From NCBI RefSeq assembly GCF_024713945.1, contig NC_134677.1:5149001-5213000 (forward strand): 64,000 nt of DNA. The letters are read 5' to 3'. Shown here piece by piece: positions 1 to 64,000 of the stretch (the stretch's first letter is position 1; each line of letters opens with the position of its first letter). The notes under the pieces were generated by a model. The model had not been told where the DNA came from. It did not search any database and was given only the letters and a program-made list of their open reading frames with translations. The stretch is from Dermatophagoides farinae. Its lineage: Eukaryota; Arthropoda; Arachnida; Sarcoptiformes; Pyroglyphidae. A program made the translations under genes and the position numbers.

Positions 1-781
1 TCAAAATCAATAATGGTTGAAATCGGATGGATTTTCTTAAGAAAATAATACTCTGTAGTGTATTAATAATTATTGATTGATTGATTGACAATGCCATTTT
101 TATATTGTATTTTTATGATTGTTTTATCACAACTACCTACAGGCAGATCATTTCAACCACACAATTGAATAATCAAATAATTGAGATATGATGATGATCA
201 ATAAAAATCATTTTATTGATAAATGAAAAAAATCACGATGAACGTGTCCATGGCAATGGAAAAAATTGTATTTCTACAACAATTAGCGAGATTATTAATA
301 GTAATTAGGTGTCAATTTTTTCAATTCAAGAATCAATAAAAAAAAATTCAATGACGAATAAAACAGAAAACCAAATCAATAATCAATTCAATTTTAAAAT
401 CAATTGCCATATTACACGATTTGAAGTAATTCAATAAAAAAAGAGGATAATAACAGGATCCAGCTAAAATTCCATGCTTCATATAATCGATCGTTTGATT
501 GATTTTATCTCAAGATGATGATCAATCGAGGATATTTTTTTGCCGCATTTGCCCAAAGTATCGATTTTTCTTTCGCTTGTTTTATATCTAATAGTTGGTT
601 TTTTTTGAATCGAAGTTTGATGATTTTTTCTCCTATTTCTGATTCTTTTTTTTCGTCATGTCATAGCCCTGAGGGTCTGTTTAATTAAATCAATTTCGAT
701 TTTTTTTGTGGTGCAGGACATCTTTTTTTGTGCTTTTGATGATTCAGTTTGACCAATTTCTGAAAAGATGCTTTTATAATC
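1..781. other. upstream region of chitin synthase, no gene seen
   Basis: AT-rich, with T-runs around 600-720 and no supported ORF. It must hold the promoter and 5' UTR of the downstream gene, but no clear TATA box or other element was recognised. A short-range GATGAT/ATCA bias is typical of the whole window. Confidence 0.5.
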
Positions 782-3700
782 ATGGAACATTCCAAATTAT
801 CACGATTAAATCAATCAAAAATGAATAACAATTTTATTCTAAGAAGAAAAGATTCCCCAAATTCAATTTCGGATAATGATTCCGATCCACAACAATCTCC
901 ATCACCATCTAATAAATTTCGTCACCGTGATTCTGTTTTTGTCAATAAAAATCAAATTGAACAACGACGAATTAGTAAAGGCGAAACTGATGATGATGAA
1001 GATGATGATGATGAATTGAATCGAAACACTCAGTTTAATATGCAACGACAATCTAGCAGTGGATCACAGGTTCGATTCAAACTAAATGAAAATGATATTT
1101 CTGATAATGAAATCACAGTTCAGAATAACATACCTTTAAAGCGTAAACCTGAACCTATTATCATCGATGATAAAAATAGAAATGATCAAACAATGGAAAC
1201 GAAATTAAAATTACGGCCAACATTATCCTCATCATCGAATCGTTTTTCACAAACGACACCAACATCTGCCAATAAACGAATAAGTTTTGCACAATTTGAT
1301 CATGTTTTTAAATTTGATCATCCAACAACAAGCACATCAAAAAATGAAGACAAAAATCGAAAAGCGTCCATATATGATCATATGAAAAAAATAAACATTG
1401 ATAACCAAGATGACGATAGGTAAGTTTATAAAGTAGATCAAAAATCATTAAAAGAAAATTGACCACAAATGCACCGGAACATATAGGCTGGTGAGTCATT
1501 GCCACTTGCACAAATAAATGAATGAATGAATCGAAATATACAAACTTTTTGTATAATGGCAGCTTGAAAATGTTTGTTTGTTTTTCGATCGCTTGATCAG
1601 AAGCTAACAACAGGCAGTAAGCTTATCACATAAATACACAAACAAGCAGCTGAATGATATATGTTGTAGATCTGATCCAGTCGAGATTTCTGTAAGTGAA
1701 AACAAACGAATAAAAAACAGAATTCTCAAAGGCAAAATAATAAGCCCAATGGAAAATTTTTTGCCATTCGATGATAAGGATCGTTTCGTTCATTGGATAA
1801 TTTCGATGATCGTAAATCAGCCATGAAGAAAAATGAAATATAATGGCGATATACGATCAAAAGTATGCCATGCGTCATTGTTGTTGATTTTATACTATTA
1901 TTAAAAAACAAAAAAAAGAGAAAAAATTTCAGACAAACAACAAACCTTGCAATGCAATATGTTCGATGATTGTCGCTGTTGTTTACGTTGATGTTGACGT
2001 TAATATGTCATCGGCTTTTCGTTGTTAAAATGAAAAAAGAGCCAGAGTGAAAAAAGTTGTTTTTATATTTCAAACAAGTTAAATTTGATTGTCCAATTTG
2101 GATGAAATAGTACAAACACAAATAAGTGAACAAAACTTTAACGTTAAACATGTGAGCACATGAGGTCATTAGCCGGTCTACCAATTGAATGGTTGGTAGT
2201 TGGTTGTTTTTTGGACACTGATGGGCAGCAATATCAACAAATGAAACGAGCGAATGAGCAGGCAAAATAATTCAAACACAATGATGGTGATGATGATGAT
2301 GATGGCCAAAAAACGAATCCAAAATGAGATTATTATAAGCGTGTTTATATATGTAAATCGTCGAATGATTATTATTATTATTATGATGTTGGATAGAGTA
2401 TTCTATTTTCAGTTTTTTTTTCAAGATGAGTATTTGCGTTTGATCGAAGGATTTTCTCCTTTTTTTCTTCCAAAACTTGTCTATTCGGAAATGATAAAGA
2501 AAAAAGTTTCAACACTCTTATTTCCAAAATTTAAAATTTTCGTTTCGTGTCTAATAATAATAATAATAATTTGGATCAACCAAAAGAGATTTTTAATGAT
2601 TTTAAAGCAAATAGTTCAACTTCTTTTATTTTTGGTTCTAAAGATATATAGAGAGAAAAGTAGTTAAGAATTATTTTATAAATTCTAGAAAATTTTCTAG
2701 GCCATACCTGTTAATTATGTTGCAGAGGATTTTCGACAAAATAATCAAATTAAACATTGAAAAAAAACAGAAAAAAGTTTTTGAGTAAATCCCAGAATTG
2801 CAAATTTAATTTCACCAGTGTCCAAAGCGCCAAAATAAAATGTTTGCGCACACACAAACATTTTTTTGGTTGTCCGAGTCAGTCGAAGAATATTTTTTGG
2901 ATCCTGTTCACAGAGAACGTTTTTTCTGGAACATTGTGGGGTCATAAAAGAAAATTTTTATATCATTTTACAAATTTATCAAGAATTATGAAATTAAATG
3001 AAAGATTTTTTAATCGTTGTTTACAGATGAAAAACAATTTTCTGTTACCACATTTCATTTATTTACATGAATAAATTTTTTTATAGAAAAAATATATGAA
3101 TCAATTAGCCTTGTTCCGAGTACTATAGTGTCAAAAAAAAAAAAAATTTTCACACTCAAATAAATGTATGATAATTCACATAAATGGGATAATGTGAACA
3201 ACAAATGTAAGAGCTTATTAAATTTTTCCTAGATACTATAGAATACACAAATACACTAGCCTCATTTCTCCTTATTTCCTGTTCCGTAAATTTTTTTTTG
3301 GATCCATTCAATTCTTAATAATTAATAATCGTTTCATTCTGTTTCTCATACAAAAATCATCTTGTCTATGTATGATGTAAGTGTGTGGGTGAACAAAATT
3401 TACTATTCGAGCAAACAAAAAAAAAAAAAAAAACTTTTCTACACATAGGAAATGTATGAAAGGATAAAAAAAATTGAGTCACGCCAGATCATCACCATCG
3501 AATATAAAATGTAATCAAATGAAGCACAGAAAGAAAGCTATTTTCAATCATCAATTTTAACCATATATAATTGTTGCTAAAGCAAAAGTTTTTTTTTAAT
3601 GTAACTTGCTTGAAAAAAAAACATTCATATATTTTTGCACAGTCACGTCTTCATACATTTCTAAAGATGAAGAAATTTAGGAAAAAAAATATTGAAATTT

Positions 3701-6700
3701 TTCATATAGTCGTATTGGTAACTGTTTATGTACTAATAACTTGACAATAAAATTTTCAAACATTTTCATTCATATTTTGTTGATTATTAATAAATTTTTG
3801 TTTTGATTTTTCAGTAGTGATGAAACCAAAACATATCCATGGGATTCATTCAAATCGATTCCCACACAGGATGAAGATTCAAGTTCCAGTTCGAATTGGG
3901 TGAAATTTTTTCTAAAATTATTCAAATTATTATCACATGCAATAAGTTTCTTATTGGTATTGGTTATGGCAATCATAGCGAAATTATTTTTACATTTGAT
4001 GGCAACAATGACACGTGTGGATAAAAGTATACAAATTTGTAAAAAAAATCTTCTCGATGATAGTTATGATCATTCAGCTCTTATACCATTGTATACGCGT
4101 TTGGAATTAAAATCTGATGAACGTATCGCTTGGATATGGATGCTATTTTTCGTATTAATTTCTCCTGATATTATACTTTTCTTTCGTAGTATTCATTCAT
4201 GTTTATTTAAGAATTATTCACTTCCAGATTTTTATGCAACATTAATGATATTTTTATCAAGTACTTCCGAAGTAATTGGCATTTCATTATTGGTTTATGT
4301 AGTGTTGCCATCATTTGATACAATTGTTGGCTTGATGATTACAAATTCATTGTTTTTGATTCCATCATTGTTTCATTTCATGAGAGCTATTAAAATGGAC
4401 AATCCTGAACAAAGACAATCAATTTCAAATCGAATAATGAAAATTCTATATCTAATAGCATTTATATTTCAAATCATGTCCATAATAGTATGGCCAATTT
4501 TATTGTTAATAAAAGATTCTAAATATAAATCAACAACAATTGAAGACAATGTTTTTGATCCAAGACGTGATGACATACATCTATCATGGATCATTCCTAT
4601 TGCATGTATTTTAATAACGTTTGGTTATTGGGAAAATTTTCTTGGCAACAATAATCCTGACGATGATTCATCATCTAAAATCCAGAATCGATTTATACAA
4701 TCATTATATCAGATTAAAGATAATTCAAAACGAAGTAAATTTGCTATCTATTTATTTGTATCAATTTGGAAATGTCTACTTCATTTGGCCATAATGCTAG
4801 TAATTCAAGGTTTGTTGGCCATCCATCAACCAAAGACGACAGATGCAAATGATAATGATGTTGATGATGATAGTAATATGAACCGAATGGCCGATATGAT
4901 GAATTTTATGTTTACCAATTTCACTCAAGCATTTCGACAACATCCGATCACATTGGTAGCTAATGCCGGATTCAATTGTAAGTACATTTGAGCTGAATTA
5001 AATTCATAGAACTAACTAATTCAAGTATTATTATCCTTAACATAGATCGTCATCCTACAATCGATTCTGATCCAATGTTGCCTATCTGGATTGGATTGAT
5101 ACAAATTGCTGCAGCATTTTTTTGCTATCAAACAATCAATTTCGTTTGCAAAATCTGTATTCAACCATTAGGATTTGGATTGCCAATCACAATGGCAATG
5201 CCCTTAACTGTTTCATTGACACATTCGTTGGGCCAAATTGCCATCAATGATCGATGCTGGCTGCCTGATCAGTGGAACATCTTTGATTATACATTTTTCA
5301 ATGTCCCGTACGATATTTTTGATCATAAATGTTGGATAAATTATTTATTCTATGCCATATGGATGATGACTTTCATATCACAAATAATCATAACCAATCA
5401 TATTTGGATCTCATCCAAAGAACGATTAGCATCAACAAATCAGCTATTTATGTTGCCTTTATATTCATCTGCCTTTATCGATCAATCATTAATGTTGAAT
5501 CGCCGCCGCAATTATGACAACGATATTTGGTCATCATTATTGAATGAAAATGAGGCTGATTCATCGATGGATGGCCGAAAATCTCCAATGCAAGAATTTC
5601 AACGAAAATCCTCCAAAGAGAATGATGACAATGATATTCGTATATATGCCTGTGCAACCGTATGGCATGAAACGGCTGATGAATTATTGCAAATGTTAAA
5701 ATCAATCATGCGAATGGACAAGGATCAATGTTGCCGATCACTGGCTGTCAAATGTCTACAGGTTAAGAAACGTGATGTCGATTTTTATCAATTTGAAAGT
5801 AAGCATGCGATCCTTTGAAAATCACTATCAATAATATAATTTGTCTTTTATTATTTTCAATTTCATTTTGATCAGCACATTTGCTCGTTGATGATGCTTT
5901 TAAAAAAGGCAAATATTACAAAAAGAATGCAAACGATTTGGACATCAATGAATATGTACAAACATTGATCGATGTGTTGGATGAAGCTGCACAAAATGTT
6001 CATCAACGTTATATTACGATAAAGCCACCTATCATCCATATGACACCATATGGTGGCCGTATTGAATGGATTTTGCCTGGTCGTACTAAATTGATAGCTC
6101 ATCTTAAAGATAAATCAAGAATTAGACATCGAAAACGATGGTCTCAAGTAAGTGTCGATTTAATTTTTCTTTATATAATCAAATGAGAGTAGGAAGAAAA
6201 AATAATTAAAAGCAACTAATGAGCATCAAAATGAAAATAATTATCGCATGAATGCACATTAATTCCCCTCCAACTGATTTTTCTATTATTGTTTTTCGAT
6301 TTTGTGCAGGTGATGTACATGTATTATTTACTAGGATATAAAATCTATCAGCAAGAACCGGATCGAAGAGATGCATTGATGAAAAACACCTATTTATTGG
6401 CATTGGATGGCGACATTAATTTCCAACCGGATGCGGTTTTACTATTGGTCGATTTGATGCGAAAAAATTCGAAATTAGGTGCCGCTTGTGGACGTGTTCA
6501 TCCTGTTGGAGTAGGGCCAATGGCCTGGTATCAAAAATTTGAATATGCCATTTCTCATTGGCTACAAAAAGCTACCGAACATGTATTTGGCTGTGTTCTT
6601 TGTAGTCCTGGATGTTTTTCATTGTTTCGTGCATCGGCTTTATCTGATACGAACGTTATGAATCGTTATACAACAAAACCGACGGAAGCCATACATTATG

Positions 6701-8912
6701 TTCAATATGATCAAGGTGAAGATCGATGGCTATGCACATTATTATTGCAACAAGGTTGGAAAGTCGAATATTCGGCTGCATCCGATTCGTTTACACATTG
6801 TCCCGAAGGATTCGATGAATTCTATATTCAAAGAAGACGTTGGGCGCCATCTACCATGGCCAATATCATTGATTTACTGAAAAGTTACAGAAATACGGTT
6901 CGAGCGAATGATGATATCTCATCGCTTTATATGCTTTATCAGGCCGGTTTAATGTTGGGCACAATTTTAAGTCCTGGAACGATATTTCTTATGTTGGTTG
7001 GAGCCGTCAATAATTCATTCGGATTAAAAAATGAAATATCATTCTACATTAATATAGTTCCGGTTTTAATTTTCGTTTTGGCTGGTTTTTTTACTGATAA
7101 TAAGAAACAGATTTTAGTCGCCCAAATATTTAGTACGTTTTACGTGATGCTAATGTTGGCGGTACTCGTGTCGACTGGCATCGAAATTTATGACGAATCA
7201 ATCTTCTCACCATCTGTCATTTTCTTTGTCGGCATGTTGACTGTATTTATTATATCGGCATTAATTCATCCACAGGAATTCACTTGTTTGATACCTGTCG
7301 TTATATACATGTTGATGATACCCAGCATGTATTTATTGTTGACATTGTATTCAATTATCAATTTGAATGTAGTCGTTTGGGGTACACGTGAAAATCCACA
7401 GACAGTAGAAACTAAACAACCAGTTCAACCAACGCCAAAACAGTCAGATAATTTTCTCCATGATGTACGTCAATATTTTCGAAATCGATCACGAAAATTG
7501 GAAGTATTAAATTGTGTATGTTGTGGATCATCTCGCAATGATGATGAACTTTCATTGCTACATGAGATAAAAGATTCAATGCATCAAGTCCGATCTGATA
7601 TGGACAAAATGAAAACTCAAAATTCTGTAGGTAGTAATATAATTCGTCGAATGAGCCTTTGGAATAGGCGACGATCAACGATTGCCGAACCAACACCGGA
7701 CCAATTAGAAAAAGATCCATTATTGGCAGATGATGCTCAAGACATTATAGATGAGGACGTTCTACTGAATATCGCCAATCAACCAATCAGTGATGAAGTG
7801 AAAGAGGCTGAAGAAATCTCCAATCTACGACGACCAAGATGGATACATAATAAACATTTGAAAAATGCCAACACTCATCCAATCGATGAAGAGGAAGAAA
7901 AATTCTGGACATTATTTATTGAAAAATATCTAAAACCATTAGACAAGAATGAAGAACATGAGAAAAAAGTAAAATCTGATTTGATTAATCTAAGAAACCA
8001 GGCATTTTTTGCATTGAGCATTATCAATATTATATTCGTTCTGTTTGTTTATCTTATGCAATTGCATAAAGATATTTTCAGCTTTGAAATTACACTATCA
8101 CAAACGCAGAATGGTACAAAAACGGTACTAATCGAAGATGAAGAACATGATATTCCTATTTATGTTACAAAAAAGATTGCCATGGATCCTGTTGGCTTTA
8201 TATTGATTCTATTTTTCGGCGTAATCATCATCATTCAATTTATCGGAATGTTGTTACATCGAATGGGAACGTTAACTCACCTGCTTGCATTTACCGATCT
8301 GAATTTCTTTCAAGTTCGTGCCGAAGATATCAAAGAAAAACGACAATTGGATCAAAATTCATTGCAATTAGTTCAATCAATCATGAATGATACTGAAGAA
8401 TCCGACCAGGATTATGGTCATTTTGATATGGAAGAATTTTTCCTTCCCGCCATGTTAAGAGTGATGGATCCAGATACTGCATACGGTTTGTATTTTTTAA
8501 ACAATTTTTCATTACAAATAAAATGACTTTTGCTGTTTTTTCTTTCCACATATCTATACAATAGAAATGATCAAAAAAATGAAACCAAATACGAATGTTT
8601 CCAAGAAAAAATTGGGTGCAGAATTATCAAGAAGAAGCTCAACATTCGTCGGTCGTAGTACTTTCTATACGATGCCTGAAGAAAACGATGAAAATACTGA
8701 TGACAATAGTTATGATAAACAACATTTCAAAGGTATAAACTCATTATTCTAATATGATTAGAATTCTAAATCAATAATTTTTTTTTTGCAAATATCTAGA
8801 AAATGTTTCCGATTCTGATTCGATCGATATGTCTATTTTTAGTCGCGGATCATCACCGATTAGAAAAGATGCACCCATATCAGTAGAAAGTGATGATTCC
8901 ACATATCTTTGA
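782..8912 (+). CDS. CHS: chitin synthase (seven exons, about 1760 aa)
   Basis: Polymerises UDP-N-acetylglucosamine into chitin at the plasma membrane (family GT2). Exons read by eye: 782-1419, 3815-4977, 5046-5798, 5876-6147, 6310-8485, 8565-8732, 8800-8912; the total is a multiple of three and every junction keeps frame. Visible signatures are CATVWHE (about residue 803), the catalytic EDRW (about 1079), the processive-GT QRRRW (about 1116) and WGTRE (about 1299). An N-terminal hydrophilic, acidic Ser/Asn-rich tail precedes a membrane cluster (about 230-700); another membrane cluster follows QRRRW, then a charged linker, two further membrane segments near the end of exon 5 and an acidic Ser-rich C-tail. 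The 2.4-kb first intron is unusual here, the others being under 170 bp. A possible poly(A) signal AATAAA lies at 8949-8954. Family call is very secure; whether it is the cuticular (CHS1) or gut (CHS2) type is not decidable by eye. The start is the first ATG of an open exon and could be extended by an unseen 5' exon. Confidence 0.96.
1420..3814 (+). other. long first intron of chitin synthase
   Basis: Begins GTAAGT and ends TTTTTCAG. Filled with AT-rich sequence and ATG/GAT-rich tracts. Small ORFs on both strands have no recognisable product. Its length against the other introns makes it a candidate home for regulatory elements or an alternative promoter. Confidence 0.7.
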
Positions 8913-9379
8913 GGCTTTTATCATTGTCCAATTTAATTTGTTTTTGCCAATAAATTTTAAATGTTTATTCCTTATTCGATGATGATTACCATTAAAAGTT
9001 CATTTCATGGTATATGTTTTTTCAATAAATATAATGGTTAATACGTAATTTAATTCAAAACAATGGTACAGAATGATTGGTATGTTTATTATTATATAAC
9101 CATTTTTTTGTATAATTAAAAATTCATCAATAATCAGAATACGAAAGTGAATGATCACTATAACAGACAAAGACCGATAATAGAATAAAATCGAGTTTAA
9201 CAATAATTAAATCTTATCTTAAACTTGGCGTTTGAATTTCAACATTTCTGCAGTTATTAAATATAGAATTGAGTTTTGATATAATTTATTTGTGTGTAAC
9301 AATATATTTGTGTTTGCATTGTTTAACATTTAAATGATAAAAAATTCAATGCATAAAAACATAATCTTTTTCAAACAAA
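8913..9379. other. convergent intergenic spacer
   Basis: 467 bp between the chitin synthase stop and the stop of the minus-strand GFRP gene. It carries the AATAAA at 8949 and AT-rich 3' UTR sequence; nothing else seen. Confidence 0.5.
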
Positions 9380-9968
9380 TTAATCTGTATTGATTAAATC
9401 GTTCAGTTTTGGATATATTGGAGTCGGTTCATAGTTTGGTCGAAATAATGTCCAAGTTAAACCATTCTCATGGCCACCGTTTCCACCAGAACTGGGCAAT
9501 ACAGTGTAGCCAAGTTGATGCAATTTATTCAAAACACGACAAGGTGCATCTTCAACTTTGAATACGATTGATTTTCCATAAGGATCATAATTGACTTTTG
9601 TTTCCTGATTGATAGCTATTCGATCTTTTTTTCGTTGACACAAAGCTTCCATTTTTTCACGAAGTTTTTCCGCTTTTTCTTCATTACGACAATCGATCAA
9701 TTTAGCTTCACATTTACGTATTCCTTTATCCAATTTATCAGATTTCTAGAGAATATAAAAAAAATTAAATTTATAAAACATTGTAAACAATCTAACTTAC
9801 GTCATGTTTTTTACGATGACGACGACGAGATAATGTTAGAGAATTTTGTTCATTTGATTGCTGCTGGTTACCACCACCGGTCAATTGCTCATGAAGAATT
9901 GAATCTTCCGTTGAAATGGCTGTTGGGCCATAAAGCGCATCATAGGAACTAATTATGACAAAAGACAT
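9380..9968 (-). CDS. GCHFR: GTP cyclohydrolase I feedback regulatory protein (GFRP) homologue, extended
   Basis: GFRP binds GTP cyclohydrolase I and mediates feedback inhibition by tetrahydrobiopterin and activation by phenylalanine. Two exons: 9801-9968 (start ATG at 9968) and 9380-9745, 177 aa. The N-terminus MSFVIISSYDALYGPTAIS resembles the family start (vertebrate form MPYLLIST...VGPTMVGDE). The C-terminal part (about residues 115-160: FKVEDAPCRVLNKL, GYTVLPSSGG, LTWTLF) matches the family's YYVDDPPRIVLDKL / GFRVLSMTG / LVWCLHK. Between these lies a basic/acidic, coiled-coil-like stretch of about 80 residues (RRRHRKK..., KAEKLREKMEALCQRKK) absent from the 84-residue vertebrate protein, roughly doubling its length. 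The insert spans the intron. Tail-to-tail with chitin synthase. Homology to GFRP is clear to me; retention of the regulatory role is inferred. Confidence 0.8.
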
Positions 9969-11306
9969 TTTTTGTAAAAAAAATCGAACAAACAATTGAT
10001 CACTTGATGATGAAAATGAAAATGAAATGAAAGCTTTTCAACAAGTGTTTGGTTATTTATCTTTTTTCATTTATAAAAACTGATCAACAACAATGATAAC
10101 TTGACAGTTGTCGAACCATGGATACAAGCGATATAACGTCGCATTGTTTAGGATAATATTGTAGTAGTGGCATGACGATGATAATATCGAAATATGACGT
10201 CTATGACGACCGGTCGAACTTGTTTTCCATTGTCAAAATGGATGTTTATCTGAGTAAATTGTTACATCAAACGTTCAACGATGATTCATCGTCAATATAC
10301 AGTAATTTGACACAGAAAAAATTATGGTACCAAAAGTATGACTCATCATCCATGAAATGACATCAATGATAAATCATTAGTCAATGTTCAACGATATCCT
10401 TGGAAATGTTGCAAGATCGATTCACGAAAAAAAAACAATTCATTTTTCTTCCAAAATTTTTCAAAACAAAATTATAAACTGGAACAATTGAATCGATGAG
10501 TATACACACAGCTTACAGAATTTTCTTGTTATTATTTTCGGTTAATAGGTGGCAGTAATTACATTAGCAAAAATGAACAATTTAAATTTTTGTAACAAAA
10601 TTTTTATTATTGATATTCGAATCATATTCGTTGATTTATATGACATTGAGATAATATCATAAATATCAATTCATTTATTAAAATTATCTCTATCATCGAA
10701 ATAATTTCTTTGAAAATTGAAATGCCAAATTTTTCGAATAGGCAATATTGTGTGTGTTTGTCTGCTTGAATTTGAAATAAAAATAGCGACAGGTAAATTT
10801 TATGAACCAGAATAAAATTAAACGCAAAATTTGAGGTAAATATAGTTCATCATTATGAAATTATTTTTATTTTTATTTAACGGGAGAAAAAAAATGACAG
10901 TAAGTAGCGTTAAAATATTGCCTATCTTAAATGAACACCTACACGAACAGGTGTACAGGTGTCTTTCTTCAAACAAAATGTCATAAATACGTAATAGTTT
11001 TTTTCTTGTTTAATATCATCTACACAATCGTACCATATCAATCTTCTTGTTTTTCTATAAAATTCAGAATCATTACCAAATCAATAACAGCAATTCAAGT
11101 GCAAAAATTTGTTATTCATGGCTTGTAAAAACAATTTTCGTTATCAATTCTGAGATTGAAATAATTAGATACTTTATGCAATACAATTAGAACAATGAAA
11201 AAAAGAATAAAAATATAATGATCTTGACCTCTTATTTGTATGTTTTCATCTTTGATTTGAAAATTCTATCAGATCGATGTGTATAAGGTCTGAATTTCTT
11301 TTTTTG
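9969..11306. other. intergenic region, no gene seen
   Basis: Upstream of the GFRP gene and downstream of the minus-strand GPCR gene. AT-rich; the short ORFs in it have no recognisable motif. Presumably holds the GFRP promoter and GPCR 3' UTR. Confidence 0.45.
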
Positions 11307-14300
11307 TTATCCCAATTGATTAAATAGCTTTTGTCTTTCTCGATAAATCACATTTTTATATTGTATTTCTTCATGGATGTGCGTGTGTGTGTGTGTGTGT
11401 GTCATCAGCAAATTGTTTCTAATGTTAAACTGTCGTTGTTCCGAAGTGGGCTGAAAAAAGAGTAAAAAAGCAGAGAAAAACAAATCATCACAAAATGAAC
11501 TAAGTAAAAAAATTGAAATGTAATGGAAAAAAAACAAACAAGCCAATCAAATAACAATAATGATGCACTAAGCAAGAATTTTTCAATTTATTTTTCTCTT
11601 TTTTTTTGTTATCAAAAACATTTTCCTTTGAGAATCAAATGTTTTTTTTTCCAGAGCAATTTAAATCGACTCAATATCATGTCAAGATAAAAAAAGGCTT
11701 GCATTGGTATAACCATTGAACAAATATACTGAAACAATAAATTTGTTGTAAAATTGTGAATATAAAAAAAACTTATAGAATATAGAGCCTGGTTTTTGTA
11801 TGAATGAAAAAATAACATTCACACATAACATGAATTCCAAAATTTTAATTTGATTTCATACACTTCATTTAATTAACAAAAAAAGTATGAATCCGTTTCT
11901 ACTCACCATATCGGATATTTTGTGCATTGGTATTTGTTGATGATGATGATAATGATGTGAATGATTATGATGATGATGGTGATGATGATGATGATGTAAA
12001 TGATTAGCTGTGGTCATATTATTTAATGATAATGTTGCTGATGAATATGATAACACAGGTGATGAAGACGAATATGCAGATGATGATAATAAGGATGATA
12101 TCGTTGATGGCGATGATGATGATAATGATACTGAATAACAATGATGTTGAGAATTGAATTGATTATGATTTGTTGTAGTTACCGATGTCGAAAGCGTTGG
12201 CACTGTTGTAATCATCATATAGAATCGATTTGAATCAGATGATTTAGACATTGCTGATGAAATGGTTGAAGCTATCTGTATAGGTGTAATAACATCCATC
12301 TTGGCCATTGTTGTCGTTTCAATTGTTTTGCCATTCGATGATGATATATTTAATATTGTAGTCGTTGTTGCTGTAGGCGCTATTACACCATTTGTTGTTG
12401 TGTTGTTTGTAACATTATACGGATTCGTATCCGTTACTGGTATTTCCATTTCAACATGATCAATACTTTTCGAATTTAACCGTTTCAAACGATTGGTGTA
12501 ACGGGGAAATAATGATAATAGGTTGTGCTACATAAAAACAAATCAAAGAATGTGTAAAAAATTGAACAAAACAAATGAAAAATTGTACATTGAAGAAACA
12601 TGGATTGATTTTTGTTACTGCAACAGATTCTCTTAGAATACGGTAAAAATTTCTCTTGTTATACATTGATGAAAAATATCTCGCAGTATTTTAAATCTAA
12701 TCTAACGAATGTAAAGAATTTTCATAAAAAATATGATTATGATTCTAAAAATTAATATGAGGAGAGAAGATCAACATGATGGAAAAGGTGACTTAGTAAG
12801 AATAATAATAATTAGACTCACCCGAAAATTTTCGCTCATGAAACAATATACAATTGGATTCATTAAGCTATGAACCATTGAAAGAAAATGTGATACAAAG
12901 AATGAGCTATAATATACGTTGTACATGACTTCCGTTTCAATATTCATGATGCTCGGCTCAAAATATAATAGAAGATTGAAAAAATGTATTGGAAGCCAAC
13001 AAATAATAAATAGGCCGACAACCATTGTTAACATTTTGAATACTTTATTCTTCACATCTAATTGATGCGTATCACGTACGACATCCGGATTACCCGGTGT
13101 TACATGATTGACCATATGATACCATATAGCTGAATAGGCTAAACTGATAATCATGACTGGTATAAGAAATGTTAATACAAATACCAATACGGTATAGATT
13201 TGGCCATGTAATTCTTCTGACCAAACTTCAATACATTCATATAATTTATGATTTGAAAGCATATATGGTGATACACGTGAAACGAATAATTGTGTCGATG
13301 CGAATGTTAAACCAACTAGCCATATCATGGCCAATATTGAGCGTTTACTATAGTGGAATTTATATAATGAATGTACAATTGCAAAATATCTATAATGAAT
13401 AATGAGGAGAATAAAAAATATATAAATAAAAACATGTGAATGAAATAAAATACGAATGAAAACCGGAACAACGATTATGACATCAATAATGTTAAAGAAT
13501 CGTACTCTCAAAACAAAAGGCGAAAGAATCAATCATATAAATGTATAAAAGTGTTTAACACATGTAAATAACTGATAATAATAATAATTCTGAAGCAAAT
13601 TCAAGTAAATTATTGTCAACAACTTCCAATTGTATGATAAAAGAATGATAATTGTCGATAATCGAAGCCATCATCAATAATAAATAATGATGATTTATCG
13701 ATATTGATCGATTAACGCCTTGTTTTTACTTGGCCTTACATTTATTTCAAATGCAAAACTTGATGATTATGTGATGAATGTTATGGTTCGGGTGGATGCA
13801 CCTCGTCGTGTTTCGTTATTTATTTATATTATATTATTATTCTAAACCTAAGGGCAATTCTAAAGATGTAAATTTATCAGTACCAACTATATTATGAAAG
13901 AAAATATGGACAGCAAAAAAGTAAGAAAAAATGATGATGATGATAATGATAAATGAGAAGAAAAAGAAAAAATGAACAAAATAACAGGAAATGAGAAAAA
14001 AAACAAACATTAGTAGTGCCCATTTCTATTATTCTGCAAATTACTCTTTTTTTTTGTTTTCTTCTTAAAGAAACGAGCTAAATCTAACAACTATGCAAAA
14101 ACTATAAGGAATCTGTGATGGTCGTCAAATTTTGTATGTATGTATGCGTGTGTTTCGTTGCTCTATTAGTTTTTTGTTTTATTGATTTATTTCATTTGGT
14201 TCATTTTCACTCTCGGGACGAGAAAAGAATGGATGAATGGTTGACAAGTCTAATTCAACCAATTGTATATGAACCTGTGTCTTTTTGTATGTGAATTAAT

Positions 14301-15399
14301 AATTTCATCATCATAATGATGAAAATAGATCTACTCTGTCTACTGTCTACCGTATTTTATTTTAATTACATTATTATTTCACTTACCGATCAATGCTGAT
14401 GATTGTCAATGTCCATACACTAACAAATACAAAACATAATTGTGTAAAATTAACTACCGGACATAATGAATGTGGAAATATCCAATGCTGTAGCATAACG
14501 TTCGTATAGGTGAATGGTATACAGAATATGGCCATGCCAATATCGGCCAATGATAGATTAACCAATAGATGCCATATTTCTGTCGATTGTGATCTATCAC
14601 CATAGAACCAAACGATTATTGTTATTATATTTAATGATAATGATAGAAATGCCGTCAATGAATACATTGTTATTAGAATGAATTGACCTGGCCAAAATTC
14701 TAATATAGCAAATGAATCAATATTATCAAAATTACCGAAACCACTGCCACCACCTGTGTCATCATCATCATCATATCCTGAGCGATAAGAATTTTCATCA
14801 TAAGAAAATGTCTGATTTTCAAGGCCAAGCAACAAAGTCATTTCACTGGTTGTAAGATTACCAAAAAATAATACATCCGAATCCAGATCAATCAGACCGA
14901 CAATGGATGTATTATTTTTACTGGTTAATTCATTTAGGTTGAAATTTTTCGGATCAAAAATCATGAATCTATTCATTTTAGAATTTATATTCGTATTTTT
15001 GCGACTATTTTGGCCACTGAATTCACTCGACAATAATGATGATGATGTAGATGTAGTATGTGGGAAAATTTTATCAAATTTGTTCGAATCAACAGTTGCT
15101 TTAAGAAGAATGTTTGGTTGATTCCTTTTATTATAATGATTATCATGTTTTATGCTGTTGTTTTTAATTTTTTTATTGTTAATGGATTCGTTTTTATCAT
15201 CAATATCGATTGTCGTTGTAGTCGTAGATGATGTGGATGATAATGATTGTGAAATGAATGATGTCAGTAATGATGATTCAAAAGAATGATGATTATGATA
15301 ATGAGATGATGATAATGATGATGATTGTTGCGTTGCAACATTTGACGATATAAAAATCAATAATATCATAAACAGTATGATAATCATCGTAATTGTCAT
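11307..15399 (-). CDS. class A (rhodopsin-like) neuropeptide-type GPCR
   Basis: Seven-transmembrane receptor, predicted plasma membrane. Exons: 14387-15399, 12822-13389, 11907-12527 and a likely last exon 11307-11450, 781 aa in all. The first exon has a signal-peptide-like start (MTITMIIILFMILLIFISS), a long Ser/Asn-rich extracellular region with N-glycosylation sequons, then TM1 (LNIITIIVWF), TM2 (NLSLADIGMA) and TM3 ending IISIDR. The next exon completes the DRY motif (DR|YFAIVHS), has TM6 FIICWLPIHF and TM7 NPIVYCF, then ENFR joins to HNLLSLFPRY. The third exon encodes a very long Thr/Ser-rich cytoplasmic tail with a run of about 11 His. TM4-TM5 and the FRHNLL junction resemble neuropeptide Y / tachykinin / GPR83-type receptors; the ligand cannot be assigned. 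The last exon (phase 0 after ATATCCGATATG, acceptor TTTTTTCAG) includes a GT-repeat-encoded Thr-His run and is the least certain part. Intron 1 is about 1 kb. Confidence 0.85.
11383..11402. repeat. (GT)n microsatellite
   Basis: About ten GT units, lying within the proposed last coding exon of the GPCR, where it would encode alternating Thr-His on the minus strand. Confidence 0.8.
11938..12003. repeat. (ATG)n / poly-His coding trinucleotide repeat
   Basis: ATGATG/ATGGTG-rich tract that on the minus strand encodes an almost uninterrupted His run in the GPCR cytoplasmic tail. Confidence 0.8.
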
Positions 15400-18300
15400 T
15401 GCAATATTATCGCCAAATATTTGAATAAAATTTTCATTTCAAGCATCCTAACAAGAATATTTTTCTCATTGTTGGTAGCACTTTTTTTTGAACGATGATA
15501 AAAATATCCAAACGGTTTTAGTTCATATGTTCACAATGTACAAGCAATTTATTTTACTTGGATCCTTTGTGTTTGTTTGTTTGTTTGTGTATGTGTACAA
15601 GTAACCAATAATTCTGTAATTCTGTTGGTATAGTATTTTTGTATGTTTGGAACTTGCGCCGTTTTTCATGGTCACAATTATTATATTTTACCGCGCAATT
15701 TTCTCTGTATTTCATTTGATAATTGTTTTTCCATTTGCAATGTACATAAAATGATAATGATGATGATAATTTCATTTTGGATCTGTCCATGTTTATACTT
15801 ATATAAGCCCCTTCAGCAGCTTATTTGCATACATTTTAGTGAGAAAAATGTGAAATAAAATTATGAAATAATTGAAATGCAAAATGTGTTTGACAGTGAA
15901 AAAAAAGAAAAAAAAATGTTGTCTATGTTTTCGATTCGACCGGAATAGCAATTAAAATATTCTAAATATACAAACAATTTTTAAATTCTGTCAATCTTTT
16001 GGATAATTAGTGACAGCGGAGAAAAAACAAACAGAAACAAAATCATTTAATTCATTTATTGTTAGTCATTTGTGATTGATTTCAAACAAACAAAAAATAT
16101 TCAGATATATGGAATTCCACCCTATCAGGAAAATAAAGCAAATAGTCAAACGATTAGGTTTTTTTTGTATGAAAATGAAGATGAATTGTACCTAAAAATT
16201 CGATCGATAAAAAAAGAATCGAAATTTTTATTCTCATTAATTTGAAAACAAAACAACAACCAATGTAATGAACAAGGAATTGAAAAAATTTGACAACAGC
16301 AGTACTGATTATATTTTTCTTAAAGAATAAGATTCACATCCATTAACAAGTCCAGTAATATTTTACTTTATTTTAATCTCATTTTCTTTTCATTAGTCAT
16401 CAATGAATTTATTAGAAAAGATTTTGTCAATATATGCAAATGTTGAATATAAAGACAATAATGAAAGTATAACGAACTCAAGAATGAACTGAAACAAAAC
16501 TGTAGAAAATTGTTACTAATTCTATATATTAGAGATTAATCCTGATTTCTATTTAGGATCATCGACAATTCTTCATGGATCGTTGGTTTGAGTTTATTGG
16601 TCTGTTACAGCAGTCGTCATTAATCTGTAACGTAAAATAAATGAACGATCAACAAAATGTTTATACATTTAAATATATTCATTATTATTAGGGTAAATTA
16701 TTGTTTTTTTTGGCTTATTATATCTGGCATAATAGAAAATAAAAGGGATAATTAGTTGATCTTGATTCACTGTTCATTGATTCGAATAATTTCATTATCA
16801 TCATCAATAACAGTAAAAACTAGCAAAGAAAATCAAATGAGATAATTCCATTTAATTCAATGAAACAAAATTCACAAACTCGGTACATTCTATGAATCAC
16901 ATTTTTTATTTATTTTTTTTTTCATTCAGAGTTTTTTCTGTGTTATCGAAAAAAAGGTCACTTGACTTCAAAGTTATTGGATTCTATAGAATTTTATCAA
17001 TAACAACAAATGTGTTCGAAATCACTGGTTTTGACCAAAAAAAAAAAAAAAAAAAAAATGCGCCTATTGGTTCGTAACTGAGAAGAATAACTTTCATGCA
17101 TTTTGCAACATTTCTTTAAAGTTTTTTTTTACTCATCATTAATGTAATTTTATATGTGACATGAAAAAGAATTTGTGTTAAAAATTGATGGAAAATTTTT
17201 TTTGAAATAATTGAAAAAGGAAATAAAATTCGAAATAAAAATTTTTAAAATCCAACATTTTTATTTCTTATTACAAAATCACATGAATTTTGATATTTGT
17301 TCAAAAATGAATGGCTATATTATGATAATGGATGTAATAATGAAAACTTTCATCGTTATCACATTGACAACAGCATTTATTTATTATTTATTTTTTATAT
17401 GGAAAAAGTTTGAAAACGGTAATTGAAATTTTCATTTCTGAGTGTTGGATCTACAAACTGGAGTTAGCAAAAAAAAAAAAAAAAAACACGAATAAACACC
17501 GCAAGATTCATTCTTTCAAAAAAAAAAAAAAAAAAAAAAATACAATTATCGTGATGATTATGAATGTAAATGAGTGAAGATATTAATAGAAAAAATAGAA
17601 AACTCAATGTAAAAAATAAAATTTTGTCTTTTTTGGCTTTTATTCGAAATAATTGTAGCAGAAAAAAATATCGAAATAGAAATAATGACAAAAGTGAACA
17701 TTCAACAGACAAAAAAAACAGATAAACCAATCGAGATTGATGAATCTGCTCTTAAATTGCATAAAAATTGGAGCTATTTTTCCATGGAAATACAATTCAA
17801 TTCTAATTGAAATATTTTTCATTAATGAATCAAATAATTTCAATCATGGTGTTGTTTTTCTTTTCACTAGTTTTTTGGTTCGGTTGATTGATATTGAAAT
17901 TTCATACATTGTATGAAACAATCATCAATATCAATACGGTTGAATTGGTGATATTTAAAATATGAAATTACTTTAATATAAAATCATGATCAGAAAAAAA
18001 TGTGAAGGTCAACATGCCAATAAGTTTAGGGTGGATGTTGCATGGGTTTCATGTGTACACCTTGCAATAAAGGATATTCCATTTAATTTTGGTTGTTATT
18101 TTTGGATTGTTCGAATTGGTTTGTTTTTTTTTCTCATTTGTTCATATCCTTGTTTTTCATCGAAGATTGATTTTTCAGATTTTTCATCCAATTTTTTTCC
18201 ATTATTGATTTTTTTTTACTGTTGTTATTTCGATTTTTAATTCCAATTTTATTTATTTTATTTTTTTTTATTTTTTTTTTGATTCCATTTCTTCTATCCC

Positions 18301-21300
18301 AGATAGTTTTTGAAAAAAATAACAAAATCAAAGAATTGGAAATAGAATTACTGACTTTACTTGGCTATTTGTTTGATTGGATTGGTTGCTAGGCGCATAA
18401 ATGGACAGCTATATATGGATGTTTAGAATGAAAAAAAAACAATTTTCATTCATTTTTATACAATGAATTGATCGAATTTGTTGCTTATGAATTACTGACG
18501 ACACAATTCTTATCATTTTACTACAATGTTTATGATGATTCGTATTATTGTTGATCATTTAGGTCTTGTGTAAACATTGTTTATTAAACTAAAAATGTAA
18601 TAATAATAATATATCATAATGTAGTTAAAAGCCATTTATTATGGTTTAAATGGTGTTTTTTTCTTGTTAAACAACAAAATTGTTGCTTTAGATTCATAAT
18701 CAATCAATTTTCAGGAAAATATTTATATTTATTCATATTATTATTATTGATGATGATGATAATACCAATGATGAAAAATTCTTAACTCATGGAATTCTCT
18801 TATGATAGATGGCGATACTAACTTTTGGTTTAAAAAAAATTGTTCGCATGATACGAGAAAACATTTTGTTTCCGTTTTTTTTTGACGTTTTAGCTCGAAA
18901 ATTGTCTTGTATTAAGAGTGAAAATTTTTTTCTTTCAAGTCATTCGTTTGATTCAAATCAAAAACATGTATAATTTATATGGTGTCATGACCATTTCAGA
19001 GAAAATCATCAGTAGATCTATTGTTAGACATTCTATACACATGTGGCCAGATTTAAATCGAGCATAAAATTATCGATCAATCACACAATCAATTTTTAAG
19101 ACTACCGTTCATCATCAATGGAATAGTATTGTTTTTTTTTCGTTTTTGTTGTTGTTGTTGTTGTCGGTGCCATTGACAATCATAATCTTATCGTCGTTTA
19201 GAGATGAACAACAAAAAAAAGCCATTCTTTCAAATGTTAAACAGTGTATGATATTATGCAACTATGAAACAGATAGATTCGATTGATCCGTTTCGAATCA
19301 AAGCATTAAGATTTTCATCAATGAGATCATATCATATGAATGTTGAAAAAACACATCTCTGTTTCATGTCAATTTTGATTCAAATGTTGTTGTAATTATC
19401 TATAGCTTTTAAATACATTATCAATGATTTATCATCAAAAATCATTTAGAAATTGACAAAAAAATATAGGATATTTGCATGCATGGGAAATTTTATCAAT
19501 TTTGTATGGTAAGTACATCAATGTCAATCAATGGGAATTACGATTGGTTGAAATGACGATTTTTCGGTCGCAAGATCGCGCTTCATCGCCCGTTTATTAT
19601 TTGCAATCACCCATCACAAAGCTTGCTCTGTTCATTTGGGTATATCTTGGTAAATAATAATAATATATCCAGTCTTCAACTGAAACATGAGTTATATATT
19701 TCACAACAATCCACCGATTCGAATGCAAGACGCACATGCTCGAAATAATTCTACATCACATGCTCGTCAGATTTCTGTTAGCTTTTTTCTTGTTATTATT
19801 ATTATTATTCATTGATGATGATCATCAGCATCAGTGATTTGTCCTTTTTGGTGTCTCTGGTCTCTTTCCTGTATATATCTTCAATATAACAACAACAAAA
19901 CTGAATTCAATGTGTATGTACATGTGTGTGTGTATGTGTCTGTATATTTGTTTTTTTTTCTTCTATTCATCATCAAAATAATGTTTATGGTTTACATAAA
20001 TGAATTGAAATTGTCATCTTCATCAACAAGACTATAACTAGCATATGTACATTATAATATGATTATATCATATCATTATGATGATTACAGTCATCTTCAA
20101 TCTATTCAGAATCAATCAATGACAAAATTATTCTAAAATTCCAAATCAAATTATATACCCGAAAATAATTACGTTCTTAATAATAATAATAATAAAATAA
20201 TAAATAGAAAAAACCAGTGCCAAACTAATTGAATGAATGATTAGTTTTTTTTCAAAAACAAAACTTATCAGGTCTTTAATACATATCTAGCCATATAAAA
20301 TTTGGTCATTCTATATTGTATTTTTGTAATTATAAACAAAACTAGTCAATGGTTTGTTCATAGATCATCATCATTATTTTCATTTCATTCATCTGGAAAA
20401 TTTCAATCAGCTGAATTTTCACATCAACAGGTAATAATAAAAAAAATGATTTTTATGTCTTTGTTTATTTTTTATATATTAAGATTCTATTGTCTTGTCA
20501 ATCAATCTATCATCCTGTTCATATAGTAAAGAGTTCATTCGCACTTTTTTTTTATTCGTACACATATCCCTTCATTAGTTCGAATATTTTTTTTTTCTCA
20601 AATTCATTACATTGAATAACAACCTTGTAGATATATGTTTATCTAAAATCTTTGTAATCCTAAAAATTTTTTTTTTTTGCATTTGAATGTTTGATAACAT
20701 AGAATTATATAGACAATGATGACATTGCGATATGTGACAAAATGATTAAATGATTTTGTGATTAAAGAAACAAGAAAAAAAACAAAAAAAGCTTTTATAC
20801 CTATTGATTTAGATAATTTTTTTTTAAATTTAATATAATCCAAAGCTTCATACCTGAGAGTTTTATTATAACCATCATCATCATTTTAGGCTAAAAAAAT
20901 TTTTGAAACTTTTCAAAATATGTCAAAGTCATTATTGGTTTTATATATGTTTTATTTTTTTTTTATAAACTCCAAACAAACATTATTTCTAAATACACTA
21001 AAATAAATAAATAAATTCTTTTTATTTTTTTTTACCATTTTACCTTTGAACATGAGCAAGATTCAACATTGGCATAATAATAACAATCCGAAAAATCCGG
21101 ATGAAAAACAACAACATTTGGTGGCTTCTATACGACGGAAATTGCAACGTTTTATTTTGATTACAATTGAATGAATATATTGTTGAAAACATTCATCTGA
21201 ACAACTTACTATATCGATTTGATTCGATCGAAACGAATACAAAAAAAACAAACAATTCTCCAACCTTAACAATAATAATAAACCAAAAGCAATAACCAAT

Positions 21301-21720
21301 TTTTTTCACCGTCATCAGAACAAAATTTTTTTTTATTGACAGCTGTCACTGCTGTTATCCAGAAAAAAATCCATTTAATCTAAATTTATTTAGATCACCA
21401 TTTTTTCATAAAAAATCCAACATATAGAACAAGTTGTTTTTTTATTATTACTACGATATTTGTTACATCTTTTTTTTCAATTATATATTATCCACATCAT
21501 TCGCATTTTGAAGCCATAAAACTTTCATCATCATCATCAGTCAGTCATTCTACATACATAATCCTAATAGTTTTCAAAACCTCATTTTCATCTATGTCAT
21601 CATCATCCTTTGTATTCCTATTGTGCATCATTTAATTTGAATAATTATCATTTGAAAATTTGAACATAAAAAAAATTTGACAATCATCGTCATCATCGAT
21701 AATTGAAAAATCGGCCATCA
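15400..21720. other. 6.3-kb region without a recognised gene
   Basis: Divergent gap between the GPCR and the CNNM gene. Contains long A/T homopolymers (for example 17039-17058, 17469-17486, 17520-17540), TTATTA and ATC repeats, and a consensus donor GTAAGTAC at 19508 after an open stretch that may be a non-coding 5' exon. No protein motif, tRNA or transposon was recognised. Probably holds promoters and 5' UTR exons of one or both flanking genes. Confidence 0.45.
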
Positions 21721-24700
21721 ATGGTTTACAAACGTGTATTCTGTAGAACTACAGACTATTCTGGGATTCACCTAGATAGTGTTAATCGTAATTATCGAAA
21801 GCGATACGATCATCTGCAATTTTCATCAATTAATCAATATTGTGCCTTATGCAATTGCTCAACCAGTGTAAAGTGCAATGATTTCGATAATCGATCTTCA
21901 AAATCTGTTCTTTATCATTGTTTCCAATACTTGGCCATTATTATTCTTTTGATTATCGTTTCGATCATTGATTCATCATCATTGGTTGTGAATAGTTTAC
22001 CCACTGGTATTGCTATAAATTCATCTTCATCACCGAATATTTCCGATGTAGCTATTGCATCAGCAAACCTTCGTGCATGGTATGCACGTTTGGACGCTGC
22101 AGCTGTAGCAAATGAAGAAACGACTAATAAATTCCGATACAATCGGAATACGATTTCAGTCAATTCTATTGATAATCATACCACTCCATCGACAATCAGT
22201 GGATTTCGTTTGATTGGTGATTCAAAAGCTATTGTTTCCAATGATGAGTAAGTGTGAATCGTTATAGAAATTATTCTAAATCTGTGAATTTATTTATATT
22301 TAAAAATAGACGTTATGCAATCAAAGCCGATCACAATGTCGAAGTACGAATATTTGGTAAAAATTTTGGTAAAGATTTCCTAATCGGATTTTCTCTTATC
22401 GCACCGAATTCCAAATCAGTGATATGTTCAGTGGATGAAAAATTCGAGGCTATTCATACCGATGATCAAACAGCTTATTCATTTATTAAACTTCCAGCTA
22501 GTTCAAAACCATATCATCTTTGTTATTCGGAAAATCTGACACAAGATGATTATTTTTACTATGCCGGTAATGATCTTTCATATCAGATTGAATCTGAAGC
22601 ACCGTTATTGCCAATGTGGCTGCATATAAGTTTGTTGCTATTGTTATTGGTCATGTCCGGTCTATTTTCTGGCCTAAATCTAGGTCTTATGGCATTGGAT
22701 AAAAATGAATTGCAAGTCATCGAACGCTGTGGAACCGAAGATGAAAAATATTATGCCAAAACGATTTCACCAGTGAGAAAACGTGGAAACTATTTACTTT
22801 GCACTTTATTGCTCGGTAATGTTCTTGTGAATTCAACATTGACCATCCTATTGGATGATCTCACATCGGGTATATTTGCTGTGATTGGTTCAACATTGTT
22901 GATTGTAATTTTTGGTGAAATCATTCCTCAAGCACTTTGTTCACGTCATGGGCTGGCAGTTGGTGCTAAAACAGTTTATGTTACCTATATATTCATGTTT
23001 ATTACATTTCCTTTATCATATCCAATATCAAAATTATTGGATAAAATTCTTGGTGAAGAAATAGGTAGCGTTTATGATCGTGAACGTTTAATGGAATATA
23101 TTCGTGTTACAAAAGATTATAATAATCTCGAAGTAGATGAAATGAACATAATTTCTGGTGCGTTAAAATTTAAAAAAATTTCTGTCGCCGATATTATGAC
23201 AACCATCAGTGATGTGTTTATGTTACCATACGATACAATACTCAATTTTGATACGCTTACTTTGATCAATAATTCTGGATATTCGCGCATTCCTATCTAT
23301 GAGGGTAATCGTGATAATATTGTCGGTTTATTACATGTGAAAGATCTTTCATTGATCGATCCAGATCATAATTTACAATTGAAAGTAGTGCTTGATTTTT
23401 ATTCACATCCATTGTTAAAAGTGTTCGAAGATGATAAATTAGACAAAATGTTAAATGAATTCAAACAAGGTCAATCACACATGGCATTGATTCAACGTGT
23501 CATCGATAATGGCGTCAAGGATCCATACTATGAATCGATTGGTATTGTTACCCTTGAAGATGTTATCGAAGAATTGATTCAGGCAGAAATCAATGATGAA
23601 ACAGATGTAATTTGTAAGTTTTCATGACCAAAAGTTTTTTCAAATAATTTCATAAATGTTTGCTTTATAAAATATAGCCGATAATCGTCGAAAACAGAAG
23701 CGACAAAACGTTCAAAGTCGATCGAATTATTTGGAATTCATTCGTGAAGCGGGAATCAAGCAAAAAAATGATGATGATAGCAGCATAATGGAATATTCAA
23801 ACAATGTGGCTATTTCACCTCAGCTTGCATTAGCTGCCTTCCGTTTCTTAGCTTCTTGTGAGTTTTTTTTATCTCATTGTAATGCTTTTTATTTTATTAT
23901 GCAATAATTTTAGCTGTCGGTCCGTTTTCATCAAAAAAAATTTCAGAAGAAGTTTTCAAACGTTTGATGAACAAGAATATTTATTTCGAAGCCAAAGGCG
24001 AACCACGTAAACCTAATATTGATAATATTTCATCTGAAAATATCTTATATAAACGTGGACAACCGGCTGATTATTTCATCATGATATTGGAAGGACGTGC
24101 CCGGGTAATTGTAACCAAAGAAAACCAAGAATATGATGCCGGACCATTTTGTTGTTTTGGCATCGGTGCTTTAACGTCTTCTATACCCAGTACGGATGAT
24201 GGAACTATTGTACATAATCGTTCATTCAACGAAGAAAGTGGTAAGTTGACTGATAAAAAATATCTTTTTCATTTCAATTGATAATTTTCTCTAAAGCTGA
24301 TAGTCTTAGCCAGAAAAGCAGCCAGCAAAACATTAGCTTTCAACAATCGGACATATTCATACCTGATTATACATTAATCTGTATGGAAAAAGTAATCTAC
24401 ATGAAAGTAACAAAAGATTTTTATCAAATGGCATTGAAAACGACCGATGTGGTAACTAAACGTTCTAGTGATCTACAAAAATCTCAATCACAAATCGAAG
24501 AAAGTGAAGATTCCTCAGAAAATACAACAGCTGCAGCTCCATTGATACCCGTTGGTAGCGCAAAAAATGATAGTCTCTCACGGCATCTGAAAAATCTCCC
24601 ACCAAAATATCGAAAAATTAGTATGGGTACAAACTTGGCCGATTCAAGTTTGATGCCAAAATTCAAAGATAAAACCATTGTAGGCAATCAATTTGATCAA

Positions 24701-25126
24701 GATGATGAACAAATGATGAGTGAAACGCTCAACAATCCACGTCTTCGATCACAATCCAAAAATAGTCTTATTGTCGATCAAATACGGCCAACTCGAATTG
24801 TCACTTCAGAAAGTCTTAGTAATCGCCGTTCTTCACCAACGGTACGACGATCCGATGCGATCGAATTGCTCACTGGTAATCATTCACCACGTTCATATGG
24901 TTCAATCGAAAGTCTGACCAGTGATTCTCAACACCAGCAACAACAATCATTGTTAGATAACCTACCAGTTCCACAGCCGCCATCATCACTGGCACCAGAA
25001 TTAAAGGAAAAATTAAGCCTATTACGTAATGGAAGTTTATCGGCCTTAGATGAATCGGGTGATCACAGTCAAACGACTGTCCCTCAACAAACAAAGCCCA
25101 ATGATGAACATACAACATTTTTATGA
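21721..25126 (+). CDS. CNNM: CNNM (cyclin M / ACDP) divalent metal transporter
   Basis: Plasma-membrane magnesium/divalent-cation transport mediator. Exons: 21721-22247, 22310-23613, 23678-23857, 23914-24240, 24297-25126; 1055 aa, in frame throughout. Order of parts: a hydrophobic signal/anchor (about 74-92), an extracellular N-domain, the DUF21/CNNM transmembrane domain beginning near residue 275 (LLLLLVMSGLFSGLNLGLMA, then GNVLVNSTLTILL and IFGEIIPQALCSRHGLAVGA), a CBS pair (IMTTISDVFMLPYD ... YSRIPIYEG ... GLLHVKDLSLIDPD ... SIGIVTLEDVIEELIQAEI), and a cyclic-nucleotide-binding-like domain in exons 4-5 (LYKRGQPADYFIMILEGRARV). The C-terminus is a long Ser/Gln-rich tail. This is the full domain set of animal CNNM2/CNNM4 and Drosophila uex. 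An upstream in-frame TTG at 21703 is not a credible start; the ATG at 21721 was chosen. Confidence 0.95.
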
Positions 25127-25437
25127 TAACACAAACATAAATATTTATAAATGAACAATATAATCGCTCAATTCTTTTTCCGGTTTATTTTTATTTTCCA
25201 GAAGTGATTCAAAAAAGGGTTTTTCTTGGATTCATTTGCTTGGAGAATGCAAATTCTGAATTCCGTTGTTTGAAAATTGTTTTCGTACTGGTCATATTTC
25301 ATTATTACTTTTGTTATTGTTTTCGCTGTAAATAATTTATGATAATAATAATGATTGTTGAATCAAATTTATCACATTTCCCAGAAATATCCACGATATT
25401 AAAATGATGATTCATTAAAAATAATCATAATTGACCA
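25127..25437. other. convergent spacer
   Basis: 311 bp between the CNNM stop and the stop of a minus-strand gene; AT-rich 3' UTR sequence, nothing else recognised. Confidence 0.5.
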
Positions 25438-26010
25438 TCAATGTTTTTTACGATCAATTTGTGGTTCCAGAAAATGTTGACGGCCATCTTTCGGAAGCCG
25501 AAGGTATAGATGACAAAATTCATAAACAACACGAGCAAAACGCATTTTAAAAACTTTTCCGGCTAGACAATATTCGCGTATCAGATTCGATGGACAAGTA
25601 TCAATAATATGATTACAATCATACGGTTTAGCCCCATACATACGGCACCGTTCAAATGTTTGATCACATTTTTCACGTCGTTGCATCTCCATTTCATATG
25701 GTGTGTATGGCCGTTCACAAAAACATTGTTGATCACGTTCTTTTGTCTGACGAAAACCGGCCGGACATTTAAAACGGCTTCGTTCATATTGATCTTTTGG
25801 TTTTGGCGGGAAAAATACAACGAAAAAATTATCATCGGCCGCAACATTTTTTCCATGTTGATTGCGAGACGGTGACGATCCTTCCAGACTGTTATCCTCA
25901 AAATCACACGGTCGAATACAGAGATATGTTTCACGATTATCTTGGCTATCTATTGGACATTCTCGTGATTTCCATGCATTTGCTATTATATCCATTATGA
26001 TGATCACCAT
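25438..26010 (-). CDS. small secreted Cys-rich protein, unknown
   Basis: Single-exon ORF of 190 aa. A short hydrophobic start (MVIIIMDIIANA) looks like a signal peptide, with possible cleavage after ANA. The mature part has about 14 Cys spread through segments such as CIRPC, KCPAGFRQ, CFCERPY, KCDQTFERC, YDCNHIIDTC, REYC and FCHLY. The spacing does not match a domain I recognise; the CFC-ERPYTP stretch hints at a disulfide-rich extracellular module. It ends RKKH. Neighbours on the right are two further secreted Cys-rich genes. A secreted role is inferred from the leader and Cys content only. Confidence 0.6.
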   Translation of the reverse strand: MVIIIMDIIANAWKSRECPIDSQDNRETYLCIRPCDFEDNSLEGSSPSRNQHGKNVAADDNFFVVFFPPKPKDQYERSRFKCPAGFRQTKERDQQCFCERPYTPYEMEMQRREKCDQTFERCRMYGAKPYDCNHIIDTCPSNLIREYCLAGKVFKMRFARVVYEFCHLYLRLPKDGRQHFLEPQIDRKKH

Positions 26011-28086
26011 GATTGTGATGATGGAAGAAAAAATAGAAAATAAAATTTTGTTTTTAATCAGAATAAAACTATGAAAAATAAATTGTTAACTCTTCATCGA
26101 ATCGATTTTAATTCTTGAGAACAGAATGAATCAATTGTCAATTGTCATAAAACACAAGTTAATTGTATGTAATGAAATCTAATATGCATGAGTGATATCA
26201 TAGTAACATTGAAAAACACTTGCCAATTGAAATCGATAGGCTAGCCACTATGAATAATGAAATCCACAGCGATATCATTCGTATTCTTATTATTCGGTTG
26301 TTATTCGTCATTTTCATTATTTCACAATTTAAAAATTTTCACTATCGGTAAAAAACCGTATTGATATAAATAAATTGGATAAAAATCGACAAATTTCGAA
26401 TAAAATCGATGCATTTTTATAGCAAAAATTAAAAAAAAATATCAAATAGAGTTCGAGGTGTATCATTTTTTTTGTATGCAAATGAAAATGAAAACGGTGA
26501 CAAACAAATTTTGGAATTGTCATGATGACTTTTTCTATCTCTTTTTGTGTATTGATGTGATCGGTATGAACTATATTATGAAGTATCTCTTCAACAAATG
26601 ATAATTGTTTGATCATCAAACACGGACAACCTGGCCAGGAAGAAAGCCCACTAACCCAGTTCGATAATAATGTTGATGATCGAAATTTATTTCCGCATAT
26701 ACAAACATCAATAATTACCCTCGATCATGCAATCAAAATTGATAGAACACAAAACACACACACACACACAATCGATGAGAAAAATCATCAACGTAATTCC
26801 CCAACCAAAAAAAAAAAGTTCGGACAAATGTTTCCTTTTTCACCAATATATATCAGATATATCAGATCAAAGTTGATTAAACTGCTAGAGTAGAGAAAAA
26901 ACAGAAACACTTATACAAACAGCAGATAAATAAATAAAATATTGACCATATGAATTCGATTCGACGATGAGAAATTGGATCGACGATATAACAACAGCCA
27001 CGACGACGGCAGCTCAATTATATGGTAATTGGGATCGCGACAATAATATATAATATGAGATCATATCATGACCATCATCTTTGGAGCCGGTTCGTTTAGC
27101 CGTCCATTTCATCAGTTCATTCATTTTCATTGCTTCGTTGTTTTTTCCAGTCACCATTATTCATAAAGTTCTTGTATTGGATCAATTTATTCAATTTTAT
27201 CATGTAAAAAATACCTTTATGACAATCTAGGTCTAAGTAAAGTCCAGCACCAAAGTTTTACAATGTCTTTTAATGAAAAAAAAAATTATCTAGCCATCGT
27301 CTCTGCTACCTATGGTTTAATCAACTGTACGAATCAAGGGAAAGATAGAGATTGAATAAATCGATACATCTCAATAATTTTGACTTTTTTTGTTTGACTC
27401 CAACCTACTAGATAATCCTTGTCTTTCTCAACAGGTCATTCTATTTTTTCAATTTTTGCTTCTCGTCTTAAAATTTTGAGATAACAGTGCTTCGTAGTTT
27501 AACATTTCAATGGGCGGTTGTCACTATTAGTATTTTTTATTTTTTAAATTTTAACAATCATATAAGCTTAAATTTAGAAACAATAGAAAATATGCAGGAT
27601 TAGAAGGTCAGTTGATGGCTTATGGATTTTCAATCTAGTGAAAAAAAAGACAGATCGTATGGAATTTTGTCACATGTTTGTCTAGTCAATTTTTTTTTCT
27701 TCGCAAATGTACATAGTGCTCTGTCTTGTAAATATAATGGCCCATAACCATATAATTGGTCAAAATTGACTACTTTCGTCCTTCATTTGAATTAATACTG
27801 GTCTAAGATAATGGCGACAAAACAAAACTATTGAAACACTCTACTAAAGAACTATAGCCATTTATCATGTCCTAAACGTTGTTGTTGAAACTACTACATA
27901 GTACTAACACAAGCTCCAAGTCTTTCAGTTAACAAAAGTCAGTCTTTTCGAAATGTATAAATATTCGGTTTCTAATGAATCATCTCTTCATTTTACTTCG
28001 ATGTCATCATCGTGAATTTCAATAAAAAATAAAACTTCATTTTTACAAAGTATAGAATCAATCTGTTTAGGTTATCATTGACAAAA
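26011..28086. other. intergenic region, no gene seen
   Basis: About 2.1 kb between divergently transcribed secreted-protein genes. Includes a short (AC)n tract at 26755-26769 and moderately GC-richer patches at 26620-26660 and 26960-27040. No motif, tRNA or transposon recognised. Confidence 0.4.
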
Positions 28087-29015
28087 ATGACAATTTTGAT
28101 TATCAAATTTTACGATCATCATCGATCAAATCAACGATTATTGCATCATCATATCATATTCGTAATCTATTTTGCATGGCTGAGTTATACTACCATAACA
28201 AACACTTCATCATCGAATGCATTCATTCTTTCATCATCAACTACATCTAAATCGAATATTGTTCGAAGAAATGTTCCAATTGAAACAAAAACGATAGCTG
28301 TGGAGAAATGTTATTTTCATGCCAATGGTAGAACGGATGGCAAATCAATATTTTATGGACAATGTATGAGCATGAACGGACCTGATGGTTGTTGTCTTGA
28401 AGGCCATTATAAACCCGGTGTCTGTTCAAATTTGGGACATATTTGCTGTACAAATCCTGATCCAGAATGTAATGCTATGTTCACGAATAAAGGTGCTTAA
28501 TTTTCTATCACATCATCTTATTTTAATATGTCGCTTATCTTATTTTAATCTAATAAATTTTTTTGAATTTAAAAACAGGTATAACCAAATCTGCCTTGAG
28601 ACAATATGGTCATCTATTTCGGATGATTAATCAAGATCAAACTAAGAATAATAATGGTCAAAATTTGAATGAAAACAATCACAATGGTCAACAACGAGCA
28701 ATTCGTTCAAATCCTAAACAATTCAAATACATTTACAATACAAATTTTGAAATTGTCGAAATGCCTGCACATATGCAACTGGATGCTGTTACTTTCGTCG
28801 TTGATGCATTAGATCGCTTCAATGGTGATTTCGATGATGCAGCAGATTATCTTTGTCAAATGTTGGATCAAAAATATGAAGAATCAAGTCCATGGTCATG
28901 TACAATTGGCCGTGATTTTGGTTATTCAGTGGATCCATTACCCGGAAAATATATGCTATTCTACATTGGCAATGATGTTCGCGTTATGGCATTCGTTTCG
29001 AAGAACCAAAACTAA
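28087..29015 (+). CDS. secreted protein: Cys-rich module plus dynein-light-chain-like domain
   Basis: Two exons, 28087-28492 and 28579-29015; 280 aa. Residues about 20-36 are hydrophobic (IIFVIYFAWLSY) and look like a signal peptide or anchor; NIVRR near 61 could be a processing site. Residues about 75-127 carry eight Cys in the order C-C-CC-C-CC-C (GCCLEGHYKPGVC, HICCTNPDPEC). After a Gln/Asn-rich linker, residues about 192-280 align by eye with DYNLL-type dynein light chains: MPAHMQLDAVTFVVDAL, DQKYEE..W.C.IGRDFG and YMLFYIGND match the family's M..MQQDSV..A..AL, DKKYNPTWHCIVGRNFG and FIYFYLGQ. A dynein-light-chain fold behind a leader and Cys-rich module is unusual, since family members are cytosolic hubs. 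The donor GTGCTT is weak, but the join restores frame exactly at the domain. Function unknown. Confidence 0.72.
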
Positions 29016-29616
29016 TCAGTCGGCATTTTGATAACCAATAGTTGATGATCGACCATCACTTTCGATATTGTTGACACCTTTTTTCGAAAATTTACTGACA
29101 ATCATTATAACACTAATAATTGTTGTTGTTATTGTCCAGTGGCGCCAATTGTCTGAACATGGTCTTACAGTCTATTGATCAAATTATGGTCACCATCAAG
29201 AGAGAACAAAGGACCGCTGTGACAGACGTGTTTTCTAGTCGAAACAAAACGAAAAAATATGTCCCTTTTTTCTGCTGTTTCCCATCGTAGATATTTTAGT
29301 CTGTCTGCCATAGCGATTTATCACATATTCTCTTTTATCTCATCGTCGTGTCGTTTTTTTATATATATATTGCCTGCACCAATATAGCCATCACCATTGC
29401 AATCGATTTGAGAATCGTACAAGCCGAATGGAAACACAAACACACACACACACAGTAAAAGATAAAGCGATCGAATAAAAATGTAAAAAATTGTTTTTTA
29501 TTCTGTTAATTTTAATTTATTGAAAATTGTCACATCATATCATTTGAATAAATTCTGATGGGATGTTTTTTAAATTAATAGAATATGATTATGACGAATT
29601 TATTCTGGGTGGGGTT
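29016..29616. other. convergent spacer
   Basis: 601 bp between the stops of two convergent genes. Contains an (AC)n tract near 29438-29454 and AT-rich sequence; no gene recognised. Confidence 0.45.
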
Positions 29617-30196
29617 TTATTTCGTGCACACTTCTTTGGGAAATGAACAATGATCTGTAATGAATGTAAAGAGAAAATTTAAAAAAATGATATTTTATTC
29701 AAAAAAAAAAAAAAAAAAAACTCACCATAACCAGCAACACATGGACAAGCATCAACATAAGTATCAGCCTTTACCTGTGCATTAGTACATTTTTCGCCTA
29801 CATTTGCTTTTGGTTGACAGGAACGAAGTTTAGTCTCACGATCCAATTGACAGCAACCGGAACGACAATCACGTGAATAGGTACAGATTTCGCCAAGTTC
29901 ACGATGTGTCTATAAGCATCAAAAATTGATATCAAATTTGTCATCATCAAGACGATACAACTAAATGAGAAACTTACACGTCGAAGACCTTCATCGATTG
30001 GATGCTGCATCATATCATCATCACCCCAATCTTCTAATTCCATCCATCGTTCTTTTGCTTCTTCAAGATCTTTTCCCAATACTTTAAATTCGGGTTTATT
30101 TTGCTGAGCACCGGAATCGGAAATTTCAGCATTGATCATAACGAATGAAGTGGCAAATAGAGCCAATGAAAATCTGTACAAATAATCAGCCATCAT
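29617..30196 (-). CDS. small secreted ten-Cys protein, colipase/prokineticin/Dickkopf-like pattern
   Basis: Three exons: 29978-30196 (ATG at 30196), 29726-29909, 29617-29654; 146 aa, frame kept. A signal peptide (MMADYLYRFSLALFATSFVMINA) precedes an acidic segment (EEAKERWMELEDWGDDDM) and then the Cys-rich domain. The Cys order is C-x5-C-x3-CC-x10-C-x9-C-x14-CPC-x5-C-x5-C (approximate spacings), including GEICTYSRDC, RSGCC, RSCQPK, GEKC, DACPC and DHCSFPKEVC. The CC followed by a CPC is the hallmark I associate with the colipase / Dickkopf C-terminal / prokineticin-astakine (AVIT) fold. The very short last exon supplies the final two Cys, so a single-exon reading would miss them. Predicted extracellular. 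Whether it is an astakine-like cytokine, a lipase cofactor or something else cannot be told from sequence alone. Confidence 0.7.
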
Positions 30197-31004
30197 TTTG
30201 GATGTATGTAATGTAATGAAATAGTGTGCAACAATGAAGAGCTTTAAAGATTATATGATTATGGCACGATAGAAAATTCAATTTTCAAAAATGCTGATCG
30301 TCTAATGTTGGTTATAGATAGAGGTAATGATCAATAATGCTGATTTTTGGGAAATTTTCATTGATTAAATGAATGATTATATTATCAATACATCAAGGAG
30401 TACATTTGAAGGCCAACTAGTAAACATCTGACGAACAACAACGATGACCACCTTTTTCACAAAATAGCAATCGAATTGACGTTTTTTGTGAATGAATTTA
30501 ATTTCATTTATTAAATTATTATTCAAAGTTACGACGCCATATAAAACAACAACAATAACAAGATGCTCGCAAATAGGTCTCTTATTTAGAAAAAATATTG
30601 TGCTTTTTCTCTTCTCATATGTCTTACCATCAATATCATCATCAAGATTTCAGGTATAAAAGCAGTGGTCGATGCTGAAGAAGACACACTATTCAAGTCG
30701 AAACAAACCTTCGTCAAAAACGATGATAGCTGTGAGCAACAGGTTACACTCAGGCATACACTTGATCACGCGATTCAAAAACATTTGAATGATAAAAGAA
30801 ATAAAAATCTCTTGGAATGGATCGACTTTGAAACACTCAATTCATAACGTGCTCATCCTCATTGTCATTAATGATGGAAAACGAAACAACAACAAAACCA
30901 TTGACCATTGTCATTTATTAACATTGAATTTTTATTTCTATTTTAAAAGAAAAATAAAAAAATCACAGCTTAAGAATATATTTATGATAATGAGATTTTT
31001 ATGA
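30197..31004. other. intergenic region, no gene seen
   Basis: 808 bp between two minus-strand genes; must contain the promoter of the ten-Cys gene and the 3' UTR of the TAF1C-like gene. A TATAAAAG stands at 30655-30662 on the plus strand ahead of a 60-codon ORF without recognisable product. Confidence 0.4.
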
Positions 31005-33032
31005 CTAATATTTATTCAATAGAAAATCTTTATGGTCGTCACAGTCATCATCATTATGTTCATCATGAGGTAATAATGATGATGTCGGCTGAGATGCTAA
31101 TAATAAAGATGATGAGCTAGAAACAATTGGAGATGGAGAAGACTCATCAATTATTCCTTGATACCACGGATCAAATAATTTTCGTGTGAATGGGCGACAA
31201 TATTGTCGAACACCATCCTTCGTCGAATCATTTTGCAAATGAAACCAATTTTGTTTGATAAATTCGAAATCGATTTGATCGCCATCACGATAACGAAGTT
31301 TACCATCGATTGCTACGGTTGAGTTTTCAGTAGATAGAATATCATTGAAGCTATCTGTATTGGAAGTAAATAGTTCTAATTCTTCTGATTTAGCTTCTGA
31401 ACGAAGACAGTAGCAAAAATTTATCGGATTTGGAGTGCATGGCAATTTATCATTGCATTTGCGGCAATATTCCTTCATATTTCGACTATTGGCTATTTCA
31501 GAAACTTTCGATTCTTTATTATTCAAATATTCTAAGACTTCGTTCATGTAATCTTTAGTAATCGTATCTAATTCAGAATTCAGATAGATTTTGTTACCAA
31601 CATTGTTTTCGTACATGAAATCTTCAGCCAAATCAGCATCAATATCATTTGAAGATTTTGGCCAAAAATCTTGACAAAATATGTCTCCATTATTCATAAG
31701 AAATGCTGTTGAAAAGCAACTGGAACTTTCTGTCAATGTTTGTGGTAAAAATTGCATACCACGAATAAAATTTTGATTTTCAGAAATGATTGGGAATAGT
31801 TTATTAATTGAAGGCGGACAATCCAAATAGAATGGAACATGTAACATTTTTGGCTGAATGTTATCGGAATTGAGTGTCAGAAGGCATGTTTTGATATGAT
31901 TCGAAGCCATTAACATAAGAGTATCACAGGATTGATTTGATGGTATTTTAATCGCCAACAATCGATTTACCAGTTTATCCGAAATCATGTGTTTGATTTG
32001 AAATAAATTCTTATTTGGATATCTAAGGTCGAAAAAATTGATGTTGAAATCTGATGTGGTAATAAATTGATGAGGGTCGACAGGGTTAACATGGAATGTC
32101 TGAAATAATTCGAATGGTTTGAAAAAGACAAATTCTTTAGAGTTGATTAAGGGTTTTGGTTGTTTTTTTTCGCCGGACATTTTGACTCGAGTATCACCTA
32201 ACCAGATATTCTCGTGTGTACCATATAAATAGAGAAAGGGGTTGAAATTTTTCATATATTCTAAATGAATGAACTGATTACGTGGTTGAAAAATGTCGAC
32301 ATTTATCGTATTCTCCACAACCAGAGTATGTTTTTCAATATCACTACGATAGATTATTGGATTATCGATATAAGTGGTTAAAAATTGTTGATAAAAATCT
32401 GGGCTTCGATCCCATGTGTTTAAAAGCGAATCATGTGAAGGAAAAAAATGAAGTGAATTGAAGCGGTTGGTAATAGGGCTTAATCTATCTTTGATTCCAT
32501 AAGATGATTCGTATTTAAATATGGCAAAGGATTTTCGAGAGTAAGTTAGAAGCTCGATCTGGTCGCTTTTTTCATAAAGCCGTAAACCTAAGATATAATC
32601 GTTGGTTAGTTTTTTGGTACAAACATCATCAATATCATATACAAAAGGATTGACGGAAGAGGATTGTTCGGCTGTAAATCGATGACCTCCATTGTTTGTG
32701 TTGTCGGACTGTTTAAGGTTGAGCACATTAATTTGGCCATGCTTGGATGAAAATAAAATTTTTCTTTTTGGACAGAATGCTAGACAATTATGAGCAGAAA
32801 ATTTTGCATGGCTATGATCATCATTATTGATAAAAAATGGCAATGTCGGTCGATCGATTCGATATGGGAGTCGTTGGTATTGTTTGTAATATATATCATC
32901 GTAAGTGCCGATTCCACCGAGTTCAATATTCAAATTCGGATCGATTCTATTATCATTAGAAATTCGAAGATTTTGACTACTCAATGAATGCCATACCGGA
33001 ACCAGATACGGAAAACGATTACACCAATCCAT
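31005..33032 (-). CDS. TAF1C-like protein (RNA polymerase I SL1/TIF-IB subunit) - tentative
   Basis: Uninterrupted 675-aa ORF. Long beta-propeller-like central region with repeated hydrophobic-strand units and short WD-like turns (HVNPVDPHQFITTSDFNINFFDLRYP, FLYLYGTHENIWLGDTRV), followed by a segment resembling the human TAF1C order (...LLLARLLPP, GQLQLLHL, LPSRIDSLPAFP, SAAGDVFYQQL versus RLLAIKI, HIKTCLLTL, DCPPSINKLFPI, NNGDIFCQDFW). Near the C-terminus are Cys pairs (CRKCNDKLPC, CYC) and then an acidic/Ser-rich tail. TAF1C helps place TBP at rDNA promoters. The assignment is pattern-level and could instead be another divergent propeller protein. It starts 186 bp from the POLR2K start, head-to-head, suggesting a shared promoter with another transcription gene. 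Confidence 0.5.
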   Translation of the reverse strand: MDWCNRFPYLVPVWHSLSSQNLRISNDNRIDPNLNIELGGIGTYDDIYYKQYQRLPYRIDRPTLPFFINNDDHSHAKFSAHNCLAFCPKRKILFSSKHGQINVLNLKQSDNTNNGGHRFTAEQSSSVNPFVYDIDDVCTKKLTNDYILGLRLYEKSDQIELLTYSRKSFAIFKYESSYGIKDRLSPITNRFNSLHFFPSHDSLLNTWDRSPDFYQQFLTTYIDNPIIYRSDIEKHTLVVENTINVDIFQPRNQFIHLEYMKNFNPFLYLYGTHENIWLGDTRVKMSGEKKQPKPLINSKEFVFFKPFELFQTFHVNPVDPHQFITTSDFNINFFDLRYPNKNLFQIKHMISDKLVNRLLAIKIPSNQSCDTLMLMASNHIKTCLLTLNSDNIQPKMLHVPFYLDCPPSINKLFPIISENQNFIRGMQFLPQTLTESSSCFSTAFLMNNGDIFCQDFWPKSSNDIDADLAEDFMYENNVGNKIYLNSELDTITKDYMNEVLEYLNNKESKVSEIANSRNMKEYCRKCNDKLPCTPNPINFCYCLRSEAKSEELELFTSNTDSFNDILSTENSTVAIDGKLRYRDGDQIDFEFIKQNWFHLQNDSTKDGVRQYCRPFTRKLFDPWYQGIIDESSPSPIVSSSSSLLLASQPTSSLLPHDEHNDDDCDDHKDFLLNKY

Positions 33033-33217
33033 ATTTTAATTCGGATAATGATTATTCGATTCCATTTAATTTGAAACACGTGATTAATCATCTCATTTAT
33101 GAACAGTGTGTTGAGTATTTTTCTATCATTCAATTCTCACGTTTTTCATCATTGAATGAAAAAAAAATTTCCATTTGCACTTGATCTAAAATAATACGCT
33201 TACACAACATAATAATC
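33033..33217. promoter_or_regulatory. putative bidirectional promoter, TAF1C-like / POLR2K
   Basis: Only 185 bp separate two divergent start codons, so both core promoters and 5' UTRs must share this space. It contains CACGTG at 33078-33083 (an E-box-type palindrome, exact in sequence); its use is inferred. Confidence 0.45.
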
Positions 33218-33458
33218 ATGGACAACAAAGATAACAAGCCGAAAAATCCTTTAAAAGTACAACCGATGATTTACATCTGTGCCGAATGTCATGCCGATAA
33301 TGAAATTCGTCTCAAAGATCCTATTCGTTGTCGTGAATGTGGCTATCGAATCATGTACAAAAAACGTACTAAACGATGTAAGATAGAGGTTTTTTAATTT
33401 TAAAATTGAATTTATTTATTTTATTTTAATTTCAGTGATTGTATTTGATGCCCGATGA
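33218..33458 (+). CDS. POLR2K: RPABC4 / POLR2K (Rpb12), shared subunit of RNA polymerases I, II and III
   Basis: Two exons, 33218-33377 and 33436-33458, giving 60 aa. The zinc-ribbon CAEC...CREC is intact, with the near-invariant [19 protein letters not shown] and end VFDAR. The second exon is only 23 bp but supplies the conserved terminus LIVFDAR. Length matches the human 58-residue protein. Too short for a simple ORF scan. Nuclear; structural Zn-binding subunit bridging other core subunits. The gene start lies 185 bp from the divergent TAF1C-like gene. Confidence 0.97.
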
Positions 33459-33599
33459 AGTCACATGTGGAGCGAACAAATTTTTATTAATCATTTTTCA
33501 TCAATTTATAATTGCCATCTCATCAATTTTTATTTAATGCCCATTCAGTTTTCCGATATAATAAAAATAAATAAATTACATTATACATTATTATAATTT

Positions 33600-34028
33600 C
33601 TAGTATCGATATTTAGTAGAATAATCTTTTGGTGAAATAACCAGACCACGACCTTTTCGTGCACCACGATAAATTGTTTCAACAATATCAATCATTTCTT
33701 GCTTATCCTCTAATGCCCAATTGATTTTATTATTATTACCAGTGCCCAAATCGATCATAATGTGTTTGTTTCGGAAGAAAAACATGACCGTACATGGATC
33801 ATATAATTCGTACATTTTATTAAAATCTGGTACTTCAGTTATGTCGACCAAATAGATGACGGCAAAATTTTTTACCTTTTCAGCAATACCATAAAGAATT
33901 TCATCCATTTTCATACAGGTCGGATCCCAATCATGTCCAAAACGAATGATTACGACACGATCCTCTTCGGATAAAATTGCCTGGTCAACTTGCCATCCAT
34001 TGTGTAAATGTTGTAACATGTAAGACAT
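33600..34028 (-). CDS. TXNL4A: TXNL4A / Dim1 (U5 snRNP 15-kDa protein)
   Basis: Single-exon 142-aa thioredoxin-fold spliceosome component of the U4/U6.U5 tri-snRNP, the exact family length. Nearly identical by eye to the animal protein over its length: MSYMLQHLHNGWQVDQAIL, HDWDPTCMKMDE, DITEVPDFNKMYELYDP, GTGNNNKINWA and the end SPKDYSTKYRY. Tail-to-tail with POLR2K, 141 bp apart, and head-to-head with the next gene. No oddities. Confidence 0.97.
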   Translation of the reverse strand: MSYMLQHLHNGWQVDQAILSEEDRVVIIRFGHDWDPTCMKMDEILYGIAEKVKNFAVIYLVDITEVPDFNKMYELYDPCTVMFFFRNKHIMIDLGTGNNNKINWALEDKQEMIDIVETIYRGARKGRGLVISPKDYSTKYRY

Positions 34029-34310
34029 TTTGAGTATTTAATAATCTTTGCTTATTGAACACTGGAATGAATCAGAATACAAATATTAAATTATACTTTG
34101 AAAGGTGAGAAAAATTTACTTTTGATTGCAAATCTATTAATTCGTAATGAATCAAATTCGTGTATAATAATAAAATAAAAATAAGACTGCTTTTTTGAGT
34201 TTATAGTTGTAAAAATAATAAATGAATAAAATAAACATTGACTCAAGTCCATCAATCATCAACGCTATCGATACAATCGATATTGAAAAAGCAGCGGGTT
34301 TTCATAATCA
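34029..34310. promoter_or_regulatory. putative bidirectional promoter, TXNL4A / TRMT10C-like
   Basis: 282 bp between divergent start codons. AT-rich, no clear TATA pair; the assignment follows from geometry alone. Confidence 0.4.
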
Positions 34311-35552
34311 ATGAATGTTGCACGACATACAAAAATGTATCGACAAAGAACTTGGAATTATTTCTATTCTTATTTTTCAAGGAGATGTTCGACATTAGAA
34401 CAACTGAAAGATCATTCCATTCTTGACCGATTAACGAAATCAAGCGAAGATGTTGCTTCTTTTATCCGTTTCAATCGGATTATTCAGCCGATTGACATTG
34501 AACGTTTTCGTGAACTTGTTGCTGATTCAAAAGAAACGGAATTAAAAATTCGGCTAATATGCTGTGAATATGAATATCTTTGCCGTTTAAACTCTCGTAC
34601 ACCTTCAAAAATATCAATTGAAAATATGAAAATTATGCTTAACATGAAATCTTCAGAACAACGTCAAATTTTATTGGTCAAATCTTATTTTCGGGAAACG
34701 GTGAAAATGCGTTCCAAAGCTAAAAAATTGATCAGAAGAAAATTAAAGGAACAACAATCTACGTCCGAATTATCAACCGATCTAACAGGAATTTTCGATT
34801 CCTCACATAATGACGCCCAAATTCGTTATGGCTTGTGGAAAAATTGTCTGTTCAGTCGATTTACCAAAAGTCCCCGATTGATATTACAATCTGGAATAAA
34901 TTCACAACTATGGGGTCCAACATTAGCCTTTGATTGGCACCTACCCGAACAAGTTCTAATAGAAAACAATAGCGAAAAAAAGTTTATTGCAAATCGAGAA
35001 CAAAACATCAAAAAGTTAGCTGATTCAATATTCACTATCTGCAACCATAATCTTAAATCCTTCCAATCATCCTTTAACGTGGTACATTTGAATTTGACCA
35101 AAGATCTACCAATACGAATTCTTCCATATCTTCAGAAATCGTTAGAACAATCATTATTAGATCGTACATTTTTCAATTATAACCACAATTCTTATCAAAC
35201 ATTTTTCGGTGATAAAATAGTCTTCTATATCGATCCTTATGCATCAAAAATTTTGACGAACGAAGATTTAAAGATACAACAAGATTTGATTTTTATATTT
35301 AATCCTTACTCAGAACTAAAGGGTTTGAAATTGAAATTTATTGAAAATATGTTCGAATATAAGAAAAATGAATCGAATGGTGATGATAGGATACGATTTC
35401 GGCGATTGCCCTTACACGATCTGGTTGTAGCTCCAAAACAAAGATATTTAATTCTATCATTTTATATTGAATGCTTAAGACAAGTTATTTTCGATCAGAT
35501 CGATTGGATTGAAGCTTTGTACAAAAATGTTCCGAAGAAATATTACAAATAA
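34311..35552 (+). CDS. TRMT10C: TRMT10C-like / mitochondrial RNase P protein 1 homologue
   Basis: Intronless 413-aa ORF. The N-terminus is basic, rich in Arg/Tyr/Ser and lacks acids for about 28 residues (MNVARHTKMYRQRTWNYF), as in a mitochondrial targeting sequence. A basic helical segment follows (about 125-150, KMRSKAKKLIRRKLKEQQ), then the SPOUT methyltransferase-like region: FGDKIVFYIDPYASKIL, LIFIFNPYSELKGLKLKF, and the C-terminal RFRRLPLHDLVVAP...LILSFYIECLRQVIFDQIDWIEAL, which parallels the TRM10 family's RLPI...L.I..V..IL..L....DW..A. In animals this protein gives m1R9 tRNA methylation and is a subunit of the protein-only mitochondrial RNase P. The call rests on order of motifs and the presequence; a nuclear TRMT10A type is less likely given the leader. 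Confidence 0.72.
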   Translation: MNVARHTKMYRQRTWNYFYSYFSRRCSTLEQLKDHSILDRLTKSSEDVASFIRFNRIIQPIDIERFRELVADSKETELKIRLICCEYEYLCRLNSRTPSKISIENMKIMLNMKSSEQRQILLVKSYFRETVKMRSKAKKLIRRKLKEQQSTSELSTDLTGIFDSSHNDAQIRYGLWKNCLFSRFTKSPRLILQSGINSQLWGPTLAFDWHLPEQVLIENNSEKKFIANREQNIKKLADSIFTICNHNLKSFQSSFNVVHLNLTKDLPIRILPYLQKSLEQSLLDRTFFNYNHNSYQTFFGDKIVFYIDPYASKILTNEDLKIQQDLIFIFNPYSELKGLKLKFIENMFEYKKNESNGDDRIRFRRLPLHDLVVAPKQRYLILSFYIECLRQVIFDQIDWIEALYKNVPKKYYK

Positions 35553-35577
35553 GAAAATTTTCCTAAAAAAGCTGAGA

Positions 35578-37475
35578 CTAATTTTGATAAAAAACATCAA
35601 GGCTAAGCTTCCCTTCATTTTCTACCAGATATATGACATCAGCTAATGTTTGTTCAATTTGTGTATCAAAAACGGCATCACTCATTGGACGATATGATTG
35701 CCCGAATTCAGCATCATCATCTGGTGGACATTGAAAATGTGGACCGAAATTAAAATTCAGTGAAATATTTTTGAACAAACTAGCTGCTGGATAGTAAAGG
35801 CCACTGTATATATTGTTGTATGCGATACCGATTTTCTGCCCATTTCGAAAGTAGACAATTTTAGCTGCTTCCAATGATTTCAATTTAGCTACAGCTTCAC
35901 GAATTGGTTCGTCTTTTTCTTGAAAATATAGGAACGATTTAAATTTAAATAAAGGTTTATCCTTATATGTTTTTGGCAATATGCTGGTAGCGCTGATCAA
36001 ATCTTTCGGCTGCGGTAAATGAATTAAACAACCGAGTACATCTCCTACACCATATCCACCTTCCATATAATGTTTACCAATACTTTCATGAAATTTTGTA
36101 CCCTTTAATGATCGACAAGAATAGCCAAACTTATCATACCCGATAGGTGTGAACAACTGTGCCAATTCTTGTGCCCAGCCTATCCGACATGCACTATCTT
36201 CGGACTTATCGATAATTCGTGCCTCATAATACCAAGTACCATGTGATACACCATAAGTCGCCCGTATGGAACTATAGCCTTTTTCGCCCGTCACAGTTTT
36301 ACGATCTTCAGATATTTTTAAATAATGAGCACGATCATTCATTGATAGCAAAATATTTTCTGGCATCAACTTTCGACACAAAAAACCTGGTATTTGCTTG
36401 CCAGCAAATTCGTGCCTTTCATCAAATTCTTTTCGTGAAGGTGCATTATCGTCTGGTTCAGCCAATATGTAACGAAACCCTTCTTTGTTGAAAAGAAATT
36501 CCGATGGAAATCCACTGGCTGGTAATTTCGGTATGGATAGTTCAGATTTTTGTCGTTTATTTGTTGGTATCATTTCATTTCCAACTTCCAATTGACCGGT
36601 TCGTTTTTTCATACCACGCAATGAACGTGAACTTATATTGGCGTTGGCATTTTGTCCACCATTAAGTTCCTTGAGATTTTTTAGGTTTTCATAGTTTGGA
36701 GCAATACGGCTAAGATCACGATCGCGAAGTGTGACATGTAAATTGTTCAGATCATCATTACATACGAATGTATCGCTATCTTTTTGCATTGTTTTTGCGA
36801 CTGAGGAATGCCAAGTATTTTTCTGCGGCTTCGGTTTATTGGCCAGAATATTCCAATTAACATCAATGAACGGGATAATTTCTTTGTCTTTGGAAAATGC
36901 TATCTGTTCTTCAGACGAATGGACATGTATTAGATTGGCTATTGCGGTCTGACAAATTTGAGAGAAATCTGAAATAAAGATGATCATTCGGTTATTAAAA
37001 TGATTATTACTCATAATTTTCACTACTTACTTGTTGGGGTTCGTTTAAATGATTCTAAACTGTTTGGTGAACATTTTCTACAGAAAAATACATAAGTAGT
37101 TAGAAATGGGATCAACCGATGCGCCAATCCAGGATTGACACAACGTTCATGGAACCATTTCATGCATTTAGCACAAAGTAATTCTACTTTGCCTGGATTA
37201 CGATCTTGGCCACAATAACAATTTTTTGGTTGCAAATAAAACATTTTATTGTTGCCATTGTTGATAGAATTCTCATCCATACCGCATCTATACAATTAGC
37301 GTAATGACATCAAAATTTTGTATCAATCAAACATGAAAACTTACTTGTCATTCGATTCACTAGAAACTAGATTACTATCTTCATTATGAAAGCCAACATA
37401 ACAATCATCAAATTTCATTAAATTAGATGCATCATTACTACTTTGGTCATTTATAGCATCCATTGTGGTCAACAT
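35578..37475 (-). CDS. ASH2L: ASH2 (ASH2L) subunit of SET1/MLL histone H3K4 methyltransferase complexes
   Basis: Three exons: 37345-37475 (ATG 37475), 37031-37287, 35578-36968; 592 aa in frame. Residues about 60-115 form the atypical PHD-like Cys module (NCYCGQDRNPG, LLCAKCMKWFHERC, FFCRKC). The next part matches the winged-helix region (TAIANLI, DKEIIPFIDVNWNIL). The long last exon carries the SPRY domain that binds RbBP5/DPY30 partners (LKISEDRKTVTGEKGYSSIRATYGVSHGTWYYEA, RIGWAQELAQLFTPIGYDKFGYSCRS, EGGYGVGDVLGC), ending with the DPY30-binding-type C-terminus. Nuclear. Tail-to-tail with the TRMT10C-like gene, just 25 bp between stop codons. Confidence 0.95.
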
Positions 37476-37614
37476 GATCCAAAAATGAATGATTTTCAAC
37501 AAAATTGAAAAAACTATAGTACCAAAGATTCATGAAACAATGATCATGATTTTTCTACAGCTGTTGCCACAGCGTGTACCGTACATACACAGAGAATAAA
37601 GTTTGCGGTGTACA

Positions 37615-37721
37615 CTGCAGGGTTTCAAAAAATTCAATTTTGCTGTTTACCCTGCAATGAAGGGACCGTTCATATACAATGTAACTTAAACTGCAAATTT
37701 GAATTTTTTGAAACCCTGCAG
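37615..37721. repeat. near-perfect hairpin, 34-nt arms
   Basis: The arm at 37615-37648 (starting CTGCAGGGTTTCAAAAAATT) is matched by its reverse complement at 37688-37721 with 32 of 34 positions paired and a 39-nt loop. Both arms begin at a PstI-type CTGCAG. It could be a small foldback/MITE or a fold in RNA; it lies about 140 bp upstream of the ASH2 start codon. Confidence 0.8.
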
Positions 37722-37998
37722 TTTGCCCCCCCAATCACTTCATTAATTTTACCCCCATATTAGGATTAAAAAATTTTATTCAAATTAATATTAAATTAAT
37801 AAAGCAATGACAATAATTAAACAACCAAATTATACATGATCCAATTTTTGTCTGGTCCATAGTGATCCATTTATAAATCAACCAATGACCATGAGCATAT
37901 GTCCGTCAATCCAATCTTTATGATCCAAGACTAGTTGTCGATCTTAAATAAAGAAATTCGTTAGTTATTTCAATCATTTCAATCAAGAATCGCATACC

Positions 37999-38193
37999 AT
38001 GCAAATAAAAATCTATCGTAATGGCCATTCAATTTTCCTTTTCCAAAATGAATCTAGAAAACGAGTCAAGAAAATAGTTATTAGTTTGGGTAATCAATTG
38101 AACAATTTACATGACATGATCTCTGATTTTTCCAACTGGCTTGATTCCAGATTCAATTTCCAAAATGTTCACCTAAATGGAAATAAATATTAG
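37999..38193 (+). pseudogene. doublecortin-domain-like ORF fragment
   Basis: 64-codon ORF starting MQIKIYRNGHSIF and containing KKIVISLGNQLNNLHDMISD then FSNWLDSRFNFQNVHLNGNKY. The order K-hydrophobic-Y-RNG ... VVIS ... L..L..D....L ... V..L.G is the doublecortin (DCX) domain signature, whose human versions read FYRNGD ... LLADLT ... IYTIDGRK. It stops where the domain would continue (after NGNK). No clear joining exon was found, so this looks like a fragment or remnant rather than a working gene, but an exon of an undetected gene is possible. Recognition is by eye. Confidence 0.35.
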
Positions 38194-38910
38194 TTTTTTG
38201 GTCAATCAATTCATTCATTTGCTTACCATTATCAGTTTCAACTATGTGTTTCATTTCGTGAATCTTCGAAAATTAATCATGCTTGTCAATTGCTTCATTG
38301 GTTTCAAAACTTCAACTAGCATCAAATCCAATAGGAAAAAGCTCAGATCATGTTCCTAAACCTATCCTATTCCTAACTTAAAGTTGAACATTACCGAGCA
38401 TTTCTTGAATCTGATGCCACTGAAGACAGAAACCGCCAAATCAATAACAAACATGATGAAAAATCGAATTTCAGAAATAAATCTGGAAAAAACAAAGCGT
38501 TATCAAGTATACAATATCCAAACTTACCAAATAGCTATGGATTTTTCTCATGTCAATGAGAAATCGGTAAAACTAGAAATTGAAAGTTAGTGAAATATCA
38601 TAAAATGAGACAAACCCGAAATATTGGTTAACATTTGTGATGAGTACCAAATAATCATTATAACCCGATAAAATTGAGAATTTCATGATCATTTCATCAA
38701 AAATGAACAAGACGAGTGACGAAACTTGAGAAAAAAACGAGCATTTTTGCACAAAGACAGCGAGTAGAAAAAGTCAACACATGAAGTGTTGTGTGATTTA
38801 AATGATAAATATAAATATTTTACAACTATAGTTGTAATTTTAAATTCGTTTTTGTCGTTCGATCAATAAAGTCATATTTTGATACTCGAGATTAATTTGT
38901 TTAATAAATA

Positions 38911-39545
38911 ATTGGGGGGCAACTTTATAAGTGATCGGACAATTATGGTCCATACCACCATCCTCCCCAACAAATAGGTTTTATAAGCGAGGGGGAGGCA
39001 AATTTATAAGTGATTGTCCACCATCCACCCCCAACACTGACTTTTTTAAATTAATTTATGCGCAAGTGTAAATGTGTATTTGATAATTGGGGGGCATATT
39101 TATAAATGATTGAACATTATCCTCCCCAACAAATAGATTTTATAAGCAAGGGGGAGGCAAATTTATAAGTGATTGTCCACTATCCACCCCCAACACTGAC
39201 TATTTTTTAAATTACTTTATTCGCAAGTGTAAATGTGTATATGAATAATTGGGGGGCAAATTTATAAGTGATCGGCAATCACTATCCTCCCCAACAAATA
39301 GGTTTTATAAGCGAGGGGGAGGCAAATTTATAAGTGATTGTCCACTATCCACCCCCAACACTGACTATTTTTTATATTACTTTATGCGCAAGTGTAAATG
39401 TGTATATGAATAATTGGGGGGCAAATTTATAAGTGATCGGCAATCACTATCCTCCCCAACAAATAGGTTTTATAAGCGAGGGGGAGGCAAATTTATAAGT
39501 GATTATGCGCAAACCACTATCCACCCCCAACACTGACTATTTTTT
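38911..39545. repeat. minisatellite, unit about 165 bp with G6 and C5 runs
   Basis: Four consecutive units begin with ATTGGGGGGCA at 38911, 39086, 39248 and 39413, giving periods of 175, 162 and 165 bp. Each unit contains TATCCTCCCCAACAAATAG-like, GAGGGGGAGGCAAATTTATA and CACCCCCAACACTGACT segments. AATTTATAAGTGAT recurs twice per unit, so the unit is itself an ancient duplication. The G- and C-runs contrast sharply with the AT-rich surroundings. A degenerate copy follows at about 39625-39690. Confidence 0.9.
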
Positions 39546-39554
39546 ATATTAACC

Positions 39555-39588
39555 CAGGCGGCCGCGATGGGATTTGAACCGACGTCGA
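39555..39588 (-). other. tRNA 3'-end-like fragment
   Basis: On the minus strand this reads GGTTCAAATCCCATCGCGGC and so on, i.e. a TPsiC-arm-like GGTTCAAATCC followed by a GC-rich acceptor-like strand. A NotI-type GCGGCCGC lies at 39559-39566. No 5' half of a tRNA is present on the expected side (39589 onward is GT/AT repeat), so it is not an intact gene. It may be a scrap of a tRNA or of a tRNA-derived SINE placed in the minisatellite. Confidence 0.4.
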
Positions 39589-39738
39589 ATGTGTATATGC
39601 GTGTATATGTGTTAATGTGTGTAATGGGGGGAGGCGAATTTATAAATGACTGGATGATTTTCCCCCAGACCATTATCCTCCCCCATAATATAGTATCCAT
39701 AAATGGGAATATATAAATGATATAAATCCCAATATCTA

Positions 39739-39948
39739 CAGGAATACAACCCTTTTCGCTGTCCCGATTAGCGCTGTTTCGATATAACGCTGTGCAATTA
39801 CATTACATTGCAATAGATTTTTACAATGTATATGAAGAGTAAAAATGCATTATGTAAATTATGCAAAAATAACCCCGCTTTGCGCTGTTGTTTCACTTTA
39901 CGCTCAATATTTTTGGAACGTAACCCCGCGTTAAGCGGGGTTTTACTG
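39739..39948. mobile_element. pogo/Tigger-type MITE (Tc1-mariner superfamily), about 210 bp
   Basis: Bounded by TA on both sides (39737-39738 and 39949-39950), with CAG at the left end and CTG at the right end as in pogo/Tigger elements. The right terminal sequence, read inward, is CAGTAAAACCCCGCTTAACG followed by CGGGGTTACG; the left end is a diverged version (CAGGAATACAACCC...). Internal GATATAACGCTG and GCGCTGTT motifs are typical of Tigger ends. No coding capacity, so it is non-autonomous. Ends have diverged, indicating an old insertion. Confidence 0.75.
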
Positions 39949-40110
39949 TAAATATTGTAAACACTGTAAACACTCTCAGAAGTGAGGAGTGAAGAAGAAG
40001 CATAGAAAATAGTTACGAAAAAAATGAGAGAAAATTTGTACAACCAAAGTAACAATGTTGGAAGCATAGAAATAAACCATGCGCTGTAGCCGGGTGGTGA
40101 ACGATTTATT

Positions 40111-40207
40111 CGATAGTATCCCGATTTTTTTCGATTGTTTTTAGTTTCAACAAATCACGTGACTATCATGACAATCGATAGTATCCCGATTTTTTTTTTG
40201 ATTGTTT
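40111..40207. repeat. direct repeat pair
   Basis: CGATAGTATCCCGATTTTTT followed by GATTGTTT occurs at 40111-40140 and again at 40176-40207, spaced 65 bp. May be a local duplication or repeated element ends. Confidence 0.7.
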
Positions 40208-40876
40208 CATTAAACGATTGTTTTATTGATTTTCGGAATAAATCCGCAAATTAAAAAATTATTATAAGATAAAATAAAAAATACAAATTCAAATTAAAAG
40301 CCACAAATTGATGCATTCTTGAGATAAATTATAAAATGAAGCCAGAGAATTTGGATAATCCAATGGATGCCTGTGAATGGAAAAGATAATTAGAATCGGA
40401 ATTGATAAAAATTGAATAATTGAATATTTCAAGGGTCTTTACTCGGTTATCCATATTCTCGTAAATGATGATGATGACAAAAAGTTGAGATGGCCAGATT
40501 GACTTTGACTGATTGATCATTCTGCGATCGTGCACTTGTTAATGCCTAACAAAAGGAATGGTAATTAGAATATGAGTTGATGAAAACTCAATCATTTACC
40601 ATTCATCCAGAATGTTGTGTTCATCTATGATTTTCATTATTCCCAAGTTACGATCTGAAATTAGAATGTGAATGAGAATTAGAACAAGTCACGTTGAAAT
40701 AAAGAAATTTACCATTAAATGAAAGATTCATCTGAATATCCAGATCCTTTGATCAGAGCGATGAGAATTCGAATCCATCGAAATGATTGATTTTCATTTT
40801 GTGTGTGACGGATGAATGTGGCAAAGATTGAACTTGATCATCAGTCAATAATTATGATTCATTGATTGAACATTTC

Positions 40877-41053
40877 GAGACAGAGATGAACATTTTAAAA
40901 AGTCGATGGCCAAGTCAAAGTGGATGTCAAGAATCAAACATGTCAACAAGTGGCCGAGTTCAAATTGGCAAGTCGAGATGACAGTCAATAAATAAATAAG
41001 TCAAGTTGCAATACGAATATGTTTCGACTAATCATAATGTTCATCTCTGTCTT
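40877..41053. repeat. foldback: 17-bp inverted repeat around about 140 bp
   Basis: AGACAGAGATGAACATT at 40878-40894 is exactly reverse-complemented at 41036-41052. The interior has imperfect AAGTCxx/GTCAA repetitions (CAAGTCAAAGT, AAGTCGAGATGAC). It could form a long hairpin; MITE-like but no target duplication was established. Confidence 0.6.
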
Positions 41054-42536
41054 GAAAAGTAGCATCATTGAATCAAAACGTTCAAAAAAGACCAAGTTCA
41101 AAACATGCCTTTGAATTTCGTAATGATAATATTACATCTTCAGAGTTTTGACTAAAAGCCTGAAAAAAATGAAGAATAATATCGAAAAAACTGAATGAAA
41201 TTCAAAATCGGAGGTTAACCTTCCATAAGAAAGCGAGTTTACCATTCTTTGATGGAGGTTAATATATGTAACTTTCCAGTTTAGCCTGCAAGTATGCAGT
41301 TTACATTGTAAAGAAGAAGCGTAACCTGGAGCCTGGATTGTATACTGCATATATGGAGTGTTTTTAACACTCAATCTTGAAGTTTACCCTGCTTACTTTC
41401 CTCTCTGTGTAATGTACATGCACGGACTTTTCATTAGAATTTGAATTTACGCGCGAGATATCCTGTTTCAACGATATGAAATATTTTCATTGTCATTCAA
41501 AAAAAGTCAATGCTAACAGACACAAGTTAATCTAAAATTTTGAACATTCTAAATATTTTCTTCTTATCATACCGTTATATTTATACTTAGCTGATGGCGA
41601 GGATGATTCATGATTTACAACTTAGTATTCATGGTAAGCTTTACGGACAAAAAAAACTCGTCCAATATTCAGCGCACCGCCCATCAAACACGATTTTCAA
41701 AGTGTATGAACGATCTAGAATGCTGGAGCCAAATACAATTTTTTTACATTCATGGAATTGTCGATTAACATTTTTTTTCTTATATATTTCAAGTTGAAAT
41801 TTTGAACTCGGATAAACGACCATCGGCTACTGTGACGTCAACTCATGTTTACTAATTTAACATTACCATTCATCAATCAATGATATACATTTACTTTTAT
41901 AAATAAATAAAAAATTTCTCTCACACAAAAATAATCTCAAATCATTTAACATAAGCAAATTTTTTTTTATCAATTTGACGATCGATCAAAACTAACTAGT
42001 CAGTCAACCATCAATAAGTAAGTGAGTAAGTTAGTATTCAAAAAAAACAATCTTTGTATTTGAACTTGATATTCACCTAACAATTCAATTTACCATTTCA
42101 GATTCATTTTTTTCGATATATCTCCTAATCTAATTTATTGTTCAATATTGATATGCTATAGTCCTTTTTTATTAATTAAATCATCAATCATTATATATTT
42201 TTTTTTCTTTTATAAGGGTAAAAATCAAAATCAACAACTTGTTACATATCACACGACGCATTTTTATCGAATTCATATAAAAAGAAAAAAAAATCGAACT
42301 ATTGCATTGTACATCCATCATCAATTTGAGAGATTAACCTAACAAGCAGATATAAACCAAAAGCAACGTCATGAATAGATAAAAAACGGTATTAAACTTA
42401 TTAGATCCATTTATTATCATTCCATTTTCATTATGGTCTTTCAAAAACGATCATTATTTTTTTTTTGCAACAGACATCATCATACATGAAATTATCATAT
42501 TGAATCCTCATCGAAAACTAAAAAAAATTTTTCACT

Positions 42537-44026
42537 ATGAAAGTTTTTGCTGGTATTGAAGGGTATGCGATACGAATTCTAAAATTCGAAAATTTTAATA
42601 CCTAATAATATAATGCAATTTTATTCGACCGACAGTGGCGCTTCATTTTCTAAGGTGGCATTGTTAGATGAAAATGGTTGCATTCTATCCCGTTTGGATG
42701 CTGAACCCGGATCAAATATTATGGTATGTACTGATGATAATTTACCTTGTTAATATATAGACAAATTTTTTGATACAATAGCTTATGTCCAAACAAGAAT
42801 GGGTAGATCGTATCTATCAGATGGTATTAAAAGCAACCCATCAATTACCTAAACGACCAAATGGCGAAGGATATCAACTCGAAAGCATTGGATTATGTTT
42901 GAGTGGTTGTGAAAACGAAGAAGAAAACTTAGAATTATGTGAATTGCTCAAATCTAAACATCCTGAATTATGTCAACGATATTCGATTGCATCCGATACG
43001 ATTGGTAGTATGATGACTTGTAACCCGGATGGTGGCATTGTTCTCATTGCTGGTATGTGTTTTATTTTTTGATTTTTTTTACTTTTAAACATTGTAATTT
43101 TTGGTTCCAAATTAGGAACTGGATCAAATTGTTTGCTCATTTATTCAGATGGTAGCCAATCTCGTTGTGGTGGCTGGGGCCATATTATTGGCGATCATGG
43201 TTCAGCCTATTCAATTTCTATTCGTGCGATTCGTTATATTATTGAACATGAAGAAAATTATGCACCAATCGAATATGATGTTAGTAATGTTCGTGAAATT
43301 GTTTTCGATCATTTTAGAGTGAGTATTTAAAAAATAAAAAAAAAATGTATTAAGATTAAGATGAGGAAAACATTTCAAAATACATAAAAAAACAAAAATT
43401 TTCATTATCACACAGATTGACAATTATTTCGATTTGATAAAACCACTATATCAGGAATTTGATAAGTCCTACATTGCACAGCTATGTGCTCGTATCGCTA
43501 AACGTATGTATGACAAGATGATAATATAATCTTTAGAAAAATAACTAAAAAATTTTCATGATAATTTTATTTATAATACTGACATTGATTTATTTTGTAT
43601 CAAATCACAAAATCAGTTGCAACAGAAAAAAATGATCCATTGGCACTGAAATTATTTAATGAAGCTGGCAAAGCATTGGCTCAACATGTGAAAGCATTGT
43701 TGCCAAAAATTGTATGTAATCACTTGATTCATCTTGGTCGATTCAACATATCGATAATTTTTTTGCGTTTTCCATAGGAACAAGATGAAATATCAGTGAT
43801 ATGTGTTGGATCATTATTCAAAAGCTGGTCACTGTTGGAAAATGAATTTTTAAATGAAATTGGCCACATTCAATTGAAGCTCAATATGCTTTATTGTAAT
43901 GCAACCAGCGCTATTGGCGCCGCTTATTATGGTGCCAAAGTCATGGCTAAAATCAAACTACCCATCGATTATGAAAAAAATTACCAAACGTTATGCTCTT
44001 ATCGTGATGGTCAAAAAGTTTACTAA
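42537..44026 (+). CDS. NAGK: N-acetylglucosamine kinase
   Basis: Phosphorylates N-acetylglucosamine released from chitin or glycan breakdown (ATP + GlcNAc to GlcNAc-6-P), cytosolic salvage step. Seven exons: 42537-42562, 42636-42723, 42782-43052, 43116-43318, 43416-43503, 43617-43711, 43778-44026; 339 aa, close to the human 344. The ASKHA/BcrAD-BadFG fold is evident: N-terminal phosphate loop MKVFAGIEGGGASFS, GLCLSGC, IASDTIGSMMTCNPDGGIVLIAGTGSN (ATP/sugar site), RCGGWGHIIGDHGSAYSI, and C-terminal ISVICVGSLFKSWSLL and NATSAIGAAYYGA. The first exon contributes only nine residues but contains the glycine loop. Faces the hexosaminidase D gene tail-to-tail with 320 bp between stops. Confidence 0.96.
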
Positions 44027-44346
44027 ACAAATATCAATCAACTTTTTTTTTAATATATTTCAATAATTTTTGCCAACTATTTTTTCAAGAAATAAGAAAA
44101 TTATTTACAATGCATGCATTTTCAAAAAAAAATTATTAATTTTTTCACAATAATTCATCATCACACAAAAAATCAATAATCAATAAAAATAGATTAAGAT
44201 GAAAATTCATAAAAAAATGACAAAAACATCCAGACACAGATAAAAAGTTTAAACAAATGACTAGTTTTTCAGACATTAATCACATCAACAAAAAACATTC
44301 CATCATAGCTGAAAGGTAATAAAATATTTGTGAAATTAAACAATTC

Positions 44347-46720
44347 TCACTCTTCTTTATTGATTTTATCAATAAAACGTTGTAAATCAACGGCAGGCTT
44401 AATTGGTCTTCGTGGCCAAACACGTAATTCTTGAATTTTTATTGTTTGATTATAAAACTTTTCCATTCGCAATAATTGTGGATAAAGTTTTTCTTCAATC
44501 CATTCTAGTTTTTAGATATAAAAAATTAAATCGTCTTTTGATCAAAATCTAATGTTAGTAAATGTCAATAACCTACCATAGACAGTATATTCATCGTAAA
44601 TTTCGCCCAGAGCTGTGATTGCCATTTTGACCAAAGATTTTAATCCATACATGACATTGGCATAATCTTGTAGGCCTAAATATTCATATGAAATTAATAT
44701 TATTGTGAAAAAATGAATTTGATTTCTCCAAATTCAAATGTCAATTACCTTCTCTGATTCGCCATGGGCTCGTTATATTATGTCTATAGAAGCGAAAAGA
44801 AAAAATTTAAAGATACTCCAATGTGAACAATAAAATATGCCAACTGACCTGAAATTATAATCCGTAAGCCATGCTTTATGTTTAGTTACATCATATAAAT
44901 AATCATCTACACGTTTATTAATATTTTCAAACTCTTGCATAAGCCGAAATACTTTTGATCCAGGAAAATCACAATTAATTAGATGAGAAAAAGTCGGATA
45001 CTGTGTAAATAATCGAGCCCCCATCGTATTATAGGTATAATCAAGTTGATGAGGACAATTCATAAGTTGATGAAATTTTTCCAACAATTTCGATTCATAT
45101 TTTCCATTAGTGGCGGTTAACAAATCAATGACCAAGGATGGAAGACCAGACTATCGAAAAGAAATTCAATGAGAATCAAGACAAAAGATTTATTATCAAA
45201 CAAATGAAATCTTACAGGTAAAAGTTCACAAAGTGTAGCCAAATGATCATAACGTTGCCAACCGGTAATAACTAGACCACGAATTTCTTTAAAACTACTT
45301 TCCTGTTCATCCAAAGCTTTCAGCCAGGCGATATTATTATCCAAATGCATTTTAATATTGGGAACAGTCAATGTTTCGCCGAAGGCTCCTGCAAAAAAAA
45401 AAATACTTTTTTTAGAAAACAACGAAAACACATAACAAAACTTGCCTTTAAAGGCACTAGCACCCCAAATTTTGGGAAAAGTTTCAGCATAAAACATCCA
45501 ATTCTGAGTAGGAATGAAACGATAAATGTCATCGACATAAGTCCAAATCATTATTTCAACGCCAATCTTATCCAGATCATAGGATTTTACGAAATCAGGT
45601 GAAAATTGCCTCAGCATGTCATCCCAAATGATGGATGTCACATTATATTTTTCTTTTATATAAGTAGCGATTCTTTTAACTATTGAAAAAATGTTAGATT
45701 AAAATTCGGGTCCATTAAGGAAACAATCTTACCATGATTAAGAAATAGTTCATCACGTTCTTTGTGTTTACAACGATCACAAATACCTATTTGATATACC
45801 TCATCACAGCCAATATGCAGCCATTTCGAATCTGGATGTGCGATCAACATTTGATCGATCATGTTCGTTAATAATTCATAAGTATCATTGCGACTTGGAC
45901 AAATAGCCTGTGGAAATTCATCCATTTCTCTTAGATGGCGATAATGTTCAAGCTTAAGGAAGAATTCCAAATGTCCCAATGTTTGAACTAATGGAATAAT
46001 TTCTAGACCATTTTCTTTTGCTAAACGTTTAATATCTTCAATTTCTGATAAAGAATAGGCATTATCAGCCACAGCATGCCGTAAAAGTTCACCAGCATAT
46101 GGAAATGTATCTTCATATTCCAATAAGATTCCATTTGCACCGGCTTGTCTTAATAATGGAAACAATTGTTGTAAATATTCAACTTTTGGTGGAGCACCTT
46201 TTAGATCCAAATGGATAAAACGATTTTTCGGTATATAGGCTTTATTTTGTTGTTCATCGCCCGGTGGATGTATATACACTACTGATTGTCGTCTTATATT
46301 GTCATTGTCATTATTATAGCTATTGGACATGTAGTTATCAGCTTTTAGGTGTTGATGGTTTCGTAAATTCATTTTATCATCATTGTTGTTATTAAAAGTA
46401 TCGCCATTATCTTTATTGGAAGCGGCCAAATGTTGCCTTTGATGTTGTTGTTGATTATATTGAAATTTGTAACTCGGTGAGAATAGAGATGAAAATACAT
46501 TTAAACGTGAATTCTGAATGATTAGAAATTACATACGAAAATCAAGCTATAATTAAAATATAAGACTTACAGTTATAGTGATTGTAATGATCAAAAAAAT
46601 CAATACGATGGATAATAGCAAAAATTTACGACGCCAAATACGATTAAGAAGACAGAATGAACATGAATGATGATGTGGGTGGTGATGTGGATGAGAATTT
46701 GCAAATTTTTTTTGACTCAT
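44347..46720 (-). CDS. HEXD: hexosaminidase D-like GH20 glycosidase with N-terminal membrane anchor
   Basis: Beta-N-acetylhexosaminidase removing terminal GlcNAc/GalNAc. Exons: 46571-46720, 45733-46513, 45446-45679, 45216-45388, 44849-45150, 44749-44783, 44577-44675, 44347-44504; 643 aa, in frame. Residues 1-30 are His-rich and basic, then LLLSIVLIFLIITITIT (about 34-50) is a single membrane anchor, so a type II orientation is predicted. A low-complexity Asn/Gln stem follows, then the TIM barrel: RFIHLDLKGAPPKVEYL, GANGILLEYEDTFPY, PLVQTLGHLEF and the catalytic GCDEVYQIG (D287-E288). Later WGASAFKGAFGETL and GLVITGWQRYDHLA also match the HEXD family. The intron after exon 45446-45679 starts GC rather than GT. 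Vertebrate HEXD is nucleocytoplasmic; the anchor implies a secretory-pathway or cell-surface enzyme here. Confidence 0.93.
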
Positions 46721-47355
46721 GTTTGAATGGAAAATTGTTTTTTTCAGAAAAAGGATTAAAAAATGTTACAATTAAAGATTGAGCAAATTAATTTTATAAA
46801 AGTAACAATTTTTAAAAACATCAAAAAACGAATGTGGCAATGGAATCAATGATAAATGCAATTACTAATGTTGTTTGATCCATTTGAATGAATTCGAATA
46901 ACTTTTTCTTTTCACAATATTAAAATGCCAGTTAAAAGAATCAAATTCAATTACATATTCGTAAATGTGAATCTGAATAAAAATAAAGAGAAAAATTCAC
47001 GACCACTTTATTTTTAGAACCAAAATTAATTTGTTAATAATGGCTATGAATGATTCTGTGAGTTGAATTCGAAAATTGTTCCAAGATCGAATTGATTGAT
47101 TGATCAACAACGTGCACGTTTATAATAACTAATTTAAGAACGTATCAAATATGATTAAAATTAAAAGGTAACTCAATCATTATTTTTCTGACTGATTATT
47201 GATTTAACTATTTTATTGAGCCAAGCATTTATCGAATAATTTTTTTTCCAAGCATCGATACTATCGATTCTAGATGGTTACATGAGTTTGATTGAGATTG
47301 TTGATTTGATCAATTTTTAGACATTTTGGACTTGAATAAATCGATAAAATTCAAA
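46721..47355. promoter_or_regulatory. divergent intergenic region, HEXD / RBM42
   Basis: 635 bp separating divergent start codons, AT-rich. Must contain both promoters; no specific element was identified. Confidence 0.4.
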
Positions 47356-48273
47356 ATGAGTTATCAACACCAAGGATCTCAATATCACCAACATTCTCAT
47401 CAATCAAATCAGATTGACATGGATGCCGAGATGAGCAGGTATGTTTCCATTTATTTGTATCTGATTTATAAAATAAAAGTTTTTTAGATTTGAAAAAGAA
47501 GTGCTTTCCGTTTCATCAAATGCTGGCCCATCATTGTCATCAACATCGTCTAATTTTCCCGTCCATTTTATACCGCATCAAATTCAACGACAGCTACCTT
47601 CACAACGAACACAACAAGCAACTTTTGTGCCAGCCGGTCAATATGCTGGTTCTTCATCGAATTCAACGACCATTCAATCATCATCGAATCAAGGCCAATC
47701 CACCGTGAATTATACTGTCACACCTATGCAGGTTCCATCAAATGTTCAGCAAATTTCAACAACACCTACTGGTCAACTTATATTGACAAAGACAAAATCG
47801 AAAAGTGACAAAAAAGGTAATAAAAAGAAAAAGAATCTACGAATTGCTGGTGGACAAGTCTGGGAAGATCCATCGCTAGAAGAATGGGATCCGAATGATT
47901 TCCGTTTGTTCTGTGGTGATTTGGGTAATGATGTATCCGATGATGTCCTCACAAGAACTTTTAATAGATATCCATCGTTTATCAAAGCTAAAGTTGTCCG
48001 TGATAAACGTACTAATAAAAGTCGTGGTTATGGATTTGTTAGTTTTAAAAATCCAGTTGATTTTGCTCGTGCCATGAAGGAAATGAATGGTAAGTTTCGA
48101 ATAAAAAATCATAAGCAAATTATGTTTAAATGATTTATTTTTTTTTACTTATGAATACAGGCCGATATGTTGGATCACGTCCTATTAAATTACGTAAATC
48201 GAATTGGCAGGATCGTAATGTAGAAGTGGTGAAGAGAAAAATGAAACAAAAACAAAAACTTGGCTTCATCTAA
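47356..48273 (+). CDS. RBM42: RNA-binding protein 42 (RRM)
   Basis: Exons 47356-47438, 47488-48089, 48161-48273; 265 aa. The N-terminus is Gln/Ser/Thr-rich and disordered; a basic patch (KSDKKGNKKKKNLR) leads to AGGQVWEDPSLEEW, diagnostic of RBM42, then the RRM: FRLFCGDLGNDVSDDVL (RNP2 LFCGDL), KAKVVRDKRTNKSRGYGFVSF (RNP1), AMKEMNGRYVGSRPIKLRKS and the end KQKQKLGFI. Shorter than the roughly 480-residue human protein because the Pro-rich N-terminal region is reduced. A spliceosome/hnRNP K-associated nuclear factor in vertebrates. Its stop lies 86 bp from the convergent MsrB stop. Confidence 0.94.
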
Positions 48274-48359
48274 AGATTTTCATTCAATAACGTTAATAAA
48301 ATTTTCACTTTCCATCGACATTGTATTGTTTTTTTTTAAAGATGGGTATATCACAAATT

Positions 48360-48955
48360 TCATTTGGGAATTTTTTTTATGAATTTCAACGCAGCGGAAT
48401 TGATACAATAACGAGTTCGTTTGGGATAAGGACCATCATCGAATACATGACCTAGATGAGCATTACAGGATGAACATGTAACTTCGGTTCGAATCATATC
48501 TGTAAAAGATGAATGAAAAAATGGAATAAGATTTTTTTGATTGAATGAATGCAATCAAAACTCACTATGCGATAAATCTTCGGTGAGGGCTACATTATCT
48601 TGTTGCACTGGTTGTTTGAATGCGGGCCAACCACATTCAGTGGGAAATTTAGAATCCGAAGCAAATAATTTTTGCTCACAAACAATGCATATGTATTCAC
48701 CAGAGTCTCGATGTTTATAGTATTCACTCGTGAATGGTCTGGTTAATTGAATTGTTTAGTAATCCATATATAAATCAAATTAATTTCCAACCTTTCAGTT
48801 GCTTTCAATTGGGTCACAGCATATTGAATGGGTGTCAAACGATTCTTTAGTTCATTATCGTCGATTTGAATCTTAGATTTTTGATTCGAATCTATTGGCA
48901 AGGAAGATGACGATGATTGTTCTGATTGGCCAGAATTCTGATTTGTATTGCCCAT
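48360..48955 (-). CDS. MSRB: methionine-R-sulfoxide reductase (MsrB)
   Basis: Reduces methionine-R-sulfoxide in proteins or free, using thioredoxin. Exons 48792-48955, 48566-48738, 48360-48499; 158 aa. Ser/Gln-rich start [12 protein letters not shown], then the SelR domain: [20 protein letters not shown], the zinc pair CIVC and [19 protein letters not shown] and the catalytic Cys of RYCINS (C144). The resolving partner positions are as in Cys-type (non-selenocysteine) enzymes. A Gly at position 2 raises N-myristoylation, but the following residues fit the consensus poorly. The upstream in-frame GTG at 48973 was rejected in favour of the ATG at 48955. Cytosolic location is likely in the absence of a leader. 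Confidence 0.95.
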
Positions 48956-49258
48956 GATGATAATACTGCTCACCAGTTGATAATGATGACGATAATGTAA
49001 TAGAAATACTGATAAGACAATTTTTCTTGTATTTGGAATTCATATAAATTTTATAATTTTCAAACAACAGCTGTTGTCTGATGTTTTAATAATTCTTTCA
49101 CCAACAGATGGCAGGACTATGATACCACCATTTTGTTGTGATAATGAGATCAAAATTCATATAATAATTAAATTAATGCACACATTGTTGATTCATTTAA
49201 ATGCCGAAATTCAAGCTTGTTCAAATCAAAGTTTTCGTGATCTAATTTTTTCGGAATA

Positions 49259-50008
49259 ATGTTATCCTGTAAAAAACATTCAAAAGTTTTTGATATTGAG
49301 TCTTTGTCAATGCCAACGATTGTTGACAATCGTGGCGAAGCCAATATTATTATTGATGAATCAAAAACCGATTTTTGTGATGATGACTATTGCTTAACCG
49401 AATTATTTATAACAACGTTAACTCTTCGGTGCTATTATTGTCAAAATGGTTTTCTTCGTTCTGTTTCTTCTACTAATAAATTTGTTTGCATCTCATGTGG
49501 CAAAATGATACCTGATCTATCGTTCGTGGTTCAATCGATTATGGATAAAGAACATGATTTTGAATCATGTCATGATAGATTTCAAAATAATGAAGAGAAG
49601 CTTCCCCATTTGGAAAGGATGCAGCATAATTTCAATCAGCTAGAAAAATTACTATCTGCTTATGATATTCGTTTGATAACTTATGCTCTAAAAATGGCCC
49701 GAGCATTTCATTCTATTAATCAGCTGAATAATTCTATTTATTATTGTCAATATGCATTACGTATCTTATCCTTTTATTGTTTGGATTTCGTTTTGGATAA
49801 TGAACGCGAAAAATTCTACAAAATTTGGATCGAATTGCAATTGTTACACGATGAACATTTGAAAGTTCAAGAGCAAGATGAAAATTATCGTTTGTACCTT
49901 GAGAATTTTCAACGCTTCAAATCAAAATTGAATGATAAAGATTCGATTACAAACGAACCAATTATCAATGAATCGCCTACAGGTGATGCTGATGATCAAA
50001 AAAAATAA
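49259..50008 (+). CDS. SMYD4-like C-terminal region protein without a SET domain (tentative)
   Basis: 249-aa ORF. A Cys4 ribbon (LRCYYCQNGFLRS...KFVCISCGKMI) precedes a helical, TPR-like region (QLEKLLSAYDIRLITYALKMARAFHSINQLNNSIYYCQYALRIL..), then an acidic tail ending GDADDQKK. The order CxxC ribbon / post-SET-like / helical TPR-like C-terminus resembles the end of SMYD-family (especially SMYD4) lysine methyltransferases. But no SET core (NHxC-type, sheet motifs) lies upstream before the divergent MsrB start, and a 61-codon ORF in another frame overlaps its start as TAATG. It could be a truncated family member, a mis-modelled gene with an unfound 5' exon, or a decayed copy. Function not assigned. 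Confidence 0.45.
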   Translation: MLSCKKHSKVFDIESLSMPTIVDNRGEANIIIDESKTDFCDDDYCLTELFITTLTLRCYYCQNGFLRSVSSTNKFVCISCGKMIPDLSFVVQSIMDKEHDFESCHDRFQNNEEKLPHLERMQHNFNQLEKLLSAYDIRLITYALKMARAFHSINQLNNSIYYCQYALRILSFYCLDFVLDNEREKFYKIWIELQLLHDEHLKVQEQDENYRLYLENFQRFKSKLNDKDSITNEPIINESPTGDADDQKK

Positions 50009-53000
50009 CATCAAATAATGTCACATTTTTTATTACATATAAAAACATTGAAATGGAAATCGATTTCCATTGTTTTGTAACAATTATATTTTGTGTAAAC
50101 ATACGTTTTCAATTATCAAATTTGCTTTTGAAAAAATTACCAATAAAATATTTTCATTTTGAACTATCTATCAGCCGCAATCAATCGTTCATTGATCAAA
50201 AATCCGATTATATCATTTTCATGTAACATAACTGACATGACGACACTCTTGACAAAAGTATAGACATGAAGATCTTTAAATCCGGAAAAATCATATTTTA
50301 TCAGCAGTATAATCGATCAGCTGTAATATTCCCGTGTTATTCGTTTAGGATTATAATATCAGGAAATGCATGCTAAAAAAAAAGTTCAAAAAAAAAAAGA
50401 TTTTATCTTCATTCGTTATTCATTTCATCTAAAGTTGAACTTTTTTTTCGTTGCTGTGAAACATAGTTACAATATGATGGTGGATTATATATGTTGATTT
50501 TGATTTTTTGTTTTTGTTTTTCCATTGTCTACCATTATTCAGACAAATATTGTCTTTTCCATTAAATTTACAAAAAAAAAGAATAGTTTTCGTTTTTATT
50601 CATCAACAAGTTATACAATGATCTATGTACTGAATTTTTAATTATGATACCATACAACTTTATATATTTTTTGTGTGATGTTTCTGTATGTGAATTTGAT
50701 GATAAAAATCAACATAATAGTTATGATGATAATCCAATGATAGTATGAGGAAGATAATGTTTAACTTTTAATTTTTCATGTTTAAAATACTGATCATCAT
50801 CATAATGTTGATAATAATGTTTATAAAGATGATGAATAACATAAATGACAATCTTTCCAAGCCATTCATAATTAATGATGATTGCAAGTCCGTTTGTTGA
50901 TTTTTCTTTTCATCTTCCTACTTTTGTTTTGTTGTCTCTCTTTGTCTTTGTTTTATATTATTATTATTTTTGAATTTTTGTTTGTAACAAGTTTGTATTA
51001 ATGATAAACATTTGAATTTTAAATTTCAAATCATCCACTCATTTCTAGAAAAAAAAATAAATTTTTTTGCTCGTTCCATAGACTACCAGCTATGTGTGAT
51101 GAATACTTATTTCTGCCTTTCACATCATAATGATATTAACATGGTACATGATTGTAAATGAGATTTTTTGTGATTTTTAAATACAATGCTGATGGTCATT
51201 ATGGAACATACAGATAACATCCTCAGACAATTTTCCGGATTTTTATTTTCTTACTTATTTTGTATGTTTGAGATTTTGTGAACTTTTAAATTGTTCCTGG
51301 TTGTTAATGCATCTTTTATTTGTGATCGTTTATCAAGGTATCACTGTATTGTGGAAAAAATTTTACATATTTCAAGTTTATCCTTACAGTAGATTTTTTA
51401 TGCTTTTTTGTTCTGTTTTCCATTATTCAGAAGCTAAAAAATTTTTTTTTTGTAAAGTAACCTTAATTTGTGTGTATTCTTTTCGTCAAGTGATCAATCA
51501 ATGATTTTCCATCCATTAGTATTTGGCAGAGATTGATTAAAAGATTAGTGATTATCATGTTTTTGGTTTATTATAATTATTTAAGGATTTAGGTGTTTTT
51601 TTTGAAGATCTAACGGCAAAACCTGTCAAATAAAAAGGTAGCAATTTGTTTTTATGAATATAATGTGTGATGATAGTCACCTTGCTTACGATGACCGATC
51701 TAATTTTGATAATTTGATGTTTTCAAAGAAAAAAAAAATTTCTAATTTATTTTTTTAAAAATAATTCAATCATTTTAGCATTTTTTGTGACTATTTTTGG
51801 TTGTGATCATAAAATAGTTAAGACTTTTTGTCTGTTGATTTTTTGTTCTTCATCGGAATTTCTGGGTATTTTTGGAATGATTTCAAAAATATCTATGTGT
51901 TTATGTTGTAAATAATAGTATCATAACAAGTTCATTATCTACCAGCAACAGGTTGTTATGAATAGTATGTTTCTTTTCAATAGCTATCCTTCAAATCTAG
52001 ATCTGCCCAAAAAAAAACTATAGCTAAAACATTAACTTTTTATCATTTCAAAATTCAAAATTAGAATCTATTTTGACCCTGATGATTCAAGTAAAGATTT
52101 TGTTATTTACAAACTATACATACATATATATATGTTCCAAAAACCCAAACCTGCATAAATAAATGCAATGATTCTTTTTTTAGAAAGTATCCTTCATTTT
52201 GTGTGAATGAAACCCAATGTGAAAAAATTGATGATAATATTACTTTTGATGCATAGAATACAATTTGGTATATGTGATATTCACAATGTCATTTTCACAT
52301 GTCACACTTAAACGTTTGCGTGTTGCGTGCACGCGTGCCATTGATTACAATGTTTCATAATGTTATTCCAACTTTCAATGATTCAAACATACATGAACAC
52401 CTTATGATAATGTGTTTCTCTTCATTGTTGTTATTTTTGGCATCTGTTTATGTAAAAAAAATTGTCTTTCTAACAAAATTTCGTTCTTTGTTGGTTTGAT
52501 GGGCTGGTTTGATTCCTTGCGTGATGATAATTTATGAAAAAAAACCTATGAAGCCATCATTATTGGAACTTTCATAATTACTAGTTGTTTGTTTGTTTAC
52601 TTTATCCCAAATTTTTTTTTTGAATTTCAAATCAAATGAATCGTGAGAAGTGATAATCCTTAAAAGAGTTAGAAATCCATGAGATTGATGCTGATGATGA
52701 CTTATCGATAGTGATGATGATGATGATGAGAAAGTAGTTTTTTTTATTACTACTGCCAATCGATCAAAAACAGAAAAATTCAATGATAATTACAACAACA
52801 GGTGAAAAATGAATTGAATGTATGAATGAATATTATCATCAACTTTAAATCAACAGGTTGTTGACATTTGTTTTTGTTATTGTTGAATGTCATGAAATTT
52901 TTATTTGAAGCATGATGAATTGAACATTTTAAAGTGGGCAAAGTTTTTATTTGTTTTTTTTTTATTTTCACTGTCTGCTTGACCATATTTATAATTGTCT

Positions 53001-55240
53001 GCGTTTGTGATTGAAGGCCATAGGTCATCTGATCATATTTTCTATTTTTTTGGAAATTTTTTTTTTGTTCCTCATGTCTTTTTTTCCAAATTCAGGTTAA
53101 GTGTGTGTGTGAGTCTGTGTGATTTAAGGATTGTTAATATTTTTTATGATAAAATTATTTACCATCATGATGATCAAAAAAACAACCTACGAGTAATAGA
53201 ACTAAACAAATAAACGAGATACAAACGATTGATTCAAACATCACATAATAATTTGAATAAATTTTAGAATAAAAAATCGAATATGAAATAACCAAAAGGA
53301 AAGAAGAGAAAAAAATGAAAATTACGCACGATCAACAGAAAAAAAATGAAATAATATAATTTTAAGATTCGAATTTTACAAAAAAAAAATGAACATTCGA
53401 ATCTTTTGTTCACGAGTTTACGAAAATTTTTTTTATCCTCCAATAAAATCTTTTGATTTTCTTTTTTTTTCTCTCTCTCTTTTGTTCATTCTGATTATGA
53501 TAATGACGATTTTTTGACTCATCAAAATCTTGCACAATTTAATCAAACATACCATTATATTAAAGATGTTAGAGTGATGTACGAACGTGTGTCTTTCACA
53601 CTTTATTGACCAATGAAGTTATACAAGATTTAGATCCATCAGGCATAATTTTTTCTCACAGATTATTGCTTTGGATCATCATATCATATTTTTTTTTATT
53701 GCATACACATTATAAAATGTTGCTGTGTATATGATGAGCCAACAACAACAAAAAAAAATATTTTTGACATGACAAATTTCGAATCGTGCTTTTGGATTGT
53801 TCGTGTTAATTTTGTGTATATTGCCTATTATCATCATCATGATGTTTCTAACCGTTTTTTGGGCCATAATCGTTGTTTCATGACCCGAAACAACTTTGAC
53901 TTAGCTCTTCATCGGTAAACCTGATGTGAAAACCGAAAATTCATTTTTTTTTGTTTAACAAAATCCCAAGTGATTGATAAAAATGTCACGAATGAGCTGA
54001 AAATTGTTTTTCCATGTCACGCACATTTTTAGTATATTTTTTCTATAGATTTTGCTTATGATGATCGATTTGAAATGTTCATCATCACATTTGTCCGTGA
54101 TCTTGGCTTTTTTAGGAAAATATTTTTGTTAATTCTAAAAAAAATTTTTCTCGACAAATTGTTTATCGATCAATATTTTTGTATAATTTTTTTTTTTTGA
54201 TTGATGACCATTTGTTGGTCTTTACCATATTTGCCTGCTAAATAAAGCAAACAATACTGAAATTATACAATAATTCATAATATCTATCATTTTTTATGAA
54301 TGGAAAACCTTTTCGTATTCATATGAATCTTTCGATATGGTTGTCAAGTTCTTTGTCATATCGAATGTTCATAATGTTTGGCTTCAATTTTATTCAACCA
54401 CGACGACTATGGTGATGATGATGATGAAAATCGATCCATTGTCATTATTTTCGTAATCAAAATGAACTGAATAGTGATAATAATATGGTCAAATGGTAAT
54501 GATAATGAATGGATATACTTGTGGTACCCACTTGAATCTCTCCCAAAGAAATTATTAATATTCAATAGATATATTGTGACAAAATGCTGATGATGATAAT
54601 AACAATGTATTAACAATGAGTAAATGAATGAAAGAATTGTTTCGAGATCTAGTGATCTGAATATAATCATCACTCACTCACCTTTAAGCCATTTATTATT
54701 ATGAAGATAATGATAAACCATTTTAGATTAGAATAATAATAAAATAGTAATGATTGCTGGTTATGGAAAATTTTTGATGATAATGGTGGTTGACAATCCG
54801 TGTGGTCGTCATGCCATTGAACTATTGAAATAATATTTTACTTTTTTTTTTGCTCGTTCTTTAAACTGGGACGACACACCCAATCAATTGTATACTGTAC
54901 TAATGTGGCTAAAATGATGATGATATTTGGCTTGTCTGGTCTGTTTGTACTATATATCAGTTGATGAAATTCATTACATTTTTTCCTTATGAATACAATC
55001 TTTATTTGCTTTGACTATAAAAATAATGAATATTGAAACATATTCATGAAGACAAAAGTCTTCTATACAACAACAACAACAATAAATACAATATAATTAA
55101 AGAAAAAAAAGATGTCCAACCCAACAATCAATTTCGTCATAAATTTTCAGTTCCATTAAAATTTGATCAGAATTTTATTCTTAACAATTGATGATGATTA
55201 TTTATTTCTTTTTGCTAAAAATAAAAAAAAATAAAAAAAA

Positions 55241-55280
55241 GTCCGGACAATAATTACTGAAATTCCGGACATGTCCGGAC
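55241..55280. repeat. clustered TCCGGA palindromes
   Basis: GTCCGGAC at 55241-55248 and 55273-55280, with TCCGGAC at 55264-55270; 55264-55279 (TCCGGACATGTCCGGA) is a perfect 16-bp palindrome. Isolated GC-rich motif in an AT-rich tract, possibly the end of an old DNA transposon or a protein-binding array. Confidence 0.6.
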
Positions 55281-58162
55281 TAAATCCAGACGTACGGTAA
55301 TCTTATTTCATAATATCATGATAATAAGACTGTAGCCTGAATTTCTATCATTATGAAGAATAGCCAAACTTTTGATGGCGACTTTATCATCACCATCATC
55401 GCTGTTAAGCTTGGTTTTAATTGAATGGTTGTAAATATGCATTGCCTAGTTTTTGCATAGTTTTGACCATTAAGCAATTCTTCATGAGAAAAAAATTGAC
55501 CAAGAAAGTTTTTAATATAGAAAGTTTAAATTTTTATTTCTCCCACGAATCATCAACATTAACTGAAGGCACTATCAGTTGTTAACTCTTTTTTTTACGG
55601 TCACCACCTTATCATTCGTTATGATTTGGTAGACATCTCAAATGAAAACAGGCTTTTTCACTATACCATGAAAATAAAACCAGAAAATCACTAAAAAAGT
55701 TAACCTAATAACAACCTGTTGTGCACTGTTAGCAACGATCCAGTTCCAACAGTAAAAAAAAATAACAAGGATTCACTTTCAGATGAAGAGAGAAAAGAAA
55801 CATAGATGTGAGAGAAAATAGATGTTTGAAAAGAGAGAGAGAGAGCCATACAGTAAATTGTATTTTTAACCTATAGAGAGGAATGTGAATTTTGATTGCA
55901 AGGTAAACAAGTCAAAATTCACAATCAATCGACTATAGTTCATTCGTTCATTTTCTTTTGTTTATTATATTTGTGTGAGTGTCTGTTTGTTTGTGTTGCA
56001 TTATTTCACTGTTATTAATTTGTTCTTGTTGCTGTTTCATCAAATTTTCCGAAAAAACAGCAAATCACCGATAATAAAAAACGATTGATAACAAGCAAAT
56101 AAAAACCATTTTGTAACTACCGAGGTCAATTTTTTCCAACACAGAAAAAAAAATTGTTTCAACAAATGCTTGCTTTTTTGGATGGAGAAATTTGTTTTGT
56201 TTACGGAAAAAAAATTCAAATATTTGTAATCTAAATTTTTCTCTTGGCCGGATATCGACAATTTTTGTGATTGAATTGTCAAACCATTTTTATGTTTTGT
56301 GTCTCATGTGATTCAATGTGTAATTAAAAAAAGGTAGTGATTTTTTTTGTGCATATACAATTGTTTAATTTTGATTTTATGATTCGTTTATGTTCATTAT
56401 TATTTGTGTAAATTGATAAGAAAAACCTACGCCAAAATTTACAGCTCAACAAATAATGGTTTTGCCCATTCAATCGTCTTTATCATTTCCATTTTCGATT
56501 TATTCGTTTCAATCATTATCACCGCCACCAAATAACCACAATAATTGAAATTTTTTTTTTCGATTTTTGTTTTTGTGATATGGTGTGTCTGTGTGTTTGT
56601 TCGTGCCTACGGGTGAAAAATTGTTTTTTTTTTTTGTTGTCGTTTCCATTCACATTTAGTCAAAAATTAATTCGTGGTCTGTGTTTGTCGGCCTCATTTG
56701 TTATCAATATATCGATGTCAACATTTGATTGACTGGAAATTGATTTTAGTCGGCTTTTTCTATCATTGTTACTGATGTAATATTATGAACTATTTATGGT
56801 AGTAGCTTCTGTTTAGTTTACAACAATGTTTGCATTTTAACTTTTTAAATTTGCTAAACTACAAGTTTTCTTGAATTTTTTTTTATCATTCCACCTTTTG
56901 GTTATAATTAATGATTGATCATGAAATTGAAAGAAAAAAAAATTTGCATTTTTATAAAATTTTTCATTTTTATTAAGAAAATTGAGAAATTCACAAGAAA
57001 TAGAGAGAGAGAGAGAATGATGGATTTTTTTCATTTAATATCTCAATCATAAATTGTTTGATTGAACTTTCATCATTGGATTCTCTTTCATCATTTTTTT
57101 ATATCATGAAATAATAAAATGATGATGATAATGATCATCTTTGGATCATTTTTCAACACATCAAACATTTTCAGCATTGATATTCTATTCACTATAATTT
57201 TTTTTAACCATTTCAGATCAATTTTCCGTTGAAAAAAAACTATTTCACAGATCATCAAAGAGATAATGATGATGATGATCCAGCAACAGCAGTCAATTTT
57301 GACAGACAATTTTTGAAATTAAAATTTTAAATTGAAAGATAATGTCGATTGTGTACCAATATGAAAATTTAAATAAAAAAAAAAATTAAACGACCAACAG
57401 TGTGATGGTCACCTTGATGTAAATTCAATTTACAAAATTTCAAGGAAGATTTATTCAGAAAAAAAATTGCAGCTTTCAAAATGAAAATGAAAGAAGACAA
57501 TCATTTAAGGAAAAAATTTCAATAGGAAAATTCCTTTTGAAAACATATTGCCTTTTTTTCGCAAATGATGATGATTGAAAAATCCCAAAAACTTGAGTAT
57601 AAAGATATTTGGGTATCAATTGATTTTTTCTTTCATTCCTATCTATCTTATATTTATTTCTGAATTTGATTTCGATTGTATTTCCATTCTAAACAAATTG
57701 GTTTTTTTTTAAATTTCACTCAATAGTAAAATAATTTGTTTTAAATTTTGTCTTGTTCATTTTTTCTTTGTTTAGAATGAAAATCATCGAACGATTATTA
57801 CTAAAACGATTATTACTAATTGACGATTCAATTTGATTCAAATTTATTAACAATTAATCAACATAATTTGTCAAGATAAAAATCAAATTCTACATTTCGT
57901 GTCTAATTTGATAAATATTCATTCAATTACACCTGCAAATATGAACTTTTTTACTGACTCATCATTATCATCATCATCATCAAACCGGATCAATCAGCAT
58001 CATCATAATAAGAAAAAAAATTGTGCAACAAATTTCTCTTTTTTTTCGATGATAATTCGGGTCAAATTTTCACTCATTCTTCAAGGTAATTTGTTTATGT
58101 GTTTGTTTATGTGTTAGTGTTAGTGCCTCTTAAAAAAATGTAAACACAACAAATATAAAAAC

Positions 58163-58185
58163 GCACACACACACACACACACACA
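58163..58185. repeat. (AC)n microsatellite
   Basis: About eleven AC units (CACACACA... ) in the gene-poor tract. Confidence 0.85.
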
Positions 58186-60063
58186 AATCTTCGGTCTAAG
58201 TTCCAAGCAACGATGAAAATTTCGAAAATTTTCAGTAATTTTTTTTTTTGCTTCGTTCAGCAGATAATCTTGACGTTGATCCATCCGTACAATTGGTTGA
58301 CTAAATTGTTTTAATGACGACATAATATTAACAAAAAGAAAAAAAAATTTCCTAACCACATAACAGGCCCATAGCATTATTATTATAATCATTGTCACGA
58401 TGTCTCAATCATGTGAATTGATTCAAATGTAAGGAAAAAACAAAATCCAAATCATCGATCCGATCCCATTTGAATTACAGTACCAACAGGAAATGAAGTA
58501 TTCAAAAATTGTATATCCAATGAAAAATCGATTCAAAAAAAAACTTTCGGCTGTTTGTTTGGCTGTAACTATTCATCATTCTAATATATAGCCGATGATG
58601 ATTTCCTTCTATCGATCATTATTTGATCATTTGTTGTCATTGACTTTTTTTTGAACAAAAAAAAATCAACAATTGATTCAATTTACGAATATAATAACAA
58701 CAATAACATCGAAAAAAAACACCATATGCCCTACTACAACTCTCATCACGAGTATCAAACAAACATTATCAGCACAATTACAACATCCATCACCATCCTA
58801 CATACATATTTTTTTTTACTGCTGTTGTCCTCGACATTTTATAGACAAATCATTTTTTGTCCAATCATACGGAAGTCCAATCATATAACATATAGATGTG
58901 TGACAACATATAAATCACAATTATTACCAACACAATAAAATATCTTCTCATTCACATCAATCGAAATAATCATATTATATATTATTATTATCAACAAACC
59001 ACAATGATTTTGAATAGCTCACAAAACTAGAACCATTTTTCGGTACTTATGAATAATTTCAAAAAAAAAAATTCCTATTCCTATCTAATGATTGATTTCA
59101 TTTTTTTTTTTTTGCTTCGAAAATCGTTTTATAATTTAGTATGTACAATTTGTGTCTATTGCATCCGATTTAATTTTGTTGTACAAGTATTGCTGTCATC
59201 AATTATTATCAACTTCCTTTTTCTTTTACAATCAATCGAATGTGAATCGACAAATGCAGATGGAAAATAAAAACAACAATTGACAAACATTACCATTGTG
59301 ATTAAAACTGCTGTGAAATTTAAATTAAAAGAAATATAAAAGTGAAATGAACAAAAACGTCAATTGTGTTGTTTCAAAATGCAACAACCATATTTTTTTA
59401 AGAAAAAACATCAATTATTATTACCTGATTATAATAAAAAACAATAGTTTTTGTGTTATAATATTGCTTTTACAGTGATGAGAAGGCAATAGTAAATACA
59501 ACCAACTTGATCTACGAGTAATTATCATAATTGTATGCTTATAAATTACATCTCTCTTTCTCTTCAATAATAACACATTAGTGACAAAATTTAACAATTT
59601 GACAACAACAACAACAACAACCCATCGAGAAAAGATCTCTTGAGAATCTTGACATCTATTGTTCCATCGAAATCAACCAAATTATTTATATTCTAAATTT
59701 TAATTAAATAACAAACAAACAACAATAATAATAACAATTAAAAATTGAATCAAAATTCAAGCCAAGACAATGAAAAGAAAAATTGTATCCAACAATAATA
59801 ATAACAGATTGACAATCATATAGAATTGAATGAAATTTCCAGAGAATTTATCAATTTTTTGTTTGTGTTGTTATTGAATAACTTTGTTTATATGTTTTCT
59901 TTGTTTTTATTCTCATCTGTTTTCAAGTTTATTGTTGTAATTATCATAACCACCATCATTAACTTCATCATCCTTCATTCTGATTAATCAGTCGGTAAAT
60001 CTACATTTTGTATGTGTGTGTGTGTGTGTTTGTTTATGTGTGGACTTATGGCACGAGTTTTCA

Positions 60064-60066
<3 letters not shown>

Positions 60067-60104
<38 letters not shown>
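60067..60104. repeat. poly(T) tract of 38 bases
   Basis: Uninterrupted T38 preceded by (TG)n at 60011-60030 and followed by (AAT)n near 60168-60186. Read on the minus strand it is a poly(A) that could be a retrotransposition tail, but no identifiable body or target duplication was seen. Confidence 0.85.
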
Positions 60105-60105
<1 letters not shown>

Positions 60106-61000
60106 ATTGAAGATCACATTGTATCGCATTACTCACATACACAATAATCATTTGAATTTAGTAATGATAATAATAATAATAATAATAAAAAGAGAAAAAC
60201 ATCGGTAACAATTAAATATAATTGACAATAGTTATACCTGTGTGTGTGTGCATCGAACCACAAAAGAACATCATCGCAACCATCATCATCATAATATAGC
60301 ATCATTGTTATTGAGACGCATCAAGTTTCCCCTTTTTCTCTTTCTTCATATTTTTTATATGGCATATATGCCAACCATCATAATATATTACTATATTACC
60401 ATCAACGACTTGTTGTTGTTTTCCATGTGATGCTCGGCTGGTTTTTTCAACCATCGATGATTGTCATCGTCTTGTTCTATTGAAAGTCAATTTTTCTTTT
60501 GAAAATTTTGTCACTATTATCCATTATATATGATGTGATTTCTGGTTATCTATGATGTTGTAGTTAATGTGTGTGTCTGTGTGTGTGAGTGTTTGATGAT
60601 TATACCATTTGATTATATATGTACTTTGAATATTCTTTGGAAAATAATTCATCAATAATCAAAGGCCATATTTCTAAGAATTTTTCTCAATCGACAATCA
60701 AATTCCACTACATCGTGTATAAAGCTTTGTTCATCTGATGTTTATCCTATTTTTTCATTCATCGTCATTCGGTGACACATAATCGATGAAAACAGCAAAT
60801 TTCATATTTAAACATTGATTCTACAAACTATTTTTATTGTCTACCAACCATATTCTATCTTCAAATGTTACGTTGAACTAAAAATCGATATACATTCTTC
60901 TTGTTACTTTTTTTCAACATTCAGAATTAAACATTTTTGTGTATTTATTAGAAAAAATAAATCATCAATTTTTCAACTGTGATTCATCAAGGAAAAAATA

Positions 61001-61951
61001 ATGGCCACAATGGATATGGAAGATTTTATTCTGTCAAAAAGTAATTTTCCTTTTAATATTACATTGAATAGTTTAAAGTTTTGGAAAAAACATTCCTCAT
61101 CCATAACAATCAACGAAGGTGAATATTGTCAAAAAGTTACCTATTTAGGAAATATGTTGACAGCATGGGCGAAAGGTGACCCATCAGTTAATCGTGCTTT
61201 GGATACATTATGGAACAATCATGATAATCGAAAGAATCATCAAAATCATACTGATATACAAATGAGATTAACAATATGCAATTCCGGATTAAAAGCTGAA
61301 ACCAAACAATATGGCCTTACAGAATATTGGGCAAATAGAATAACGTATTGTTGTTGGAAACAAAAATATCCGAAAATTTTTTGTTGGGTATATCGCCATA
61401 TTGGTCGTCGTGGTAAACCTGAATTACGTTGTCATGCTGTATTGTGCCAAAAAGAAGATGTTGCAAAACGTATGGCCAGATTGTTGGAAGAACGATTGGC
61501 TATGGCATTACGAGAATTTTTACGGGAAAAATTAATACGACAACGAGCACGAATGTCGTTGATGGAAATGCCGATTAGAAAACAGTTACTAGTCAAAGGT
61601 ATGGCCAATTTTAGGCCACCAATCGAACGATCACGTTCAGCACCCCGTTTAGTATCGATCTTAGAAGATGCACAACAGGAAGAGGATGAAGAACGTGAAT
61701 TATTAAAATTATTCTCAAAAGAAGAAGAAGAAGAAGACTATGAAGATTTTGCTGAAATGTCCAGCATATCAATCGATGATGATGACGATAATGGTAGTAG
61801 TGGTAACAGTGGCAATATACGACTACGGAAATGTACCAAACATCATATCGATGATGATTGTGATTGTAATTGTGATGATGATGAAAATGATTCAGCCATT
61901 GATAGTGAAAGTTTTAAATCTGATGAAATCATGTACAGTACTAACGGATAG
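61001..61951 (+). CDS. FAM43: FAM43-family PID/PTB-domain protein
   Basis: Intronless 316-aa ORF. Residues about 38-170 form the PID/PTB-like domain with the family's near-diagnostic strings VTYLGNMLTAWAKGD, SGLKAETKQYGLTEYWANRI, TYCCWKQKYPKIFCWVYRH and ELRCHAVLCQ, matching human FAM43A/B (LGNVLTGWAKGEG..., GLRATTRAHGLTEYWAHR, PRVFCWVYRHEGR, LRCHAVLC). A long basic helix follows (KRMARLLEERLAMALREFLREKLIRQRAR), then an Arg/Ser patch (RSRSAPRL) and a strongly acidic C-terminal tail with Asp/Glu/Cys runs. Human FAM43 genes are also intronless. Adaptor-like intracellular role presumed from the fold; biochemical function in the family is poorly known. Start at 61001 fits the first ATG with a second Met at codon 4. 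Confidence 0.94.
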   Translation: MATMDMEDFILSKSNFPFNITLNSLKFWKKHSSSITINEGEYCQKVTYLGNMLTAWAKGDPSVNRALDTLWNNHDNRKNHQNHTDIQMRLTICNSGLKAETKQYGLTEYWANRITYCCWKQKYPKIFCWVYRHIGRRGKPELRCHAVLCQKEDVAKRMARLLEERLAMALREFLREKLIRQRARMSLMEMPIRKQLLVKGMANFRPPIERSRSAPRLVSILEDAQQEEDEERELLKLFSKEEEEEDYEDFAEMSSISIDDDDDNGSSGNSGNIRLRKCTKHHIDDDCDCNCDDDENDSAIDSESFKSDEIMYSTNG

Positions 61952-64000
61952 CGCCCCCTCTCATTGAAAAAAAAACAAATTCCAGATTTATATCATGAAT
62001 AATTTTCATTGACCTTATGATCTTTATGTGTACAGTTTGTGATCAATTCTTTTTTTTTCATTTATTAAAATTTGATTTTCCTTTATCATATACAAATTTT
62101 TTTTACTGTTTTTGAATGTAACAAAATAAATTTCGAAATTCTGCCATTTTCATTTTAAATGATGTTTTTTTCTATAATTTTTGTTAATTTATCATCAAAA
62201 TCAAAAAATTTTTTTGAAAAAAAATGATATTCGATTTTTTCCTTTTTTAGGCGGAGAAAATATTTATCAACCTACGATTAAAATAATGTAATTATTTTTT
62301 TTCTATTTTTCTTATTCTAGCTGCATTAATGATTTTCAGTTATTTTTAGAGTTTCATCAAACTAAAATCACACCAAACAAAACGAAAATAAAAAATTGTA
62401 GGCGTCTCATCATCATCATCGAAAATAAATTTCCTATTCATTTGGTATAATATAAGCAGCAGATATAACGATCATTTTCACTCACAAAGTGAAAAACAAT
62501 TTTTTTTTTCGTTTGAGAAAAAACATTTCATTTTCTTTTTTTTTCGATATTCAATATCCGCCATATGGTCGTTTGATTGATTGATCGATCAAATCAATCA
62601 AATCGGAAAAAGTGTCTACCAATTTGAATCAATCAAATCCTTTTTTTTCATTTAATTCTATCGAAATAATGGAAATTATATAAATTTTTTTTTCAAATCA
62701 CAATCATTCATTCATTCATTCTATTGGCGATCGGGTCATTTGATTTTGTCATCTAACAAAAAAAAAAAATGATTTGACCGACTGTTTATGATTTTTCTTT
62801 TAATTTAAAATTCAAATTTCAATAGTCCAATTGTTCTTATATAACAGGTAAAAATTAAAGACATCAAAATTTTAAAATCATCATCATCATCATCATCATC
62901 ACCATCATCATTCATTCATTTATCTGTAAATAATGTTGAAAGAAAAAAAAAAGAAAAATTTGTTCACATGGATTTTGATTTTTTCTGTTGCACGTTCCAC
63001 GTTCATCATTATCATCATACATCATCATACACTGTGCTTGTGTGTGTGTGTGTGTGTCTAATCCACTTCAATGAGATCATTTTCTCTGCTTATTTATTTT
63101 GATTGATTTAACCGAAAAGGTTAAAGTAATTTTGTTTACAACATTTACGACAATAGCTGTAATTTCTTCCCCCTCCGTTTTTAGTTTTGACAATTAATGA
63201 TAAAAAAAACTATAGTTGAATGAATGAATTTTTTCGTTTTTATTTTTTGTTCTTTTTTTTTGTTTTCTAATATCATTTCGAAATGAATTATGTAAATTAT
63301 CCAAAACAATTCATCTTATCTTTCTATCTTGTAGATTAGTCTTTTAAATATGTTTTTATCTGTCTTTGTGTGTACAGTTCAAATTTCATTAGTTCAACAA
63401 AAAAAAATGTTTTTTTTTTCATTATTCTAATCCATCAAAACATCATGATGATGATGATGATGGTTAAATCTGGAGCAACATGGTTATAGTTTTTGTTTTC
63501 TTTTATAAAATACATCATCATCATGATAATTATATGATGATTATGATGATAGTTGTAATTTTATTTCATTCATTCTATACACATACCAAATAATAATTAT
63601 AACATAATCTAGTTTAACTTGTTAAGCGTATATGAATGAATTATATAACACATGGACAAACACACATTTGGTTGGCCATTCATGAAATCAAAAAAAAAAA
63701 AAAAAAAGAATACAAACATAGCCATCAAGATCACACATCTCAAACAATAATGATGATTATTATAAAATTTCATTTGAGCCCGTTTCAAATGTCCGCATAA
63801 TCATTTATAATATATGGACATTTAAAAAATTTGTGATTGTTGTTTTGAAAAAATTTTTTTTCCATTATTTTTGAAATATAAACCATTACCATGATCATCA
63901 TAGTATCGCACTTTATTTCTCATTAACATCTTTGTGAAACATATCATGTAAAAAAATAAATCATGAATTCATGGTATGTATGTTATAAAAAATGATGATT
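61952..64000. other. 3' region downstream of the FAM43-like gene, no gene seen
   Basis: AT-rich, with A-runs, (CAT)n at 62879-62910, (TG)n at 63038-63057 and ATG-rich patches around 63440-63550. No recognisable protein, tRNA or transposon; the probable 3' UTR includes AATAAA-like sites such as that near 62125. Confidence 0.45.

Follow-up and report, generated by a model that had tools for sequence, protein, structure and literature searches.

Dynein light chains of the LC8 (DYNLL) type are highly conserved intracellular hubs. Their peptide-binding groove is lined by Phe62, Tyr65, Phe73, Tyr75, and Tyr77, while Thr67 and His68 contact the bound peptide (excerpt of PMC3078936). Fusions of a dynein-light-chain (DLC) domain are described in trematodes, whose TAL/CaBP proteins carry a C-terminal DLC-like domain after another module and a cleavage-prone linker (excerpt of PMC5431922). 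In the same excerpt the fluke domain dimerises via main-chain hydrogen bonds with unconserved interface residues, and the DLC-like domain of CsTAL3 has a hydrophobic groove despite low identity, for which partner binding was suggested. According to the available text of PMC3317908, TAL proteins combine the DLC domain with EF-hands and are without signal peptides; its authors saw no evidence of secretion, yet the proteins can be liberated from cercariae and cultured adult worms, so that an extracellular DLC domain would not be without precedent. The EF-hand/DLC fusion is called trematode-only in the abstract of the FhCaBP4 report (PMC12347358). The prohormone-4/IDLSRF-type precursors of arthropods also have a leader followed by a Cys-rich module, together with basic sites; in prohormone-4 the module belongs to LDL-receptor class A and the tail is Cys-free, with no DLC mentioned in the excerpted text of PMC8398477.

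The locus described here lies in a window of 64,000 nucleotides of Dermatophagoides farinae DNA, by which the whole analysed stretch is meant. Joining of positions 28087-28492 to 28579-29015 gives a two-exon open frame of 280 residues on the plus strand. If the splice is right, the DLC domain stands behind an N-terminal part absent from LC8/DYNLL proteins, which comprises the leader, the eight-Cys module, and the linker. The contrast with the TAL proteins drawn in the initial annotation agrees with the excerpt of PMC3317908, and in either exon the mite gene has no EF-hand family match up to E 1. The combination of a Cys module with a DLC domain was found in none of the listed literature matches on secreted or mite DLC proteins. 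Among those matches, studies of secretions that mention a dynein light chain or a TAL protein, and may therefore bear on the question, concern tick saliva (PMC4484640), hydatid fluid (PMC8935821), and Fasciola (PMC8141160).

The predicted gene and its light-chain domain

The features of the gene are placed as follows.

27956-27963, plus strand: possible core promoter element TATAAATA, 131 bases upstream of the ATG
28087-28492, plus strand: coding part of predicted exon 1, with leader and eight-Cys module, ending in phase 1
28153-28191, plus strand: residues 23-35, hydrophobic, perhaps the core of a signal peptide or a signal anchor
28264-28269, plus strand: Arg60-Arg61, possible propeptide cut (putative cleavage)
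28309-28470, plus strand: eight-Cys module, residues 75-128, C-x17-C-x8-CC-x9-C-x6-CC-x6-C
28493-28578, plus strand: predicted GT-AG intron of 86 bases, phase 1
28579-29015, plus strand: predicted exon 2, with the remaining linker, the DLC domain, and the TAA stop at 29013-29015
28695-28706, plus strand: RAIR, furin-type R-x-x-R in the linker, residues 175-178 (putative cleavage)
28746-29012, plus strand: residues 192-280, dynein-light-chain domain of LC8 type, with residues 195-274 as its aligned core
29474-29479, plus strand: AATAAA, possible poly(A) signal; second AATAAA at 29547

The domain searches were performed with pieces of the window and not with the whole spliced protein, and some pieces carry a few intron-coded residues (28563-29012; 28087-28497 and 28288-28497, which reach the unspliced end). 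The DLC domain proposed earlier was borne out by the profile search, in which PF01221 matched 28728-29012 with 52.9 bits (E 4.9e-14) against a cut-off of 29.1 bits, and 28563-29012 with 51.4 bits (E 1.5e-13). Among 39 distinct PDB chains found by sequence up to E 1, 38 were dynein light chains or Dyn2 (best E 1.4e-10), the sole other chain being 8k3l_B (E 0.62); no TAL/CaBP chain appeared among these matches. Judging from these similarities the C-terminal domain is almost certainly an LC8 homologue. Compared with LC8 it carries three small insertions (1, 2, and 1 residues) and has most groove residues replaced; it keeps the core residues W, GR.FG, and FY.G and contains Cys228 and Cys243. The core previously quoted as DKKY..W.C.VGR.FG is present with slight differences; its actual form is DQKYEESSPWSCTIGRDFG, with two extra residues before the Trp relative to LC8. 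DUF5349 matched an Asn-rich stretch of the linker at E 0.019, but its 15 bits lie below the cut-off of 25, and the match was disregarded.

The structure check was less decisive. The single-sequence AF2 model of 28701-29012 shows the LC8 order of a strand, two helices, and four strands, but with a pLDDT of 55.8, where 31 of 104 residues reach at least 70 and the swapped-strand region lies below 50. Foldseek returned 90 matches up to E 10, of which none had E 0.001 or better (best 0.012); among the best 50 of the 90, ranks 1-24 are LC8-type or about 90-residue dynein-assembly chains with TMq 0.39-0.51, and Fasciola CaBP chains stand at ranks 21, 22, and 31 with E 0.35 or worse. The model is thus weakly suggestive of the LC8 fold.

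Residues of the groove are numbered here on human LC8. Overall identity to it is 25 of 76 aligned positions, among them W54, C56, G59-R60, F62-G63, Y77, and G79. A list of 18 groove residues was obtained from PMC11750543 (available part), and 16 of these fall within the aligned block; of the other two, Asn10 is without reliable alignment, and Ser88 is found unchanged by tblastn. Identity to human LC8 is found at 6 of the 16 positions, or 7 of 17 with Ser88 counted, the changes being N61D, S64Y, Y65S, T67D, H68P, E69L, T70P, F73Y, Y75L, and A82R. The control LC8 proteins of T. brucei, Plasmodium, and Drosophila (1rhw, presumably the fly LC8) keep 16 of 16, and that of Leishmania keeps 14 of 16, so that the control grooves are preserved from Plasmodium to fly. 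Outside the groove the mite protein retains 19 of 60 positions and the controls 44-56 of 59-60; in the four controls the groove is therefore the best-kept part, whereas in the mite protein it is hardly better kept than the remainder. With most of its groove residues replaced, the domain has probably lost the usual binding of clients. The replacement, which the initial annotation does not mention, strengthens the case for reuse outside the hub role. The example of the fluke groove, which exists at low identity (excerpt of PMC5431922), indicates that a groove may persist even where its residues have changed.

The cysteine-rich module and possible export

As had been claimed, eight Cys lie within residues 75-128 of the spliced frame, at positions 75, 93, 102, 103, 113, 120, 121, and 128, including two CC pairs, and the module is a real feature of the sequence. 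Eight Cys in 54 residues occur in only 4 of the 289 stop-to-stop ORFs of at least 54 codons in the window, namely, the module itself, a Cys-rich exon at 29682-29909 on the minus strand, and two ORFs resembling non-coding noise by eye. The module has no Pfam family up to E 10 and no match in NCBIfam, a bacterial/archaeal library. Comparison with PDB sequences gave nothing convincing: short stretches of “Cake” proteins matched repeatedly but scored poorly, and antileukoproteinase came up with E 0.11-0.62. Membership in the WAP or another known Cys-module family is not supported, there being no Pfam profile match up to E 10 and antileukoproteinase reaching E 0.11 by sequence; the WAP spacing of Cys presumably differs from that of the module, and the C-x9-C-x6-CC part has a possible likeness to beta-defensin-like spacing. 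The AF2 model of the module (pLDDT 48.0) was useless. The linker peptide ALRQYGHLF was considered as a sign of an IDLSRF-type neuropeptide and discarded, given the LDL-receptor class A module of prohormone-4 (excerpt of PMC8398477).

The start of the protein was initially annotated as signal-peptide-like. Residues 23-35 indeed have the highest mean Kyte-Doolittle hydropathy of the leader (1.84), and the remainder of the protein peaks at 1.33; however, when residues 1-62 are shuffled, this value is attained in 861 of 5000 cases, so that the stretch is not unusual for its composition. It is preceded by 22 residues, five of which are His, and the one N-x-S/T site of the protein lies in the leader at residue 39. 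A signal-peptide-like start is plausible, and the hydropathy of the leader weakly suggests secretion. Entry into the secretory pathway is judged somewhat more probable than not, mainly because of the Cys module, beside which the leader counts with its length and moderately hydrophobic core.

The strongest competitor, which we regard as rather unlikely, is a fused protein that is not secreted: the hydrophobic stretch would be a signal anchor or stay unused, and the product would be a membrane-bound or cytosolic DLC variant. The late position and moderate strength of the hydrophobic stretch agree with this, as does the general knowledge that LC8 proteins are intracellular as a rule, but eight close Cys with two CC pairs, the RR and RAIR sites, and the changed groove better fit the secretory pathway, and even a type II anchor would still place the module and the DLC domain in the lumen or outside.

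The explanation that we infer, together with its splice, secretion, disulfides, and function of the fusion protein, is a secretory-pathway protein in which the LC8 fold serves as a dimerisation scaffold for the Cys-rich module, possibly with a cut at RAIR; as a whole it is a possible reading that falls a little short of an even chance. The two-exon animal gene would encode a product that enters the secretory pathway and consists of a disulfide-rich eight-Cys module with a divergent LC8 end. By analogy with the DLC-like domain of a fluke TAL protein, the LC8 fold may still homodimerise, and the homodimer would display a pair of Cys-rich modules extracellularly. A furin-type cut at RAIR in the linker may detach the module from its scaffold. 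Binding of the usual (K/R)XTQT client peptides would be lost. The scaffold function is a proposal built on this analogy, and Pro255 and Pro257, situated in or near the swapped strand, might weaken the dimer.

The wider view that an arthropod lineage moved the LC8 fold outside the cell, with a grooveless dimer scaffold, a new eight-Cys effector, and furin-type release, is more tentative still. If true, the DLC fusion would stand beside the fluke TAL proteins as an independent case, and a copy outside the cytosol without the groove would reveal the parts of the fold that have dimerisation as their sole purpose. If secreted, the protein could, as a speculation, be an exposed mite antigen.

One transcript or two

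The open frame has its first Met at the ATG of 28087 (context ACAAAAATGACAA); upstream of it, one ATG at 28001 begins an ORF of four codons. Taken alone, TATAAATA at 27956 is a weak candidate for a promoter element: the window contains 17 such 8-mers versus 11.4 expected, and as many were found in 10 of 100 shuffles. The acceptor at 28579 reads TTTAAAAACAG and has open frames of matching phase on both sides. Between 28300 and 28730 there are 35 in-frame GT-AG pairs, nearly all of whose other donors lie inside the Cys module; two donors for acceptor 28579 were picked as reasonable by eye. The donor at 28492 (AAG|GTGCTT, 280 residues), used in the initial annotation, looks weak, and the donor at 28468 (AAT|GTAATG, 272 residues, intron of 110 bases) is equally frame-keeping. 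Both retain all eight Cys of the module; with donor 28468 the intron interrupts the codon of Cys128, which splicing would restore. Phase 1 introns are usual between shuffled extracellular modules. The fusion itself, as originally proposed, is supported in this one genome by the frame and the GT-AG intron, while its splice stays a prediction.

The training set for the codon log-odds consisted of nine ORFs from the window (five having a Pfam match, two lacking one, and two outside the family scan), which scored 0.171-0.332 on their own data. In frame, the DLC part (0.291) falls within this range, followed by the linker (0.207), the Cys module (0.137), and the leader (-0.027), which codon usage does not back. 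Only the DLC part is clearly distinct from its other frames: reverse frames give 0.207 and 0.204 for the leader, 0.132 for the Cys module, and 0.167 and 0.126 for the linker, the other forward frames of which score -0.003 and -0.008. The measure is coarse, because a reverse frame of the short intron scores 0.316, higher than every gene piece. Outside the DLC part the codon test is too coarse to speak for or against the fusion.

In the alternative of two separate genes or transcripts, which we consider unlikely, exon 1 read through would encode a 137-residue Cys-rich protein, and exon 2 would belong to a cytosolic DLC protein of 130 residues starting from the Met at 28623, or to another first exon. 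In the unspliced exon 1 a stop indeed follows right after the module (28498-28500), the ATG at 28623 (Met151 of the spliced protein) is in frame within exon 2, a TATAAA stands at 28408, 215 bases upstream of that ATG though within the coding stretch of the Cys module, and the weak look of the donor points the same way. Against it stand the acceptor, the open frames, and their matching phase and, slightly, the linker score relative to its other forward frames, which is offset by the reverse-frame values. That the leader, the eight-Cys module, and the DLC domain are joined in one transcript is considered probable, with a little weight taken off by the TATAAA at 28408 and by the poor discrimination of the codon score. 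Decay of a drifting DLC duplicate, whose changed groove would reflect relaxed constraint and not a new role, would account for the low identity to human LC8 in groove and remainder alike, but is improbable in view of the intact frame over both exons, the in-frame score of the DLC part within the training range, and the retained core residues.

Searches for relatives and surroundings of the gene

The searches for relatives covered viral and prokaryote sequence and are uninformative on mites. In viral contigs the query 28701-29012 gave 6 stretches and the query 28288-28497 gave 3, with no relatives among them. The exon 2 query in the contig collection gave 2 loci from 40 stretches. Both matches fall inside bacterial ORFs (487 and 490 residues) that look Mur-ligase-like by eye and have FNGDFDDA in common; they were taken as chance and not as relatives.

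The window is A+T-rich, with 24-36% G+C per 2 kb. Ten of its ORFs were scanned for families, and six were above the cut-off (CNNM, DIM1, ASH2L-type/SPRY, RRM, chitin synthase, and PID), while the remaining four comprise one Colipase match below the cut-off and three ORFs without match; this set of families agrees with an arthropod origin. A neighbour gene at 29682-30250 on the minus strand, the exons of which were joined by eye, has a signal-peptide-like start MMADYLYRFSLALFATSFVMINA and a Cys-rich exon that matches Colipase with 24.4 bits against a cut-off of 27; its product is presumably a colipase/prokineticin-like or prohormone-3-type precursor. At 25441-26085, also on the minus strand, lies a Cys-rich ORF of 215 codons without Pfam family, possibly another secreted protein. 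A tandem array occupies 38956-39551, with a 165-base unit in 3.6 copies and 93% matches.
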